64,000 nucleotides of DNA. Origin: Eoetvoesiella caeni. GTDB lineage: Bacteria > Pseudomonadota > Gammaproteobacteria > Burkholderiales > Burkholderiaceae_B. Each line of letters opens with the position of its first letter. The first letter of the stretch is position 1. The notes under the pieces are model-generated. The model had not been told where the DNA came from, did no database searches, and was given only the letters and a program-made list of their open reading frames with translations. The stretch spans positions 1-64,000 of the forward strand of contig NZ_QNRQ01000017.1 of the NCBI RefSeq assembly GCF_003315175.1, in the 5' to 3' direction. Shown here piece after piece: positions 1 through 64,000 of this stretch. Made by a program: the position numbers and the translations under genes.

Positions 1-318
1 GTCGGGTAGGCTGAACGCGATGCGGCTTCGGTATAGGTAGTAGTCCTTGGCGGGAGTCAGTGTGGCGACAAGCGTGTCGAAATCTCGCGCTGTGATCGAA
101 ATCTGAAACGCTTTCTCGGGTGGCAACAAATCCGGCATCGAGGACGAGTCCCCAAAAACATCCGTTATGGATCTGAAAAGGCCTTTTGATGAAGGGGAGG
201 CGTTCGGTTGCGTGCTACTGGTGCCAAGGGCTGTTGCCTTGACCGGCTCGTGGCTTGCGCCATACGCCAGCGAAGATACCAGCAAGAGCGCGGTGGCAAT
301 GAATCGACTCAGATTCAC
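1..318 (-). CDS. DsbD-like thiol:disulfide interchange protein, N-terminal part (runs off window)
   Basis: The minus strand is open from a GTG at 318 to the window edge, giving about 106 residues. Residues 1-19 form a signal peptide (basic start, hydrophobic LLLVSSLAYG stretch). The motif PPEKAF followed by a YYLYR segment is typical of the periplasmic alpha domain of DsbD, which passes electrons from a membrane domain to periplasmic thiols. The GTG lies one base after the stop of a 37-codon membrane ORF, so the two are probably translationally coupled. DsbD-like proteins often travel with copper resistance genes, where they may keep cysteines reduced. The family call rests on the N-terminal part only. 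Confidence 0.72.
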   Translation of the reverse strand, partial: MNLSRFIATALLLVSSLAYGASHEPVKATALGTSSTQPNASPSSKGLFRSITDVFGDSSSMPDLLPPEKAFQISITARDFDTLVATLTPAKDYYLYRSRIAFSLPD

Positions 319-319
319 A

Positions 320-433
320 TCAGGTTCCCATCATCCAAAACATCATGGCTCCCATGCCGAGGAAAGCAAAAACGGCAATGAGGCCAATCACTGCCAGCGC
401 GATCACGATGATTTTTATCAGCTTGTTACTCAT
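320..433 (-). CDS. 37-residue single-pass membrane peptide
   Basis: ATG at 433 and TGA at 322-320 give a 37-residue peptide: a short basic start (MSNKLIK), one long hydrophobic helix (residues 8-28) and a Met/Trp-rich tail (MGAMMFWMMG). The stop is one base from the GTG of the DsbD-like gene, which suggests coupling. The Met-rich tail would suit copper(I) binding, but that is inference. It could also be only a leader for dsbD translation. The start is chosen because it is the only ATG that keeps the helix whole. Confidence 0.55.
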   Translation of the reverse strand: MSNKLIKIIVIALAVIGLIAVFAFLGMGAMMFWMMGT

Positions 434-488
434 GAGGTGTCTAGCCTGCTTGACGATATATGGATGTCAAAAGACAGAATATCGGACC

Positions 489-1460
489 TTATTTATCGCG
501 CGTCGCGCCACCGTCAGCGATTTGCATCCATGTTGCACCGCTATCTCGAGTGACATAAGCACTGCGTTTGAAGGTGGCGATAGCAAGCTCTTCGTGGTGG
601 GCTGGGTTTTGAGCAATGAAGGCGACCGCGTCTTCGTTTAGCGCGGGAAGCGTGATTTTTTCACTAGCCCCGCCATCCTTCAGGCTCATGCGGCTTAGCA
701 AGGGAGAGTTCGCGTAACTGCTAACCCAAAGGTGCTCGCCATCCAAGTCGAACCACTGGGCTAACACCCGCGTGTCCGCAACCCGAAGCGCAAAATGATT
801 GCCTGCATCATGCGACAGGTACAACCCGTCGGCGGCACCCGCGGCGACGATGCTGGCATTGCTGGGATGCACGGCCAAGGCGTTAACTTTCGTCTTTAGG
901 CCATTGACTGCTGCCTGAGTCCATGTCATGCCGTCCGTTTGGGTCGCATACAAGCCGGGCTGGGGCATCCGCGTATTGGGACGATAATTCAGAACGTAGA
1001 TCGCATGGGTCTCGTAGCTGGTAGCCAACGTATGGAAATCGGACTCGCCTTCCAGCCCCAACTGCCGCCACGTTTTTCCTGCATCAATACTTTTGATAAG
1101 ACCGAAGGGATTGACCAGGGTCGAGCCCGCTGCCGGATGTCCGCTGCTGTAAAAAGCCCCGCGTGTGGCCGAGAAACCCATGTAGTCATGTTCAGGTCCC
1201 GCCATCTTGGACCATTGGCCATCGGAATAGACTGCGATGCCATGATGGCTCGGGATAAGCAGCTGTTTACCGTCTACGCTATAGGCAAGCCCGTGCACGT
1301 GCATGAGTTGAATCGGCGCTGACCCGGTTATTTCCTTCGTCGCTTGTGTTGTCGCAGATGGTTTAGTGCCGGCTGTAGCTGCGGTAAATCCACCAAACGC
1401 CAATAACGAGGCAAATACTGTTGTCGCCATTGCGGTGAAAATCGTTTTAGAACGAAACAT
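489..1460 (-). CDS. F510_1955-type glycosylhydrolase-like beta-propeller protein, exported
   Basis: 323 residues with an N-terminal signal peptide (about 1-30). The mature part begins with an HVHGLAYS motif and carries BNR/Asp-box-like repeats, SIDAGKTW near 131, SHDAGNHF near 216 and TRDSGATW near 309, which suggest a small beta-propeller. This matches proteins annotated as F510_1955 family glycosylhydrolase, which commonly sit beside copper or mercury resistance genes. No enzymatic activity is established for them to my knowledge. It lies directly downstream of the DUF2933 gene and upstream of the small peptide and DsbD-like gene on the same strand, so these are probably one transcript. Confidence 0.78.
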   Translation of the reverse strand: MFRSKTIFTAMATTVFASLLAFGGFTAATAGTKPSATTQATKEITGSAPIQLMHVHGLAYSVDGKQLLIPSHHGIAVYSDGQWSKMAGPEHDYMGFSATRGAFYSSGHPAAGSTLVNPFGLIKSIDAGKTWRQLGLEGESDFHTLATSYETHAIYVLNYRPNTRMPQPGLYATQTDGMTWTQAAVNGLKTKVNALAVHPSNASIVAAGAADGLYLSHDAGNHFALRVADTRVLAQWFDLDGEHLWVSSYANSPLLSRMSLKDGGASEKITLPALNEDAVAFIAQNPAHHEELAIATFKRSAYVTRDSGATWMQIADGGATRDK

Positions 1461-1530
1461 GTGATATCCGATAATTCAAGTGTAGCCAGCCATAACCTGC
1501 GCTCGAGCAAGATTGAGCGCAACCAGTCAA

Positions 1531-1794
1531 CTAGTCTTTGAGCTGTATTTGTCCGGTCAGTGGTTTGGAGGGCGCTTTATCGGCTTGATCCTTTTCGACG
1601 CTTTGCTCTTTGTCGCACGACTGCATGCCTTTCATCATGAACACCATCATGAGAGGACATATTAGGAAGAACAGGAACGGCGCGCTGGCCGCGATCCACT
1701 CACGGGCAACGGGTAAGGTCGCGTACGCGACGGCAACGACTACGCCTAGGCCAAGGCCTGTCTTGATCATTGTTTTCATATCACATTTCATCAT
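1531..1794 (-). CDS. DUF2933-type small membrane protein
   Basis: 87 residues with two hydrophobic stretches (about 10-28 and 36-54), the second running into a Met-rich MVFMMKGM segment, then a charged Glu/Lys tail. Size, two helices and the Met/Cys-containing turn fit the DUF2933 family, usually found beside copper or other metal resistance genes; its function is unknown. It is the first gene of the minus-strand set that continues through the F510_1955-like protein to DsbD. The start has alternative nearby Met codons (M1, M2, M6). Confidence 0.6.
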   Translation of the reverse strand: MMKCDMKTMIKTGLGLGVVVAVAYATLPVAREWIAASAPFLFFLICPLMMVFMMKGMQSCDKEQSVEKDQADKAPSKPLTGQIQLKD

Positions 1795-2050
1795 CGTTCC
1801 TTCAAAAAGCCAGGTGACTTCAGACCTATCGAGCAGGTAGAATGAACAGCGGGTAATCCACTGTAGTGGCCCGTTGCTGTCAATTCGATTACCCGCTCAT
1901 TACATGTTTGTCATGTTGGGTCAAAACTTCGATGGTGACGATGCAATTTCTTGTTACCAGAACAAAACCAGAAACGGCGCGCCTCTTGCTCGGCTCTAAA
2001 AACTGGAACCGCATTTCAGCCAGAGCTGGTAAATACTGCTTCGCGCAAGC

Positions 2051-2081
2051 TTGACATTGCCGTAGCAGCAAGGTCTACAGT
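2051..2081 (+). promoter_or_regulatory. MerR/CueR-type promoter with 19-bp spacer
   Basis: TTGACA at 2051-2056 and TACAGT at 2076-2081 are 19 bp apart, the overlong spacer typical of MerR-family-activated promoters. Within the spacer TTGC and GCAA halves form an imperfect dyad as in CueR operators. It lies 33 bp upstream of the CopZ-like gene, which also has a clear AGGAGAG ribosome binding site. No CueR gene is in the window, so the activator would act in trans. Confidence 0.55.
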
Positions 2082-2113
2082 GTCGTTATGATGCCTTGTT
2101 TTAGGAGAGCGTA

Positions 2114-2314
2114 ATGATTGAATTCGAAGTGAAAGACATGACGTGTGGCCACTGCGTGGATACGATTACTCGTGTGGTTAAAGAAACCGCCCCAACAGCC
2201 TCTGTTCACATTGATCTTCCCCAACATTTAGTACGCGTTGATGGAGTATCCGGTTCAGGTGCTCTCGAGCGCGCCATTCGAGAAGTTGGCTATACACCTG
2301 TGCTCAAATCTTAA
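2114..2314 (+). CDS. copZ: CopZ-like heavy-metal-associated (HMA) copper chaperone
   Basis: 66 residues forming one complete HMA ferredoxin-like domain. The metal motif MTCGHCV lies at residues 9-15, with the expected second helix and last strand (VGYTP). Such proteins carry Cu(I) in the cytosol and hand it to P-type ATPases or regulators. The ribosome binding site AGGAGAG precedes the ATG by six bases. It is a single-gene unit between a CueR-type promoter and a hairpin, with the Csp-like store convergent downstream. A role with another soft metal cannot be excluded. Confidence 0.85.
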   Translation: MIEFEVKDMTCGHCVDTITRVVKETAPTASVHIDLPQHLVRVDGVSGSGALERAIREVGYTPVLKS

Positions 2315-2316
2315 AG

Positions 2317-2350
2317 AGCCAAAGGCTGCTAAGCGGCTGGCCCTGGCTTT
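2317..2350 (+). terminator. Probable terminator after copZ
   Basis: AGCCA (2317-2321) pairs with TGGCT (2344-2348); inner GG/CC pairs extend the stem imperfectly, and a T-run follows. It begins three bases after the CopZ stop. Confidence 0.45.
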
Positions 2351-2408
2351 TTCATTTCTGCGTTCTCTTTTATTTCAAGAGGGCAGATCGTTATCAATAG
2401 CCCATTCT

Positions 2409-2735
2409 TCAGGCCATTTGCCTGCACGCTTGTGCGCACTTTTGGCAAGCTTCAGCACAGCGCTGACAATGATCCATCTGATGCTTGGCACATTCTTGGG
2501 CGCAAGCCTCGCAGATGTCTGCACATACTTGACAAATCGTCTGGGCAAATTCACTGCCGCGCGCCATATAGCTGGCCGCTAAACGACAGATTTGTGCGCA
2601 ATCCATATCAAGCTGAATGCAACGCGCCATGGTTTTTACATCTGACTCGTCCAGGCATGAGGTCGCACAGTGGTCACACGCCGTGGCACATGCATAGCAG
2701 GCGTCGATGCAAGATTGATACTGTTCATGAGGCAT
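2409..2735 (-). CDS. Csp-type four-helix cysteine-rich copper storage protein
   Basis: 108 residues with 19 cysteines, mostly as CxxxC and CxxC steps along predicted helices, for example CYACATACDHC near the start and CQRCAEACQKCAQAC at the end. This is the pattern of copper storage proteins (Csp/DUF326), four-helix bundles that fill their core with Cu(I) thiolates. No signal peptide is seen, so it is probably the cytosolic Csp3-like type. The ATG at 2735 is preferred because GGAGAG lies six bases upstream; a TTG twelve bases further upstream would put the ribosome binding site inside the coding region. Convergent with copZ. Confidence 0.85.
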   Translation of the reverse strand: MPHEQYQSCIDACYACATACDHCATSCLDESDVKTMARCIQLDMDCAQICRLAASYMARGSEFAQTICQVCADICEACAQECAKHQMDHCQRCAEACQKCAQACRQMA

Positions 2736-2898
2736 AGTTCTCTCCAAGGATTAATACAAGCTAATAGAAGACGGTTATTTAAAAAATAAACCAGCTCCTG
2801 TACGCAGCAACCGCTATGCCGCCTACCCGATCTTTCAATTCAACACTGGCCATGCTATCGCTCAACGCACTAAAGGAAATTGGATTAGGCTTAGTTCA

Positions 2899-2914
2899 AT
2901 TACAATTTTGTAAT
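2899..2914. promoter_or_regulatory. CusR/CopR-like operator palindrome
   Basis: ATTACAA-TT-TTGTAAT is a perfect 7+7 bp inverted repeat with a 2-bp spacer. It lies 120 bp upstream of the response regulator start and between it and the divergent Csp-like gene. It resembles the CusR box pattern TGACAA-NN-TTGTCA with one symmetrical substitution, so autoregulation by the adjacent regulator is likely (inference). Confidence 0.6.
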
Positions 2915-3034
2915 CAAACCGTCATGCTCGTGTCAGCATGAGGTAGGTAGAGTTGGCGGTGAGTGCTGATCGTGCTGGCTCGGCACGTGCCCTGTTATGG
3001 ACACAAAACAGAAGAAATTCGCAGGAGCGATCCC

Positions 3035-3718
3035 ATGAAACTGCTCGTCGTTGAAGATGAGATAAAAACCGGCGAGTATGTGCGTCAAGGTCTGATGGAA
3101 TCCGGTTTTATGGTTGATCTGGCCCGAACGGGATTGGATGGGCACCATCTTGCGCTAACAGAACCTTATGATCTGATCATCCTGGATGTCATGCTGCCCG
3201 ATGTTGATGGCTGGCGTATTGTTCAAGCGTTGCGCGAAGCGAAATCAGCTACACCGGTATTGTTTTTGACGGCACGCGATAGCGTGGAGGACCGGGTTAA
3301 AGGTTTGGAGCTGGGCGCTGACGATTACTTGATTAAACCTTTTGCTTTCTCTGAACTGCTCGCACGGGTGCGTACGTTATTGCGCCGAGGAACCACGCCG
3401 GTCTTTAATGATCAATTACAGGTGGCCGACCTCGTGCTGGACATTCCGCGTCGGCGGGCGAGGCGACAAGAGGTACGCATTAACCTGACAAACAAAGAGT
3501 TCGCACTTCTGGAGCTGTTGGTGCGCCGCCAAGGCGAGGTGTTACCGCGTTCCCTGATTGCCTCCCAGGTGTGGGACATGAATTTTGACAGCGACACCAA
3601 CGTCATTGACGTCGCGATTCGGCGCCTGCGCGCCAAAATCGACGACGCCTTTGAACCAAAGCTTATTCATACCGTTCGCGGCATGGGATATATGCTTGAT
3701 GTCAGCAGCGCGAGCTGA
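3035..3718 (+). CDS. Heavy-metal-type OmpR-family response regulator (CopR/CusR-like)
   Basis: 227 residues from the ATG at 3035, which has GGAG five bases upstream; a longer reading from 2963 adds no conserved residues. The receiver domain (1-115) has acidic pocket residues in VVEDE, the phospho-acceptor Asp in [10 protein letters not shown] near residue 51 and Lys in LIKPF near 101. A winged-helix DNA-binding domain follows (about 125-222, ending [10 protein letters not shown]). These features match metal-responsive regulators such as CopR, CusR and SilR. The sensor kinase begins five bases after the stop. Confidence 0.88.
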
Positions 3719-3723
3719 GTAGA

Positions 3724-5133
3724 GTGGCACGCCGCCCCGCGTCCCTAGCCCTTCGCCTGACCGTATCCATTGGAGCGGTCATAACAGTGGTGCTTCTTAC
3801 GTTTGGATGGATGGTCGAACGATCCATTAATAGCCACTTTGTTCAGCAGGATGTCGATGAGCTTAATGCCGTCGTTCAATCACTGACGCAGTCTCTCTCC
3901 GGACCGCCAGCCAGTCAAGAACCAGATGCGCTGAAGCATCGGCTGGCCGCTGCGGTATCAGGTCACCATAATGCGCAATTTCGTGTATCGGACATTCATG
4001 GAAATGTGATTTATGCGACCCCGAATTCCAACCTCGATAGTTTTGCGCGTTTGGCTTCCTCTGTGGACCGGATTGATATCAATTCGGTGACGATCTGGCG
4101 CGATAAGGGGCAGACATACAGAGGCGCTGTCGTGCAGCAAATGCAGAAAGGCCTTCAGGATGGCGAGCCTTTAACCTTAGCTGTCGCCACTGGCATCAAT
4201 TTTCATTTGCACTACCTTGAAAGCTTTCGCAGTTACTTAAGAATTATTACCATGGCAGCCTGCCTGATTGCGATTCTGGCGACATGGCTTGCTGTGTATC
4301 AAGGGCATGCGCCGATACGGCGTATCAGCCGCGAAATCCGTCGAATCAAATCCGACCAGCTATTTATTAGGCTTGTTCCTAGTACGGTTCCGGTGGAATT
4401 AACTGAGCTGGCCGTGTCATTTAACGACATGCTAGATCGCATCGAAGAGGGTTTTCAACGCCTCTCGAATTTTTCGGCTGATATCGCCCACGAGCTGCGC
4501 ACGCCCATAACGAATCTGAAAACGCAGACGGAAGTGGCTCTCTCGCAAGCGCGTAGCCTTGAACAGTATCGCGAAATCCTGTACTCGAACCTGGAAGAGT
4601 ACGAGCGCATGGCCAAAATGGTCGGCGATATGCTGTTTTTGGCGCAGGCCGATAATAATCAGCTCAAACCGGAACTGGTCAGCGTGAACCTGGTCACTGA
4701 AGTGCAGGCGCTCTTTGACTACTTCGAAGCGTGGGCCGAAGAACGGTCCGTTTCATTGATACGCAAAGGTCCAGCCTTATGTGTTCAAGGCGATAGATTG
4801 ATGATTCGCCGCGCGCTGAGTAATCTTTTATCCAATGCCATACGCTATACCCCTTCGGGGCAGGCGGTCACAGTTTGCCTGGTGGTTAACAGCAACGACA
4901 CGATTGTTATTCGTGTTGAGAACCCGGGATTGACGATCGATCCCGAACATCTTCCAAGATTGTTTGACCGGTTTTACCGTGCGGATCCTTCACGCCAACG
5001 TAAAGGCGACGGAGCTGGGTTAGGTCTAGCCATTGTCAAATCGATTATTGATACACATGGCGGCACCATTACTGCAAAAGATGAGGATGGACAAATGGTT
5101 TTTGAGATCGCACTTCCTAAAGCCACGGTTTAA
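3724..5133 (+). CDS. Heavy-metal sensor histidine kinase (CopS/CusS-like)
   Basis: 469 residues from a GTG start. Membrane helices at about 13-33 and 172-192 enclose a periplasmic sensor region of some 135 residues. A HAMP domain follows, then the H-box (DIAHELRTPITN, His near 257), an N-box with SNLLSNAIRY, and G-boxes ending in GAGLGLAIV. This is the layout of copper/silver sensor kinases that phosphorylate the adjacent regulator. The most likely targets are the metal genes on either side, given the operator at 2899-2914. Copper as the ligand is inferred from neighbours. Confidence 0.88.
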   Translation: MARRPASLALRLTVSIGAVITVVLLTFGWMVERSINSHFVQQDVDELNAVVQSLTQSLSGPPASQEPDALKHRLAAAVSGHHNAQFRVSDIHGNVIYATPNSNLDSFARLASSVDRIDINSVTIWRDKGQTYRGAVVQQMQKGLQDGEPLTLAVATGINFHLHYLESFRSYLRIITMAACLIAILATWLAVYQGHAPIRRISREIRRIKSDQLFIRLVPSTVPVELTELAVSFNDMLDRIEEGFQRLSNFSADIAHELRTPITNLKTQTEVALSQARSLEQYREILYSNLEEYERMAKMVGDMLFLAQADNNQLKPELVSVNLVTEVQALFDYFEAWAEERSVSLIRKGPALCVQGDRLMIRRALSNLLSNAIRYTPSGQAVTVCLVVNSNDTIVIRVENPGLTIDPEHLPRLFDRFYRADPSRQRKGDGAGLGLAIVKSIIDTHGGTITAKDEDGQMVFEIALPKATV

Positions 5134-5324
5134 TAAAATATTAGTTATCAATAATACCCGATACGATTGCGAAGGAGCTTTTATTGCAACGTGAATCACG
5201 CTTATGTTGATAGCCACATCGGTATGAGACATGTCTGGTCATGGATTTTTCTCGTCAGACGCGGCGGCATACATATCAGCGCCATTGCACTGATCTGTAT
5301 GTGATTCCCAACTTTGCTTCATGC

Positions 5325-5876
5325 TCAGAGCATTTTCCGCAGAGTATTGTCATGCAATATATAGTGATGCCACAAGGCAGCCAGAGCATGCAGGCCAATT
5401 ACGTAATAGAAGATATTCCCCAGTAGCTCATGAGTATCCTTAGCTAGTGGAGCAAGCGCCGCGTTGGCGCCGACCACCGAAAAGGACCAGCCCGAGCCCA
5501 TCAGGATTACCGGGTGCCCTTCCAAATTGAAGATCAAGATCCCAAGCAAGGGCTGCACGATGATGAATGCATAAAGAGCGATATGCGCCGCTTTGGCGAG
5601 AAAACTCATCAAGGCTGAACCGGGTTCATCTGGCGGTGGGGTGTGGGTTAGTCGCCAGCCCACCCGTGCGAGCGACAGACTCAGCACGAAAAGCCCAGCC
5701 CACACATGTATCCCGGTCCAGAATTCACGTGTGTCGCTGCCTTTGGGACCGCGCACGTTGATCGCCACATAGGCGATCACTACCAACAAGAAAATCGCCC
5801 AGTGCATAAAAATCGCGGGCTTGTTATAGCGGACGATTACGCGATCTCCTTGGGATATCGAGGATGTCATTTTCAT
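5325..5876 (-). CDS. Cytochrome b561-family di-heme membrane protein
   Basis: 183 residues with four predicted membrane helices and histidines in the family positions: FMHW near 24, GIHVW near 55, a His near 94 and GLHALAALWHH near 162. These proteins bind two b-type hemes and move electrons from the quinone pool, or scavenge superoxide in the CybB group. The gene stands alone, convergent with the kinase. It may serve redox stress caused by metals (inference). The third codon is also a Met and could be the start. Confidence 0.85.
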   Translation of the reverse strand: MKMTSSISQGDRVIVRYNKPAIFMHWAIFLLVVIAYVAINVRGPKGSDTREFWTGIHVWAGLFVLSLSLARVGWRLTHTPPPDEPGSALMSFLAKAAHIALYAFIIVQPLLGILIFNLEGHPVILMGSGWSFSVVGANAALAPLAKDTHELLGNIFYYVIGLHALAALWHHYILHDNTLRKML

Positions 5877-5968
5877 TTGAATTCCGTGGGTATAAAAGCA
5901 CTCATCTGCGATTTCGGAAAAATAACTATGGTGTGATCGCCTTCTTTTCCTATCTATTTTTCAATGAC

Positions 5969-6661
5969 TTAATCACTGTCGGCGTTCCCGAATCCTGGGT
6001 AAATTTCCTGGTGTCTGACGATTTTCCAGATTCTGGCTGGCGGAACATTCAAGAGTACCGTATCCAGTTTGTGTGCTCGCAGTCCGAGTCTGTCCAGCAA
6101 GCGCAGCGGAATCGGACTGCGCCAGCCATAAGAAAAAAGATATAGGGCGCCATTTTCCCGTAGCGCACCGAATGCTCCTTGCAGTATGCGAAATTGCTGT
6201 TTTACTGACATGTTCCGCAGCGGCAGGCCACAGACTGCCGCCCCTGTTGTGTTATTCAAACCTATGGGCATAAGGTAGAGCCGGCATGCATCGATACATA
6301 ACACTTGGGCCCGGGGAAATTTAGCGTGCAAATTACTCGCAAAAAACGGATCAACTTCGACTAATACCAAGTCCTGAGGCAAGACGCCACGTTCAATGAT
6401 TTTTTGCGTAAAAACGCCCGTACTACACCCCAGCTCAAGAATAGGGGCGTGCGCCGAACTGATTTCACGCGTAATGGCAGCACATAACGCAGGCCCAGAG
6501 GGCAAAATCGCGCCCACCTTGGCCGGATGTTCCCGCCAGCCCTTCAAAAACAGCAAACCGTCTGACACAGCATTGTTGTGAGCTAGTTGATAAAGACCCA
6601 AACTTACGGCTTTTGCCCATAAAGGAAAGGGAGTGCGCGATAGTGTTTTTGAAAAAGGCAT
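5969..6661 (-). CDS. Class I SAM-dependent methyltransferase, PmtA-like
   Basis: 230 residues with SAM-binding motif I in ILELGCSTGVFTQKI near residue 96 and an acidic end of the second strand (LVLVEVDP). The preceding segment FLKGWREHPAKVGAILPSG resembles phosphatidylethanolamine N-methyltransferases of the PmtA type and related rRNA-dimethylase-like proteins. If so it would methylate membrane lipids at the inner leaflet. It lies downstream of the two-component system and near lipid phosphatases, which supports an envelope role. The substrate is not proven. Confidence 0.62.
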   Translation of the reverse strand: MPFSKTLSRTPFPLWAKAVSLGLYQLAHNNAVSDGLLFLKGWREHPAKVGAILPSGPALCAAITREISSAHAPILELGCSTGVFTQKIIERGVLPQDLVLVEVDPFFASNLHAKFPRAQVLCIDACRLYLMPIGLNNTTGAAVCGLPLRNMSVKQQFRILQGAFGALRENGALYLFSYGWRSPIPLRLLDRLGLRAHKLDTVLLNVPPARIWKIVRHQEIYPGFGNADSD

Positions 6662-6738
6662 TATTTATTCTCGCAGTGAATTTTCTAGCCGTTCGAGGCT
6701 GATGTACACCACGATATGGCTGCACACTTAGGACAGGC

Positions 6739-8109
6739 TTAGATTGACGGATTTGCCGCAATACGGCGAAACACCACTCTGACGCGTAAGCCTGCGGTCG
6801 GCTCTTCGCCTCCTGAGCGGTCCAGCGTTACCTCTGCGCCCATGCGTGCCGCAATCGCCGCAACAATGGACAGTCCCAGACCGGAGCCCACCTCGTCATT
6901 GCCCAGCACGCGATAAAATGGATCGAACACCCGCGTACGCTCTTCCTTGGGAATGCCCGGACCTGTGTCATCTACCTGCAGGACTACGTGACTGTCAGCG
7001 CTATGGACGGACAAATCGACTCGTCCACCTTCAGGGGTGTACCTGATGGCGTTTTCGACGATATTCTTGACCAAAATTTTCAAGTCAATTTCGGATGCCC
7101 ATACCACGGCGCTGGCATCGCCAATCACGCCCAGGTCGATATGCTTGGCCTGAGCCAAGGGGATTAAATCTTCGAGCACTTGGCGAAAAACGTGGTCAAG
7201 AGACACCTCGCCGACTTGTCGGTCATCCAACTCTTGGGCGCGGGCCAATGCCAGTAGTTGTTCCAGCAACGCCCGTGCTCGCCGCAAGCCATTCTGTAAT
7301 ACCCCGAGCCTTTGCTTTGCCTGAGCCGACATATCGGCGGCGCCCAGCAGCTCGGCCTGAAGAGAAAGCGCCGTCAGTGGTGAACGAAGCTCGTGGGCCG
7401 CGTCGGCCACAAAACGGCGCTGCAGCGCGACCGATTGCTCAACGCGAAACAATAGCTGATTAATTTCGCTGACAAAGGGACGAATTTCCGAGGGAATGTG
7501 GGCTTCGCTGAGTGCGGTCAAATCCTGCTCTGAGCGCTGACTGAGTTCTGATGCCAGTTGCTTTACGGGTTTGAACATTTGACGAATCAATACGCCCACT
7601 AACAACAACAGGATGGGAACAAGAATCACAAACGGCAAAAGCGTTCTTAATGCGCTGTCACGGGCGATTTCGTCTCGTGCGGTCGTGCGTTGGCCTATCG
7701 CCACCCGAGAGCCGGCGGTAGATGTGGCTACAAACAATCGCCATGCTTCATCGTGTACGCGCAACGTCTGGATGCCATCGGGCAGATTTGCAGGCAAGGC
7801 GAGTGCGGAATCTCGTGATACGGCCAAGGGCGCATTGCGCTCAGGCAGCGCTTGCACAACAATCCGCGATTCAGGATCGGTATCGGGTACCTCTTGAGGC
7901 AGCGGAGCCTGGCTGATAGGCAGTGGATAGCGGTGGATTAGCGCTGCCATTTGCCGCAGCTGATCATCTTGCAATTCGTTCGCTTCATGAAAAGCGGAAG
8001 CGAAAGAGAATACGCCAGCGGCAATCGCGATACCCAGAATGACCGTCGAGAGCCAGACCGAAAGCCGAAGCTGCAACGATTGCTTTACTTTGCCTTGGAG
8101 ACCATCCAT
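6739..8109 (-). CDS. QseC/PmrB-like sensor histidine kinase
   Basis: 456 residues. Two membrane helices (about 16-36 and 165-185) flank a periplasmic domain of about 125 residues. A linker, the H-box DAAHELRSPLTA (His near 242), an N-box with NIVENAIRYTPEG and G-boxes with GSGLGLSIV follow. The start overlaps the end of the regulator gene by 25 bp, so the pair is translationally coupled. Neighbouring genes act on lipids and membranes, so cationic peptide, metal or envelope signals are plausible inputs (inference). Confidence 0.87.
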   Translation of the reverse strand: MDGLQGKVKQSLQLRLSVWLSTVILGIAIAAGVFSFASAFHEANELQDDQLRQMAALIHRYPLPISQAPLPQEVPDTDPESRIVVQALPERNAPLAVSRDSALALPANLPDGIQTLRVHDEAWRLFVATSTAGSRVAIGQRTTARDEIARDSALRTLLPFVILVPILLLLVGVLIRQMFKPVKQLASELSQRSEQDLTALSEAHIPSEIRPFVSEINQLLFRVEQSVALQRRFVADAAHELRSPLTALSLQAELLGAADMSAQAKQRLGVLQNGLRRARALLEQLLALARAQELDDRQVGEVSLDHVFRQVLEDLIPLAQAKHIDLGVIGDASAVVWASEIDLKILVKNIVENAIRYTPEGGRVDLSVHSADSHVVLQVDDTGPGIPKEERTRVFDPFYRVLGNDEVGSGLGLSIVAAIAARMGAEVTLDRSGGEEPTAGLRVRVVFRRIAANPSI

Positions 8110-8747
8110 CCCATGCCCCTAACGTTCTTAATGACATCCTTGCCCAGCTTCTTGCGAAGGGAGTGGATCAGGAATTCCACCGCGTTACTTTCGACTTCTT
8201 CGTTCCAGCCGTATAGGCGATCTTCCAATTCCACCCGTGACAAAATGGCCCCAGGACGAATCATCAAGGCATGCAATAGGGAATATTCTCGTGCGGACAA
8301 ATGACTGGTCGTGCCGTTTAGCCCCACCTCTCGGGTGACGGGATCCAGGGTAAGTACTCCATTGGACAGTGTGGGGCCGGACACGCCACCCTTGCGGCGA
8401 GAGACAGTGCGCATTCTTGCCAACAACTCGGCCATCTCGAACGGCTTTAATATGTAATCGTCCGCGCCACCGTCCAGGCCTCGCAGGCGATCGTCCAGGC
8501 TGTCGCGCGCCGTAACGATCAATACGGGAACGGGGTTCTCTTGGGCGCGTATCAAGCGCAGCACCTCCAGACCATCTTTGCCAGGCAGCCCGAGGTCAAG
8601 CAACACAAGGCCATAGCTTTGTGCCCGCAGCGTAGTCAGGGCGTCGGTCCCACTGCGAACCCAGTCCACTGCATAGGTGGCGTCTTTAAGCGCCTGCTCC
8701 ACTGCTTCGCCGATCATCCGGTCGTCTTCGACTAGGAGCACGCGCAT
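8085..8747 (-). CDS. OmpR-family response regulator (QseB/PmrA-like)
   Basis: 220 residues. The receiver domain has VEDDRMI at the start, the phospho-acceptor Asp in LVLLDLGLPG near 51 and the Lys in ILKPF near 101. A winged-helix domain ends with the family motif NVRGMGWM. It begins 40 bp after the stop of the second COG4705-like gene and overlaps its kinase. Genes on the same strand upstream (PAP2 and COG4705 proteins) may form one operon with it. Confidence 0.88.
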   Translation of the reverse strand: MRVLLVEDDRMIGEAVEQALKDATYAVDWVRSGTDALTTLRAQSYGLVLLDLGLPGKDGLEVLRLIRAQENPVPVLIVTARDSLDDRLRGLDGGADDYILKPFEMAELLARMRTVSRRKGGVSGPTLSNGVLTLDPVTREVGLNGTTSHLSAREYSLLHALMIRPGAILSRVELEDRLYGWNEEVESNAVEFLIHSLRKKLGKDVIKNVRGMGWMVSKAK

Positions 8748-8786
8748 TGCTTCGCCTTCAGTGTCTGAAAGGTAGGTTCAAGCCAT

Positions 8787-9539
8787 TTACCGGATATGCG
8801 CACGTTGCGCCGACCCACGATAATGTTGCCAGGTTGCATAAACGATACACGATCCCAGAAGAGCCACCAGAATAAGCGACGAGTTGATGGTGCCGACGCC
8901 CAAGCCACCACTTTCCAACGGCTTGGTAAACAAATCGCCGAAGGTAGCACCAAAGGGCCGTGTAAGCACAAAGGCAAACCAGAATATAGCTACTTTGGAA
9001 AACCGGGTGTAGAAAGCAGCCAGCGCCAAAAGAACGAGCAGTCCACCGATGAGCAAAGCGCCTCCCGCAAATCCCAGACCCGACGTGTCGGCGAAGAAGT
9101 CGCCCAATGCCGTACCCAAGGTATTGGAGCACAGGATAGCGATCCAATACAGCAGTTCGGTCTTGGATGATTTGATTTTATCCACCGCCAGCGGCTGGCC
9201 GCTCATACGCCAGAACGCGAAAATCGCGAGTAATATCCCAAGCAGAATAGCGGACCCTTGAAGATAGCCCAGTTGCAGCGTGCGATCCATATAGTCTGAA
9301 ATGGTCGTGCCCACCATAGTGGTTGAGAGAATCACGCTCCAGTACAGGACAGGGTGGTATTTTTTGGCAAGTAGTTGAGGAATGACCGTAAGCAGAAAAA
9401 AGCCGAACAGGACAAGGGAACTGACTGCGTAACCTAAATTCAACGTTATGGAGAGCAAGTCGCCGGAGGTTTCTCCTAGCGTGGTGGCCGCTATCTTCAT
9501 GATCCAAAATAGCAGCGTAATGGGTGCGAGCTTGTTCAT
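8787..9539 (-). CDS. COG4705-like multi-pass membrane protein, copy 2
   Basis: 250 residues with about eight hydrophobic helices in four internal repeats. Each repeat has a Gly-acid-rich motif followed by a Leu-Gly pair: TLGETSGD near 20, TTISD near 80, TLGTALGD near 144 and PFGATFGD near 208. The fourfold pattern with a conserved Asp suggests a pore or transporter with a repeated polar site. COG4705 proteins are annotated only as uncharacterised membrane-anchored proteins. A paralogue lies 88 bp upstream on the same strand, so a local gene duplication is likely. Confidence 0.72.
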   Translation of the reverse strand: MNKLAPITLLFWIMKIAATTLGETSGDLLSITLNLGYAVSSLVLFGFFLLTVIPQLLAKKYHPVLYWSVILSTTMVGTTISDYMDRTLQLGYLQGSAILLGILLAIFAFWRMSGQPLAVDKIKSSKTELLYWIAILCSNTLGTALGDFFADTSGLGFAGGALLIGGLLVLLALAAFYTRFSKVAIFWFAFVLTRPFGATFGDLFTKPLESGGLGVGTINSSLILVALLGSCIVYATWQHYRGSAQRAHIR

Positions 9540-9627
9540 TGTTCATTATCCATCTGTAAGAGGAAAGTGGCGGCCGATAGCCTGCAAGAAACAACCTTGG
9601 TGCCCGCCACACTTAGGCAAAAAATAC

Positions 9628-10428
9628 TTAAGCTATGTCGCCACGAGCGCAAGCTTCATTTCTGCGGGTAACGGTCAAATACCCCACAAGGGCGAGAATG
9701 GTCAAAAGAAAAAGCGCACTTGTTCCGATTGTTCCCAGACCCAAGCCTCCATTGGCCGTGGGTTGAGATAGAAAATCGCCGCAAGAAGCACCAAACGGAC
9801 GCGTCAGGATATAAGCGATCCAGAACGCGGCGACAGCATTGGCTTTAAAGACGTAGTACGCAATGGTCACCACGGCGATTAGTCCACCAAAAATCAAGGC
9901 CGATGGGGCGTAACCCAGTTGTAGTCCTTCGGCAGCAAGGTCGCCGGCTGCCGTGCCCAAGGCAAACGTAAAGAGGATGGCCGCCCAGTAAAAGAGCTCA
10001 CGCTTGGTCGTAAATATTGAATGGATCGAAAGCGTTTTTTCGCTGACATACCAACAAACGAACGTCGCGATTAGAGCCACGCTAAATAGCGTTGTAGTGG
10101 TTTGCAGCGTTACGCCAAAATTATCGACAAGGTTATCGGTCAGCAGTGTTCCAAAAATACTGAGCAAGACGACCGTGAGCCAGTAAATCCAGGGAACGTA
10201 TTTGTTAGCACGAATCTGAACAACGAGAAAAGCTAGCAACAACATTCCCATAACGATGGAAGTGCCCGTTAAACCCAAATGCAAATTAACATTCAAAAAA
10301 TCGGCGGCTGTTTCTCCTACCGTGGTCGCCAAGATCTTGATGATCCAGAAGTAGATGGTGATTTCGGGAACTTTATTAAGCATTGACCGGGTGGTTGGGC
10401 TTATAGATAAATTCATGACGACTCGCAT
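9628..10428 (-). CDS. COG4705-like multi-pass membrane protein, copy 1
   Basis: 266 residues from the ATG at 10428; an ATG at 10383 (MLNKVPEI) would match the N-terminus of the paralogue better and may be the true start. It shares the fourfold repeat of its neighbour: TVGETAAD, TLLTDN, ALGTAAGD and PFGASCGD, each opening a two-helix unit. About eight membrane helices are predicted. Function is unknown. It follows the PAP2 gene and precedes copy 2 and the two-component system, suggesting co-expression. Confidence 0.7.
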   Translation of the reverse strand: MRVVMNLSISPTTRSMLNKVPEITIYFWIIKILATTVGETAADFLNVNLHLGLTGTSIVMGMLLLAFLVVQIRANKYVPWIYWLTVVLLSIFGTLLTDNLVDNFGVTLQTTTTLFSVALIATFVCWYVSEKTLSIHSIFTTKRELFYWAAILFTFALGTAAGDLAAEGLQLGYAPSALIFGGLIAVVTIAYYVFKANAVAAFWIAYILTRPFGASCGDFLSQPTANGGLGLGTIGTSALFLLTILALVGYLTVTRRNEACARGDIA

Positions 10429-10495
10429 AAAGTAGGAGTATGGCTGGCCCGGAAGTCACTACCCCACGCGCCGCCAGACTGAGGTTCAGACAGCA

Positions 10496-11092
10496 CTATT
10501 GCTTCATCCAACCGCGGCGGATGAACGGCGCAAAGAGCACTCGGTAGACGGCCGTAATCAAACGCAACGCAGGCTCTACCAATCGATACCCCTCTCGTGC
10601 ACACAACCAGGCGCTAAATCCCGCGACCATTGCGGCTCCAGCCATATCAAGAGGAAAATGAACCCCAAGATAGATACGGGCCCAGGCAATGGGCAATCCC
10701 AGCAAAGCTAGGGTCGCACCGGCAGCACGTGTGCGGCGATGCATCAGAAAGCTGAACGAGACAGCCCACAGTAAGGTCAGATGGTCACTTGGAAACGATG
10801 AGTCAGCCACATGTGACAATAGGGTATGGCCTAATCCCATCATAAAGGGCCTGGGGTGCTGCCACACCAAGCCAATCATCTGATTAATCAGTAGCGCGGC
10901 CAATCCCGATGCCGTCGCCTCCAGCATCAGACGGCGTATGCTTTCGTTTCCTCGTAACCAACCCAATATCAGGACCGCGGGGACGATCCATATGGCGTAG
11001 TCCGCCAACCCTTGAGCGAGCATTACCAACGCCATGCTTGGGTGTTGGGGAGCGTTCAGAAGCAAAAAGAGTGCTTGATTGATATTTTCCAC
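10496..11092 (-). CDS. PAP2-family membrane phosphatase (undecaprenyl-diphosphatase-like)
   Basis: 198 residues with about five membrane helices. The three PAP2 phosphatase motifs are present: QHPRPF near 79, SFPSDH near 98 with the catalytic His, and ARIYLGVHFPLD near 143 with the second His. The length and SDH motif fit BcrC/YbjG-type undecaprenyl pyrophosphate phosphatases, which recycle the lipid carrier of cell wall and LPS synthesis. Neighbours (two-component system, PmtA-like enzyme, DedA-PAP2 fusion) support an envelope remodelling role. It could also act on phosphatidylglycerophosphate or lipid A. Confidence 0.8.
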   Translation of the reverse strand: MENINQALFLLLNAPQHPSMALVMLAQGLADYAIWIVPAVLILGWLRGNESIRRLMLEATASGLAALLINQMIGLVWQHPRPFMMGLGHTLLSHVADSSFPSDHLTLLWAVSFSFLMHRRTRAAGATLALLGLPIAWARIYLGVHFPLDMAGAAMVAGFSAWLCAREGYRLVEPALRLITAVYRVLFAPFIRRGWMKQ

Positions 11093-11155
11093 GAAGGCCT
11101 CCAGATTGGATCACCGCCGGCATGCGGTTATATGCGGCGGTGATCCAGCCCCGAT

Positions 11156-11503
11156 TTAGTCTTTCTTGTCGTGGCTGTCATCCTGGTCGACCTTGTCTTG
11201 GGTAGACGAGATCACGGTACCTTTGTCGGCATCGACTTTTACGTCGTAGACCTTAGTACCGCTTGCTACTTCCACATCGTAGGCCCAGCCACTTTTGGTA
11301 TCTTCGTACTCGGCGTGAACCGCCTTGCCGTTGACATGTTGCTCGGCCGCCGTAATGGCCTGCGTGAGCGAAATTTTCGCCTTGCTAATCGCTAGGGCAT
11401 CGTTTTCAAGGCTGGTGGCGCTTGTGGCGGCATAGCCTACAGCGGAGGCCGAAGCTAAAATGGCAGCGGCAAGGACGCTTTTCGTATAACGGGACATGGT
11501 CAT
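11156..11503 (-). CDS. Periplasmic PepSY-domain protein
   Basis: 115 residues with a signal peptide (about 1-26, cleavage near GYAATSA). One PepSY domain follows (ISLTQAITAAEQHVNGKAVHAEYE, then a VDADKGTVI strand), with a charged Asp/Lys tail. PepSY proteins are small periplasmic binders, often beside PmrAB- or QseBC-like systems; a regulatory or inhibitor role is assumed for the family. It is divergent from the DedA-PAP2 fusion, with 98 bp between. Confidence 0.82.
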   Translation of the reverse strand: MTMSRYTKSVLAAAILASASAVGYAATSATSLENDALAISKAKISLTQAITAAEQHVNGKAVHAEYEDTKSGWAYDVEVASGTKVYDVKVDADKGTVISSTQDKVDQDDSHDKKD

Positions 11504-11601
11504 TCTCCAAATAAAAGTACGCAGAAAGTTGCGTTAGGATGGAGAATACGGAGTCTGACTTAGCTGAAACTGAGCATTAACAACAAATATCAGGGTCCAC
11601 C

Positions 11602-12975
11602 ATGCTGAATTACCTTATCGAGCTTGTCACCCGGGCGGGGCATTGGGGTTATTTGGTCATTTTTGTGGGAGCCACATTGGAATCCGCTGCTTTTCTGGGC
11701 GTGATAGTACCTGGGGAAAGCCTGGTTCTGGTTGCAGGCTTCTTAGCGGCACAAGGAGTTTTTGACCTCGATGTATTGATTATGGTGATCGCGGTTGGCG
11801 CGGCTCTGGGCGATAGCCTGGGTTATGAAATGGGCAGATACCTGGGCCGGCCAGCGCTGCTGCATTATGGGGCACGTTTCGGGCTCACTGAAACACGCAT
11901 CGCAAGAGCAGACGTTTTCTTCACGCGGCATGGGGGCAAGGCGGTTTTTCTCGGACGATTTGTCGGATTTGCCCGAGCGTTGGTGCCTTTCTTGGCCGGC
12001 TCGTCCAAGATGCCATATCGACGCTTTCTGCCCTATAACGTGATGGGTGGGCTGCTGTGGTCGGTCGCCGTAACACTGCTTGGATACTTTCTAGGCGCAA
12101 GTTGGCAGCTCGCGGCTGGGTGGATAGGAAAGGCAAGCGCTATCCTGGGCGGTATCCTGGCATTTGTATTAGGCTTGATATGGTTGTGGCGCTGGGCAAT
12201 GCGCCATGAAGATGCGCTGCGGTCGGCATGGTCTCGATTTTTGCTGCGACCGCGCATTGCGGCGTTATGTCGTCGCTTTGAGCCGCAACTGGCGTTTATT
12301 AGGGCGAGGCTTTCTCCCAACGGCTATTTGGGGTTACGGCTGTCTGTGGGAGCCGGCATTCTTATTGCAGCAAGTTGGCTATTCGGTGGTATCGCAGAAG
12401 ATGTGGTGACTGGCGACCCGATCACCGTCATGGACATGCATATCGCGCACTGGTTGCATGCGCATGCGGCGCCATGGTTGACGCACAGTATGCAAATGAT
12501 GTCCATGCTGCACGACACCATGGCAATCACCATAATGACCATGGTGTTTGCCGCAATCCTCATAGCGAAACGGTATTGGTACTGGTTGCTGAATTTGGTC
12601 TTGGCGGTACCAGGCGGCATGCTGGTCAATGTCTTGATGAAGCAAGCATTTCAGCGTACGCGTCCCGTCTTTGATCATCCTTTAGTAAGCCTTACTAGCT
12701 ACAGTTTTCCGAGCGGCCATACAGCGGCTAGTACCTTGTTTTATGGGATGCTCGCCGCATTGATTATTACCAAAACAGATTCATGGAGCTTACGTGTATG
12801 GACGGCTCTTTTGGCATTTGCCCTTATCACTCTTGTCGCCTTTAGCCGACTGTATCTGGGCGCTCATTATCTGAGCGATGTCCTGGCTGCCCTTGCGGAA
12901 GGCCTTGCGTGGCTCGCGCTCTGTCTAACGGCAACGCATACCTATTGGCAGCAGAAACAACAAAAATATCTTTAA
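11602..12975 (+). CDS. DedA-PAP2 fusion membrane protein
   Basis: 457 residues with two joined membrane enzyme domains. Residues 1-190 are a DedA/VTT domain (ESAAFLGVIVPGESLVL, then GRFVGFARALVPFLAGSS with the conserved Arg residues), a family implicated in undecaprenyl phosphate or phospholipid flipping. Residues about 240-457 are a PAP2 phosphatase with KQAFQRTRP, SFPSGHTA and SRLYLGAHYLSD. The fusion would couple lipid carrier dephosphorylation to its return across the membrane (inference from domains). It stands alone, divergent from the PepSY gene. Confidence 0.85.
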   Translation: MLNYLIELVTRAGHWGYLVIFVGATLESAAFLGVIVPGESLVLVAGFLAAQGVFDLDVLIMVIAVGAALGDSLGYEMGRYLGRPALLHYGARFGLTETRIARADVFFTRHGGKAVFLGRFVGFARALVPFLAGSSKMPYRRFLPYNVMGGLLWSVAVTLLGYFLGASWQLAAGWIGKASAILGGILAFVLGLIWLWRWAMRHEDALRSAWSRFLLRPRIAALCRRFEPQLAFIRARLSPNGYLGLRLSVGAGILIAASWLFGGIAEDVVTGDPITVMDMHIAHWLHAHAAPWLTHSMQMMSMLHDTMAITIMTMVFAAILIAKRYWYWLLNLVLAVPGGMLVNVLMKQAFQRTRPVFDHPLVSLTSYSFPSGHTAASTLFYGMLAALIITKTDSWSLRVWTALLAFALITLVAFSRLYLGAHYLSDVLAALAEGLAWLALCLTATHTYWQQKQQKYL

Positions 12976-13318
12976 TTGACCAAGAGTCGGTACATCCACA
13001 TACTTGTTTCTTTCGTATAGGTCTATGTGAGGCAATTTCACCTGCCCGCTTTGGTTCTGATAATCGGGACCTTATCGTGACGCCATTTAATTTAGCGGCG
13101 CCGGCACGTTGACCAGTCTGAACCAAATCCGTTTGACGCCTGAATTCACTCTCGCCATAAGCCTGGAGCCGACCGATGACTCACCAACGGGCCTGCCCGC
13201 AGGCAACCGCCACAGACTTGCGCAGCACGCCATGCGCCCGCAGCTCATGTTCCTGCATGGTGTTCAAAGCCGTTATACTGCAATCGATGGCCCCGCAATT
13301 TCTCCATAATTCACTACC
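12976..13318. other. Intergenic region between DedA-PAP2 and the third two-component system
   Basis: About 340 bp without a supportable gene. Short open frames on both strands lack recognisable motifs and ribosome binding sites. The promoter of the downstream two-component pair must lie here or just inside. I see no strong hairpin or repeat. Confidence 0.5.
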
Positions 13319-14065
13319 TTGCCTGTTAGCATGCCCGCTACGTCATCCGCACCCATTCAGTTCGAATATCGTTCAATAAAGGTATTGATTATTGAGGATG
13401 ACTCGGACATCGCAACCAACCTCTACGACTACCTGGAAAGCGCAGGCTATGAGGTCGACACGGCATCCAATGGCGTAATGGGCTTGCACCTTGCCACCAC
13501 CCAACGCTGGGACGCAATTCTGCTCGATCTGTCGCTGCCGGGCATTGACGGCTTGACCATTTGCCGCAAACTAAGACAGGAGGCGCGTCAGGATACGCCA
13601 ATATTGATTCTGACCGCGAAAGATACTTTAGACGACAAACTTGAGGGCTTTCTGCAAGGAGCCGATGATTACCTGATCAAACCGTTTTCACTTAAGGAGG
13701 TGGGAGCACGGCTTGGCGCTCTCATCAAACGCTACAAAGGCAAGGTAGCACAAGCCGCCCTGTGTTGCGCCGATGTGCGCTTCGACTTAGCCACACTAAG
13801 TGTTGAGCGAGCCGGCCGCCCCATCAAGCTGCCGCCGAAATGCTTGCACCTTCTACGCGTTTTGATGCAGTCGCCCAACCGGGTGTTTGGCCGCGCGGAG
13901 CTTGAAACCGAGGTATGGGGCGAGCATCTGCGAGACAGCGATACCCTGCGCTCGCATATTTATACGTTGCGCCACGCCCTGACCATAAACGGTGAAGATA
14001 ATCTTATCGAAACTTTACACGGCCTAGGCTATCGATTTGTGATGAACAGTGCGTCCCTACCATAG
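13319..14065 (+). CDS. OmpR-family response regulator
   Basis: 248 residues. Residues 1-20 are not part of the domain, so the true start could be a later codon such as the Met at residue 5. The receiver domain has IIEDDSD, the phospho-acceptor Asp in AILLDLSLPG near 70 and the Lys in LIKPF near 121. The winged-helix domain ends with ETLHGLGYRF. The pair precedes an RND efflux operon on the same strand and may control it, though 600 bp and a convergent small gene intervene. The start of the kinase gene overlaps this one by 17 bp. Confidence 0.85.
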   Translation: MPVSMPATSSAPIQFEYRSIKVLIIEDDSDIATNLYDYLESAGYEVDTASNGVMGLHLATTQRWDAILLDLSLPGIDGLTICRKLRQEARQDTPILILTAKDTLDDKLEGFLQGADDYLIKPFSLKEVGARLGALIKRYKGKVAQAALCCADVRFDLATLSVERAGRPIKLPPKCLHLLRVLMQSPNRVFGRAELETEVWGEHLRDSDTLRSHIYTLRHALTINGEDNLIETLHGLGYRFVMNSASLP

Positions 14066-15332
14066 TCTGCGCTTCAAGGTAGCGCTCGTCTTTTCCGCAT
14101 TGACGATTCTATTACTTGTCTCTCAAGCACTAGGTGTGAAGACGCTTGTCGAAATACAGGAAGAGAAGTTCATCACCGCGTTGATTGCCGATGATATGGC
14201 AAGCCTGATCCAAAGCTACCGTATGGATCCGACGCTCGTACCTCCGTTTGACCGACAACTCGGCGGGCGTGTATCGCAAGAAGGCCGAACGCACATTACT
14301 CTACCTGCTTCCGTTAAAGACCTGCAAAATGGCATACATGAAATAAGGCTGAGCGGGCAGGAAATTCATGTGGCCATCGCCTCTTTCGACCAGGCGCGAG
14401 TATATAGGGTCTACGACTTCAGCACTTATGAGAAGCATTTCAAAAAAACGATTAATGCACTAATGGCGGGAACAGGCTTATTCGCACTGTTGACGATCTG
14501 GCTGGCGTTTGGATTGTCAGGCATCCTGGTGCGCCAAGTCGCCGGACTCGCACGCCAGGTGAAGGCGGCCAGGCTAGGCGCATCGACGCCACTGAATCCT
14601 GGCAAATACGACGAAGCAGAGGTGGCCGACCTGGTCGACGCATTCAACGACTATCACCATCGAATGGGTCAAATGATTCAACGAGAGAAGGAATTCACAA
14701 GCAACGTGAGCCACGAATTTCGCACACCGCTTACTTCAATCAAGACTAGTTGCGAGCTCCTCGCCCAGAATGCGGCCATGGACACAAAGTCTGCAGCGCG
14801 TCTGCGGCAGATTGATCGCGCGGTCGACCACATGATCGAACTAATCAATATCTTGCTTTTGCTTGCACGGGAAGAGTCGTCGGCTAATGTGGGACCGATA
14901 AGCCTGATTGGCGCGATCAAGGACGCACTAGACCCATTTGCTGACCGTCTGACTACCAGAGGCATCACGCTTTCAATTGACATCGAGAGTGGCCTGCGAG
15001 TCGAGGTCAACCGCTCAGCGCTGGCCATCGTATTGTCCAATCTCATCGACAATGCGGTCAGGCACACCGTGTGCGGGCGCATCAGCTTCAGCTATGTAGA
15101 CAGCTGCTTGAGGATCGTAGACACGGGCTGCGGCATATCGCAGCACGATCTAGCGCATGTATTCGAGCGTTTCTACCAGGCAAGGCTGACACCGGAAGCC
15201 GGTCGTACGTTTGGCATTGGCTTGGCGATTGTGAAGAAGATTAGCGACCGCTATCAGTGGTCCATTGAAATCGATAGCACGCCCGGCAAAGGCACATGTG
15301 TGTCTCTGAGGGTGCCGCAGGCACCTCGTTAA
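14049..15332 (+). CDS. Sensor histidine kinase paired with the upstream regulator
   Basis: 427 residues from a GTG start overlapping the regulator gene. Membrane helices at about 9-29 and 138-160 enclose a short sensor region (about 105 residues). The H-box is SNVSHEFRTPLTSIK (His near 222), the N-box NLIDNAVRH, and the G-box is reduced to FGIGLAIVKKI. The family and length are normal for an inner-membrane sensor. The signal is unknown; efflux of metals or drugs by the RND operon downstream is a reasonable guess. Confidence 0.85.
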   Translation: MRPYHSLRFKVALVFSALTILLLVSQALGVKTLVEIQEEKFITALIADDMASLIQSYRMDPTLVPPFDRQLGGRVSQEGRTHITLPASVKDLQNGIHEIRLSGQEIHVAIASFDQARVYRVYDFSTYEKHFKKTINALMAGTGLFALLTIWLAFGLSGILVRQVAGLARQVKAARLGASTPLNPGKYDEAEVADLVDAFNDYHHRMGQMIQREKEFTSNVSHEFRTPLTSIKTSCELLAQNAAMDTKSAARLRQIDRAVDHMIELINILLLLAREESSANVGPISLIGAIKDALDPFADRLTTRGITLSIDIESGLRVEVNRSALAIVLSNLIDNAVRHTVCGRISFSYVDSCLRIVDTGCGISQHDLAHVFERFYQARLTPEAGRTFGIGLAIVKKISDRYQWSIEIDSTPGKGTCVSLRVPQAPR

Positions 15333-15631
15333 TCGTCGTCATCGTCATCGTCCTGGTGATGGCGCCTCGATTCTCTCTCCCAGTCTCTATCGCGCCAGTG
15401 AGGATATTCCCGCTCGTCATAGCGCGGGTAGCCGTAAACAACCGGTGGCCCATAAACTACGGGCGGCGCTCGATACCCTACCGGAGGTGGTCCGTGGTAG
15501 ACGATTACCGGAGGCCGAATCACAGGAAGGGGAATACCAAGAAATACGCCCACATGCACATGGGCAGAAGCCGCGCCGGGCACGCACGTGGCTGCAATTC
15601 CAGCCATTACCAAAACACCAAGTCGCTTCAC
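15329..15631 (-). CDS. Small exported Pro/Tyr-rich protein with acidic tail
   Basis: 100 residues. A clean signal peptide (1-23, ending ASA) is followed by a His/Val segment, a Pro-Pro-Val/Tyr-rich low-complexity region (about 38-72), a basic/aromatic stretch with Arg-Asp repeats and a final run of seven Asp. It resembles small uncharacterised periplasmic proteins with a PPxVY pattern seen near two-component systems. The acidic tail and His residues could bind cations (inference). It overlaps the end of the kinase by four bases in convergent orientation, without an obvious terminator between. Confidence 0.65.
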   Translation of the reverse strand: MKRLGVLVMAGIAATCVPGAASAHVHVGVFLGIPLPVIRPPVIVYHGPPPVGYRAPPVVYGPPVVYGYPRYDEREYPHWRDRDWERESRRHHQDDDDDDD

Positions 15632-15967
15632 TTTTTCCCCGGCTCCAAATCCATACGCACTCGGCCAACTACGTGGGCCATCAGTAAAGTCTACCGATTA
15701 ACCTGAGAAAACTGTGAAACGGCCGCGTGAGATTTGCAACTATTTATAAATTTTCTGCTTGAATTCAAGCACGCGATCCCGATAAAAGTAAAAGAGAGGC
15801 ATTCGTGCAGCAACAAGTCGCGCAAAAGACTCGATCACTCAGTCTTCACAAAAAATTGACATTGTCTTGACATGCGCTTCACGGGCACCCGATTAGTATC
15901 CTTGTATGCCATCGCGTCAGTTTGGCGCGATGCCCAAAATACGCCCGAGCAAGGCGCCCAGACACGA
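15632..15967. promoter_or_regulatory. Intergenic region with probable RND operon promoter
   Basis: About 335 bp upstream of the outer membrane factor. Two TTGACA-like hexamers lie close together (ATTGACATTGTCTTGACATG, starting near 15856) and are the best -35 candidates for the efflux operon. An open frame from 15872 runs into the outer membrane factor without a signal peptide of its own and is probably untranslated leader. Confidence 0.4.
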
Positions 15968-17371
15968 ATGAATGCCCATCTGTTCCGACCGTTGATGCTT
16001 GCCTGTGTCGTACTGACAGGATGCGCAAGTTATCAGCCCCAGCCCATCACGCCAACGCAGCTTGCCAAAAACTTCGAACAACGCACGCTTGCGGACGACG
16101 CTTTGCGAGCCTATCTTGCGCGACAGGTCGGCCACCCTATAAAACCCTGGCCACTACCGCGCTGGAACCGGGAAATGCTCACCCTCGCCGCCTACTATTA
16201 CAGCCCGGCGCTCGATATTGCGCGGGCGCAGTGGGGCACGTCCAAGGCGGGCATCGAGGTCGCGGGCGCCATCCCGAATCCAGTGCTGCAACTGCCGTTC
16301 CAGTACTCCACGGTCAATCCAGGACCGGGCCGCCCCTACACCACGGGCCTGGGCCTTGACATCCCGATCGAGACTGCGCACAAACGCGGTTACCGCATCG
16401 ATCAGGCATCGCATCTGTCCGAAGCGGCACGCGTAAATATCCGTCACGAAGCGTGGAAGATACACAGCCAGGTTCGGGATGCGTTGCTCAACCTGTTTGC
16501 GGCACGGAAACAAATTGTGCTTCTGACGCAAAAAGTGGCGATGCAGCAGCAAATTCTCGACATGATGAAAAAACGGGAGGCAGTCGGACAAACTGCAGAG
16601 CCCGACATAAACCTGATCGTGTTAGTCCTGACACAGACGCAAGCCGATCTCACCACCGCAAAAAGCGCATCGCAAGATGCGCGAGCTAGGCTTGCAAGCG
16701 TCATGGGCCTTCCAATCGGCCCGCTCGAATCAGTTCAACTCAATCTTGATGAGTTCGAACGCACAGGCGCGGCCCCGCCGCCCGCACAGGCGCGCCGCGC
16801 GGCAATCTTCAATCGTGCAGACCTGCTGGGCTCGCTGGCCAAGTACGAGGCGGCCGAAGGTGCACTGCAACTGGAAATCGCCAAGCAATACCCGAATATT
16901 CATATCGGCTTAGGCTATACCTACGATACAGGAACCAATAAGATCGGATTCGGGTTGGCCGGGATCACACTGCCGGTCTTTGATCGGAACAAAGGCGGAA
17001 TCGCCCAAGCCGAAGCGAAAAGAACTGAGGCAGCCGCCAATACGGCCGCATTGCAGGACAAGATTATTAATGATCTTGATCACGCACTCGCTCATTACCG
17101 GACAAGTCTTAATACATTACGTCTATCCGCTGTGCGCCTGTCCACCGCTCAGAAGCAGTTGATGAGCCAAGCCGCGAGTTTCGATTCCGGCATGATCGAT
17201 CGCCCGGCGCTCGCCCAGGCGAAAGCAGACTACCAAACCATCGCTATCGCCCACCTGAACGATGTGGTGGCGGCGCAGCAGGCGGCAGGCGCACTCGAAG
17301 ACGCCATGCAGCGGCCTCTGTCGCCGAGCACGCCGAACTGGACCTTACCGCAGAAAGAGACACCACGATGA
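15968..17371 (+). CDS. TolC/CusC-family outer membrane efflux lipoprotein
   Basis: 467 residues from the ATG at 15968. This start gives a lipoprotein signal ending in the lipobox LTGC near residue 18; an upstream ATG at 15872 would bury it. Two outer-membrane-efflux repeats with long alpha-helical coiled regions follow (about 60-250 and 270-460), with FGLAGITLPVFDRNKGG typical of the second repeat. The protein forms the trimeric exit duct of a tripartite pump. It is the first gene of the operon and ends overlapping the adaptor start (ATGA). Confidence 0.87.
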   Translation: MNAHLFRPLMLACVVLTGCASYQPQPITPTQLAKNFEQRTLADDALRAYLARQVGHPIKPWPLPRWNREMLTLAAYYYSPALDIARAQWGTSKAGIEVAGAIPNPVLQLPFQYSTVNPGPGRPYTTGLGLDIPIETAHKRGYRIDQASHLSEAARVNIRHEAWKIHSQVRDALLNLFAARKQIVLLTQKVAMQQQILDMMKKREAVGQTAEPDINLIVLVLTQTQADLTTAKSASQDARARLASVMGLPIGPLESVQLNLDEFERTGAAPPPAQARRAAIFNRADLLGSLAKYEAAEGALQLEIAKQYPNIHIGLGYTYDTGTNKIGFGLAGITLPVFDRNKGGIAQAEAKRTEAAANTAALQDKIINDLDHALAHYRTSLNTLRLSAVRLSTAQKQLMSQAASFDSGMIDRPALAQAKADYQTIAIAHLNDVVAAQQAAGALEDAMQRPLSPSTPNWTLPQKETPR

Positions 17372-18426
17372 AATACAAAATAGCGCTCTTGCTTATCGCC
17401 TCGGCTGTGCTGGCGACCGCCGGCGGCGGGTACATCTATTACACGATGAGCGCCACGCCGACCGCCACATCGGCTCCTTTAGCCCAGGCGCCGCGCGTAC
17501 ACACCTTGAACGGCGAAACCGTCGTTTTGGTCTCCATTGACGTGCAGCGCGCAAGCCATATGGCCGTGGTGCCCCTCACAACCTCGACGCTCCAGCCGGA
17601 GACTACCGCCTACACGACAGTGATCGACTTGCAGCCGCTCTTCGATTTGCACAACCGCATAGTGGCGGCTCGCTCCAGTCGCCAAAGCGCGCGGGCGCAA
17701 GCCGATGCGTCGCGCGCCCAGTACCAGCGCGACTACGTGCTGTTCCACGACAATCGCAACATTTCGCAAAAAAGCCTGCAGGACGCCAGGGCGGTCATGC
17801 TCACGGATCAGGCCAAGCAGCAGGCGGCCGAGGCCGCGCAAAACGTTCTTGATGCAACCTTGAGGCAGCAATTCGGCACTGCACTGGCCAACGCGTCAGC
17901 GGCGCCTGGATCCGATCTGCTTCAACGATTGATGGGAGGCCGCAGCGAGGTGTTGCTGGTCACACTACCCGCGAAAGACGGCGTATCAGCACCTACGCAG
18001 ATCTCCGTCGATAGCCCAGATGGCCGGCTCATTGCCGCCCACAAACTATCGGCTTCGCCGCAAAGCGACCCATCGATCCAGGGCAGTCCCTATTTCTACG
18101 CAGCCGATAGCATCCTACCGGTCGGCACCCGCACAACGGCCCACATACCGCTAAAGGGCAAGAGCAGACAAGGCCTGCTGATCCCCGAAAGCGCTGTCAT
18201 ATGGTACGGCGGACAGCAATGGGCCTATGTGAAGACGGCTGCCGATCAATTTACCCGCCGCTATCTGCCATCGGCGCCGGCTGTGGATGGCGGATTCGTC
18301 GTGACGAGCGGGTTTCGTGCGGGCGAAGAAGTCGTCATCCGTGGCGCCCAACTGCTGCTGTCTGAAGAGCTGCGCCCGCAGGACATTGCAACCCAGTGCA
18401 AAGACCCGCCGGAATGCGATGGCTGA
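17368..18426 (+). CDS. RND efflux periplasmic adaptor (membrane fusion protein)
   Basis: 352 residues with an N-terminal membrane anchor or signal (about 4-28). A short alpha-helical hairpin (about 90-170, rich in Ala/Gln/Arg) is flanked by lipoyl-like and beta-barrel parts, with a final GFRAGEEVVIRGAQLLLSEE segment typical of the family. Adaptors link the inner-membrane pump to the outer membrane duct. No Met-rich or His-rich metal-binding extension is seen. It is translationally coupled to the outer membrane factor and followed by the pump gene after 34 bp. Confidence 0.82.
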   Translation: MKYKIALLLIASAVLATAGGGYIYYTMSATPTATSAPLAQAPRVHTLNGETVVLVSIDVQRASHMAVVPLTTSTLQPETTAYTTVIDLQPLFDLHNRIVAARSSRQSARAQADASRAQYQRDYVLFHDNRNISQKSLQDARAVMLTDQAKQQAAEAAQNVLDATLRQQFGTALANASAAPGSDLLQRLMGGRSEVLLVTLPAKDGVSAPTQISVDSPDGRLIAAHKLSASPQSDPSIQGSPYFYAADSILPVGTRTTAHIPLKGKSRQGLLIPESAVIWYGGQQWAYVKTAADQFTRRYLPSAPAVDGGFVVTSGFRAGEEVVIRGAQLLLSEELRPQDIATQCKDPPECDG

Positions 18427-18460
18427 CCAGGGTATCCATCCACGAGCACGATAACTTCTC

Positions 18461-21400
18461 ATGCTAAACACGATCATCCGCTTTTCGCTGCGGTTTCGCG
18501 GAGTCATTTACGCACTCGCCATCCTGGTGAGTGCCTATGGCCTGTATACCCTGACGCATGTGAAGTTGGGCGTCTTCCCCGAATTCGCGCCTCCCATGAC
18601 CGTTATCCAGACGGAGGCACCAGGGTTATCCAGCGAACAAGTCGAAACGCTGGTGACCCGCCCGATTGAAGCCGCATTGAGCGGGACGGTCGGCGTACAG
18701 TCCATGAGATCCAATTCCTTGCAGGGCTTATCCGCCATCACCATGGTGTTTGGTGACCATTCGAATGTCTTGCAGGCCCGGCAACTGGTGTCCGAGCGCA
18801 TGAACGCCGTCGCCGCAACTTTGCCGGTCGGTGTGCTGCCACCCAAGATGCTGCCACTCACGACCGCGACGAGCGTCGTCCTGACCGTCGGCCTGACATC
18901 GAAGACACAGTCCTTGATGGAGCTGCATGATATTGCCCAATGGATGGTGAAACCGCAATTGTTGAGCGTGCCGGGCGTCGCCGATGCGATCGTATTCGGC
19001 GGCCATACACGGCAACTGCAGATTCAGGTCGATCCAGATAAATTGGCGCACTATGGCCTCTCAATCCAAGAGGTCATCGCTGCGGCGAGAACATCGACCG
19101 GTGTACGCGGCGCGGGTTTTATCGAGAATGCGAACCAGCGCATCACGATCAGTACCGATGGCCAGATCACGACGCCCAAGGCGTTGGCCGGGATCGTGCT
19201 GCGTTGGAGCCACGGCGCGGGTATTCGACTGGGTGACGTCGCTACGGTGGCGTACGCGCCTGCGCCCGCGGTAGGCGCCGCATCCATCATGGGCAAACCC
19301 GGTGTCATGATCGTGCTGGAAAGCCAGTATGGAACCAATACGCTGACCGTCACGAACCGGCTGGAACGCACGCTCGCCACGCTCAAGCCTGTGCTCGCCA
19401 GGCAAGACGTCGATCTGGAGCCGGACGTCTTTCGCCCGGCGAACTTCATCGTGGAAGCAACCAACCATTTACGCACGGCCCTGCTGATCGGCGGCCTACT
19501 CGTTATAGCAATCCTGTTTCTTTTCCTGCTCAATGTCAGGACCGCGGTCATTTCCGCCGTTGCCATTCCACTCTCGCTGCTGGTTGCGGTGATCGTTCTC
19601 AATGCCTTGGGCGTCACGCTCAACACGATGACTCTTGGCGGACTGGCGATCGCCTTGGGTGAAGTGGTTGACGACGCCATTATCGACGTCGAAAACATTT
19701 ATCGGCGACTGCGGGAAAATCGCAAATTACCCGAACCGCTTCCCGCATTCCGAGTCGTGTTGCACGCCTCGCTCGAAGTGCGCAGCGCGGTCGTGTTTGC
19801 GACATTCATTGTCATCCTGATCTTCTTGCCGATCTTGTCGCTCTCGGGTGTCGCCGGAAAACTCTTCGCACCGCTGGGTATCGCCTACATTCTTGCGGTA
19901 CTGGCATCCCTTTCGGTAGCACTGACTCTCACCCCTGCGATGGCGCTCGCACTACTGACCAAGAAGCCGCCCCCGCCTCACGAGCCGCGGTTGTTGGCGT
20001 GGCTGAAAACACACTACAGCACTCTATTGATAAAAGTGGAGCGGCGCGCTCGGACCATCATGATTCTTGTCGCTATCCTATGTCTCGTGTCGTTGTCGGT
20101 ATTGCCATTTTTGCGCGGCAACTTCATCCCGGAGCTGCGGGAAGGACACTACATTGTTCATATGGGTCTTGCGCCAGGCTCGTCCCTGGCCGAGTCAATG
20201 CGCATCGGCGCCCAGGTCTCCCGAACACTGATGCAGATCCGGGGCGTGCGCCTGGTAGCGCAGCGTGCAGGCCGCGCCGACGAAGTGGTCGATCCGGTAG
20301 GCGTACAACTCAGTGAATTCGAGGTCGATCTAAAACCGATGAACGCCAGTAAGCAAGACGCCACCCTACAGCGCATCCGTAACGAACTTGCGAGCTTCCC
20401 GGGCATCTCCACCTCGGTCAATACATTCCTCGTTGAACGCATCGACGAGACGATTTCCGGCTCGACCGCACCCGTTGTGGTCAATGTATTTGGCGACAAC
20501 CTCGATGTCATCGATCGCAAGGCACTGGAAATTGCACAGTTGATGGGCAAGATCGATGGAGCGACGAGCGTTCGCGTCGAGTCCCCCCCAGGTATTCCGG
20601 AGCTGGCCGTCAGGCTCAAACCGGATCAATTGAGCCGCTGGGGCTTCAGATCCATCGATGTTCTCAATACGATCCAAAGCGCTTATCAGGGGACGACCGT
20701 GGCACAGGCCTATGAGGGCAATCGCAGCTACGATATCGCTGTAGTCCTGTCACCAGCGGCCCGCACGGACATCGGCCAGATTGGCTCGCTCATGCTGCGC
20801 AATCCCGACGGCCTTGCCGTGCCATTGCGGGATCTCGCGAGCCTGCGCCAAGTATCGAGCCGCTACCAGATCTCGCACGATGGAGGCCGGCGTATGCAGA
20901 CGGTATCGGTCAGCGTTGGCGGGCGTGCCGTGAGCGATTTCGTTCGCGAAGCGCAGGCGCGTGTGAACCGCGAAATCACTATGCCCAAGGGAACGTATGC
21001 GGTATTTGCGGGAGAAAGCGAAGCGCGCAGCCAATCGCTGCACGATTTGCTGGTCTATGGCGCCATGGCCGGCGTCGGCATCGCGCTGTTGCTCTTTCTC
21101 GCGTTGAAAAACCAGCGCAGTATCGCGCTGGTCATGGCGAACCTGCCGTTTGCGCTGGTGGGTGGAGTGTTGAGCGTAGCGCTCACCGGTGGCGACCTTT
21201 CGCTGGGAGGCATGGTGGGCTTCGTGACGCTGTTCGGCATTTCCCTGCGAAACTCGATCATGCTGATAAGCCACTATGAACACCTCGTGCACGTCGACCG
21301 GATGCCCTGGTGTATGCAGACGGCTGTGCGTGGCGCGGCCGAACGCCTGATACCCATTTTAATGACAGCGCTCGTGACTGCATTCGCACTTCTGCCGCTG

Positions 21401-21577
21401 GCGCTTACGAGCGGCGCGGCCGGCAATGAAATCGAAGGACCTATGGCCATTGTGATTCTAGGTGGGCTTGCCACCTCTACGCTACTGAACCTGATCGTAT
21501 TACCCATACTTGCGCTGCATTATGGCCGTTTTGAAGTCGACGCATTGGCTGAATCGAATCGGAATATTGTCGAGTAG
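18461..21577 (+). CDS. RND efflux permease, CusA/CzcA-like (HME-type)
   Basis: 1038 residues with the standard twelve-helix, two-loop layout of RND pumps. Helix 4 carries GEVVDDAIIDVENIYRR, with acidic residues of the proton relay in the place used by heavy-metal efflux pumps; the second half has the matching GGMVGFVTLFGISLRNS segment. The protein drives export by proton antiport from the periplasm through the adaptor and outer membrane duct. Substrate is probably a metal or organic compound; the helix-4 motif differs from textbook CzcA and CusA, so no metal is assigned. Confidence 0.85.
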   Translation: MLNTIIRFSLRFRGVIYALAILVSAYGLYTLTHVKLGVFPEFAPPMTVIQTEAPGLSSEQVETLVTRPIEAALSGTVGVQSMRSNSLQGLSAITMVFGDHSNVLQARQLVSERMNAVAATLPVGVLPPKMLPLTTATSVVLTVGLTSKTQSLMELHDIAQWMVKPQLLSVPGVADAIVFGGHTRQLQIQVDPDKLAHYGLSIQEVIAAARTSTGVRGAGFIENANQRITISTDGQITTPKALAGIVLRWSHGAGIRLGDVATVAYAPAPAVGAASIMGKPGVMIVLESQYGTNTLTVTNRLERTLATLKPVLARQDVDLEPDVFRPANFIVEATNHLRTALLIGGLLVIAILFLFLLNVRTAVISAVAIPLSLLVAVIVLNALGVTLNTMTLGGLAIALGEVVDDAIIDVENIYRRLRENRKLPEPLPAFRVVLHASLEVRSAVVFATFIVILIFLPILSLSGVAGKLFAPLGIAYILAVLASLSVALTLTPAMALALLTKKPPPPHEPRLLAWLKTHYSTLLIKVERRARTIMILVAILCLVSLSVLPFLRGNFIPELREGHYIVHMGLAPGSSLAESMRIGAQVSRTLMQIRGVRLVAQRAGRADEVVDPVGVQLSEFEVDLKPMNASKQDATLQRIRNELASFPGISTSVNTFLVERIDETISGSTAPVVVNVFGDNLDVIDRKALEIAQLMGKIDGATSVRVESPPGIPELAVRLKPDQLSRWGFRSIDVLNTIQSAYQGTTVAQAYEGNRSYDIAVVLSPAARTDIGQIGSLMLRNPDGLAVPLRDLASLRQVSSRYQISHDGGRRMQTVSVSVGGRAVSDFVREAQARVNREITMPKGTYAVFAGESEARSQSLHDLLVYGAMAGVGIALLLFLALKNQRSIALVMANLPFALVGGVLSVALTGGDLSLGGMVGFVTLFGISLRNSIMLISHYEHLVHVDRMPWCMQTAVRGAAERLIPILMTALVTAFALLPLALTSGAAGNEIEGPMAIVILGGLATSTLLNLIVLPILALHYGRFEVDALAESNRNIVE

Positions 21578-21578
21578 A

Positions 21579-22372
21579 TCAGCCGTGCATCATTGGCATA
21601 GCCACTACGACGGCGGTGTCATTGTTGTTTTGAAAGCGGGTCGAACGTGCCAAAATGTCATCGTCATCATCCTCCAAGGCATCCGCCTTAACCCTGTCTT
21701 TGGGTAAAAAAAGGCTGAGCAACAAAGCGACGATACCAACAACCGCCGAGACGCTAAAAATCATCGAAAAACCATAATCTTGAACGAGGAATCCGCCTAG
21801 CGCTGGCGCAAGGACATCAGGCCCCGAATCACGGCCACCCAGAATACGGATCGGAAGTCATCGGCCCATAGCAGCATCAAACCGACCGCCAGTAAGGGCC
21901 CCAGGAAGACCCCGATGGTGTCGAGGGACTGACGCAGGCCAAACGTTGCGCCACGCAGATGCGGTGGTGCAATATCTGCGACCAAGGCGTCGCGTGGTGC
22001 ACCGCGTATGCCTTTGCCCACCCGATCCAGCAAGCGTGCAGTAAACACAATGCCGACCGTAGGTGCCATAGCAAAGAGGGGCTTGGTCAGTGCGCCCATT
22101 GCGTAGCCAAATACGGCCAACCCTTTGCGCTTGCCGAGGTAATCGCTCAAGGCACCCGAAAATACTTTGACAATCAGCGCTGTGGATTCAGCTAAGCCTT
22201 CCACCAAGCCGACCGCCAACGCACTAGCTCCCAAGGTCGTGATCATGAACAACGGCAGCAGGCTATGGATCATTTCGGAAGAAATGTCCATGAGCATGCT
22301 GACAAAGCCGAGTACCCATACGCCAGCCGGTATTTGCTGCAAGGTGTTTTTTGTGGGCGTTGTCATCGCCAA
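21579..22372 (-). pseudogene. MFS transporter, internally deleted and frameshifted
   Basis: The reading frame from 22372 encodes a normal MFS N-terminal half for about 180 residues: GFVSMLMDISSEMIHSLLP in helix 1, the motif-A-like DYLGKRKG, then RVGKGIRGAPRD and a further helix. It then ends after a short unrelated tail at 21797. A second frame, open from about 21840 to 21579, continues with two helices (LAPALGGFLVQDYGF and a FSVSAVVGIVALLLSLF helix) and an acidic tail. Together about 255 residues remain of a usual 400, so an internal deletion near 21810-21840 fused and frameshifted the gene. Confidence 0.72.
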
Positions 22373-22460
22373 GCCTATCCCGTTCTAATCGTTCACACCA
22401 AGACAGTACGATACGACCGTTCAGGTTTCTCGAAACGACCCAGGATGCTTTACCTTATTA

Positions 22461-23210
22461 TCAGCCTTGTGGACTTTCTGTCATCTGCTTGCAGTATTTC
22501 CCTAAGTTTTCCGGCAAGTCGGCTGGGCACACACCGCATTGCTTGTTTCCTGGAACGGCGTAATCGATAAACTTGGGATAGGGTAGGTTCAGATCTGCCA
22601 TGATGGCCCTGAACTCGTCCAGCGTCTTGTTCTTGCCGAGACGGGGATTACGCTTTTTTTCCTGGGCAATCGTCGATACATGGCGGTCTTTATAATCGTG
22701 CGCCGGATAAACCAAGATATCGTCCGACAACGAAAATAGCTTTTTATGGACACTCCAATAGAGCGCCTGGGCATCACCTTGCTGAAAGTCGGTCCGCCCG
22801 CAGCCTTCGATCAGCAGAGCATCCCCGGTGAACACCCGGTCATTAAGAGCATAAGCACAATGACCTGCAGTATGACCGGGGGTATGCAAAGGATTGAGCA
22901 CAATTCCACCGACCTGTAAGGGCTTGCCTTCTTCAAGATTTACGTCCGCGCAAAGCACCCCTTCTGCAGCCGGTGCGGCTATCTTGCTGCCAGCTTTTCT
23001 TTTCAGTTCTAGTGCTGCGGTAATGTGATCAGCATGGATATGCGTCTCTATGCTATAGGCAAGTTGCAAGCCAAGTCGTTGCACTTCTCTTAAATCACGG
23101 TCCAAAGATGCAATCACTGGATCAATCAAGACCGCTAAGCCGGTTTCTTCACATCCCAGCAAGTACGTATAGGTGCTGGATAACGGCTCAAACAGCTGTC
23201 GAAAGATCAT
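22461..23210 (-). CDS. Persulfide dioxygenase (ETHE1-like metallo-beta-lactamase fold)
   Basis: 249 residues. The metal site motif THIHADH lies near residue 57, with TPGHTAGH near 109 and a downstream Asp and His (FTGDALLIEGCGRTDF, YPAHDYKDR) as in glutathione-dependent persulfide dioxygenases such as ETHE1 and Blh. The enzyme oxidises sulfane sulfur on glutathione to sulfite with one iron. It is divergent from a BigR-like repressor and sulfur permease genes, which supports a persulfide or sulfide detoxification role. Conserved Cys near the C-terminus (CGVCPADL) is normal in this subgroup. Confidence 0.85.
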   Translation of the reverse strand: MIFRQLFEPLSSTYTYLLGCEETGLAVLIDPVIASLDRDLREVQRLGLQLAYSIETHIHADHITAALELKRKAGSKIAAPAAEGVLCADVNLEEGKPLQVGGIVLNPLHTPGHTAGHCAYALNDRVFTGDALLIEGCGRTDFQQGDAQALYWSVHKKLFSLSDDILVYPAHDYKDRHVSTIAQEKKRNPRLGKNKTLDEFRAIMADLNLPYPKFIDYAVPGNKQCGVCPADLPENLGKYCKQMTESPQG

Positions 23211-23254
23211 GGTCGGTGCTCCTGCTTCGTTTAGAGTTCACTTCTTCTGCAATA

Positions 23255-23316
23255 AAAGATGCGTTTATATTATACATTTTTATATATTCAATTATAATAT
23301 TATTAAGAAAAAATGA
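23255..23316. promoter_or_regulatory. AT-rich divergent operator region of the persulfide module
   Basis: The stretch between the two divergent genes is nearly pure A/T with overlapping inverted repeats (TATATTATACATTTTTATAT and ATTCAATTATAAT). BigR/SqrR-type repressors bind AT-rich palindromes at just this place between their own gene and the dioxygenase gene, so this is the likely operator. Binding is inferred. Confidence 0.5.
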
Positions 23317-23682
23317 ATGGAAACAAACGCAATGGCAGTTTTGACCGAAAACATTGATCTGGCTGCGCTACATAAGTCCGCCTCAGAGGCATGCAGCGTA
23401 TTAAAGGTACTGGCCAATACAGATCGCCTCTTGCTGTTATGTCAGATGAGCCAGAACGAATATTCCGTACGTGGTCTCGAGGAGCTGACTGGCATTAAGC
23501 AACCGACACTCTCGCAGCAATTGACGGTTTTGCGAAATATGGAGATGGTAAGCACCCGGCGCGAAGGCAAGCAGATCTTTTATAGGATCGTGAGTATGGA
23601 GGCGTTAGCCATTATGAAAGTTCTGTACGAACTCTATTGCAAGGACGGCAAGGGAAGCAAGGGGTATGAAAATGACAATTGA
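23317..23682 (+). CDS. ArsR-family repressor, BigR/SqrR-like persulfide sensor
   Basis: 121 residues with one winged-helix domain ([21 protein letters not shown] is the recognition region). Counting from the Met at 23332, cysteines at about 37 (LLLCQMSQ) and 104 (LYELYCKDG) match the Cys pair that forms a sulfide-bridged switch in BigR and SqrR. A start at 23332 (MAVLTEN) has a weak GGAAA ahead and is equally possible. It would repress itself, the permease pair and the divergent dioxygenase until persulfide appears. It overlaps the next gene by 17 bp. Confidence 0.82.
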
Positions 23683-24103
23683 CTGGGTCAACTTTACCCC
23701 ATGGTCTTCACTTGCTGGCGGCCTGCTGATAGGCTTGGCGACAGCAATTTTCCTTCTATTTAATGGGCGAATTGCGGGTATTAGCGGGGTTGTAGGAGGC
23801 TTGCTTCGCCCCGCAGACGGCGATATTGCCTGGCGTATCGCTTTTATTGCCGGAATAGTGCTTGCGCCGTTCGCTTTTAGACTGGCTGCGCCGCTACCCT
23901 CTGTTCAGATTGACGCTGACACAATGACTTTGATTGCAGCCGGTTTATTGGTCGGCTTAGGTACGCGCTATGGGGCGGGCTGTACCAGCGGGCATGGAGT
24001 GTGCGGCCTATCCCGCCGTTCACCACGCTCAATCGTGGCCACGGCCTGTTTCATGTTTGCCGGGTTTATGACGGTCTATGCGGTTCGTCACCTGCTCACC
24101 TAA
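23666..24103 (+). CDS. YeeE/YedE-family sulfur permease, N-terminal half protein
   Basis: 145 residues with four membrane helices. The family signature [17 protein letters not shown] lies near 110-128 with a conserved Cys. In many bacteria YeeE is one long protein that imports thiosulfate; here it is split into two adjacent half-size genes as in the PmpA/PmpB arrangement. Overlap with the repressor gene implies coupled translation. Role: movement of sulfur compounds as part of the persulfide response. Confidence 0.8.
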
Positions 24104-24113
24104 GGAAAGCACC

Positions 24114-24548
24114 ATGCAAATAATTATTTCGTTCATCACAGGGCTGGTGTTTGGCTTAGGGCTTATTGTCTCCGGCATGGCAAACCCCTCCAAAGTAATC
24201 GGCTTTCTGGACTTGGCCGGCAATTGGGATCCATCGCTGGCGTTCGTCATGGGCGGCGCCATCTTGGTCGCCAGCATTAGCTTTAGGCTTGCCAAGAACC
24301 GCAGCAAAACATGGCTCGGCGATAAGATACGCCTGCCAATGGCTACCCAAATCGACAAGCGGCTGGTGCTGGGTGGATTGACATTCGGTGTAGGCTGGGG
24401 CTTGGCTGGATACTGCCCAGGCCCTGCCTTGGTATCGCTGACCCAAGGCAGCAAGCCATTGATCTTTGTCCTTGCCATGCTTGCCGGCATGGCGATATTT
24501 GAACTGCAAGGCCGCATTACTTCATCACGACTGCGTCGTCGCTCCTGA
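24114..24548 (+). CDS. YeeE/YedE-family sulfur permease, C-terminal half protein (DUF6691-like)
   Basis: 144 residues from the ATG at 24114, preceded by AAGGAAAG. Four membrane helices; the opening FGLGLIVSGMANPSKVIGFLD and the motif GWGLAGYCPGPAL near 99 (Cys) are characteristic. It is the partner half of the preceding gene, ten bases downstream. A longer frame from 24078 overlaps the first half and is rejected. Together they would form a sulfur-compound channel. Confidence 0.8.
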   Translation: MQIIISFITGLVFGLGLIVSGMANPSKVIGFLDLAGNWDPSLAFVMGGAILVASISFRLAKNRSKTWLGDKIRLPMATQIDKRLVLGGLTFGVGWGLAGYCPGPALVSLTQGSKPLIFVLAMLAGMAIFELQGRITSSRLRRRS

Positions 24549-24562
24549 GGAAGGCACGTAAG

Positions 24563-25234
24563 CTATCGTCTCTTCCTATAGGCTTGTACGCCCAAGGGAA
24601 GCAAAGAGATCGCAATGATTAGTCCAGCAAGTAGCGTGAGATTTGCCTGAACCCACACGAACTGGCCGAGGCCATAGCCCGCCATCACAAGAAGGATGCA
24701 CCAGAGCATGCCGCCAATTATGTTGTAGCTCAAGAACCGTGCTGGATTCATGCCAGCCATTCCTGCCAAGAAAGGGGCCACCGATCTCACGACGGGAATG
24801 AAGCGGGCCATGATAATGACCACTCCTCCGAACCGTTCAAAGAAACCTCGCGCCTTCGACAGATGAGCAGGCCGGATCCACTGTTTCTTAATAATGGTTG
24901 AGCCAACACGTGAACTGCCGATCTTGAAATTTATCAGGTCTCCGAAGAATGCGGCTGCAATCAAGATAGCCAGCGCCGGAACCGGAAAAATCCCGGAAAT
25001 GCCCAAGAAAGCTCCAACGGCAAAGAGCAGTGAGTCGCCGGGAAGAAACGGCAAGATAACCAGACCCGTTTCCAAAAAAATAACGGTGGCCACCAAGGTG
25101 ATGCCATATAACCAATTTTGCTGCAATAAGGCCATGAGTTCATGACTGTTGGTTAGCCAGCCAAATATTCCGCTTGTAATCAATTGGTTTTCTCCGAACA
25201 CCAGTCCAATCGCGCACCGGGCAAAAGAGCTCAC
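24563..25234 (-). CDS. DedA-family membrane protein
   Basis: 223 residues with about five hydrophobic segments. Family motifs are FLETGLVILPFLPGDSLLF near 53, an FFGDLINF segment with its Asp near 95 and GRFIPVVRSVAPFLAGMAGM-like (here ARFIPVVRSVAPF) near 145. DedA proteins are lipid scramblases or flippases, some for undecaprenyl phosphate or phosphatidylethanolamine, needed for proton-motive-force and cationic stress tolerance. It is convergent with the sulfur permease genes. The first 30 residues are less conserved, so the true start may be internal. Confidence 0.82.
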   Translation of the reverse strand: MSSFARCAIGLVFGENQLITSGIFGWLTNSHELMALLQQNWLYGITLVATVIFLETGLVILPFLPGDSLLFAVGAFLGISGIFPVPALAILIAAAFFGDLINFKIGSSRVGSTIIKKQWIRPAHLSKARGFFERFGGVVIIMARFIPVVRSVAPFLAGMAGMNPARFLSYNIIGGMLWCILLVMAGYGLGQFVWVQANLTLLAGLIIAISLLPLGVQAYRKRR

Positions 25235-25274
25235 CGCGGTGTGTTATTCAACGTTTTAGGTCCTTATCGCGGAG

Positions 25275-25607
25275 TCAGATAGATAAACCTTCGGAGGTGA
25301 GCTCCCGAGCCACGGTTTTGGAATCCAGTAACGTGCCGGTGGCGGCATCGACAACAGCATCGATGTGTGCATAAGGATTTTGCACACGGACAATATAGGC
25401 CAATTTCCCTCGCTCGAGTCGCCGATTTACCATGGTCGCCTTGCCATCAGCATAACCTTCTGCAACCGCTATTGCGCGGGTAACTGGAACGAACGCGCTA
25501 CCCCAGCCCATCCTGGTAACCCCATCTGGTGCATTGGCCCAGGCAGTCAAGCCCAGAGCCGATAAAAAGCCCGCGACCGTAACCTTTACCGCTTTCTTGA
25601 GTAACAT
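25275..25607 (-). CDS. Exported PepSY-like small protein
   Basis: 110 residues with a signal peptide (about 1-25, AWA cleavage site). The domain has AIAVAEGYADGKATMVNRR and VDAATGTLLDSKTV, the helix-strand pattern of PepSY. It lies 40 bp upstream of the DedA gene on the same strand and may share its promoter. No catalytic residues are visible. Confidence 0.7.
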   Translation of the reverse strand: MLLKKAVKVTVAGFLSALGLTAWANAPDGVTRMGWGSAFVPVTRAIAVAEGYADGKATMVNRRLERGKLAYIVRVQNPYAHIDAVVDAATGTLLDSKTVARELTSEGLSI

Positions 25608-26309
25608 TTATATCTCCATTCCATTGTCTAAACCAATATGTAGGTTTAATGCTTCAGATTCAAATGTTATGCCGCGAAACTTAGCTGTAGCTTAGTTCGG
25701 CGCTCCATCACCGCCTTCGGTATCCAGACGTTGTACGGCACGCGATCAGTATTCGCAGATAAACACATATGGTTGACGGCTACGATGATGGTCGCCGAGA
25801 TAGTAGGCGGCTGGTAGTACAACTCCATGGCACCGAAATCCACTTGGACCGGGCTGCTGTTATCGCTCTGCTTATGAACCTAGCGGAGCAAAATCTCCTC
25901 GGGCAGATCGATCATGTGTCGTCCATATCAGAAGGTAGCCTGTTTACCAGCATGGTCTTCAAAGAAGCTGAACCGCCCCGGGGAGGTTCACACGCCTGTC
26001 GCGCGTCAACTACTTTGGCCGACCGGCCAAGTTAATTGTCGCTGAACACACGCCCTTACGACCAATGGTTAAGTGCGCGGACCACGTGAGGATATAGGTG
26101 AGTTTTTACAGGCAATAAGGTGAGAGTTTACAGGGAGAAACGTCAATAAAATCAATAACTAACACGTCTCATTTTAACGACGCAGGCATTTTTTATTCGT
26201 CTTTTTTATTCATTTCTCTTGCTGCGCTCATCGACCTTTGATAGTCTGGAACTGCAGACAACGCCCCTCACCTTTTAAGGTGCTTTTCACAATAACTTTG
26301 AGGCGCATT
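25608..26309. other. Gene-poor stretch with short tandem repeats
   Basis: About 700 bp with no confident gene. An open frame 25769-26035 (+, 88 residues) has a plausible helical centre (EIHLDRAAVIALLMNLAEQN) but no ribosome binding site and an Arg-rich low-quality tail; it may be a remnant. Two imperfect direct repeats, GTGAGTTTTTACAGG near 26098 and GTGAGAGTTTACAGG near 26121, follow. The promoter of the cassette beginning at 26310 should lie in 26200-26300. Confidence 0.4.
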
Positions 26310-26393
26310 ATGAACCACTACTGGCATACGTCCACCACCTCTTGTATGACCACCGTGATGATGGCCATTGGATCCGCGTGCGCGGGGCTGTGA
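26310..26393 (+). CDS. 27-codon leader-like ORF ahead of the left cassette
   Basis: ATG at 26310 to TGA at 26391-26393 encodes 27 residues, MNHYWHTSTTSCMTTVMMAI and a short tail (GSACAGL). GAGG lies six bases upstream. A GC-rich hairpin begins 27 bases after the stop. The same arrangement, again exactly 27 codons, precedes the right-hand cassette at 63679-63762. The peptides share length and few residues (Tyr4, Thr15, Ile20, Ala25). It could be a leader peptide, a small toxin or chance; the repeated geometry favours function. Confidence 0.4.
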   Translation: MNHYWHTSTTSCMTTVMMAIGSACAGL

Positions 26394-26420
26394 CGAAGCT
26401 ACTTTAAGGTATGCCACTTA

Positions 26421-26446
26421 CAAGCCCCGCCACACAGCGGGGCTTG
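26421..26446 (+). terminator. GC-rich hairpin between the 27-codon ORF and the cassette
   Basis: CAAGCCCCGC pairs perfectly with GCGGGGCTTG around a 6-base loop. Only a weak T-rich tail follows (TTGCATTATGG), so it could be an attenuator rather than a full terminator. A similar GCCCCGC/GCGGGGC hairpin stands in the same place before the right-hand cassette. Confidence 0.65.
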
Positions 26447-26630
26447 TTGCATTATGGCTTCGCTAATACTGAACGATTCCGAGTTTTCTATGTTGCCAAG
26501 AATGCATCCGATGCGAGACCCGGTGCCTTCTGGATAGTTTCTCGATTCCTAGAAAGACGCTCACCGTGTAGCGACTAAGCGCCGCCACACTTCTTTTCAT
26601 ATTCCAGTTGGATTTTATCGGAGACTCATC

Positions 26631-27014
26631 ATGGCCGAGGACAGCGCTCGTCTCGACGAGCTGTTTGTAAAACATCTGCGACTTTTCTCGAGGCGGCCAT
26701 TGCCCTTTGGACTCGAGGTCCATGCCGGCTGGGCTGATTTACTCGACACTCTTTTGTCACGCATCGAGACGATCCTCCACGACATACCGGATGTCTCGTT
26801 TGAGATCCTGCAGGTCAAGGAAAAGTTCGGCACACTTCGCTTTTATTACCGAGTCGGCCATGCACCCGATGCCGCCGCGGCGGCGATTCGCCAGGCGGTC
26901 AATGCCACCGAGGAGGCTAGTAGATTTTGCTGCGAACGGTGCGGGGCATCGGGCCGACTGGCTACTAAAGATGGTTGGATGCGAGTGCGTTGCAGGGCCT
27001 GCGATGACGACTGA
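26631..27014 (+). CDS. Small Zn-ribbon protein of the left cassette (KEKFG-LRFYY family)
   Basis: 127 residues. The middle has a conserved block QVKEKFGTLRFYY near 63-75 after an amphipathic helix (GWADLLDTLLSRIETI). The C-terminus has two Cys pairs, CERC near 105 and CRAC near 123, spaced as in a zinc ribbon. Proteins of this pattern are widespread hypotheticals, some in phages; no function is known to me. GGAG lies ten bases upstream of the ATG in a TTATCGGAG context also seen before the paralogue at 63078-63467. It begins the cassette with the AAA+ ATPase 29 bp downstream. Confidence 0.75.
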   Translation: MAEDSARLDELFVKHLRLFSRRPLPFGLEVHAGWADLLDTLLSRIETILHDIPDVSFEILQVKEKFGTLRFYYRVGHAPDAAAAAIRQAVNATEEASRFCCERCGASGRLATKDGWMRVRCRACDDD

Positions 27015-27043
27015 TCCATTGATATCAAAAAAGGGGACATGAC

Positions 27044-28828
27044 ATGGACGTCACTGACTTTAAATCCTACTTGAGCCAATTCCTCGATGAAGAAAGTCTT
27101 AAACGGCATTTCGGCAATGAGCCGGTCCGAACCGAATTGCACGCACCATTTAATAACTTCTTCGGTGACGACCTTTTGACCTTGTTGAGCCGCAACACTG
27201 ACATTCTGCCTGACCGGCTGGCATTACTTCGGTCTCATCTGAAGACGGTCAGTGATACAAAGCGGCAACGCCATTTACGCGCTGCGGCTGCGGTCACCTT
27301 GGGACGTTATGTGCGCGAACGCTCCAACGATCCTTCGTATGACTACGAGCACGGCCCATCACCGAAGCGCTGGTTCTCGCTGGCTGTGGAACTCAATAGT
27401 GTGCTGGGTGCCTGGGAACTCGCCAATGAGCATCTAGTCGATAGGAGACTTATCGTGCGGTGCGGCTATCCGACCTATCTGCTTCCTCAACTTGCACACA
27501 CGACACAGACCAAATTGTCCGCTCGATTCGGATCGGACGCCGAGACAACCCTAGCCTGGTTGCGGGGCATCCATTTATCACTACCTCATGTTCAAAATGG
27601 ATTCAAATACTGGCAGCTCGAGACATTGGAGGCGGCCTTGGCCTGCATCGTAAATTGGCTCACCTTAATGCCCAAGCCCATGCTCGGACAGCGAGTACGC
27701 CTGCAACCCAGAGCTGTCGATGAGCGCCTGGAAGCGATGAAATGGATCTGGCCACTATGGAAGCGCCTTATTGAGGCTGCCAACCATCTCGATCACAACG
27801 ACGATGCGCGCCACCAGTATCTGGTCGCGCAAATCGACGCGGTACGCTTGTTTTTGACCGAGGCGGAAGCGGGCACATCGAATAACCCCTTCGAGCACCG
27901 TCAGCGAGCCTCGTCACAGTCGCCGACCGTACCCATCACAGGGGAAAGCATGGTCGTCATCCCAGGCGTCATAACGCCCAGTGCGGAAAAGAGCGAGTCG
28001 GTATATCTCGCGCAATATGAGGTATTGCGCAAGCCCGTGGCGCTCACGCCCATGCCCAACCTCGAGCGCCTGAATGCTATCCGCGATGCGCTCGCGGTGG
28101 AGTTTCCCTGGGCGTATGAGGCGCTGAGGGTCGTCATGAGCGGTCTAGTGGCTCGGCGACGCCACGGCGTCAGGCGTCTGGGCATGCAGCCCATATTGTT
28201 GGCCGGCAACCCGGGAAGCGGAAAAACACGGTTTGCCCAACGCCTCTCCGATTTACTCGGCACCCCCAACACGGTGATCAATTTAGCGGGAATGTCTGAT
28301 GTCAAAGTGCTCAAAGGCGTAACCCGCGGCTGGGCGAGCAATCGGCCTTCGCGTTTGATTGAGTTCATTGGACAGGTCAAAGTGGCCAATCCGCTTTTTG
28401 TCCTCGATGAAATAGATAAAGCCCAGACCTATGATCACGGCAATGGCGGCCGCCCGCATGATGCGTTGCTCGATCTCTTGGAGCCGGGCAATGCTCGGCG
28501 TTACAACGATATTTACTTGTTAACGGAATGCGATCTGTCCCATTGCCTGTACATCGCTACGGCGAATTCGTTATTGGCGTTGCCAGAACCCTTGCTCTCA
28601 CGCTTGCAGCCGGTGCTCTTTCCAACGCCGGGCTCCGAGCATGCAGAGGTCATTGTTAAAGGCATCGTCACGGATCTTGAGCGCGAGTGGAACGTACCGG
28701 TCGGGACGTTGACCGTGTCAGCGCGCGATATCGAACGGTTGCGTGGTCTGAATCCACGTGAAATGCGCCGGGCGCTGTTGGGACTGTTTGGTGACGAATC
28801 AAATTCCGCCATCTACACCTTGCATTAA
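27044..28828 (+). CDS. Lon-type AAA+ ATPase without protease domain, left cassette
   Basis: 594 residues. Residues 1-300 form a helical region of no recognised family, including an NNFFGDDLLTLLSR segment near 37. A Lon-like AAA+ module follows: Walker A GNPGSGKT near 387, Walker B LFVLDEIDK near 451, sensor-1 IATANS near 504, an Arg finger region in PLLSRLQPVLF and a lid to the end. The Ser-Lys protease domain of Lon is missing, so it probably remodels rather than degrades proteins. It is co-directional with the Zn-ribbon and phosphatase genes. A diverged full-length paralogue lies at 61274-63043. Confidence 0.85.
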   Translation: MDVTDFKSYLSQFLDEESLKRHFGNEPVRTELHAPFNNFFGDDLLTLLSRNTDILPDRLALLRSHLKTVSDTKRQRHLRAAAAVTLGRYVRERSNDPSYDYEHGPSPKRWFSLAVELNSVLGAWELANEHLVDRRLIVRCGYPTYLLPQLAHTTQTKLSARFGSDAETTLAWLRGIHLSLPHVQNGFKYWQLETLEAALACIVNWLTLMPKPMLGQRVRLQPRAVDERLEAMKWIWPLWKRLIEAANHLDHNDDARHQYLVAQIDAVRLFLTEAEAGTSNNPFEHRQRASSQSPTVPITGESMVVIPGVITPSAEKSESVYLAQYEVLRKPVALTPMPNLERLNAIRDALAVEFPWAYEALRVVMSGLVARRRHGVRRLGMQPILLAGNPGSGKTRFAQRLSDLLGTPNTVINLAGMSDVKVLKGVTRGWASNRPSRLIEFIGQVKVANPLFVLDEIDKAQTYDHGNGGRPHDALLDLLEPGNARRYNDIYLLTECDLSHCLYIATANSLLALPEPLLSRLQPVLFPTPGSEHAEVIVKGIVTDLEREWNVPVGTLTVSARDIERLRGLNPREMRRALLGLFGDESNSAIYTLH

Positions 28829-28888
28829 CTGAAATAGCCTGAGCGCTGTCAATTGGATAGGCTACGCTTCAAGCTGAAGGAAATAATC

Positions 28889-29758
28889 ATGACCACGTAT
28901 CACCAACTGCTTCCGTCTAATGACATCGGCCGTGACTTCATCGTCGGCGATTTGCACGGCTGTCTGGATCTATTACAAGCCGAGTTAACGCGCATCGAGT
29001 TTGATCGCAGCAAGGATCGATTATTCTCTGTCGGAGATTTAGTTGATCGCGGTCCCGATTCCATGGGGTGCCTGAGATTGCTTCGCGAACCGTGGTTTTA
29101 CGCCGTGGTAGGCAATCATGAAGATATGCTGCTCATCTATTACAAGAAGCGCAGTTCGACCTATCACAACGCGCCGGATTTCATCCGCAACGGTGGTGGC
29201 TGGGTGCACCGCCTAGACGAGCATGAAAAATCGGAGTTGGAAGACGACCTTCTGCCCCGGTTGCTGGCACTCCCGTATGTGATCACCGTAGGCCAGGACC
29301 CCGATATGTTCCATGTAGCGCACGCCGAGCTCATGACGGGCGCCCCTGAAGAGGACTATTGGTCAGCAATTGCTGGGTTGCCCGTCGACCAATCGCCTAA
29401 GCAAGTATTGACCGACGCGAACGTGACCGACAAGGTACTGTCTGAAATGACGGCTTCGCTCATATGGGGCCGACGAATTATTCTTAAAATCAACGCGGAA
29501 GAAGCCATGGAAATCGAGACATCGGCGGGAAAGGTGTTGATGAGCCAGCATTCTTGGCACGCGGGATTGTCATTAACCTATGTTGGCCATACGCCATTAA
29601 CCCAGATGGTGCTGCATGAGTCGCACCTCTTCATTGATCGCGGAGCGTTCAAAAGAGGCGCCAATACATGTTTGTTGGTGCTTAACCAGAATGATGTTCG
29701 CGGATGGCTGAGGTGTAACTTTGATAACCCGCTGAAATCACGATCAGGTGATAGTTAA
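28889..29758 (+). CDS. PPP-type metallophosphatase (lambda-phosphatase-like), left cassette
   Basis: 289 residues from the ATG at 28889, which has GAAGGAAA upstream; a TTG at 28853 is rejected. The PPP-family metal motifs are complete: GDLHG near 20, GDLVDRGPDS near 49, GNHED near 79, the His of the HVAHAE region and VGHTPL near the end. Such enzymes are Ser/Thr or dinucleoside polyphosphate phosphatases; lambda phosphatase and PrpA/B are closest in size. It is the third cassette gene, after the AAA+ ATPase, and may act on a protein handled by it (inference). The paralogue is at 60368-61207. Confidence 0.85.
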   Translation: MTTYHQLLPSNDIGRDFIVGDLHGCLDLLQAELTRIEFDRSKDRLFSVGDLVDRGPDSMGCLRLLREPWFYAVVGNHEDMLLIYYKKRSSTYHNAPDFIRNGGGWVHRLDEHEKSELEDDLLPRLLALPYVITVGQDPDMFHVAHAELMTGAPEEDYWSAIAGLPVDQSPKQVLTDANVTDKVLSEMTASLIWGRRIILKINAEEAMEIETSAGKVLMSQHSWHAGLSLTYVGHTPLTQMVLHESHLFIDRGAFKRGANTCLLVLNQNDVRGWLRCNFDNPLKSRSGDS

Positions 29759-29947
29759 GGATTCTCAAAGACAACCAACAGCGCTCGCAGCTCAGCAACG
29801 CTCATTTCTGTCGCTTAAATGGCCGTTCCCCGCATGCAGACGCTGCGGAAATATGCTTCGTACATCCAAGCTGATTATCATGACGGCGAGAGTTGCTAAA
29901 ATATGAAAACACTTGAGAAGTAACTATCGTTACTTTATATTCGTACC

Positions 29948-30490
29948 ATGGATACTACGAGCTGGCTATTACTAACCTACAAGGTCCCCCCTGATCCACC
30001 AAAAAGGCGTGTGGCATTATGGCGCAAGCTGAAAGGGATGGGCGGTATTTACCTGCAAAACGGCGTATGTCTGCTTCCCAAGAACGATGATCATGTTCGC
30101 CAACTCAAGATATTGGAAAACGAGATCTGTGAAATGAAAGGCGATTCCGTGATTCTCGAAACCGTCGCCTTAGATCCTTCCCAAGAAGAAAAAGTCGTCG
30201 CGCGCTTCAAAGCCGACCGGGATGAGCAGTACGAGGAGTTTCTGGACAAATGCAAGGATTTCGAAGACGAAATTGCCAAGGAGGTCGCGGCAAATCATTT
30301 TACTTACGCCGAGGTGGAAGAAAACGATGCGGATCTTAAAAAACTGCAGCATTGGCTAGAAAAAATCCGCAAGCTAGATTTTTATGGTGCAACGCTCGCC
30401 TCTGAGGCGCAGAAGCGGTTGGGTGACTGCGAAACGCTGTTGGATGTCTATGCGCATCAAGTTTTCGATGCGCAATCCGAGAACCGCTAA
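29948..30490 (+). CDS. ChrB N-terminal-domain protein (chromate-resistance regulator type)
   Basis: 180 residues. TSWLLLTYKVPPDPPKRRVA at the start, then KLKGMGGIYLQNGVCLLP, are signature segments of the ChrB N-terminal domain. A long charged helix region follows. Full ChrB is about 310 residues with a second domain that is absent here. ChrB normally senses chromate and controls the transporter ChrA, but no chrA is found in the window. Instead CDF-like and COG4280-like membrane genes follow, so the protein may regulate these. The gene starts 190 bp after the phosphatase. Confidence 0.8.
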   Translation: MDTTSWLLLTYKVPPDPPKRRVALWRKLKGMGGIYLQNGVCLLPKNDDHVRQLKILENEICEMKGDSVILETVALDPSQEEKVVARFKADRDEQYEEFLDKCKDFEDEIAKEVAANHFTYAEVEENDADLKKLQHWLEKIRKLDFYGATLASEAQKRLGDCETLLDVYAHQVFDAQSENR

Positions 30491-30503
30491 GACAACTGCC
30501 CTC

Positions 30504-31142
30504 ATGAAATCATCAGAGCCTCAACAAACGAGTACCGCGCAACCTTCAATATCAATGTATTCAGATATGGGCTTACGCCGTGTGGTGATCATCATCGCTT
30601 TGGCAAATCTCGCGTACTTTTTCGTTGAGTTTGCGATGGCACGGCGTATCGGCTCCGTCTCGCTGTTCGCCGACAGCATCGATTTCCTGGAAGACGCGTC
30701 GGTCAATTTATTAATTGCACTAGCGATTGGCTGGTCGCCTCGCAGCCGTGCCCGCGTTGGCATGTTGTTGGCCGCCATCCTTCTGGCCCCAGTCCTGGCG
30801 CTATTGTGGACCGCATGGCAGAAGTTTAATGTTCCCACTCCTCCTGAGCCGTGGCTGCTGTCATTGACCGGTTTGGGCGCAATGGTTGTGAATTTTGGGT
30901 GTGCGCTCTTGTTGGCACGATTCCGACACCACGGCGGCACGCTTACTCGAGCCGCATTCCTTTCGGCGCGCAACGATGTACTGGCCAACATCGGCATTAT
31001 CTTAGCGGGCGTGATCACGCTTCAATGGTCTTCGGGGTGGCCGGATCTGATTGTTGGTCTTGCCATTGCGGCGATGAATGTGGACGCGGCCAAAGCAGTG
31101 TGGAGCGCCGCTAGGAAGGAGCACTTGGCGCCATCGGCATGA
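30504..31142 (+). CDS. CDF-like cation transporter
   Basis: 212 residues from the ATG at 30504, 13 bp after the ChrB-like stop; a longer frame overlapping that gene is rejected. Six hydrophobic segments are visible. The second helix holds FADSIDFLEDASVNLL, the place of the CDF metal-site Asp residues, and the later LSARNDVLANIGIILAG matches the second site in helix 5. No cytoplasmic C-terminal domain remains. CDF proteins export divalent metals by proton antiport. It belongs to the ChrB-led set. Confidence 0.75.
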   Translation: MKSSEPQQTSTAQPSISMYSDMGLRRVVIIIALANLAYFFVEFAMARRIGSVSLFADSIDFLEDASVNLLIALAIGWSPRSRARVGMLLAAILLAPVLALLWTAWQKFNVPTPPEPWLLSLTGLGAMVVNFGCALLLARFRHHGGTLTRAAFLSARNDVLANIGIILAGVITLQWSSGWPDLIVGLAIAAMNVDAAKAVWSAARKEHLAPSA

Positions 31143-31420
31143 AAGGCGCCGTGGTGCTTGGTGAAGTCGATTCTGGATATATCATCGCTTGGGTGATGAC
31201 AGCCTGCGGCATCGCGGGGCTGCATTTTTTCGATTCGAAGTGCTATCGGGGACTGCCATCACTTTGATTACCGCTGCATGCATATCTCTAATATATCGTT
31301 TTGGCGACGCAATATGCTGCGTTATGAGCATCATGTTGTCTGAGTCACTGAATTGGCGCAGCCGTTGTAATAAACACGAATACTCGGCCAATTGTCTTTA
31401 TTTGCTCGTAGGGGATTAGC

Positions 31421-32176
31421 ATGATGCTTTGGACCCATGCCGGACCTTCAGTCCTAGCCGCTTTTCTGGCTTCGCTGGTGGAATTTGTCGAGGCACTAAC
31501 CATCGTGCTTGCCGTAGGTACAGTCAGGGGCTGGCGTTCCGCACTAACAGGGGTGGCCGGTGGCGTGGTTCTGCTCGCTGTCATGATTATTGTTTTTGGC
31601 CCACTTCTGGGACAAATACCTATCAAGCTACTGCAATTATTTGTCGGGGTGCTTTTGTTGCTGTTTGGCATGCGCTGGCTGCGTAAAGCCATACTGCGTG
31701 CCGCAGGGGTCATCAAGCTGCATGACGAACAAGCCGCCTTCGATGCAGAAACGGCCCAGTTGCGCGCGACCAGTGTAAAGGCGGCATCCTCGCTCGATCC
31801 TTTAGCCGTGGCCACCGCCTTCAAAGCGGTATTGCTTGAAGGCATCGAAGTCGTGTTCATCGTTATTGCTGTAGGCGCCACCGCTAATATGCTTGTGCCC
31901 GCCAGCGTGGGCGCCGCTCTAGCAGGCGTCCTCGTTATTGCGCTGGGCGTAGCGCTGCAAAAGCCACTGGCTCGCATTCCAGAAAACGCACTCAAATTCT
32001 CGGTTGGCGTATTGATTTCGGCATTCGGCATTTTCTGGGTTGGGGAAGGACTCGGGCTGATTTGGCCAGGCGAAGACCTGGCGATTCTGGCGCTGGCGGC
32101 CGCGTTGCTTATTGCGGCGCTGGCTTCTGTCAAGCTTGCTCGCAATCGACTTCAATCTATGGATGATGCATCATGA
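31421..32176 (+). CDS. COG4280-like multi-pass membrane protein
   Basis: 251 residues with about seven helices. Two internal repeats each begin with a Glu-containing motif, SLVEFVEALTIVLAVG near 19 and LLEGIEVVFIVIAVG near 142, which face each other in an inverted-repeat fold as in the TMEM165/GDT1 and FTR1 cation transporters. COG4280 has no established function; a cation transporter is inferred from the acidic repeat motifs. It overlaps the next gene by four bases (ATGA). Confidence 0.68.
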   Translation: MMLWTHAGPSVLAAFLASLVEFVEALTIVLAVGTVRGWRSALTGVAGGVVLLAVMIIVFGPLLGQIPIKLLQLFVGVLLLLFGMRWLRKAILRAAGVIKLHDEQAAFDAETAQLRATSVKAASSLDPLAVATAFKAVLLEGIEVVFIVIAVGATANMLVPASVGAALAGVLVIALGVALQKPLARIPENALKFSVGVLISAFGIFWVGEGLGLIWPGEDLAILALAAALLIAALASVKLARNRLQSMDDAS

Positions 32177-32388
32177 ACGGACTGATCGAATTTTCGCGAA
32201 AATTAGGGCGCTTGTTCGTTGATGACGGAACTCTGGCGATTGCACTGATCGGATGGTGCCTGGCGGCCGGCCTGCTCTTGCCGGCTTTTGCCCCACATAG
32301 CGTCTGGAGCGCGCCCCTATTTTCCTTAGGATGCCTGCTTATTCTGATTGCCAATGTCACCTGCAGTGCTGCACAACACAAAAAGTGA
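32173..32388 (+). CDS. Small membrane protein coupled to the COG4280-like gene
   Basis: 71 residues with two hydrophobic helices (about 19-37 and 46-64) and a short basic end. It overlaps the stop of the upstream gene (ATGA) and so is translated with it. No family is recognised; an accessory subunit of the transporter is likely. Confidence 0.6.
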   Translation: MNGLIEFSRKLGRLFVDDGTLAIALIGWCLAAGLLLPAFAPHSVWSAPLFSLGCLLILIANVTCSAAQHKK

Positions 32389-32789
32389 TAATGATGATGT
32401 GTTGTTCATAGCCATTTATGTTTGGGATACGGCGACTAGCCCTTATGACGGACTGGTTTCTGCTCTGCATGTGAGAGCTAGATAGTAGCAATTATCCAAA
32501 TTAGGCATAATTTAGTCAGATGGGTTTTCTATTGAAGTGTGAAAATAAAGTCTGTCGATTTTTGCTCTCGAGGCAGATCCTTAGAAAAACTGAAGCAAAG
32601 TCTGTCGACCTACCTCCCCCAACTGAATAGCGCTTTCGAATTGAATTAAAGTCTGTCGAATGCTGCCCGCCACTATCAGACCAAGTCGCGACTACTACAC
32701 ATTATAAGTGTGGCGTAAACGGGGCTGTGTACGGTCTTATGCGCCGCACTCAAGGTGTATTTTTCGGCCCCCCGACTTGAACTGATCCC
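32389..32789. other. Intergenic boundary region with triple direct repeat
   Basis: About 400 bp without a gene, between plus-strand metal genes and the minus-strand catabolic cluster. It holds three copies of a 12-bp direct repeat (32547-32659) and, near 32778, a TGAACTGATCCCC sequence like the ends of some IS3-group elements. These suggest the edge of a past insertion. No transposase remains. Confidence 0.5.
32547..32659. repeat. Three direct copies of AAAGTCTGTCGA at 50-51 bp spacing
   Basis: AAAGTCTGTCGA occurs at 32547-32558, 32597-32608 and 32648-32659. On the opposite strand the flanks extend the likeness to TCGACAGACTTTnnTTC. Evenly spaced direct repeats of this size are typical of transposase-binding ends of Tn7-like, Tn5053-like or IS21-like elements, or of regulator arrays. 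TGTGAAAAT begins eight bases before the first copy, as a TGT-type transposon end would. Confidence 0.7.
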
Positions 32790-33455
32790 CTAAAACTGGT
32801 AGTGCTCTAGCGTGCTGTGGCCCTCATGCAGTCGAGCGATAGTGTCAACTTCATCCCTGTCTCGCTCTTGCGCTCTTAACACCACGTCGGCCGCATGATC
32901 CCGAGGAATCGCGACAACCCCATCAGCGTCACCGACAACCAAATCCCCAGGGCGGACAATCGTCTGGCCCATTAGTATGGGGGCGTTTATCCAGCCCAAC
33001 CCGTCGGTATCTTTACCTGTTCCTTGAATGCAGAAGCCTCTCGAAAAAACGGGCAGTCCGATACCGGTAAGCTTGTCTGCGTCTCTTACGTATCCATCAA
33101 TTACGAGCCCGCCGATGCCTCTCATCCTAGCTGCGGTTGACATGACCTCACCCCAATATCCGTGGTCGTATACACGGCTGGTGTAAACAACAAGAACGTC
33201 CCCAGGCTGTGCGATATAGATCGCTTTGTGCAACCACAAATTGTCGCCGCCCGGCATATGCACGGTAAGAGCCGGACCACATATCGACAAGCCGGTCGTT
33301 ACCGCTCGAATTGCCGCTGGTAACGCGCCTGTGCGGTCGGCCGCTTCATGCAAAGTGGCGGAAGATATAGCGTTCGCAGATTCAATGGTAGTGCGCTCAA
33401 CACGCATTATGTCGTGCTTGATTGTGTTGCCGATAAGCGCAGATGGATCACTCAT
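32790..33455 (-). CDS. RraA-family CHA/HMG aldolase-like protein, copy 3
   Basis: 221 residues from the ATG at 33455, which overlaps the upstream gene by eight bases; a longer frame to 33524 is rejected. Active-site segments are WGEVMSTAA, GGLVIDGYVRDAD with the catalytic Arg-Asp, and GDLVVGDADGVVAIP. These fit 4-carboxy-4-hydroxy-2-oxoadipate or 4-hydroxy-4-methyl-2-oxoglutarate aldolase, which cuts the LigJ product to pyruvate and oxaloacetate with Mg. It is one of three adjacent RraA genes and, with copy 2, keeps all key residues. Confidence 0.8.
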   Translation of the reverse strand: MSDPSALIGNTIKHDIMRVERTTIESANAISSATLHEAADRTGALPAAIRAVTTGLSICGPALTVHMPGGDNLWLHKAIYIAQPGDVLVVYTSRVYDHGYWGEVMSTAARMRGIGGLVIDGYVRDADKLTGIGLPVFSRGFCIQGTGKDTDGLGWINAPILMGQTIVRPGDLVVGDADGVVAIPRDHAADVVLRAQERDRDEVDTIARLHEGHSTLEHYQF

Positions 33456-34107
33456 CATGCCCCCGAGTCTGTAAATTGTGATACCCATGCATAGCTCGAG
33501 CGTCTCGAAGAGACAGGCCACCACGTACCGAGTGCCTTATCTCGTCTTCTGCGGTTTGGATGGCTTCTGCACTGGCTAACACTTGCTCTTCAAAGGCACG
33601 TGGCACGACGACTACGCCGTCTGCATCGCCGCGGACTAGGTCGCCCGGACACACACGGACATCGCCGATGTTTACGGGTACTTGCGTAGCTTCAACCTGC
33701 ACACGATCCTTTCCCGTACGCATCCAGTTTCCGAGGCTATAGATGGGATAATTCAGCTCAATACAAAGGGCTACATCACGGTTAACGCCATTAATCACAG
33801 TTCCAGCGACGCCTTTACGGCTCGCGGCTTCCGTCAGAATGTCGCCCCACACCGTAGCATCGGTGCGCCCGTTATTGTCTAGAACGATAACCGTGTCTTC
33901 ATCAATGTCATCGATATAGTCACCTACCGTACCGGGCGGCGACCCGGCTGGTCCATACATCAAAGTCCAAGCACGCCCGGCCATGCGGAATGTGTTAGAC
34001 CTAGGCATAATGCGATAGCATTGGCCCACCAGCCCGTGCTTATCCAGGGCGTCGCTGATCGTAGCGGTGTCCAATTGGCTTGCCCGCACTACATTTGCGT
34101 CTTTCAT
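33448..34107 (-). CDS. RraA-family CHA/HMG aldolase-like protein, copy 2
   Basis: 219 residues. The metal and substrate segments are intact: WGDILTEAA near 94, AGTVINGVNRDVA near 109 and GDLVRGDADGVVVVP near 168. It overlaps copy 1 by four bases and copy 3 by eight, so the three are co-translated. Copies 2 and 3 may be a heteromer or act on different substrates. The family includes the RNase E inhibitor RraA itself, but the catabolic context favours an aldolase. Confidence 0.8.
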   Translation of the reverse strand: MKDANVVRASQLDTATISDALDKHGLVGQCYRIMPRSNTFRMAGRAWTLMYGPAGSPPGTVGDYIDDIDEDTVIVLDNNGRTDATVWGDILTEAASRKGVAGTVINGVNRDVALCIELNYPIYSLGNWMRTGKDRVQVEATQVPVNIGDVRVCPGDLVRGDADGVVVVPRAFEEQVLASAEAIQTAEDEIRHSVRGGLSLRDARAMHGYHNLQTRGHDE

Positions 34108-34796
34108 TCTTTCACCTTCGCATTCTTTCCGCTACTCGAATGCAGCATATGTTCATAACTAGCCCCCATCACATCAATGATGTGGTCGCCGTTTAAAAGT
34201 GCCTTCGCCATAGCTGCTTCGCGCAAAAAGATCGTCTCCGCCACCTCGAGCACCTCGGCAACCTTCGCGGCTGAGACGAAAACCACTCCGCTACGATCAG
34301 CGACCACGTAGTCGCCGGCACGCACCCGGATCTGCCCCACGTGGATAGTTCCGCCTGTCTCTGCTTCTGCGATGCGTCCTCGCGCTGTGCGAGCCGTTAC
34401 GCCACGTGCGAATATCGGAAACTCATAGGTAATGGCTTCATCGATATCGCGCACCAGCCCTTCTGCGATTACGCCGGCCAATCCTTTAAGCTTCGCACCT
34501 AAAGTCAGTATCCCGCCCCAGCAAGCCGCCTCAAGTCCGGTTCGCTGCTCTGCAACAAGTACATCCCCAGATTCGGCAAGCTCGATAGCAGTCGTCCCGA
34601 GGTGTCTCGGGGCGCCACTTGGCGGCGCTGCTTCGGCCTGCGCTACCATACGGAAAGTCATTACCTTTCCGGCAATGCTGGCATTGCCTGAATACTGGGC
34701 CAATCCGCTTACGGCACCTTCTAAACCGAGTTTGTCTAAGGCGTCTGATACCGCGCAGGCATCCAGCCTGCGTAGTCGCTTTACATAGTCATTCAT
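34104..34796 (-). CDS. RraA-family protein, copy 1, with altered active site
   Basis: 230 residues with an AAGGA ribosome binding site. The fold segments are recognisable (AGVIAEGLVRDIDEA near 114), but the acid after WG is replaced by Gly (WGGILT) and the GDxDGVVVVP signature reads ADRSGVVFVS. The Arg-Asp pair remains. It may have lost or changed metal binding relative to copies 2 and 3. It starts the RraA triplet, 10 bp downstream of the solute-binding protein gene. Confidence 0.75.
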   Translation of the reverse strand: MNDYVKRLRRLDACAVSDALDKLGLEGAVSGLAQYSGNASIAGKVMTFRMVAQAEAAPPSGAPRHLGTTAIELAESGDVLVAEQRTGLEAACWGGILTLGAKLKGLAGVIAEGLVRDIDEAITYEFPIFARGVTARTARGRIAEAETGGTIHVGQIRVRAGDYVVADRSGVVFVSAAKVAEVLEVAETIFLREAAMAKALLNGDHIIDVMGASYEHMLHSSSGKNAKVKE

Positions 34797-34805
34797 GCTG
34801 CATCC

Positions 34806-35963
34806 TTAAGGCGCTTGCGCCGCCAATGTTTCGAACTCTACGTTCACTAGCTTCCCGTCTCGTTTTTCAACGCGACGGATATAAACGTTCTGCGTAATAT
34901 CTCGAGTCTCCGGGTCGATCTGGATGGGCCCGCGCGGGCTCTCCATTTGGAGATTGCGCAGAAGATCCATCGTTGTATCTACCGCGAGCTTGCCTTTTTG
35001 CGCTTCGACCACCTTGTAGATAGCGCTTAATGCGTCATAGGCACCTACTGCGATATACGTTGGCAGGCGGCCGTTATTCACATCTGCGTAGGCTTCCACA
35101 AACTTGTCGTTCTCGGGCGATGCATGGGTCTCGGTGTAATGATGGCTGCTTATGAGGCCGACGGCGTCGTCTCCGAGCGCAGGCAAGTTCATGGGAGCCG
35201 TAACTCCTCCGTCGGCCAGAACCCGAACTTTCTCGTGCAGGCCTGCATCTTTGAAGGTTTTAAGGAAAGACCTTGCAGTATCGCTGCTGGGCAGGAAGAG
35301 GTACACGGCATCTGCCTGCGAATCTTGGATACGGCGTATATAGGGGCTAAATTCAACCCCGGTTAACGGTACGCGCAGCTTTTCCAGGACTTCGCCGCCC
35401 CCCTCTGCGTAAGTGCGGCTGAAAGCATTCTCGGCGTCGATCCCGGGCGAGTAGTCAGCCACAATTGTGAAGGCTCGCTTGCTGCCGTTGCGCGCGGCCC
35501 ACGCCCCCAGGGGTCCGGTTACTTGAGCGAGCGTAAAAGAGACTCGAACTGAACTCGGGATTCGCTCCATTATTCCGGACGTGGCCGCATTCATGATTAC
35601 GAGCGGTGTTCCGGTCCCCGCGCTTACTTGGCCAATTGCCACCGCGTTGGGCGTGAAGATAACGCCCGTAAGAAAGTCTACTTTGTCTCTTATTACTAGT
35701 TCAGTAGCGGCTCGCTTGGCTATTTCGGGTGAGGGGCTTGGCACGTCTCGACGTATTATTTGCACCTTGCGTCCGGCAACCTCATCGCCATGAATATGTA
35801 GGAACGCCTTGATTCCTTCATCGAAAGCTGCGCCTCCGCTTTCGTAGTTGGGGCCCGAGAAAGGACCGATAACGCCGATCTTCAGCGGCGGCTCAGAGGC
35901 CAGAGCTTGGCCGCCGAAAACGGTGGCGAAAATTACTAACGCGGAATTAAAAATTCGCTTCAT
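34806..35963 (-). CDS. LIV-type ABC solute-binding protein (orphan)
   Basis: 385 residues with a signal peptide (about 1-22, ALA site). The mature part opens with PLKIGVIGPFSGPNYESGG, the type 1 periplasmic-binding fold of the Leu/Ile/Val family that often captures aromatic acids. No permease or ATPase lies in this cluster; the complete importer 14 kb to the right has its own binding protein, so this one may share that membrane complex or one elsewhere. Confidence 0.85.
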   Translation of the reverse strand: MKRIFNSALVIFATVFGGQALASEPPLKIGVIGPFSGPNYESGGAAFDEGIKAFLHIHGDEVAGRKVQIIRRDVPSPSPEIAKRAATELVIRDKVDFLTGVIFTPNAVAIGQVSAGTGTPLVIMNAATSGIMERIPSSVRVSFTLAQVTGPLGAWAARNGSKRAFTIVADYSPGIDAENAFSRTYAEGGGEVLEKLRVPLTGVEFSPYIRRIQDSQADAVYLFLPSSDTARSFLKTFKDAGLHEKVRVLADGGVTAPMNLPALGDDAVGLISSHHYTETHASPENDKFVEAYADVNNGRLPTYIAVGAYDALSAIYKVVEAQKGKLAVDTTMDLLRNLQMESPRGPIQIDPETRDITQNVYIRRVEKRDGKLVNVEFETLAAQAP

Positions 35964-35994
35964 TGTCTCTTCCTTATAAAAGTTCTGACGTCAA

Positions 35995-37224
35995 TCAGTA
36001 ATCGTGTGGCATTGCAGTTTGATGGGTTAGCGCCACCTCTTTGCGTTCACGGGCAGACTGCAGTAGCGCAAGCATGGCTTCAGCGCTCGCCTTGCCCCAG
36101 TGCACATCGTGACGAGGCGAGTTCCCCGTGGATAAAGCGAGCCGTAGATCGTTGAAAATCCCCTCGTACCCGGTTGATGGTGATAAGGCAAAGTTATGGG
36201 CACCGTGCTCGTCGTATAAGGTGAAGCCCGAAGGAGAAGACCTCATTTCGCCCCGTTCGCAAGTCAGGATGGTGATACCGAAATGCGGCTGGTACATTGG
36301 CGCGTGTAGCGGCAACTTCAGTGCGCCATAAGAAAACTGCTGCGCACGTTGTTCACTTTCACTTAGGCCTGCGTAGTGTTTTAGTTTTCGTCGCGATGAC
36401 GCATGTTGTGGGTCGCGTGGAGCACCAGACTCGTCCACCCAATCGTGAAATTCATCGCTATTGAAAAAGTCTGCCCCGCTATACACCGATGTAGCTGTCG
36501 TCCCGTCTTTAAAATCCCAAAATGCAGACGCTATAGTTTCTGTTGGCCGTGTTGGATCCAGCACTCCACACGACGCGCGAACGGAGCGCAGCTTTCCGCC
36601 GCCTAGTGTGCGAATAATTTCGATCTGATGCGGTATTTGATTGAAAACGATGCCGCCTCCCGCATCCGTGTCCAACTCCTCGGGACGACGTGGGCGATAC
36701 ATGAAATCTGTATAGTTGAGCGTTGTAATCATGCGTACGCGCCCGATGTGCCCTGCAGCTATAACGCGACGCATAGCTCGGATACCGGGATCGTAGGCGT
36801 GAGTATGTCCAACGACCAAGCACACGCCATACCGTTGAACCGCCTCCAAGATCGCATCACACTCCGCCAGAGTTAACGCCATCGGCTTCTCGAGTATGAT
36901 GTGCTTCCCGGCAGCGGCTGCTGCTATGGCATGCTCAGCATGAAATTGATGAGGCGTACCAATATAAACAACGTCTACCGCTTCGTCTTTGCAAAGATCT
37001 TGAACATTGGTATAGCCGTTGGCATCGAAATCATGCATGAACGCCTTTAGAGGCGCAGCGCGCGGATCGGCCGCTGCGACAAGAGAAACGCCGCCGTCCA
37101 ATTGCGCTGCTCGCACCATCAAGGCACCAGCCAACCCCAAACCCGCAATGCCCAAGTTAATAGGATGATGTGGGGCTGCGGGTTCCTCCACTAGTGAAGT
37201 CATGGCTGCGTCGCTAGTCGACAT
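35995..37224 (-). CDS. Gfo/Idh/MocA oxidoreductase, phthalate dihydrodiol dehydrogenase-like (Pht4-like)
   Basis: 409 residues from the ATG at 37224, one base after the upstream stop. A Rossmann NAD(P) site (GIAGLGLAGALM near 24) is followed by the catalytic EKPMAL near 115. YRPRRPEELDTDAGGG near 182 is a segment I associate with phthalate 4,5-cis-dihydrodiol dehydrogenase. It would oxidise a cis-dihydrodiol made by the adjacent Rieske oxygenase to a catechol-type acid. LigC, also of this superfamily, is shorter and less similar by eye. Confidence 0.78.
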   Translation of the reverse strand: MSTSDAAMTSLVEEPAAPHHPINLGIAGLGLAGALMVRAAQLDGGVSLVAAADPRAAPLKAFMHDFDANGYTNVQDLCKDEAVDVVYIGTPHQFHAEHAIAAAAAGKHIILEKPMALTLAECDAILEAVQRYGVCLVVGHTHAYDPGIRAMRRVIAAGHIGRVRMITTLNYTDFMYRPRRPEELDTDAGGGIVFNQIPHQIEIIRTLGGGKLRSVRASCGVLDPTRPTETIASAFWDFKDGTTATSVYSGADFFNSDEFHDWVDESGAPRDPQHASSRRKLKHYAGLSESEQRAQQFSYGALKLPLHAPMYQPHFGITILTCERGEMRSSPSGFTLYDEHGAHNFALSPSTGYEGIFNDLRLALSTGNSPRHDVHWGKASAEAMLALLQSARERKEVALTHQTAMPHDY

Positions 37225-37225
37225 A

Positions 37226-38566
37226 CTAAGTAGCTTCCGAATCTGCCTGCGATTGCGCCGCCAGGAAATCATCGAACGCGGACTCTGGTGCCAATGCAGA
37301 CAACGACAAGTTTCGATACAGGCTGCCATCGTTAGGCGCTGCCGGTTCGATCCCTTGCTGTAGCTGCTTGGCCATCTTTAATAAGATGCGACGGGCAGTG
37401 ATTACCGGAATATCCGAGGGCACCAGCATTTCGCGAGACCGATCTACAATCCGGCCCGGGCCGAGCCCGAACGCGCTAGGCATGTTCTCTTGCAAGGCTC
37501 GATCCTGATCTGTCACGACCTCGATCCCCGAATAGTTCACTTGTTTTTGTCGATTGCGATCCAGTCCATAGTCATTCTCTTTACGCGCCAGCGGCACCCA
37601 CGTGTCGATTACATAGCCATCGTCAAGCTCTACGGCCATTTCTTCTTTTGGCGGCGGAAAGGATGGCCCGCTTTCGAGGTAGTCCCACTCTTCAGAGGTG
37701 AAGGGCCGGTCTGCTCGATATGTATAGTTGAAAACCATGACGTTGTAGTCGTCCACGGGCACCCAAGCCCGCCCGGATCGTGGATACTCGCCGTTTGGAA
37801 TCATGCTGTACATGGGAACGAACCACTGCGTGACTCTCCATAGATACAAGCCGGAATTGTTATTTCGACGTGCGCCGTAAACCAGCCCATAAGGAGTTTC
37901 CTTAATCGTCATAACCGGCGCCCCATCTGTGGTTCCTGGTGGAATTGGCGCGGTGACCTTAACTACGGGATCCAACCAGCCCGCTTGCCCGAACTCTCGA
38001 TGCAGGAAGCTGATGTGTGAGCTGTCTATTTCACCTTCCATGCCTTGGGCCCAGTTGGTGCGTTGTAACCAGCGAGCCACGTGGTTCTGTTGTGGCTCCA
38101 CATCCAACCATTCAAAACCCGGCATATCGGGAGTCAAGTCAGACGGCCCCATATATACCCAGACCATGCCGCCTGCCTCACGTGCCGGATACGCGGTGAT
38201 GGAAGCTTTGTCTTTCAAGGCTTGCACATTCGACTTCGAGGGCAGGTTCGGAATATCAATACATTTGCCCATCGTGTCGAACTTCCATCCGTGGTACACG
38301 CAGCGCAGGCCGTTCTCTTCATTGCGACCAAAATACAATGGTGCGAGCTTGTGCGGACAATAGGCAGAAATAATGCCGACCTTTCCCTCACTATCTCGGA
38401 AAGCAACCAGGTTCTCGCCAAGTATCCGAAGTCTTCGGGGGGCGCAGTCTGGTGCGGGCAACTCCGAGCTCAATAGTGCCGGCAACCAGAAGCGGCGAAA
38501 CAGTTCGCCCATTGGCGTTCCCTGGCCAACACGGCATAGGATTTCGTTATCTTCATTGGAAAGCAT
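37226..38566 (-). CDS. Rieske ring-hydroxylating oxygenase (phthalate dioxygenase-like)
   Basis: 446 residues from the ATG at 38566 with AAGGAG seven bases upstream. The Rieske cluster ligands lie in CPH near 68 and CVYHGW near 87. The mononuclear iron site follows (EIDSSHISFLH, with two His near 181 and 186). Single-component alpha subunits of this length belong to the phthalate 4,5-dioxygenase group and work with a PDR-type reductase. None is in this cluster; the reductase at 46109-47074 could serve. Substrate: an aromatic carboxylate (inference). Confidence 0.85.
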   Translation of the reverse strand: MLSNEDNEILCRVGQGTPMGELFRRFWLPALLSSELPAPDCAPRRLRILGENLVAFRDSEGKVGIISAYCPHKLAPLYFGRNEENGLRCVYHGWKFDTMGKCIDIPNLPSKSNVQALKDKASITAYPAREAGGMVWVYMGPSDLTPDMPGFEWLDVEPQQNHVARWLQRTNWAQGMEGEIDSSHISFLHREFGQAGWLDPVVKVTAPIPPGTTDGAPVMTIKETPYGLVYGARRNNNSGLYLWRVTQWFVPMYSMIPNGEYPRSGRAWVPVDDYNVMVFNYTYRADRPFTSEEWDYLESGPSFPPPKEEMAVELDDGYVIDTWVPLARKENDYGLDRNRQKQVNYSGIEVVTDQDRALQENMPSAFGLGPGRIVDRSREMLVPSDIPVITARRILLKMAKQLQQGIEPAAPNDGSLYRNLSLSALAPESAFDDFLAAQSQADSEAT

Positions 38567-39653
38567 GTTGTACTCCTTGTATGCCTTTGCTAGGCACCTC
38601 ATAACCATCACGAACTACTTCCGTTTCTTTGTCGCGACGGGCGTGGCTTAGCGCCTTCTCTATAACGTCGCGACCGAGATCGCTTGTAATAAAAACGAAC
38701 CTAGAGCGGCGATCGCCGCTTCTCCAAGTTGTTAACTGTGTCGGCTCATGCAAGAGTCCTTGAACTCCATGAATTGCGAGCATCTGACCCTCTTCTGGAA
38801 GCCAAACCACACCTTTGATCCGCAAGATCTTCTTGCCGTGAAAGTACGCGAGGGTACCGAGCCAGTGACTGACCAGTTCCCAATCGAGGGGCTCATCGAC
38901 TATGAAAGAGTGTGATCGGACACGTCGATCGGGAGGGTGGGCAACGGCGGTCTTTGTGCCATTTGAAGTTGCCTCGTTATAGTCGTGGGTTAAATGATCC
39001 GCGAAAGCGGCTTCGCTGGCCCGGATCCATTCGTCAGCGGTTCTGCCGTCGACAGTTAATGTTTGCGGCGTGATAGTGTTGTCGGCTTCAGTAATCCGGG
39101 CATGTGGATTGAGCACCCGGATTCTTTTTTTCAACAGAGCGAAATCGGCGGGCGTAACCAGGCTCTTCTTGGTCATCACTATGCAATCGGCCTGCGCCAG
39201 CTGCCGTGCGCTCTCAAAGTGCTCGTCCAGTTGTTGCATGCCGTAGAAGCAATCTACCGTTACCAGAGTCGTTGCCGGTGCAAACGATGTGTTTAGCCGT
39301 GCATCGTTTTGCAAAGCCGCTAGCAGAGGGCTCGGATCAGCCAGTCCTGTTGTTTCAATTACTACACGTTTGAATGATGGCATGGCTCCACGTCGAGCTC
39401 GATTCAACATGCCCACCAACGTCTCTACCCAGCTATCCCCAAGGCTGCAACAAATACATCCGCTATCCAGAAGTACTGTTTTATCTTCGACGTTTTCTAG
39501 AAAATCTTGATCCAGACCGATTTCGCCGAACTCGTTGACGAGAACAGCTGTCCTTTCCCAAGCTGGATTGCGCAACAGCCTATTAAGTAAAGTTGTTTTG
39601 CCGCTACCTAGAAAACCTGTCAGGACGATTACGGGAAGTCGGGTCTCAGCCAT
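38553..39653 (-). CDS. COG0523 (CobW/G3E) metallochaperone GTPase
   Basis: 366 residues from the ATG at 39653 with GGAGG upstream. Walker A GFLGSGKTT is near 12, the metal motif GCICC near 64, and the switch region IETTGLADPSP near 95. The base-recognition motif is TKKS instead of NKxD. The C-terminal CobW_C domain has GVVWLPE. G3E GTPases deliver metals to enzymes. It sits between Rieske and extradiol oxygenase genes with overlaps on both sides, so delivery of Fe (or another metal) to one of these enzymes is likely (inference). Confidence 0.83.
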   Translation of the reverse strand: MAETRLPVIVLTGFLGSGKTTLLNRLLRNPAWERTAVLVNEFGEIGLDQDFLENVEDKTVLLDSGCICCSLGDSWVETLVGMLNRARRGAMPSFKRVVIETTGLADPSPLLAALQNDARLNTSFAPATTLVTVDCFYGMQQLDEHFESARQLAQADCIVMTKKSLVTPADFALLKKRIRVLNPHARITEADNTITPQTLTVDGRTADEWIRASEAAFADHLTHDYNEATSNGTKTAVAHPPDRRVRSHSFIVDEPLDWELVSHWLGTLAYFHGKKILRIKGVVWLPEEGQMLAIHGVQGLLHEPTQLTTWRSGDRRSRFVFITSDLGRDVIEKALSHARRDKETEVVRDGYEVPSKGIQGVQHAFQ

Positions 39654-40665
39654 CGCTTCCCTCCGGCACCCAGCATACAAAACCCATGGCATTACCTGTG
39701 CCGGCATCAGATCTATAGCAGGGAACGTAGTCGACAATGCGCGCCGGCCACTGCAATTCCGCCATTGCGGCGGCTAGTGGTATCCAGTTCTTGATCTCCG
39801 ACGAGCCAGATTGATAAAAGGATTCATCAATGGCATCAAACGCATCGACTTGCCCACTTTTTAGGGCATCTAATACGACCTTATCGAGTGCCTCGTCAAT
39901 GACGAAATGACTAAGGCCACCCGACGCGATAAGAGCTATGCGCAGGTCTTCAGGCCATGATTTCACCGCGTGCAAAACTGCCTGTCCGAAGTGACGACAC
40001 CGAGAAGCCGTTGGCTGATTAGGCGCATAGAAGGTATTGATAAACAGAGGAACCGACGGTATGACTCGATCACGCATTAGTTGCCGATAAACAAACCCGA
40101 AAGCGTGGGGTATTGTGGCATGGTGCTGCGGGAAGCCTCTTAGAACCGATACGTCGAAAGCGTCTTTGCCCAGAGACTGGACAATGTGTGATGCCAGATC
40201 AGGACAACCGGAATATTCAGCCCCACCTGGTGGGATATGGCCTGGAACGGAAATTGGTATTCCTATCGGCAGATTAGCCATTTTGCCGGCGTCATACTCT
40301 TTGTTGTAGATAGTCTCGCCGACATACGCAGCAAACGCGGGGATATTCTCGTCGCTAAACAGCTCCATCTGATCGTTGCCAAAAATGATGGCAACGTCGG
40401 GGCGCGCGCTTTCCCAAGTGTCTGCCAACTGCTGCAGCGCGAGCTGGCAACGCGAGTGCTTTGCCTCCCAAACGGAGGGCGTTACTTGGCCCGCAATATC
40501 GTCGTCCTTTCTTAGCGCTATCAGCTCATCGAAAGTGTAGGTGTTGCCTCGATAGCTGTGTGCCTGATTTGCCATGTCGGCGGGGATCCTCTGCCCCCAG
40601 TCGCTGGCAGGCGTCGACAGCATTGGCCCATGGGATGTCGCCATTCCAAGTACGACTTGCGCCAT
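39646..40665 (-). CDS. LigB-family (class III) extradiol ring-cleavage dioxygenase
   Basis: 339 residues from the ATG at 40665 with GGAG upstream. It opens with VVLGMATSHGPML (iron His near 12) and later has IIFGNDQMELF, GFPQHHATIPHAFG with further His, and SGGLSHF near 248, the pattern of catalytic beta subunits such as LigB. There is no separate LigA-like subunit gene. Iron-dependent meta-cleavage of a protocatechuate-, gallate- or dihydroxyphthalate-type compound is expected. It is followed by the GTPase and preceded by the hydratase. Confidence 0.82.
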   Translation of the reverse strand: MAQVVLGMATSHGPMLSTPASDWGQRIPADMANQAHSYRGNTYTFDELIALRKDDDIAGQVTPSVWEAKHSRCQLALQQLADTWESARPDVAIIFGNDQMELFSDENIPAFAAYVGETIYNKEYDAGKMANLPIGIPISVPGHIPPGGAEYSGCPDLASHIVQSLGKDAFDVSVLRGFPQHHATIPHAFGFVYRQLMRDRVIPSVPLFINTFYAPNQPTASRCRHFGQAVLHAVKSWPEDLRIALIASGGLSHFVIDEALDKVVLDALKSGQVDAFDAIDESFYQSGSSEIKNWIPLAAAMAELQWPARIVDYVPCYRSDAGTGNAMGFVCWVPEGSDG

Positions 40666-40693
40666 TCTTTTATCTCCAGATGCTTTTCGGTGG

Positions 40694-41695
40694 TTAGTCG
40701 ATATCCAGGTTGAACACCTTCTTGGCGTTATCTTCAAAGATCATTTTCTTTTCCGCGGGATTCAACCAATCAAACCCTTGGACGATCCGCCCGATGTCGT
40801 CGAACGTTCGGCCCGTCTGCGGGTTAACTGTTGAGCCAACCCCGGGGCATTCCGAACCGAACAGGCACCGATCTACTCCTACTGTCTTTATCAATAGTTC
40901 TAAGGCGTCGGCCGTATAAAGAACTGTGTCGTAATACAGCTTGCGCATCCGTTCCAGAAAGTCGATGCCCGCCCTCATGCCGCCAGATTGGAACCGTCCT
41001 AATTGATAGGGAATTGCTCCACCGCCGTGCGACACGACGATCTTTAACTGTGGGAAGTCGTTAAGCACATCTGAATTAACAAGGTTGTATACAGCGATGG
41101 ACTCTTCGTTGATGAAATGCAGGCTGTATGGTGACCTCTCAGAGTGAGAGCCGGTAGCGTGAACATGAGCGGGCATATCTAGCTCACAAAGCTTTTCGTA
41201 TAGGGGATACCAGTATCTATCGCCCAACCCGGGGCCCTCGGTTCCAGAGTTCTCATAAGGATCCGGGTTCAGTAGTACACCCTTGAAGCCCAACGCGTGT
41301 ACACGTTCAAGCTCAGGCAACACGTTGTCTATGGGTTCGCCTGCGGCTTGCGGTAGGCCGGCAACAGCGAAGAATTTATTCGGCTTAAGAGATATCTGTC
41401 GATGGATAACCGTGTTGACTTCTTCGCAAAACCAATGCACCAGACGCGCAGGTTTCTGCGAATGCATCATCTGAAAAGGACGCGGAGATATTAATTGAAC
41501 GTCTATACCTACTCGCTCCAACATATCCAAGTGGCCGGCCGGAGCCATTTCCACTTGGTTCATAGCTTCTAAAAGTTCGTCGTTGCTTAGAACGACTTTT
41601 CCTCGGCCGTGCGAGCCGCGATGGGAAAGAAGGGAGGCTTTGTAGGCCCATAATTCAGCAGGGGCGCTAATGTGCCCATGGCAATCAATAATCAT
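40694..41695 (-). CDS. Amidohydrolase-2-family hydratase, LigJ-like (4-oxalomesaconate hydratase)
   Basis: 333 residues from the ATG at 41695, chosen because MIIDCHGH is the family N-terminus with its two metal His; an upstream frame is rejected. HVHATG near 183 and VSHGGGAIPYQLGR near 230 hold further metal ligands, and LFGSECPG near 283 the final acid. LigJ-type enzymes hydrate 4-oxalomesaconate to the substrate of the RraA-type aldolase, matching the neighbours. Decarboxylases of this superfamily are an alternative. Weak ribosome binding site. Confidence 0.75.
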   Translation of the reverse strand: MIIDCHGHISAPAELWAYKASLLSHRGSHGRGKVVLSNDELLEAMNQVEMAPAGHLDMLERVGIDVQLISPRPFQMMHSQKPARLVHWFCEEVNTVIHRQISLKPNKFFAVAGLPQAAGEPIDNVLPELERVHALGFKGVLLNPDPYENSGTEGPGLGDRYWYPLYEKLCELDMPAHVHATGSHSERSPYSLHFINEESIAVYNLVNSDVLNDFPQLKIVVSHGGGAIPYQLGRFQSGGMRAGIDFLERMRKLYYDTVLYTADALELLIKTVGVDRCLFGSECPGVGSTVNPQTGRTFDDIGRIVQGFDWLNPAEKKMIFEDNAKKVFNLDID

Positions 41696-41749
41696 GACAA
41701 TCGATAACAAGAGTTGACGGGTTTGTATGTTCTGAGGCAATGTACTGAC

Positions 41750-41785
41750 TGGTTCAACCAATCGCAATAATGGTTCTCATTGGTT
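41750..41785. promoter_or_regulatory. Operator candidate between LigJ-like gene and GntR regulator
   Basis: TGGTTCAACCA (41750-41760) is a perfect 5+1+5 palindrome; TGGTTC recurs at 41771 and TTGGTT at 41780. The site is next to the regulator start and within the 90-bp divergent spacer, so binding there would block both genes. GntR/FadR proteins often use short TGGT-ACCA dyads. Confidence 0.55.
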
Positions 41786-42580
41786 ATGGCATACAAGTAC
41801 AAACCCCTAGTTCCTCTCGCCCCTCCTCTGAACGATCAGCCTGCAGTAGCTGAGTGCTTGGTGACCTTACGGGCGCTTATCCAGAAGATGTACGCTAAGG
41901 GAGGGCGCCAGTTGCCACCTGAACGGCGTTTGGCAGAGCAGTTGGGAACCGGTCGCAGCACTTTACGTAAGGCGTTAACGATTCTTGAAAATGAGAAGAC
42001 GGTTGTGCGGCACGTAGGGCGCGGCACGTTCTTGAATAGCGGCGCGGAAACAGCGCCGCCTCAATTGCAAGCATTGGCATCAAGCGGAGCTCTGGCAATC
42101 GACAGCGTCTCCGGTTTAAGCCCGCGCGAACTGATGGAAGTCCGCTATGTCCTTGAGCCTGCCACAGCCGAGCTAGCAGCTATTGCCGCTCGCCCGTCGG
42201 ACTTAAAGCAGATGCGAGAATGCTTGCGTAAGCGCGAACAAGCGCATCGGCTTGATGACTATGAGCACTGGGATTACGTCTTGCACATGAGCATTGCCGA
42301 AGCGACGCGCAACAGTCTGCTTACTGAATTGCTCGATCTTATTAATCGAATCCGGAAGACTGCAGCGTGGCGACAATTTCGTAGACCCTCTGTCGACCCT
42401 GATGTGCGTGCGATCTCAAACACACACCACCGCGAAATTGTCGATGCGATTTGCCGAGCCGATCCATCAGCCGCTTTTGAAGCGATGCGTAACCATCTGG
42501 GCGAGGTCTCACATCGGTATCAGCACTATTCGGATATGCAGGCTCCTACGCCATCTGTACAGCATCTGATCACGAAGTGA
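41786..42580 (+). CDS. GntR-family regulator of the FadR/FCD group
   Basis: 264 residues from the ATG at 41786; a TTG two codons earlier is possible. The N-terminal winged helix (about 24-85, ERRLAEQLGTGRSTLRKAL) is followed by an all-helical FCD domain (about 110-240) with Asp/His ligands for a carboxylate effector. FCD regulators usually repress catabolic genes until their acid substrate binds. It is divergent from the whole cluster 1, with a palindrome in the spacer. Confidence 0.85.
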   Translation: MAYKYKPLVPLAPPLNDQPAVAECLVTLRALIQKMYAKGGRQLPPERRLAEQLGTGRSTLRKALTILENEKTVVRHVGRGTFLNSGAETAPPQLQALASSGALAIDSVSGLSPRELMEVRYVLEPATAELAAIAARPSDLKQMRECLRKREQAHRLDDYEHWDYVLHMSIAEATRNSLLTELLDLINRIRKTAAWRQFRRPSVDPDVRAISNTHHREIVDAICRADPSAAFEAMRNHLGEVSHRYQHYSDMQAPTPSVQHLITK

Positions 42581-42667
42581 ATACGAGTGGGTACCTGCGC
42601 GGAGCTCCGACGGTGCCTTCATTTGGGGCAAGGGATTTTAACGTAGTTTTCCGCAAGACAAGCTCAT

Positions 42668-43312
42668 TCACCTGAGCCCCTGACCGTCCCCTTTGCATTC
42701 GGCCCATTCCGCCGCAAGCCACATCGCGAACTGTTCTTCCATGTGGGGGCTGCGCTTCATCAGGTGGCGGGCCACCTCTTGAGCGCTTTCAAACGTTCGG
42801 ATCGAAACCGGTTTCTTAAGCTCTGATAGCCAGCGAGCCAGCCGGGCCGGCGCGTCGGCGGGCAAGGTTCGCGCCAGGCCGAAGCCCTCGACATTGACCA
42901 GCCGCCGGATACGCTGAGGGCATGTTCCTGCATAGATCATCGCCACATTGCCGCCCATGCTGTGACCCAAAAGGTCAATCGGCGCGTTCGGCGAAATATG
43001 GTCGATGACCGCATCGAGGTCAGCGTAATAATCGTAGAACCAGTAGCTATCGCTGGGGCGCGAAGCGCTGCTGCCACCGAAACCCCGCCAGTCAAGGGCA
43101 ATGACTTCACGCGATGCGACCAGACTATCCACGAAACGCTGAAAAGACGCCCCTACGTCCATCCAGCCGTGGGCAAGGAGCAGCGGAGGAACGCCCGGCT
43201 CGGTGCCTTCTGGCGCCGGCCAGTATCGCAGTCGATACGACACACCGCTTCTGATCTGGATTTGCTCGGTCTTGCTGGGGCGTTCGGGGGTATAGGTAGG
43301 TATGGTGCTCAT
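42668..43312 (-). pseudogene. Alpha/beta hydrolase, C-terminally truncated
   Basis: 214 residues. The oxyanion segment LLLAHGWMDVG near 45 and nucleophile GHSMGG near 117 are intact. The frame then ends at about residue 205 with an unrelated tail after WLAAEWAEC, where family members usually continue to about 290 with the catalytic His. The break lies only 88 bp from the 3-prime end of cluster 1, so insertion or rearrangement there probably cut the gene. It is not NicD-like. Confidence 0.7.
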
Positions 43313-43387
43313 TCCATGATGTTAGCGCGTCTCGGGGCGTCGAGACTTTCACCGAACTCGCTGCCTGTAGAAAGGCTTGACGTAGAA

Positions 43388-43418
43388 CGCCCCTTTGACA
43401 GAAGCCGTCAAAGGGGCG
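43388..43418 (-). terminator. Terminator-like hairpin after cluster 2
   Basis: CGCCCCTTTGAC pairs perfectly with GTCAAAGGGGCG across a 7-base loop. It lies 50 bp past the last gene of the minus-strand cluster 2. The T-tract is weak. Confidence 0.65.
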
Positions 43419-43467
43419 CGGGTAGCGGGGCCGTTTGACGGCAGTGTTACTCAGGTCAAGAAGCTAA

Positions 43468-44457
43468 CTAGATCTTAAAACTATCGTACGTAGATGGATG
43501 GAACAGCTCGCTGACCTCAATCTGACGCGGCGACAAGCCCTGACGATGATGATGGCGGGTCAAGGTCTCGAGCACATGACGGTTAGGCTCGACACCATAT
43601 GACCAAAAGTCTTCGCCCATCAGTTTTCGGGCGGCCAGTATTTGCTCTTCGACAAACGGCAGCGTAATTTTTGGTGCCGATATATCGGTTAGCGCCGCAA
43701 GCGCTACGTCTTTCGAAGCGTTGAAAGCCTTGAACACAGCAGCCGGCAACCAGGCATGCTGTTCAACCAACGAGCGACGAATACCCACCAAATGCATAAT
43801 GGGGAAGATCTTGGTTTCAGCGTAGTAGGCCTTTGCCGCTGCGATCGGGTCGTCAAACAGCCAACCCACGTTGGGGTTGCTTAAGGCTGCGCCAACGGGG
43901 GCTCGCGGGGCAATGTAGCCGTCGATCAGTCCTTTGTCCAGCAATGACGAAATAGTTTCGCCTTTGGGGGCTTGTTCAAGACGAATTTTCGGGCCCAGAT
44001 CAAGGGTGATTTTTTCTTCGCGATCGGCCTTCTCAATGCCGCCCAATACCCAGGTAACGTCTTCGGGGCACACACCGTACTGATCCCACAACAACGCGCG
44101 TGCCCACACCAAAGCGGTAAGCTGATACTCAGGAATGCCAATACGGCAACCTTTCAGGTCTTCGGGCTTTTTAATGCGATCTTTGCGCACGTAAATAGAG
44201 GTATGCCGGAAGGTTCGAGACAAGAATACCGGCACTCCAACGTAGTCGCTTTCGCCACGAGCAAGTTTTACTAGATAGCTTGAAAACGAGATTTCCGCAA
44301 TGTCAAACTCTTGATGGCGGAAGGTACGAAAGAACGTTTCCTCGGGGGAAAGCGTCATACAGACGGGGTCGACCCCGTCAATTTGCACGGCGCCTGACAT
44401 CAAAGGCCTTACGCGATCGTAGTCGCCCATGGCGACAGATAAGCATAATTTACTCAC
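43468..44457 (-). CDS. 4,5-dihydroxyphthalate decarboxylase-like protein (Pht5-like)
   Basis: 329 residues from a GTG at 44457 with AAGGAA upstream; a longer frame is rejected because SKLCLSVAMGDYDR is the family start. The fold is that of a periplasmic binding protein without signal peptide. EETFFRTFRHQEFDIAEIS and a late HHHRQGLS segment resemble 4,5-dihydroxyphthalate decarboxylases. It would remove a ring carboxylate next to hydroxyl groups; in this cluster the substrate is likely a dihydroxylated pyridine carboxylate (inference). Confidence 0.78.
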   Translation of the reverse strand: MSKLCLSVAMGDYDRVRPLMSGAVQIDGVDPVCMTLSPEETFFRTFRHQEFDIAEISFSSYLVKLARGESDYVGVPVFLSRTFRHTSIYVRKDRIKKPEDLKGCRIGIPEYQLTALVWARALLWDQYGVCPEDVTWVLGGIEKADREEKITLDLGPKIRLEQAPKGETISSLLDKGLIDGYIAPRAPVGAALSNPNVGWLFDDPIAAAKAYYAETKIFPIMHLVGIRRSLVEQHAWLPAAVFKAFNASKDVALAALTDISAPKITLPFVEEQILAARKLMGEDFWSYGVEPNRHVLETLTRHHHRQGLSPRQIEVSELFHPSTYDSFKI

Positions 44458-44473
44458 GAATAGATTCCTTAGT

Positions 44474-45127
44474 TTATGCGTTGGGCAAAGTGCGCAGATA
44501 CTTAAGCGTGTCTTGCAGCGACACGACATCGCCATACTTTGCGTTCAGGTCAAATAGACTTTGCTCGTGCGCCGCAACCGATCGATCGCCAACCGCTTCA
44601 CGCACCACCATAGGGCGAAAGCCAGATTGCACGGCGTCAACTGCCGTGGCGCGCACGCAACCGCTGGTCGAGGTACCGGTAATAATCAAGGTGTCTATGT
44701 TGGAGGAAACCAAACGCGAAACAATATCAGTACCAAAAAAGCACGACGCGTATTTTTTGGGCAGACGCCCATCGGTGTCTTTGATGCGCAACCGTTCGTC
44801 GTACACGTGACCGTCGCCCTGAGCCATCAGGCTGGCCGAACCTTTTTGCTTAATCGCCCAAAGCCCGGCATCGCGCATATTCGGGTCGTCGTAACGCACA
44901 TAGGCCAACAACACCAGTACTCCTTTTTCGTGAGCTACATCCAGCAACTGATTAGTAGCCTCGATCGGGATAGACAGGTCGGAGCCGAGCGGTCGGCCGG
45001 GGTCAGTAAACCCCTTGGTCAGGTCAACAACAATCAGCGCCGGCTTATCGCCGAATCCTAGCGGCTGCCCAAAGCCACGCTCGAGAAAAAAAGCTTCTTC
45101 TTTTGCCAGGTTTTCTGCAGTAGTCAT
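44474..45127 (-). CDS. Isochorismatase-like cysteine hydrolase (amidase)
   Basis: 217 residues. The catalytic triad is visible: Asp in IVVDLTKGF near 35, Lys in LPKKYASCFFG near 124 and Cys in TSTSGCVRATAVDA near 157. This type includes N-carbamoylsarcosine amidase and maleamate amidohydrolase (NicF). After ring opening of a dihydroxypyridine an amide must be hydrolysed, which fits this enzyme. It overlaps the tautomerase gene by four bases. Confidence 0.8.
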   Translation of the reverse strand: MTTAENLAKEEAFFLERGFGQPLGFGDKPALIVVDLTKGFTDPGRPLGSDLSIPIEATNQLLDVAHEKGVLVLLAYVRYDDPNMRDAGLWAIKQKGSASLMAQGDGHVYDERLRIKDTDGRLPKKYASCFFGTDIVSRLVSSNIDTLIITGTSTSGCVRATAVDAVQSGFRPMVVREAVGDRSVAAHEQSLFDLNAKYGDVVSLQDTLKYLRTLPNA

Positions 45128-45336
45128 TTGTTTGATTCCGAATTTCGCGCGAATATCTGCTTCAGGGTTTCACCACCCACCCCCCAGCGCTCGGCCTCGA
45201 CATGCTCGAACATGACATTGACCGATTGCAACGGCACCTTCATTTCTTCGACCACCACCTCGGTGAGGCGCGAAATAAGACGCTCGATGGTTTGCGCATC
45301 GGGGCTCATGACACTACTTAACTTAAGAATAGGCAT
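45124..45336 (-). CDS. 4-oxalocrotonate tautomerase-family protein
   Basis: 70 residues beginning MPILKLSS, so Pro1 is the catalytic base after Met removal. Length and the later FEHVEAERWGVGGE segment fit the 4-OT family, although some catalytic Arg positions differ. It may isomerise an unsaturated dicarboxylate from ring cleavage. Coupled to the amidase (ATGA overlap). Confidence 0.75.
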   Translation of the reverse strand: MPILKLSSVMSPDAQTIERLISRLTEVVVEEMKVPLQSVNVMFEHVEAERWGVGGETLKQIFARNSESNK

Positions 45337-45347
45337 GACCTCACTCC

Positions 45348-46091
45348 TTATAGGTAAGAACTACCGCCGTTGATACCTAGATTTTGCCCAGTAATGAAGC
45401 CGGCTGCGGGGCCAGCCAGGAAGGCGATGGCTTCGGCAATGTCAGCGGGCTTACCACGACGCTTGATTGCCTGAACCTGAATAACCGTCTCGAATAGGTC
45501 TTCGATGGCTTCGAGCACGCCTTCTGTTTCAATCAGACCGGGGGCGACACAGTTGGCCGTAATACCAAACTCGCCGCCTTCTGTGGCCAGAACCCTCGTA
45601 AAACCCAATAGGGCTGCCTTGGTCGAGGCATACGCACTGACGCCCGGTATTCCCTCGTAAACAACAGCAGACGAGAAATTGACTACGCGCCCGTACCCAG
45701 CTTTTTTCATATGGGGGAAAACGGCCTGGGAGCAAAAAAACGCACTGTCCAGATTGACGGCCATGATCTTGCGCCACATATCGACGCTAGTGGCCTCCAG
45801 CGTGGCATGGGGGTAGTAGCCCGCATTGTTTACCAAGATATCAATGCGGCCCAGGTTGTTCATCACCTGGGCGGTGGCTTGGTTTACAGCCTTATCGTCA
45901 GTCAGGTCGACCACGTACGAACTAGCCTTGCCACCGGCCTGTTCAATAGCGGCGACGCTGTTCCGGGCACCCGCTTCATCAAGATCCCAGATTACGGCAT
46001 GCGCGCCCAGCGATGCGAACTTCTTGGCGGTTTCTAGGCCGATACCACGTGCCCCACCCGTGACTATCGCCACTTGATTTTCCAGATGCAT
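45348..46091 (-). CDS. Short-chain dehydrogenase/reductase (SDR)
   Basis: 247 residues. TGGARGIG near 10 binds NAD(P); NNAG near 87 and YASTKAAL near 153 with a preceding Ser give the classical SDR active site. It ends 11 bp before the tautomerase gene. Role in the pathway is uncertain; it may oxidise or reduce a ring-opened acid, or a dihydrodiol-like intermediate. Confidence 0.85.
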   Translation of the reverse strand: MHLENQVAIVTGGARGIGLETAKKFASLGAHAVIWDLDEAGARNSVAAIEQAGGKASSYVVDLTDDKAVNQATAQVMNNLGRIDILVNNAGYYPHATLEATSVDMWRKIMAVNLDSAFFCSQAVFPHMKKAGYGRVVNFSSAVVYEGIPGVSAYASTKAALLGFTRVLATEGGEFGITANCVAPGLIETEGVLEAIEDLFETVIQVQAIKRRGKPADIAEAIAFLAGPAAGFITGQNLGINGGSSYL

Positions 46092-46108
46092 GTTTCACCT
46101 AATAATTG

Positions 46109-47074
46109 TTAAAGATCCAAAACCAGTTTTGCAGACTTGCTGCGCCCTACACACACCATCATGTATTCGCCCTGCTCCTTTTCTTCGTCGGTCAGGACAC
46201 TGCAATGATGCTCGGGCACTCCTTCCAGCACCTTGGTTTCACAGCTGCCGCAGTAGCCCTCTTCGCAAGAAAAAGGCACGTCGATGCCGGCGCCCAGCAA
46301 TACCTCTTTGAGGGTCTTGTCCGCTGGAACATCCAGTGTGAGCCCTCTTTGGGCCAGCTCTATCTGGAAGCCTTGCGACTCTCCGGCCGATTCGATCAGC
46401 TTCTTCTGCTCGTCCACGCCAAATCGTTCAATAAAAAGTTGTGTCCGCTTACCGGCCTGCTCGAATTGCGTTTCGAGCTCAGTTAACATGGCACCGGGCC
46501 CGCAGGCGTAGACTGCAACGTCTGACTCCGCTTGCTCGACAATCTGCTTGATATCGATCATGCCCTTGACGTCTTGAGGCACCAGCGTGACGGTTTCGCC
46601 GTGCAATCTTCCCAGTGCGTCGGCAAAGGCCATGGACGCCGTATTTCGACCGCCGTAAACCAGGCTCCATGCTGCGCCCGATTGCTGCGCTGCGTCGATC
46701 ATGGGCAAGAGCGGCGTAATGCCAATGCCTCCGCCCACAAAGATGTACTTTTGCGCCGGCCGCAAAGGAAAATGGTTTCTAGGAATACTCACTTTGACGC
46801 TTGTGCCGACGGTGAGCTTTTCATGGATTTCAATCGATCCACCGCGACCGTTGCGCTCAATGAGCACTGCAATCTGATATTGCTTTCGGTCGCTAGGCTG
46901 CCCGCACAACGAGTACTGACGGATCAGCCCCGACGGAGTATGAATATCGATATGTGCACCTGGCTCCCAAGGAGCCAAGTCAGCGCCGCCCGAAGCGGCT
47001 AGCTGGTAAACCAGCACATCTTCGGCAGCCTTGCTAACCTCATGCACGATCAGGTTCTGTATTGCTGTTGTCAT
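46109..47074 (-). CDS. PDR/VanB-type oxidoreductase with C-terminal 2Fe-2S ferredoxin
   Basis: 321 residues. A flavin-binding barrel (about 1-100, RQYSLCG near 53), an NAD domain (VGGGIGITPLLPM near 111) and a plant-type ferredoxin domain with CEEGYCGSC near 270 and a last Cys near 306 follow in the order typical of phthalate dioxygenase reductases. It passes electrons from NADH to the neighbouring P450 and might also serve the reductase-less Rieske oxygenase of cluster 1 (inference). Confidence 0.88.
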   Translation of the reverse strand: MTTAIQNLIVHEVSKAAEDVLVYQLAASGGADLAPWEPGAHIDIHTPSGLIRQYSLCGQPSDRKQYQIAVLIERNGRGGSIEIHEKLTVGTSVKVSIPRNHFPLRPAQKYIFVGGGIGITPLLPMIDAAQQSGAAWSLVYGGRNTASMAFADALGRLHGETVTLVPQDVKGMIDIKQIVEQAESDVAVYACGPGAMLTELETQFEQAGKRTQLFIERFGVDEQKKLIESAGESQGFQIELAQRGLTLDVPADKTLKEVLLGAGIDVPFSCEEGYCGSCETKVLEGVPEHHCSVLTDEEKEQGEYMMVCVGRSKSAKLVLDL

Positions 47075-47117
47075 GGCATGTACTTCTATAAATAATTATG
47101 CGAATGGCAGGCATGCC

Positions 47118-48398
47118 TTACGCCTGGGTGTCAGCCGGATCCCACTCCACCATCAAGCTCTCCAGTGCGGTAACGGTCAAGGTGGGCAAGTACGTAAGCT
47201 CCTGGTCCTTGACAATGCGGATGCCAGGAATACGCCGCAGAATCTCTTCCATGCCAATATGAACTTCGAGACGTGCCAGCGGATTGCCCAGGCACATGTG
47301 GCGACCGTGGCCGAACGACAAGTGTTCTTTGGCGTTGCTACGAGTTATGTCGAACACCTCTGGGTTCTCGAACTTGGCGTCATCAAGGCCACCTGCCGCA
47401 AACAACAGCCAGATACTGGATCCGGCAGGTATGGTTGCGCCACCGATTTCAACATCACGGGTCGTGATTCGGAACAGCCCAGGAGAGGTACCGCGGAGGC
47501 GCAGCGTTTCTTCTACGGCATTAGCCATGAGTTCGGGCTGCTTACGCAAAAGCTCTCGTTGATCGGGGTACTCTTCCAAGAATTGCAGCATGCGAGCCAT
47601 GAGATTGGGCGTGGTGTCATTACCCGCTGCCATCAGCTCGTGAACGTGGCGAACAATGCGCGAGCGGTTCACCAGCGGGTTACCTTCTTTATCTTTGGCC
47701 TGCAACATCTTGGACAGAACGTCGTCGCGCGGATTCTTCTCGCGATCACTGACCAGCGCGTTAAAAAAATCGAAACACTCGAGCACGCTCTCCCAGCACG
47801 CGCGACGAACTTCATCGCTCATGGGCTTGACCATCGACTTGGGCGTGAACACGTTAAATAGATCCGCCGTCCAGCGGCGATAATCCGCAGCTCGCTCGGG
47901 GGGCAAGCCGACCATCCGTGTGATCACTTCCAGCGAAAGGGGGTAGGCATAGTCCTTCATGAAATCGCACTTGCCCTTGTCGATGAACGAATCGATCAGG
48001 CGATTGGCTATTTCCCTGGTCGGATCGCCCATTTTTTCGGACGCCCGTTGCGTAAAGAACGGCGCCACCGACATGCGCGACCCCGTATGCTCCGGGGGGT
48101 CAATCGCAATAAAAAACTCTTTATCAAAGTTGGCGGGCACTCGCTCTGCCAAGTCATCGGGTGGGGGTACCAGACCCAGCGCACGCGACGAAAAGGTTTC
48201 GTAATCGCGAGCTGCATTGCAAATGTCTTCGTGCTTGGTAATAACCCACATCTTCAAGGGCTCGTGATAGAACACCGGCTTTTCTGCCTGCGCCTTGCGA
48301 ATCAAGGGAGCCGGGTTCTTCATAAACTCAGGAGACAGAGGATCAAAGTCTTCCAGACGCGGGAAGGACGAAGTATCGATATTTTCTAACACAGTCAT
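47118..48398 (-). CDS. Bacterial cytochrome P450 monooxygenase
   Basis: 426 residues. The I-helix AGNDTT lies near 250, the ExxR motif in EETLRLRG near 290 and the heme Cys in FGHGRHMCLGNPLAR near 368. Length and loop details fit soluble bacterial P450s. Next to a PDR-type reductase and a dihydroxypyridine dioxygenase-like gene it is expected to hydroxylate the N-heterocycle. No separate ferredoxin gene is present, consistent with the reductase carrying its own. Confidence 0.9.
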   Translation of the reverse strand: MTVLENIDTSSFPRLEDFDPLSPEFMKNPAPLIRKAQAEKPVFYHEPLKMWVITKHEDICNAARDYETFSSRALGLVPPPDDLAERVPANFDKEFFIAIDPPEHTGSRMSVAPFFTQRASEKMGDPTREIANRLIDSFIDKGKCDFMKDYAYPLSLEVITRMVGLPPERAADYRRWTADLFNVFTPKSMVKPMSDEVRRACWESVLECFDFFNALVSDREKNPRDDVLSKMLQAKDKEGNPLVNRSRIVRHVHELMAAGNDTTPNLMARMLQFLEEYPDQRELLRKQPELMANAVEETLRLRGTSPGLFRITTRDVEIGGATIPAGSSIWLLFAAGGLDDAKFENPEVFDITRSNAKEHLSFGHGRHMCLGNPLARLEVHIGMEEILRRIPGIRIVKDQELTYLPTLTVTALESLMVEWDPADTQA

Positions 48399-48418
48399 TT
48401 CTTTCTCCTTTCGCTATT

Positions 48419-49462
48419 TCAGCGAGAAACTTTCAGTTCGGGCAGCACAAACTCGCCATCGACCAAGATGGCCTGATCGTCGAGATACAGGGTGCAGTTA
48501 CGTAGCGGTATGTCCATGTGGGCAGGCGTATCGTTAACGCCGCCCAACTCGGTGTTGGGGCCAGTGGCAAACAGCACATTTCCGTAATAGGCTCGAGCCT
48601 CTTGGCCATAGCTGTGCGTATTCGACTTCATGCTTGTCCAGGACACGTTCTCGTTGATGCCCCAGCCAATATGCGAAATGGCATACGCACGCGGGTCGTT
48701 GAAACCGTCAAGGTAGGCTTTCATTTGCTCAGCATCCACACCACCGTCAATCCGAGTAATTTGACCGCCCGCGATCGTCAATTCGATCTTGCTGTCAACA
48801 TAACTACGGAAGGGACCAGCAATGATGTCGCCTGCGTCAATCACCACCGTTCCATCCACGCCATCAACGGCGCCAGCCGTAAATACAAAGCCGCCCGGCC
48901 AGGCATCCCAGCGACCTTTCTGGTCGGTATAACCGTATTGTTCGACAACCGGAAATGCGCCCAACTGGTAGGTCACATCTGTGCCGGCCTTGCTGGTAAT
49001 TCGCATGGTTTTTGCCTGAGAAATCAACCCGGAGCTGAACTCGACACGGCGGCGTTGGTCTTCGGTCGGGAACATTTGTGCCAACAGCCCCTTGGGCTCG
49101 ATGCAGGTCAGCACGCGTGCACCGGCACGCTGAATCTCGTGCTGCTCTTCGGACCAAAGCATGAAGACCAGATCTACGACCAAGTCGGCCTGTTTCAAGG
49201 CCTCCATCGCGCCAGGGTTGTTGGCCAATGGGTTGATGCCCACTTCGGACAAGCCCGGGCCGTTCAAGACGGACGCGGTATTACCTAGGCGCAAGTTATA
49301 GCTTTGGGCTCCCAGCTCAATTGCTGCCGTTACGAAGGCATCGGCATAATCCATGCGGTCGCTCCCTTGAGACAACACGATCACCGTTTCTCCAGGCTTA
49401 ACCTTGCACAGCGCCAGTTCCCTCTTGCAGAGCTGCTGAAAATCATTCCAATTGATCATCAT
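48419..49462 (-). CDS. NicX-like 2,5-dihydroxypyridine 5,6-dioxygenase family protein
   Basis: 347 residues from the ATG at 49462 with GGAG upstream. PTEDQRRRV near 140, EQYGYTDQKGRWDAWPGGF near 178, ISHIGWG near 265 and TGPNTELGGVNDTPAHMDIP near 305 match NicX as I recall it, including the His/Glu/Asp iron ligands. NicX opens 2,5-dihydroxypyridine to N-formylmaleamate. The substrate here may carry a carboxyl or a different hydroxyl pattern. It is the first gene of the minus-strand catabolic operon, with a palindrome 24 bp upstream. Confidence 0.82.
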   Translation of the reverse strand: MMINWNDFQQLCKRELALCKVKPGETVIVLSQGSDRMDYADAFVTAAIELGAQSYNLRLGNTASVLNGPGLSEVGINPLANNPGAMEALKQADLVVDLVFMLWSEEQHEIQRAGARVLTCIEPKGLLAQMFPTEDQRRRVEFSSGLISQAKTMRITSKAGTDVTYQLGAFPVVEQYGYTDQKGRWDAWPGGFVFTAGAVDGVDGTVVIDAGDIIAGPFRSYVDSKIELTIAGGQITRIDGGVDAEQMKAYLDGFNDPRAYAISHIGWGINENVSWTSMKSNTHSYGQEARAYYGNVLFATGPNTELGGVNDTPAHMDIPLRNCTLYLDDQAILVDGEFVLPELKVSR

Positions 49463-49485
49463 TTTTCTCCAGACTCGACTATTTA

Positions 49486-49501
49486 AATGCCTAGTCATTT
49501 A
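49486..49501. promoter_or_regulatory. Palindrome AAATGCCTAGTCATTT upstream of the NicX-like gene
   Basis: A 16-bp near-perfect palindrome with core ATGCCTAGTCAT. The core fits ATGNCTAGNCAT, which occurs twice more in the MarR/solute-binding-protein promoter region. It is a probable operator of the cluster 2 MarR regulator. Confidence 0.65.
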
Positions 49502-49543
49502 ATTGGCTGCGATGCGTAGAAATACGCATCAGTACCTAAATCT

Positions 49544-50608
49544 TCAATTCACAAAAACCTTGGAGCGCCGATTTGAAAACCGCCCAACCCGACCGCGCCA
49601 AGCCGTCAGTTCTTTGCCTTTGCTCAAGCCATCGGGCCTGAACAACAGCACCAGCCCTAAAAGAGCAGCCAGACCCAACTGCTGCGAACCACTGGGCAAA
49701 GCCAGAAGATGGCCACTGATACTGACACCGTCTTCGGCTAATCGCAGCAACTCGATAAGCAAGGAAACGACCACCGCACCCAACACCGCACCCGTCAGGC
49801 TTTGCATACCCCCGACAATGAGCATGGCCAGCAAAATAAAAGTGGCGTCCAGATACAAAGCGTCAGGCGACAGAAAACCCACAAAATGGGCATACATGGC
49901 TCCGGCCAACCCACAGATACCGGCGCTAAGCACAAATGAAACCAACCGCATTTTCACGATGGAAATGCCACAAGCCTTGGCCGCCGGCTCGCTTTCGCGG
50001 GTGGCCCGTAACATTAAACCGTGCCTAGAGCTTTGATAGAGCCAGGCGATAAGAATGCATACAGCGACAACAAGCACAGCCCAGAAAGGGTTGACGAATA
50101 CAGGTATGCCGATAATGGAACTGGTACCCGCCGTAAGAGACGACCAGTTCGAGAACACACTGTTCAGCACCACCAAAAAACCAAACGTGGTGATGGTCGA
50201 TGCAATACCCGACAAGCGCATGATGACGGCTCCCAACACCAAGGCCAGCACCATGCATATAAGTACCGCCAGGATCAGACTGACCTCATAGCCATAAGCC
50301 TGTGTACGCAGCACTTCTGGCAAGGCGAACAACATCATTTGCTTCCATAGCGGCGCCACAGTTACCCATGCTGCGGTATACGCGCCCACACACATGAAGC
50401 CTACGTGCCCGAACGACAGCAAGCCCGAATTGCCGACAAAGATATAAATACCTACGACGGCGATCATGCGTACCAACATTTCGGTAACGGTAATGTGCTG
50501 GTGCTCGCCCCCCAAGGCATAGGTAAGCGCCACGATCAGCACCAGGACCAGTATCAGGCTGATCGGCGTCGCCATCGATGGGACATTGAGTTTCTTGAGC
50601 ATGTTCAT
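49544..50608 (-). CDS. LIV-type ABC transporter permease (LivM-like)
   Basis: 354 residues from the ATG at 50608, one base after the upstream stop. About nine membrane helices; the LivM signature (GHVGFMCVGAYTAAW near 75, GGMQSLTGAVLGA near 267) is present. It forms the channel with the LivH-like subunit for import of small carboxylic acids. It is the last transporter gene and precedes the NicX-like operon promoter. Confidence 0.87.
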   Translation of the reverse strand: MNMLKKLNVPSMATPISLILVLVLIVALTYALGGEHQHITVTEMLVRMIAVVGIYIFVGNSGLLSFGHVGFMCVGAYTAAWVTVAPLWKQMMLFALPEVLRTQAYGYEVSLILAVLICMVLALVLGAVIMRLSGIASTITTFGFLVVLNSVFSNWSSLTAGTSSIIGIPVFVNPFWAVLVVAVCILIAWLYQSSRHGLMLRATRESEPAAKACGISIVKMRLVSFVLSAGICGLAGAMYAHFVGFLSPDALYLDATFILLAMLIVGGMQSLTGAVLGAVVVSLLIELLRLAEDGVSISGHLLALPSGSQQLGLAALLGLVLLFRPDGLSKGKELTAWRGRVGRFSNRRSKVFVN

Positions 50609-50609
50609 G

Positions 50610-51515
50610 TCAGACCCGTTCTGCCAGTGCGTTTGAGGGAAACAGGCCATTAGGCCTAAATACCAGAATCAGCACGATCAGGCCAAAGGTGAATGCGTCT
50701 CTGAAATCGCGCAGCTCGGGGGGCAGGAAAGTCTGAAATAACGTCATCGTTACACCGATAAGAAATCCGCCCACCACCGCACCAACCAAGCTGCCCATTC
50801 CTCCGACCACCGTGGCAATGAAGCCGAAGATGGCCAGGGGCAAGCCCAACGTTGGCGAAAGCGCACCGGTCTGGACAATGAACAGCAACGACACCACTCC
50901 CGCCAACACGCCGCTGATTGCAAACGCAGCACCAATAACGCGGTTACCTCGGACCCCAAGCAGGCGTGCCATTTTGAAATCGGTGGCTGCTGCCCGCATT
51001 TGCAAGCCGATAGGCGTACCCTTGAGCAAAACGCTAAGTGCCACCAGCAACAGCACCGTCACGCCGATAGTTGTCAGTTGCACCAGCGAAATGCGTACAT
51101 CGCCCAGGACGATGCTTTGGTTCAATGCCGGCCATAGATCAACACCCTTTGGCCGGGCACCGTAAATCATCATAATGCCGCTTTGAATGAAATAACTAAG
51201 CGCAAACGAAGCGATAAGCAGCGTGCCAACGCTGGCGGTTCTAAGCGGCTTGAAAAGAACCGCATCCGAAACCATGGCCACAATCACCACCACTGCGCAA
51301 ACTACCAGGGCAATCGCGGCCCAGTTCCAGCCCACGAACACCATGCGCGTAACCGCATCTGTTGTGGGCAATACCAGCGAGTACGCCCCGATGGTGATGA
51401 AGTCGCCATGCGCAAAGTTAATAAGCCGCAGTACGCCCATCAACAAGCCGAGGCCCAACGCCACAAGCGCATACAAACTACCCAAGCTCGCTGCATCCAA
51501 TACTGTTTGCATCAC
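50610..51515 (-). CDS. LIV-type ABC transporter permease (LivH-like)
   Basis: 301 residues, about eight membrane helices. ALVALGLGLLMGVLRLINFAHGDF near the start is summarised by the LINFAHGD motif of LivH proteins; GGMGSLVGAVVGG near 239 is the coupling segment. It overlaps the ATPase gene upstream by four bases. Confidence 0.88.
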   Translation of the reverse strand: MMQTVLDAASLGSLYALVALGLGLLMGVLRLINFAHGDFITIGAYSLVLPTTDAVTRMVFVGWNWAAIALVVCAVVVIVAMVSDAVLFKPLRTASVGTLLIASFALSYFIQSGIMMIYGARPKGVDLWPALNQSIVLGDVRISLVQLTTIGVTVLLLVALSVLLKGTPIGLQMRAAATDFKMARLLGVRGNRVIGAAFAISGVLAGVVSLLFIVQTGALSPTLGLPLAIFGFIATVVGGMGSLVGAVVGGFLIGVTMTLFQTFLPPELRDFRDAFTFGLIVLILVFRPNGLFPSNALAERV

Positions 51516-52270
51516 ATCACCTCGGCCGCAGTTTCGTCGGTCTTTGTCAAACCAAAATACGCTGCTTTCAGTGTTTCGCCATTGCCGACTTCTTGCACAG
51601 TAGTGGTCAGGCGCTTTCGCCCTCCTCGCAATACGTGGATGGTGTCGGCGTACTTCATTACCCGGTTTGAGCTTTGCTCATTAATAAGCAGCGTCAGTCC
51701 TCGCTCGTTTCTTAGCGCAAGCAAGGCTTGATACACGTTATCAATAACCAGCGGCGCCAGCCCCAAGGAAGGCTCGTCGATCAGCATGAACTTGGTGTTA
51801 GTAAGCACGCTTCGGCCTATGACCAGCATTTGTTGCTCGCCCCCCGACAGCAAACCTGCGGGGAAGGCAAGACGCTCACGTAAGCGGGGGAACAGCTCAA
51901 GCACCGTTTCGATCTCTTGTTTGACGTTCCTGCGGTCACGCCGCATGTAGGTGCCGATCAAAAGGTTCTCTTTAACGGTCATGTCTGAAAAGACGTGACG
52001 GCCTTCGGGCACCAGACTGATGCCCATGCGGGCAATGTCTTCAGCCTTTCTGCCCAGAATGCTTTTGCCCTGATACTCAACCTGCCCCTGGCAAGCCTGG
52101 TTGGGCAAGGCACCCGCAACGGCTGAAAGCAAAGAAGACTTGCCCGCGCCGTTTTGCCCCACCACACAGGCGACCTCTCCCTGCCGCACGACAAGATCAA
52201 TGTCTTGTAGAGCCGGAGTTGCGCCGTAGTTAACGCTTAGGCTGCTAATTCGAAGCAGGTAATCAGTCAC
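51512..52270 (-). CDS. LIV-type ABC transporter ATPase (LivF-like)
   Basis: 252 residues. Walker A GQNGAGKSS near 38, signature LSGGEQQ near 142, Walker B FMLIDEPSLGL near 162 and switch-region NEQSS are complete. LivF-type subunits power import with the LivG partner. Overlap with the LivG-like gene by four bases shows coupling. Confidence 0.9.
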   Translation of the reverse strand: MTDYLLRISSLSVNYGATPALQDIDLVVRQGEVACVVGQNGAGKSSLLSAVAGALPNQACQGQVEYQGKSILGRKAEDIARMGISLVPEGRHVFSDMTVKENLLIGTYMRRDRRNVKQEIETVLELFPRLRERLAFPAGLLSGGEQQMLVIGRSVLTNTKFMLIDEPSLGLAPLVIDNVYQALLALRNERGLTLLINEQSSNRVMKYADTIHVLRGGRKRLTTTVQEVGNGETLKAAYFGLTKTDETAAEVM

Positions 52271-53040
52271 TCTTCCTCTCCGAGATAAGCCGAGATTACT
52301 TTTTTATCGCTAAGTGTTTGCTCAGGTGGCCCCACCGCCAGCTCGCAGCCACTGCTCATGACCAGTGTCCAGTCGCACACCTCTTTGATCAAACCCATGT
52401 TGTGCTCGATTAACAGCACCCCACAGGACATCGAACTGGCGATTTCCTGGATTAGCCTGCCCAGATGGGCGCATTCGTCGTCCGACATTCCCGCCGCAGG
52501 CTCATCGAGCAACAGAAAATCAGGCTTGCCGATAAGGGCCCGTGCCATTCCGACCCTGCGTTCATCGACGTAGGGAATGTCGACCGCCTTGCCATTCAAA
52601 TCGCCGCGAAACCCCACCCAACCGAGAAGCTCTTGAGCCTGGGTGCGCGCCTGGCTTCGGCTCATTCCCAGCCCCAGCCCCGCGACTTCGACATTCTCGA
52701 GGACGGTTAGGGCGCCAAACAAACGTCCACCTTGAAAGGTTCGGGCGACACCAAGCTTTCGCGCTTGCTCGGGAGACCATTTTCCGACCGGTTTATCGTT
52801 AAGACTGATAGAGCCTTTGGTCGGGTTAAGGAAGCCACTTATGCAGTTGACCAGAGTTGTTTTGCCGGCGCCGTTAGGGCCGATCAACCCCAACACCTCG
52901 CCAGTGGACATCCCCAGATTAATATCCGAAATTGCCGCAAGCGCCCCAAACTGTACGCTTACCCCCTCTACCCGGAGCAAAGCAGGGGTAGAGGGTTTTG
53001 CACTAACCGAAACAGCCGGCTCTAATTGCTGCACGTTCAT
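52267..53040 (-). CDS. LIV-type ABC transporter ATPase (LivG-like), unusual signature
   Basis: 257 residues. Walker A GPNGAGKTT near 56 and Walker B FLLLDEPAAGMS near 189 are normal. The ABC signature, usually LSYGQQRR in LivG, reads IPYVDERR, so the C-loop Ser/Gly is changed. Family and position are otherwise clear. The odd signature may lower ATPase activity at one site. Confidence 0.87.
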   Translation of the reverse strand: MNVQQLEPAVSVSAKPSTPALLRVEGVSVQFGALAAISDINLGMSTGEVLGLIGPNGAGKTTLVNCISGFLNPTKGSISLNDKPVGKWSPEQARKLGVARTFQGGRLFGALTVLENVEVAGLGLGMSRSQARTQAQELLGWVGFRGDLNGKAVDIPYVDERRVGMARALIGKPDFLLLDEPAAGMSDDECAHLGRLIQEIASSMSCGVLLIEHNMGLIKEVCDWTLVMSSGCELAVGPPEQTLSDKKVISAYLGEEE

Positions 53041-53042
53041 GT

Positions 53043-54263
53043 TTAATTAGAGATGCGATAGAGCAAGTTAGTGGGCAAAGATTCACCCTGCTCCGTCAAA
53101 ATTACCTGGGCCTGTTTTCCGTCTTGAATTTCGACAATGACCTGCTCAGGTGCGTCCTGAATGTGCAGCTCGGGGGTAAAGCTGTAAGGGCCCAAAAAGG
53201 TGGGTTCGTTCGTGTAGCCATTCATAACTTTAAGTACAGCATCAGAATCAAAAGTGCCGGCAGTTTCGACGGCTTTCACCCACAAGTCGAGCCAAGCATA
53301 GATGCCGAAAACTGACGGCTGCGTAATCTCTTTGCCCAGAGTGTCAGCGTACAGTTTGGAAACCTTCTGCACCGACTCGCGCGGGTCACCGTTAACCGCA
53401 GCCTGCTGGATAGTGTAGAAATCGCTTAGATTGGGGACCGAGTCCATCCAGAACGTACCTGACATGGCTTGGCCGCTGATAATGGGCGTCTCGATATCGG
53501 CCGCACGAATTTGTCGCAGCGCCGTTGCACCGCCTGGCAATAATGTACACAGCATGACAACATCGACGTTGTCGTCGCGAATGGCATTACGCATACGCGT
53601 TACCTGCGAAGCCACAGACGGATCGCCGTTACGGAAGGTGTCTTTGCCGGCCATTTTTCCGCCCAGCTTTTCCCACTGCCACTCAAAGCCGGCGCACACG
53701 GAGCTGTTGTATTGGACATGCGTGTCGGTAAGCATATAGGCGGTTTTAAAGCCGCGCTGCGTAAACGCCCAGTCGGCCGCTTTAACGCCTTCGGACTGGC
53801 CAGCCATGCCCGCACTAAACACATACGGCCCCAGGCCAGCAGGCCCCATTTTGGGGTCGCCTGCACACAGCGACACAGCGATTATTTCGTTTCGGTTCGC
53901 CTGCAAGGCGGCCGGTGCGCCAAAATCGTAGTCGCAGGTAACCACAACAAGCTTGGCCCCCTGAGACACTACCGATGCGCCCGCCTTAGCACCCTCGACG
54001 CGATCGGAACGGGTGTCCGCAATAACCGACCGTACCCTATGGCCCAGAACCCCACCACGCTTGTTCAGTTCATCGAGATAAAGATTGGCCATCTCTATAC
54101 CCTCGGCATCGTAAGGCTGGAACATTCCAGATTGCGCTACCGCAAAGCCAACAACAACCTCTTTATCGTTGGCCAAAGCGGTGCCTGCAGCCGTTCCGAC
54201 CAAAGCCAGACCGCTTAACGCCAGCGCTGGCGCCTTCATCTTACGTAGTACGTGGTGGATCAT
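53043..54263 (-). CDS. LIV-type ABC solute-binding protein of cluster 2
   Basis: 406 residues with a signal peptide (about 1-31, ALA site). The type 1 periplasmic-binding fold begins EVVVGFAVAQSGMFQPYDAEG. Four following genes give the two ATPases and two permeases of its importer. In this context it should bind the pyridine carboxylate growth substrate. It is divergent from the MarR gene, with the palindrome region between. Confidence 0.87.
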   Translation of the reverse strand: MIHHVLRKMKAPALALSGLALVGTAAGTALANDKEVVVGFAVAQSGMFQPYDAEGIEMANLYLDELNKRGGVLGHRVRSVIADTRSDRVEGAKAGASVVSQGAKLVVVTCDYDFGAPAALQANRNEIIAVSLCAGDPKMGPAGLGPYVFSAGMAGQSEGVKAADWAFTQRGFKTAYMLTDTHVQYNSSVCAGFEWQWEKLGGKMAGKDTFRNGDPSVASQVTRMRNAIRDDNVDVVMLCTLLPGGATALRQIRAADIETPIISGQAMSGTFWMDSVPNLSDFYTIQQAAVNGDPRESVQKVSKLYADTLGKEITQPSVFGIYAWLDLWVKAVETAGTFDSDAVLKVMNGYTNEPTFLGPYSFTPELHIQDAPEQVIVEIQDGKQAQVILTEQGESLPTNLLYRISN

Positions 54264-54316
54264 TTCTTTGCCTCTCTCGCAGCGCTATGACGCCATATAA
54301 AATAGATGCTCTAACA

Positions 54317-54348
54317 TGCATGGCTAGACATCAATGTCTAGGCATGCA
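54317..54348. promoter_or_regulatory. Double operator in the MarR/solute-binding-protein spacer
   Basis: A 32-bp imperfect palindrome with arms TGCATG/CATGCA and TAGACAT/ATGTCTA around a two-base centre. It also contains two tandem 12-mers fitting ATGNCTAGNCAT: ATGGCTAGACAT (54320-54331) and ATGTCTAGGCAT (54334-54345). It lies in the divergent spacer and is the best candidate for MarR binding. Confidence 0.75.
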
Positions 54349-54507
54349 ATTTTACGCGGGTAGAATCCTGGCTTCTATTAGGGTTTTCCCGCCCGCGATA
54401 AGAAAATGCATTTCAGCCATTTGAGCTTGATGCCTTGCCGCCTTACAAGCAATGCAACAGGCCCAATCACCTACAATGCAGGTAAAAAGACAGACTACAC
54501 AACGACT

Positions 54508-55065
54508 ATGACACTCAAGAAGAAAGCGGCTTCAGACTCTGGCAACCAGCCATTCAACGCCGATGCCGCCACAGCGCCCGAGAGCGGTCTGCACGATCAT
54601 CTGGCATTCTGGCTGCACCGCCTGTCTGCTTCCGTGCTGAGCAAGTTCGAAAATTCCCTACTGAAGCTGGGGGTCACCGTTGCGCAATGGCAAATCATGA
54701 TCAGCATCTATCATGAAGATGCCACTACCCCAAAAGACTTGGCCGCATATATCGGCATTGACGCGGCTGCGGTCAGCCGTGGCGCGACGCGGTTGCTGGC
54801 CAAAGGACTCGTCAAAAAAACGCCCCACCCTGAAGATCGCCGCTCGATCCACTTGGCTCTTACCGCCAAGGGTCTGAAGCTATTGAAAGTGACCCTGGCC
54901 ATCGGCGAGGAACAAGACGCCCTTTGGAAAAGCTCAATGACAGCCCAGCAAGAACACGCGTTTGTGTCCACACTACGCCAATTGCTTGAGTTTCAAGAGA
55001 TCACGCCCACAGGAAACGTTTGGCCCACGTCCGCCATAGGTAGATCAAGGGCCAAGCGCGTATGA
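54508..55065 (+). CDS. MarR-family regulator of cluster 2
   Basis: 185 residues from the ATG at 54508; an earlier ATG at 54406 adds a segment of no MarR likeness. The winged helix has the recognition helix in IDAAAVSRGATRLLAKGLV and the wing in HPEDRRSIHLALT, both typical. MarR proteins repress aromatic catabolism until a ligand binds. It is surrounded by transporter and enzyme genes read the other way. The ribosome binding site is weak. Confidence 0.85.
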   Translation: MTLKKKAASDSGNQPFNADAATAPESGLHDHLAFWLHRLSASVLSKFENSLLKLGVTVAQWQIMISIYHEDATTPKDLAAYIGIDAAAVSRGATRLLAKGLVKKTPHPEDRRSIHLALTAKGLKLLKVTLAIGEEQDALWKSSMTAQQEHAFVSTLRQLLEFQEITPTGNVWPTSAIGRSRAKRV

Positions 55066-55103
55066 AGCACTCAGGCGTGGCCTGATCGCAGTATCATATG
55101 ATT

Positions 55104-55143
55104 GACAAAGGGCATTGACGCAGTGGCGTCAATGCCCTTTGTC
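55104..55143. terminator. Bidirectional terminator, 18-bp perfect stem
   Basis: GACAAAGGGCATTGACGC (55104-55121) pairs perfectly with its complement at 55126-55143 around an AGTG loop. It lies between the convergent ends of the MarR gene and the hydroxylase small-subunit gene. Confidence 0.85.
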
Positions 55144-55153
55144 ACAAGCCGGC

Positions 55154-56509
55154 TTACTTGGCCTTATAAACGCCGTGGTCAGCCAAGCCCCTTAGCAGCA
55201 AACTACCGACCAACCACTCACGATAGTCCGCAGTCGAACGAATGTCGGTAATAGGCTGGGCGGCTTTTCTGACAGCATCAGCAGCCACTTCGGGGTCATC
55301 GCCTCGGGCCAGCAGGCTTTCGGCCTCGGGAACGCGCAAGACCGTTTTGGCCACCGCCCCAATCGCGATGCGAACATTTTCTACGCCGTCGCTGCCGGTC
55401 CACTGATGAAAGGCCACTGACGCCTTCGAAATGGTCTGAGCTTTGCGAGGGCCACGCTTTTCAAAGAAATAGAGCTCGTTCTGGCGTGCGTGAAAAGACG
55501 GAACCAATATCTCAGTGATTAGCTCGCCGGGCTGCAAAGCCGTTTGACCTGGGCCCAAAACGAACTCGGCAATCGGTATCTGGCGAACACCCTGAGCACT
55601 TTCACAGACCACCAGCGCGTCATATACGTACAAAGGAGGGAGGCCATCGGCTGCCGGCGAAGCGTTGGCGATGTTTCCGGCGAGAGTGCCCCGATTTTGA
55701 ATCTGCCCCGCACCCACCTCTTTGGCCGCCTGCGCCAACAGCGGCGCATGGCGGGCGACTAGGTCCGATTTTTGCAAGTCGGTCCAACTTGCCCGCGAAC
55801 CAATGCGAACGAAACCATCTGACTCGGTGATGCCAAGCAACTCAACAATGGCATTCAAGTCGATAAGCTGAAGGTCTTTCAGGTGATCGACATTCTGCAC
55901 CAGAATATCAGTACCACCCGCCACAAAATGATATGCCTCCGTTATGCTCGCCAAGCCCTCTAGCAGCTCTTTGAGCGTTGCAGGACGCCAATAGCCTTCC
56001 CGCTTTTGGGTTTCAACGCCTTGGCCCTGTTTGCCAGTGACTCGGCTGGAAACCAATTGCTGAGCCAGGCTTTTTTCCATGGCCGCAACTATTTTTGTAT
56101 AGCCGGTGCACCGGCATAGGTTGCCACCCAGGGCATGACGCAGACTTTGATCGTCGATTATTTCGCCAGATGCAATACCGTGCCATCCTTGCACAATGAA
56201 CCCCGGTATGCAAAACCCGCATTGCACCGCCCCCTCGTGGGCGAAGCTATCGATTAGGGATGCCCCCAACGGGTCTTCGACAAGGCCTTCAATCGTGGTA
56301 ATTTCGCAGCCTTCGACCGAGCCGGCCAAAACCAGGCACGAGCACACCGTACTGCCATCAACGACAACCGTGCAGGCACCGCACTCGCCTTCGCCACACC
56401 CGTATTTCGTGCCCGTGAGACCAAGGTCTTCTCGCAAGGCATTCAACAAAATGCTGCGGGGATCCGCCTCGAGGGTTCGGCGCTCGCCGTTTACAGATAA
56501 CTTAATCAT
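55154..56509 (-). CDS. Molybdenum hydroxylase, fused 2Fe-2S + FAD subunit
   Basis: 451 residues. The first part has plant-type 2Fe-2S cysteines (YGCGEGECGACTVV near 37) and the second 2Fe-2S site (QCGFCIPGF near 98 and GNLCRCTGYT near 131). A FAD-binding domain follows (about 175-450, AGGTDILV near 200). In most xanthine dehydrogenase-family hydroxylases these are separate or fused to the Mo subunit; here the two small domains form one chain. It feeds electrons from the Mo subunit, whose gene ends 7 bp upstream. Confidence 0.87.
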   Translation of the reverse strand: MIKLSVNGERRTLEADPRSILLNALREDLGLTGTKYGCGEGECGACTVVVDGSTVCSCLVLAGSVEGCEITTIEGLVEDPLGASLIDSFAHEGAVQCGFCIPGFIVQGWHGIASGEIIDDQSLRHALGGNLCRCTGYTKIVAAMEKSLAQQLVSSRVTGKQGQGVETQKREGYWRPATLKELLEGLASITEAYHFVAGGTDILVQNVDHLKDLQLIDLNAIVELLGITESDGFVRIGSRASWTDLQKSDLVARHAPLLAQAAKEVGAGQIQNRGTLAGNIANASPAADGLPPLYVYDALVVCESAQGVRQIPIAEFVLGPGQTALQPGELITEILVPSFHARQNELYFFEKRGPRKAQTISKASVAFHQWTGSDGVENVRIAIGAVAKTVLRVPEAESLLARGDDPEVAADAVRKAAQPITDIRSTADYREWLVGSLLLRGLADHGVYKAK

Positions 56510-56516
56510 TATTGGC

Positions 56517-58652
56517 TTACTCCTTTGCCTTCAGTGCCGCCGAGATATGCTCTGGAAGAATGGGAAACTTGTTGAAACGGCAGCCGATGGCATCAAACAA
56601 CGTGTTCGCGACACTGGCCGGGACCACCGGCAATCCGATTTCGCCTAATCCTCTGACCCCCAAAGGATTTGTTAGGTCAGGGTGCTCGAACAACCGGGTT
56701 GTCATCTTTGGCGGCACATCGCGAACGGTAGGAATGACATAATTGGTGAACGACGCGTTCTTGACCGTTCCTTCGTGCAGAACTAGGTCTTCGTACAGAG
56801 CAAAACCAAGGCCCTGTGCAAACGCACCCTCTATCTGGCCTTCAATATTCTGAGGGTGAATCGCCCGGCCAGTTTCGATGTAGTTCTCAACCTCGATTAC
56901 TGTTGCAATGCCGGTAAGCAGGTCAACTTCCATCGCCATAACCTGGACGATATAGTTATAGGCAATATGGGGCATGCCAAAAATAAACTGCTCTGCTTGC
57001 TCTGGCACAAACGAGGTATCAACCGAAAGCTCCGTGCTAGCGGGGGCTTGCGCCACTTTCTGCTTAAGCTCTTGGGCAGCCTGTGCAACAGCATTGCCAA
57101 CTACATAGGTGGTGCGCGAGCCGTGGGTGCCGCCCGAGCTGGGCCCTTGGCTGTCGCCGACTATCGTGTCCACGTCATCCGCATCGCAGCCAAGGAATTC
57201 AGCCGCTATCATCTTGAAGGATGTAGCGTTGCCGTTGCCCACATCGGGTGTGCCTAGCTCTAACAGGTAACGGCCCGACGACTGGCGCGAAAGGCGTACC
57301 GACGCCCCCGCCTCGGCACCCGAGCCCAGGCCAAAACTGTAAAACACGCTGGCGACCCCAACACCGCGCGCCGTATAGGCCGGCGCCCCTTGTTTGAACG
57401 CGTCACGGGTCTGCCACAATTTTCCTTGCTCGGCCTCGTCAAGCAAACCCGCAAGCAAGGGCTCTTCAGCCATCGGGTAGCCTGGACCGGCCTTGTCGCC
57501 CTTGCGCAGCAGGTTTCGGCGCCTAACCTCAAAAGGCGAAAGCCCTGCCTGATGGCCTATATCGTCTATAACCTGTTCGACGCCTGCCAGGACCTGCGGC
57601 GCACCCACGCCTCGAAACGCTGAGCCCATGCTGTTGTTCGTGAACAACGCTTTTGCGTCGATCGAAATTGCAGAAAAGCGGTAAGGCCCAGCGCCATGCT
57701 CTACGGACTGCGAGATGACAACCGGCGTGTAGTTAACATAGGGCCCCGCATCGGCCAATAAGGTGATGTTTGCAGAAAGCAACCGCCCGTCGGCCGTAGC
57801 GCTGACTTTGTACGACGCATCAAACGCGTGGCGCTTCACGCTGGAACTGATCGATTCATCGCGATCGTAAAACAGGCGACAGGGACGCTTAGTTTTATAT
57901 GTAACCAGGGCCAGAGGCAACTGCACGTTGAGATCTTCTTTGCCGCCAAAAGCCCCGCCGGACATAGGGTTCAACACTCGAACTTTTCCTGGCTCGAGCG
58001 CCAGTGCTTCGATAACCATGCGGTGATCATAATGTGGCGCCTGCCCGCCTACAGACAAAGTCAGCACGCCGTCATCGGCATACCATGCTGCACCTGCCTC
58101 GGTTTCCAGAAAAGCATGTTCTTGACGCGGCGTGCTATAGCGCAGTTCTGTGTGCAAGGCCGCCTTTGCGGATTCTTGCTCGACATCGCCAAACCCCATT
58201 GATATTTCGTGAGCGATGCCGTTGCCATGCAAGGGTTCAAGGCCTTCCTGCGGCGGAAAATCGATACGCGGCAGATCCCGATACTCAACCTGCACGGCTG
58301 CTACCGCCTTCCTGGCCGCATCAAGGGTTTCAGCCGCAATTACCGCAATGGGCTCGCCGACGTAGCGGACACGATCTACACATAAATGATATTGATCGGG
58401 GGCCAACACACCAAATTTTTTGCTGCCGGGAATGTCGACTGCAAGGTAAACGCCCACCACCCCCGGAATAGCCTTGGCTTTGGCAGTGTCGATCGACACG
58501 ACGTCCGCGTGGGCACGCGTGCTGCGAACCAGCTTTACTTGAAGCATGTCCGACTCAATCATATCGGATGGAAAAGTGTGCTCGCCACTCGCCTTTCCCA
58601 GAGCATCGTACTTAAGTCTTGAGACGCCGATTTGCTTCTTTACCACTGACAT
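56517..58652 (-). CDS. Molybdenum hydroxylase large (molybdopterin) subunit, XDH family
   Basis: 711 residues from the ATG at 58652 with AAGGAG upstream; a longer frame lacks support. The N-terminal domain has LGKASGEHTFPSDM, the Mo cofactor segments include GGAFGGKED near 240 and SAFRGVGAPQ near 345, and the catalytic Glu lies in RGLGEIG near 680. The family hydroxylates N-heterocycles next to the ring nitrogen with water as oxygen source, as in nicotinate and quinolinate metabolism. It would make the first step of cluster 2. Confidence 0.87.
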   Translation of the reverse strand: MSVVKKQIGVSRLKYDALGKASGEHTFPSDMIESDMLQVKLVRSTRAHADVVSIDTAKAKAIPGVVGVYLAVDIPGSKKFGVLAPDQYHLCVDRVRYVGEPIAVIAAETLDAARKAVAAVQVEYRDLPRIDFPPQEGLEPLHGNGIAHEISMGFGDVEQESAKAALHTELRYSTPRQEHAFLETEAGAAWYADDGVLTLSVGGQAPHYDHRMVIEALALEPGKVRVLNPMSGGAFGGKEDLNVQLPLALVTYKTKRPCRLFYDRDESISSSVKRHAFDASYKVSATADGRLLSANITLLADAGPYVNYTPVVISQSVEHGAGPYRFSAISIDAKALFTNNSMGSAFRGVGAPQVLAGVEQVIDDIGHQAGLSPFEVRRRNLLRKGDKAGPGYPMAEEPLLAGLLDEAEQGKLWQTRDAFKQGAPAYTARGVGVASVFYSFGLGSGAEAGASVRLSRQSSGRYLLELGTPDVGNGNATSFKMIAAEFLGCDADDVDTIVGDSQGPSSGGTHGSRTTYVVGNAVAQAAQELKQKVAQAPASTELSVDTSFVPEQAEQFIFGMPHIAYNYIVQVMAMEVDLLTGIATVIEVENYIETGRAIHPQNIEGQIEGAFAQGLGFALYEDLVLHEGTVKNASFTNYVIPTVRDVPPKMTTRLFEHPDLTNPLGVRGLGEIGLPVVPASVANTLFDAIGCRFNKFPILPEHISAALKAKE

Positions 58653-58805
58653 ATAACAGATCTCCTTCTGACAGCCTTCATCAGGTTCTAGGTTACTCCG
58701 ATCACTCGGTTTGATTCCGGGACATGCCTCAGGCAAACCTTTGACTAGTTGAACGAAACGCCGATCCCGTTATCCGACTTCTAATTCAACCATTGTGCAC
58801 TGCCT

Positions 58806-59801
58806 ATGTTGAGCTACTTCTATAAACGTACGGAAAAGTCGTCGCTGCAACAGTTACATGAAGACTTCGGAGAATTCCCGCCGACACCACTTCAGTGTGA
58901 GCCTCCAACATCCAACTTCGTCGTGGTGCGTGTGTGGGGCCTCGGAGCTTGGCTAAACTACTGGCGACGTAGTGGCGAGCTATTGCAGACTTGGGAGCTA
59001 TCGCCAAATACCGTGGCACCCGAACTAGCCAAGGCACTCAGCGGTCTTGAGAGGCGTAAAATTGATACGAAGGCAGGACAATATCGCCCTTTACATCCAC
59101 ATTGCTACATCGCTCCACGTCCGGTGGTACGCGCCTGCTTAGTGTTGTCGTTCTGGCGACAAGAGGGGCGACGCAAGCGAGGACTCGGATATGTTTTGCC
59201 GTTTACGCAACACGATCTTCAGATCACGATAAATGGCAGAGCTGACCGGATCGCTGCGGAGGTGCTGACACATGAGCATTTGCACATTTTACAGAGCGAG
59301 AATACTGCGCCGCGGAACAACAATGTGCGCGACTTGCACTACATTCTGGAAAGGAAATGGGCGGACGTTTCCTTCGTTCGCTATTTGTTGGAACACCGGG
59401 AAATAGAGGCGCGTCTGCATGAGATCGTGTTGTCGCATTATCAAGTACAGCGCCGTCTACCGCAAACGGTCGAAACATTTCTCGGCATGCTCGCCGATTG
59501 GGAGGACATAGGCGAACATCTAGCTCTCATGGCCGAACAAGCCGGGCAGAATCTGCAAGGTACCGGGCTTACTTTCTCACCTCGTTCGGCAGTGTTTGGC
59601 GGTCAACTCGGGGACGCCCTGAGCGTTTTAAAGGATCCCAAAGTCACCAAAGAGTTCCTTTGCGAAGTATTGCCCGTGATGTACGGGAATCTATTAAAGT
59701 ACTACGGGGATACGCGCGCGAGCATCCGGTTCCATGCTCAGATTCTTCGGCCAAATCTATACGACCGACTGTATGGCTCCGATGTGATCCGGCGCGCCTA
59801 G
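58806..59801 (+). CDS. Unrecognised protein with HExxH motif
   Basis: 331 residues with no signal peptide or membrane helix. A metallopeptidase-like HEHLH lies at residues 156-160, extended as HEHLHILQ, and an acidic helix (EHREIEARLHE near 194-204) could give the third zinc ligand. The rest has no familiar domain. HExxHxxQ patterns occur in DUF4157-type and related proteases, but no close match is claimed. It is convergent with the right-hand cassette, and the minus-strand cluster 2 begins on its other side. Confidence 0.6.
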   Translation: MLSYFYKRTEKSSLQQLHEDFGEFPPTPLQCEPPTSNFVVVRVWGLGAWLNYWRRSGELLQTWELSPNTVAPELAKALSGLERRKIDTKAGQYRPLHPHCYIAPRPVVRACLVLSFWRQEGRRKRGLGYVLPFTQHDLQITINGRADRIAAEVLTHEHLHILQSENTAPRNNNVRDLHYILERKWADVSFVRYLLEHREIEARLHEIVLSHYQVQRRLPQTVETFLGMLADWEDIGEHLALMAEQAGQNLQGTGLTFSPRSAVFGGQLGDALSVLKDPKVTKEFLCEVLPVMYGNLLKYYGDTRASIRFHAQILRPNLYDRLYGSDVIRRA

Positions 59802-60015
59802 AGCCCTGTCTTTGAGGCGGAAGAGCGTTGAGTTTTTGACCAGGGTCTAAGCGCTGGCAATCCGAATAGCGACTATAACGAGACCGCTAGCCTATTGGGG
59901 ACATGAGACAGTTGATCGACGCACTATTTTCGCTACGCCAACAACCAAGCCCCTGGCAAACCTCCTTGAGAGGTTCTCAGGACTGTCAGCGATCGAACGA
60001 GCCGTCGCCCAATGG

Positions 60016-60240
60016 CTAGCAAGCAGTCGTTTCCGCCGGTCCCGTCAGGTGGCGGACCATCCGCCCATGCGCTTCGCTAGCTAGATCGCTTGCAAGCCAT
60101 AGCATGTCATGCCTGAGCTTGCGATTGAGTCCTTCATATGAATCAAATCCGTCGGCGGTAATGCTGAGCAAGAGCGCATCTAACTGAGTTAATTTGGCAA
60201 CCGCTATATCGTAGTCATCGGATGGCATAGTGTGGTTCAT
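60016..60240 (-). CDS. 74-residue helical protein downstream of the right cassette
   Basis: 74 residues, mostly helical and acidic in the first half, with KLRHDMLWLASDLASEAHGR as its most ordered part. No family is recognised. It follows the right-hand phosphatase by about 130 bp on the same strand and has no counterpart after the left cassette. The ATG at 60240 has a weak AGGAAC ahead. Confidence 0.5.
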   Translation of the reverse strand: MNHTMPSDDYDIAVAKLTQLDALLLSITADGFDSYEGLNRKLRHDMLWLASDLASEAHGRMVRHLTGPAETTAC

Positions 60241-60367
60241 AAACTGTTCCTTTATCTAGATCAAAAGGTGTGATGTTATCCGGCTACTGGCTCGTCACTT
60301 TTAGGAAGCAAGAGTTGGCGGAATTCACGCCGAAACTTCAATTCGAGCGCATATGACTTAGCGCCGC

Positions 60368-61207
60368 TCACGATAGCCACGAATGAACCTGCTCGTGATT
60401 CAACAACGATAAGCATGAAAACGCATCACGTTTATAGGCGCCACGGTCAATAAACATATGCGACTCATGCAGCATCATGGAACGCAAAGGGGTATGGCCG
60501 ACATATGTCAGTGAAAGGCTCGGACGCATTGGATTTGGGCTGATCAACAGCGTACCGGCCGGCGTAGACACCTCCCTAGACGCGTTCAAATCGATCTTCT
60601 TCCACAACCGCCTGCCCCAGAGGAGGGGCTCCAAGATTCCTGCCAGAGTTTCCTCTGTCAGCTCGTCGTCTGTCAGGATACGTCGTGGCGACAAATCCAG
60701 AGGCAGACCTGCCAGCTCGTCCAGCCAATTGTGCTGATCGGTACTGCCCGTCATGATCTCAGCATGTGCGACATGAAACCGGGCAGGGCCCTCGCCGACC
60801 GTGATCACATACGGCAGCCCGTTAACGAGGGGAAATAATTCTTCGCGCAGCTCCTCACGGGCGCCACTATCCAGTGCGAAGACCCAACGTCCTCCATTAC
60901 TGACAAGAAGCTTAGCTGATTGACGGCACGAGTATGGCTGCGAAACCTCATAGAGATAGTCCAGAAGCATGCCCTCGTGATTACCCCGCACAGCGAAGAA
61001 CCACGGCTTGTGAAGTAGCCGCAGGCACCCCATTGAATCAGGCCCGCGATCGATTAGATCACCTACCGAAAATAGCCTGTCGACTGCTGGATCAAACCCA
61101 ACATGGGCAAGCTCAATGTCTAGTAGATCTAAGCATCCGTGTAAGTCGCCCACGACGAAGTCGCGACCCGAAGTATTTGCGGACACCTTTAGATGTAGAC
61201 GTGCCAT
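60368..61207 (-). CDS. PPP-type metallophosphatase, right cassette
   Basis: 279 residues. GDLHG near 21, GDLIDRGPDSM near 47, GNHEG near 77, the metal His in FHVAHAE and VGHTPLRSM near 240 are all present, so it should be active. By eye about half of the residues match the left paralogue along the whole length, including LTYVGHTPL and the FIDRGA.KR end. It is the third gene of the right cassette, 66 bp after the AAA+ ATPase. Confidence 0.85.
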   Translation of the reverse strand: MARLHLKVSANTSGRDFVVGDLHGCLDLLDIELAHVGFDPAVDRLFSVGDLIDRGPDSMGCLRLLHKPWFFAVRGNHEGMLLDYLYEVSQPYSCRQSAKLLVSNGGRWVFALDSGAREELREELFPLVNGLPYVITVGEGPARFHVAHAEIMTGSTDQHNWLDELAGLPLDLSPRRILTDDELTEETLAGILEPLLWGRRLWKKIDLNASREVSTPAGTLLISPNPMRPSLSLTYVGHTPLRSMMLHESHMFIDRGAYKRDAFSCLSLLNHEQVHSWLS

Positions 61208-61273
61208 AAACTCTTTTCCTTCTGTATATGCACCTGCTACAGGTCAAGGCCCGACTGATAGCAGGTGCGCAGG

Positions 61274-63043
61274 TCAATGTTGGGCATATAACTGCGCATC
61301 GGTCTCCCGCCCCAGTAGCTCAAGCAGTGCCCGGCGCATTTCACGTGCCGACAAGCCCTGCAATAGCTGCGCATGGTGGTCGGACACAATGACGGTGCCG
61401 GCAGGCAGCCCCCACGCCAACTCTAGATCTCGCACAACGCCCTTCAAAATCACTTGCGCGTGCTCAGGTCCCGGTGCAGGAAACAGCACCGGACGCAAGC
61501 GACTGAGGAGCGGTTCGGAAAGCGCTTGCAGGGAGTTGCTGGTCGCGATGTACATGCAATGCGATAAATCGCATTCGGTCAAAAGAAACACATCGTGGTA
61601 GCGCCGCGCATTACCTGGCTCTAGTAGATCAAGTAGCGCGTCTTGGGGGTCCCCACCGTTCGAGTAGGCGCATTGCGTTTTATCTATTTCATCCAGAATA
61701 AATAGCGGGTTGGGCACCTGTGTTTGCAGGATAAACTCCACCATCCGAGAAGTGCGATTACTACTCCAGCCACGCGTGACGCCCTTGAGGACTTTGACAT
61801 CAGTCATGCCTGCCAGGTTGATCACCGCATTGGGGGTGTTCAGCAGCTCCCCTAGCCGCTGCACGAATCTAGTTTTGCCCGTACCCGGCGGACCCACCAA
61901 TACCACTGGTGCCATGCCTAAGCGAAGCGCGCCATGGCGCTTACGGGCGAACAAATCGCTCATAACGAGTGAGACGGCGTCCTGCGCCCAGGGGAACTCC
62001 GCCAGCAGCGTTGCGTGCAACGCCTGCAACTTGTCTACCGAAGGAAACTCCTTAAACGCCATCGGCTCGCGCAGCACCTCGAATCGCTTGAGGTATTCCA
62101 TATCAGAGCGTTCAGTTGCTGGCGGGATCTCACCAGGCACGATGATGATCTCATTGACGCGAGGCTTTCTCGGTGTGCGCGTTGGTGCTTTGGCTCTAGA
62201 CCGCCAGGCACCACTTTGTTCGCTATATGGCTCGTCCTGCTCCAAGAAAACAAGTACGGCTAACTGCTGTTCAACCAGGGCATCACGATATGCTTGCGGA
62301 TCGACGTGTTGCCTGCTGGCGGCGACAATCAGCTTGTTCCAAAACGGCTTGAGCCATTTCAGCGCCTCTCGGCGTTCCGCTCGGGGCCGCGGGGATTCAA
62401 ACCCGTGCCGAGGTGGCAGCAATGTTAGGTAATTGACCACACAACTTAACGCACAAGTGAATGACTCTGCATCCCAGCCACTGAATCCGCGTTGTACGTG
62501 CCGCAGCCCCACCCTCGCTCCTAAGTACCACGCTTGAGCGACTCGATGTTTCACGTGCCGTTGCCCATCATCGTCATCTGTCCCTTTAATTTGCACGAGC
62601 TTTGGCAGCGGATCGATGCTCAAATCCAAAGTCACCCGCTTACCTTCTTGGGCGAGCAAGGCGTTAGCCACCTCGGCCGCGCCCACCACACTATTAAGCT
62701 CGCGGGCTAGCTGAAACCACCGTACTGGACTACTACTACCCACTTGGAATTCACTAGGTTCACAACGGACTTGGAGGAAACGGCCCAATGCCAAGGCAGC
62801 GGTGGCTCGGACATGACGCGGCCGCGTTCCTGAGACAGTTAATAAATCCTCACGAACCTGCGCTAAAGAAGCGGGGTAAGTATTCTCGCTTCGGTACAGC
62901 AAGGTAAATAGGTCGTCATTGAAAAAATTACCTAGCGGTGCGTCAGGTGGCAGCTCGACAGCAGCATCATGATCGAGCAGGCGCCAGCGACCCTCTGGAG
63001 CGAGGTGTGCGGCAAGCTGTTCTATGTACTTGTCATGGTCCAT
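61274..63043 (-). CDS. Lon-type AAA+ ATPase without protease domain, right cassette
   Basis: 589 residues. The same layout as the left paralogue: a helical N-terminal half (NNFFGDDL shared as GNFFNDDLFTLLYR), then Walker A GPPGTGKT near 380, Walker B LFILDEIDK near 444, sensor-1 IATSNS near 497 and a lid. KVLKGVTRGWSSNR is nearly identical between both. No protease domain follows. A linker near 260-285 differs in sequence (SRAKAPTRTPRKP), rich in Arg/Pro. Confidence 0.85.
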   Translation of the reverse strand: MDHDKYIEQLAAHLAPEGRWRLLDHDAAVELPPDAPLGNFFNDDLFTLLYRSENTYPASLAQVREDLLTVSGTRPRHVRATAALALGRFLQVRCEPSEFQVGSSSPVRWFQLARELNSVVGAAEVANALLAQEGKRVTLDLSIDPLPKLVQIKGTDDDDGQRHVKHRVAQAWYLGARVGLRHVQRGFSGWDAESFTCALSCVVNYLTLLPPRHGFESPRPRAERREALKWLKPFWNKLIVAASRQHVDPQAYRDALVEQQLAVLVFLEQDEPYSEQSGAWRSRAKAPTRTPRKPRVNEIIIVPGEIPPATERSDMEYLKRFEVLREPMAFKEFPSVDKLQALHATLLAEFPWAQDAVSLVMSDLFARKRHGALRLGMAPVVLVGPPGTGKTRFVQRLGELLNTPNAVINLAGMTDVKVLKGVTRGWSSNRTSRMVEFILQTQVPNPLFILDEIDKTQCAYSNGGDPQDALLDLLEPGNARRYHDVFLLTECDLSHCMYIATSNSLQALSEPLLSRLRPVLFPAPGPEHAQVILKGVVRDLELAWGLPAGTVIVSDHHAQLLQGLSAREMRRALLELLGRETDAQLYAQH

Positions 63044-63077
63044 GACAGATTCCTCTATTCTTGATATTCAGCATTCA

Positions 63078-63467
63078 CTATGCAGGGTTGGGATAGCACA
63101 ACTCACAACGGGTGGTGTACCAGCCGTCGTCGCGCCGCATCTGGCTCGGCCGACCACAGGACTCACAGACGCTTGCGCTCGCGGTTTCTGCTAGATCTAC
63201 GGCTTGCCGTATAAGCCGAACCGTGTCATCGCGGGCCTGCTTGAGCTCATAGTAAAAGCGCAACGCGCCGAACTTTTCTTTCACCTGTCGGACCCCGAAT
63301 CTGGCATCTGAATCAGCCTCCAGAATCGTGTTCAAGCGTTCGCATAGGGTGGCAATCAGTTCTGTCCATCCATCACCGTGCTCGAAACCCCAAGCGAGGG
63401 GGCCGACTGGAAAGAGCCGTGGATAAGTCACTGTTAAAAAATCAAGACGAGCGCGGGCCTCGGTCAT
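63078..63467 (-). CDS. Small Zn-ribbon protein of the right cassette (KEKFG-LRFYY family)
   Basis: 129 residues. QVKEKFGALRFYY near 65-77 is shared with the left paralogue apart from one residue, as are the GW...L helix before it and the C-terminal Cys pairs CESC and CELC. TTATCGGAG precedes the ATG as in the left cassette. It opens the right cassette; the AAA+ gene follows 34 bp later. Confidence 0.75.
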   Translation of the reverse strand: MTEARARLDFLTVTYPRLFPVGPLAWGFEHGDGWTELIATLCERLNTILEADSDARFGVRQVKEKFGALRFYYELKQARDDTVRLIRQAVDLAETASASVCESCGRPSQMRRDDGWYTTRCELCYPNPA

Positions 63468-63631
63468 GTCGTACTCCGATAAGAAAAAAAGAGAAGTGAT
63501 AACGGCAGCCTTGCCGAACCTGCTTTAGTAGTTGGCGTTACTTAAGCAGTATCTGCCGGTGCAAGAAGATGGTGGTTGTGCATGGGACTCTCTGAACGTA
63601 GTTTTGACTATGCGGGGCCCAGAACCACAAA

Positions 63632-63649
63632 GCCCCGCTGGGGCGGGGC
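63632..63649 (-). terminator. GC-rich hairpin between the right 27-codon ORF and its cassette
   Basis: GCCCCGC pairs with GCGGGGC around a 4-base loop; on the transcribed strand TTTG follows. It starts 29 bases after the stop of the 27-codon ORF, against 27 bases on the left side. Confidence 0.6.
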
Positions 63650-63678
63650 CTGAATACACAATATATTGCCTAGTAGTA

Positions 63679-63762
63679 TCAGACGTCCGCGCGCGAGCGT
63701 GCAATCACCCATATCTGGGTGACGATCGGTCTGCTAATTCGAATCATGTCGTAGCGTTTCAT
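63679..63762 (-). CDS. 27-codon leader-like ORF ahead of the right cassette
   Basis: ATG at 63762 to TGA at 63681-63679 encodes 27 residues, MKRYDMIRISRPIVTQIWVI and a short tail (ARSRADV). A purine-rich GGGGG lies five bases upstream. The length, distance to the hairpin and position before the Zn-ribbon gene equal the left cassette, but the peptide sequence is little conserved. No run of one regulatory codon is seen, so classical amino acid attenuation is unlikely. Confidence 0.4.
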   Translation of the reverse strand: MKRYDMIRISRPIVTQIWVIARSRADV

Positions 63763-64000
63763 GATTGCCCCCGGGACGGTAAAGAAAAAACGTGTAGAGC
63801 TGTCGAGCATGCGTGATTCACACAACACAATTTCACACTCATGTCGTTAATCCTATCTGACGCAAAGACCGCTGGGAAGTGGGGCGGCTGCGGAGTTAAA
63901 AATATATTTTTCTTTGGCCTAACGGCTAACAGACTGACGCCTCCGTATACATGCCGCAGCGTAGCTGGACGAGGTCTTTCTCGGTTACGAACTTAATCAA
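63763..64000. promoter_or_regulatory. Presumed promoter region of the right cassette
   Basis: No gene is seen to the window edge. An AT-rich block (AAAAATATATTTTTC near 63899) and a short repeat CTAAC-GG-CTAAC (63920-63931) are the only marked features. The promoter of the minus-strand cassette should lie here. Confidence 0.35.

Follow-up and report, generated by a model that had tools for sequence, protein, structure and literature searches.

A COG0523-type protein with an altered guanine motif in a meta-cleavage operon of Eoetvoesiella caeni, and its association with LigY-type hydrolases

The window analysed here, a stretch of 64,000 nucleotides from Eoetvoesiella caeni (NZ_QNRQ01000017.1, positions 1 to 64,000), encodes a 366-residue P-loop protein of the COG0523 (CobW) family (38553..39653, minus strand) whose gene overlaps both of its neighbours in a meta-cleavage operon, and within one bacterial family such genes recur together with the gene of a LigY-type hydrolase. 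LigY is a C-C hydrolase that is probably zinc-dependent. The favoured, though still tentative, explanation is that the COG0523 protein is an accessory factor presumed to be co-expressed with the LigY-LigZ-Rieske-RraA operon, which would supply or safeguard the metal of LigY in a supporting rather than an essential role. Once the operon for the meta-cleavage of a biaryl or aryl carboxylate is switched on, the protein would be made along with the pathway enzymes and would act on its putative client LigY, presumably by a nucleotide-driven transfer. Zinc is the favoured metal, and the characterised homologues YeiR and YjiA are described as preferring Zn in the accessible text of PMC7895991. Confidence in LigY as the client is held back by a LigY that functions in a cell devoid of this family, which contradicts necessity, and by the atypical sequence of the copy in the window.

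The operon and its relation to the DDVA cluster of Sphingobium

The predicted gene order of the operon is LigY-LigZ-GTPase-Rieske-Gfo/Idh-solute-binding protein followed by three RraA genes, and the shared minus strand, the overlaps and the short gaps suggest a single transcript. The first gene (40694..41695) encodes a LigY-type meta-cleavage C-C hydrolase of the amidohydrolase superfamily, assigned from PDB matches and the comparison with Sphingobium sp. SYK-6. Its best matches are the LigY structures 5vn5 and 6e6i (E 2e-162), which represent the 2,2',3-trihydroxy-3'-methoxy-5,5'-dicarboxybiphenyl meta-cleavage compound hydrolase, and the next group is that of 4-oxalomesaconate hydratase (E 7e-51). 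The histidine motifs DCHGH, PAHxHATGS and VVSHGGG, which we take to hold the metal-binding residues, are all kept. The second gene (39646..40665) encodes a LigZ-type class III extradiol dioxygenase, recognised by Pfam LigB and by 44% identity to the product of that gene in the SYK-6 DDVA cluster which has the LIGB hit. Downstream of the COG0523 gene follow a Rieske oxygenase (37226..38566) with Pfam Rieske and LigXa_C domains, the PDB matches of which include 9ina (312 bits) and 7fhr, a putative phthalate 4,5-dioxygenase (261 bits), and, as assigned by domain scan, a Gfo/Idh/MocA dehydrogenase (35995..37224) with its ATG just beyond the Rieske stop, a periplasmic solute-binding protein of the Peripla_BP_6 type (34806..35963) and three RraA-like aldolases (34104..34796, 33448..34107 and 32790..33524, the last with an uncertain start), all on the minus strand. 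A GntR/FCD regulator gene found by the same scan (41780..42580, plus strand, start uncertain) diverges from the operon. The initial annotation had described the whole as an oxygenase operon, which holds insofar as the Rieske and extradiol genes flank the COG0523 gene but overlooks the LigY gene at its head.

Several other features of this region can be noted. A cytochrome P450 gene (47118-48398) and a gene for a ferredoxin-reductase-like protein with Fer2 and NAD-binding domains (46109-47074) adjoin the operon, the reductase being a possible partner of the Rieske oxygenase. The catabolic region also holds a gene (43468-44535) for a 355-residue protein with no Pfam or NCBIfam match, for which a Pht5-type decarboxylase is a first guess. 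An Rfam scan of positions 31000-46000 of the window gave no match. In an alignment of the window dioxygenase (39646-40665) with its homologues in L093-L142 and L193-L199, 39 of the 40 LigZ-like proteins, including LigZ of SYK-6, carry [ND]DQ where LigB of PDB 1b4u has NDH, the histidine of which we take to be an iron ligand. The LigZ-like proteins instead conserve a histidine in a PHAFGF-like motif, and judging from this alignment LigZ may use a different set of ligands from LigB.

In its gene content the operon resembles the biphenyl (DDVA) branch of lignin catabolism. Like the DDVA cluster of SYK-6, which is given as LigZ-RraA-RraA-LigY with LigXa nearby in the accessible part of PMC6874591, it combines a LigY (69% identical) and a LigZ (44%) with RraA proteins, two of which are 50% and 63% identical to those of SYK-6. 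A second LigY-like gene of SYK-6 (G654 C1:2098877-2099875, L242) encodes a protein 64% identical to the LigY of the window. Unlike the DDVA cluster, the operon has a Gfo/Idh dehydrogenase gene after the Rieske gene, and its Rieske oxygenase is only 28% identical to LigXa, which together imply that the substrate may not be DDVA. The same succession of Rieske and Gfo/Idh genes occurs at locus L193, the products being 51% and 42% identical to those of the window. The pathway may therefore open not with O-demethylation of DDVA but with an aryl carboxylate that is dihydroxylated and dehydrogenated.

An atypical member of the COG0523 family

The reading frame of the COG0523 gene is complete and runs on the minus strand from an ATG at 39653 to a TGA at 38553. 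The extradiol gene (ATG at 40665, stop at 39646) overlaps its start by 8 nucleotides, while the Rieske gene, with its ATG at 38566, overlaps its 3' end by 14 nucleotides and has an AAGGAG-like site that lies inside the COG0523 gene; the overlaps on both sides that the initial annotation had pointed out can thus be read directly from the sequence. Its assignment to the COG0523/G3E family is likewise borne out by both Pfam domains, cobW (140 bits against a cut-off of 20.7) and CobW_C (74 bits against 22), and by an intact CxCC motif. Like YjiA, YeiR, ZigA and CobW the protein has both domains together with the P-loop (GFLGSGKTT), the ExxG motif (ETTG) and CxCC (GCICC), and the switch motif (NEFGEIGLD) is also intact. 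An alignment of 75 COG0523 proteins, from which identical rows, rows more than 99% identical to the window copy and rows with no recognisable P-loop had been dropped, shows C66, C68 and C69 as well as the Walker B Glu of ExxG to be identical in 75 of 75 rows. Unlike YjiA, CobW and ZigA, the protein stands in a meta-cleavage operon, has serine in place of the G4 aspartate and falls far below the NCBIfam equivalog cut-offs of ZigA (103 against 600 bits), CobW (120 against 332) and the YjiA type (143 against 361).

The G4 motif of the window copy is TKKS (residues 161-164), which departs from the [NT]KxD form; NKXD is the guanine motif named for the family in the accessible text of Haas 2009 (PMC2770081). 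The altered motif had been remarked on before and is confirmed, as the last G4 column of the alignment holds 72 aspartates, one alanine, one gap and a single serine, that of the window. Loss of this aspartate makes a preference for GTP doubtful here, and the protein is placed in COG0523 by descent, to judge from its sequence, with no claim to GTP specificity. A second loss of the aspartate in the family is seen in a Roseivivax plasmid protein annotated as ZigA (L035:10134-11345), where G4 reads NKVA.

An AlphaFold model built from a 16-sequence alignment reached a mean pLDDT of 74.8 with both domains present and the linker (residues 217-242) unordered; a single-sequence model (pLDDT 36) was useless. 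The modelled fold is complete apart from the linker, the tail and some of the switch region. Among PDB matches YjiA ranks first by both sequence and fold, with HypB and UreG lower in the fold list, and the low global TM-scores against YjiA (0.43-0.46) mean that the fold family is supported and the domain arrangement is not. The protein could not be placed in a tree of the 75 sequences, in which it sits on a long branch of 1.16, and a single clade for nine LigY-linked copies (the window copy, seven of one clade from the genus g66, and L052, with the Pandoraea copy left out) is neither shown nor rejected (p-AU 0.40).

The interdomain linker provides a further distinction. A cysteine pair (C-x2-4-C) is present in nine of ten LigY-linked COG0523 copies as against one of 65 others, its LigY-linked carriers being the g66 copies and the Pandoraea copy; the exception is the window copy, the linker of which has no cysteine. 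Seven of the nine carriers form one clade, so that they do not amount to nine independent cases. With neither the guanine determinant nor a linker site, the window copy may, as far as its motifs indicate, use another nucleotide, represent a binding-only form or be in decay. Decay of this kind, in which a once-useful accessory is drifting and losing its nucleotide specificity and linker metal site, would fit the only serine at G4 among 75 proteins, the absence of linker cysteines and the long branch, and is nevertheless quite improbable in view of the full-length frame, the preserved overlaps, the retention of all other motifs and the modelled fold, which is incomplete only in the three regions given above. 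It is very unlikely, though conceivable, that in one lineage the LigY-type hydrolases have gained a COG0523 protein dedicated to their maturation and equipped with a linker cysteine site, and that the window copy is a form of it which no longer discriminates guanine and works with another nucleotide or none.

Pairing with LigY in related genomes

LigY was found at E <= 1e-80 in ten of 268 genomes of the bacterial family, and in nine of these ten a COG0523 gene lies within the LigY cluster. The exception (G110, L225) has a LigY-like gene that is 57% identical and no LigZ nearby. Eight of the nine genomes belong to one genus (g66) and are not independent. The survey of this genus took in all 22 places matching the window dioxygenase at E <= 1e-20, with about 20 kb fetched around each, and a COG0523 gene is present at all eight LigZ-like loci with LigY and at none of the 14 without it (Fisher p 3e-6, uncorrected for shared ancestry). 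In all eight LigY loci it adjoins LigY on the same strand; LigZ has the same strand in six and the opposite in two (L096, L100). Two reading frames weighed as further members of the cluster (L098:10575-11651 and L100:5665-6762) have no Pfam match and no significant similarity to each other, and were set aside as probably spurious. The genome of E. caeni (4.75 Mb) has only four CobW-family genes, which together with the recurrence in related genomes puts the pairing beyond chance, and the genomic evidence supports a COG0523 protein that is coupled to the catabolic module and no passer-by. A literature search found no report of a link between COG0523 and LigY in the accessible text of the sources.

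The initial annotation had instead proposed that the protein loads metal into one of the iron oxygenases. This reading can draw on the genes that overlap the COG0523 gene on both sides in the window, on the presence of LigZ in every g66 cluster that has a COG0523 gene beside LigY, and on Nha3, a COG0523 protein which shows that the family can serve iron enzymes (PMC2770081, PMC9164220, accessible text). It is nonetheless quite unlikely, since a COG0523 gene is found at none of the 14 LigZ-like loci that lack LigY, several of which carry a Rieske gene, and SYK-6 has no CobW-family protein at all. Several of these 14 loci are distant LigB homologues (28-39%). The closest relatives of the window LigZ that were found (55-56%, L193 and L194) have neither COG0523 nor LigY and carry a LigJ-like amidohydrolase (36%) in place of the latter, and L193 lacks COG0523 even though its Rieske (51%) and LigZ (55%) are close to those of the window. 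The Rieske genes of the eight g66 LigY loci are only about 29-35% identical to that of the window. Since the COG0523 gene tracks LigY and not LigZ or Rieske across the loci of this genus, LigY is the better candidate for a client. A recurrence of the pairing in other genomes, which had been suggested as a check, is borne out in nine of the ten LigY-bearing genomes of the family, but it follows LigY and not the oxygenases. Against LigY stands the arrangement in the window, where LigZ rather than LigY directly precedes the COG0523 gene.

A general buffer or chaperone for zinc or another metal, which has no single client and serves the raised metal demand on induction of a catabolic operon, is a less probable but serious alternative. 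Close homologues are found in catabolic clusters of several kinds, beside genes for amidases, hydantoinases and transporters, and SYK-6 LigY works with no COG0523 protein, as a general role would allow; within g66, however, the gene goes with LigY and is missing from the other LigZ-like clusters, and the window has no Zur-box-like site (0 matches against 0.31 expected by chance for a pattern which we take to represent the Zur box). A hydrolase client such as LigY is favoured in turn by the genes sampled next to a small number of further close homologues, which encode hydrolases (Hydantoinase_B, amidase).

Reach of the pairing and comparison with known systems

The pairing of COG0523 with LigY is restricted to a lineage. 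Among the matches listed from genome contigs, a COG0523 gene is present at one of 31 LigY loci (L113-L143), 17 of which have about 10 kb on both sides; the LigJ-like loci L144-L192 (35-39% identity) were left out of this count. The gene maps kept one reading frame per overlap of more than 40%, by which the LigY of L131 was hidden. The one positive among the 31 listed, L130 of Pandoraea commovens, has its COG0523 gene transcribed divergently from the catabolic genes, toward a GntR gene. A CobW_C search of nine LigY genomes from the 31 loci listed found four with no such protein; the search for the cobW domain covered SYK-6 alone. No COG0523 gene was seen at the LigY loci of three plasmid records inspected of 23 that matched, the scan of genome contigs with the COG0523 protein alone gave no relative, and that of viral contigs with LigY gave none.

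The whole genome of SYK-6, unlike the window, is devoid of CobW-family genes, with no match to PF02492 or PF07683, and the same kind of search does recover its LigY. As LigXa, LigZ and LigY of SYK-6 work with no CobW-family protein in that genome, the COG0523 protein would be accessory and not essential. These enzymes would thus generally be able to do without it, and every reading with a dedicated client, be it LigY or an oxygenase, is weakened to the same extent. According to the accessible text of PMC12997858, LigXacd, LigY and LigZ of SYK-6 also work once transferred to P. putida, where 5-carboxyvanillate is obtained in a yield of about 30%, although this host may itself encode COG0523 proteins.

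The closest parallel in kind is Nha3, a COG0523 protein described as the activator of an Fe-type nitrile hydratase in the accessible text of PMC2770081 and PMC9164220. An iron client would therefore not be new for the family, contrary to what had been supposed. Like Nha3, the protein is encoded together with a candidate metalloenzyme client, and the two are likened by family and gene context and not by sequence; unlike the Nha3 system, the window shows no nitrile hydratase in a Pfam scan of 20 of its proteins.

The COG0523 protein of the window is a variant of a known family with a gene association that can be tested, a modest lead and no surprise by itself. The overlap with oxygenase genes had been taken as a pointer to iron, an interpretation that the wider comparison corrects. 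Few clients of COG0523 proteins are proven, and the pairing with LigY offers a concrete, testable candidate in the form of a soluble hydrolase, for which the LigY of SYK-6, functional in a cell that has no protein of the CobW family, provides a natural control.
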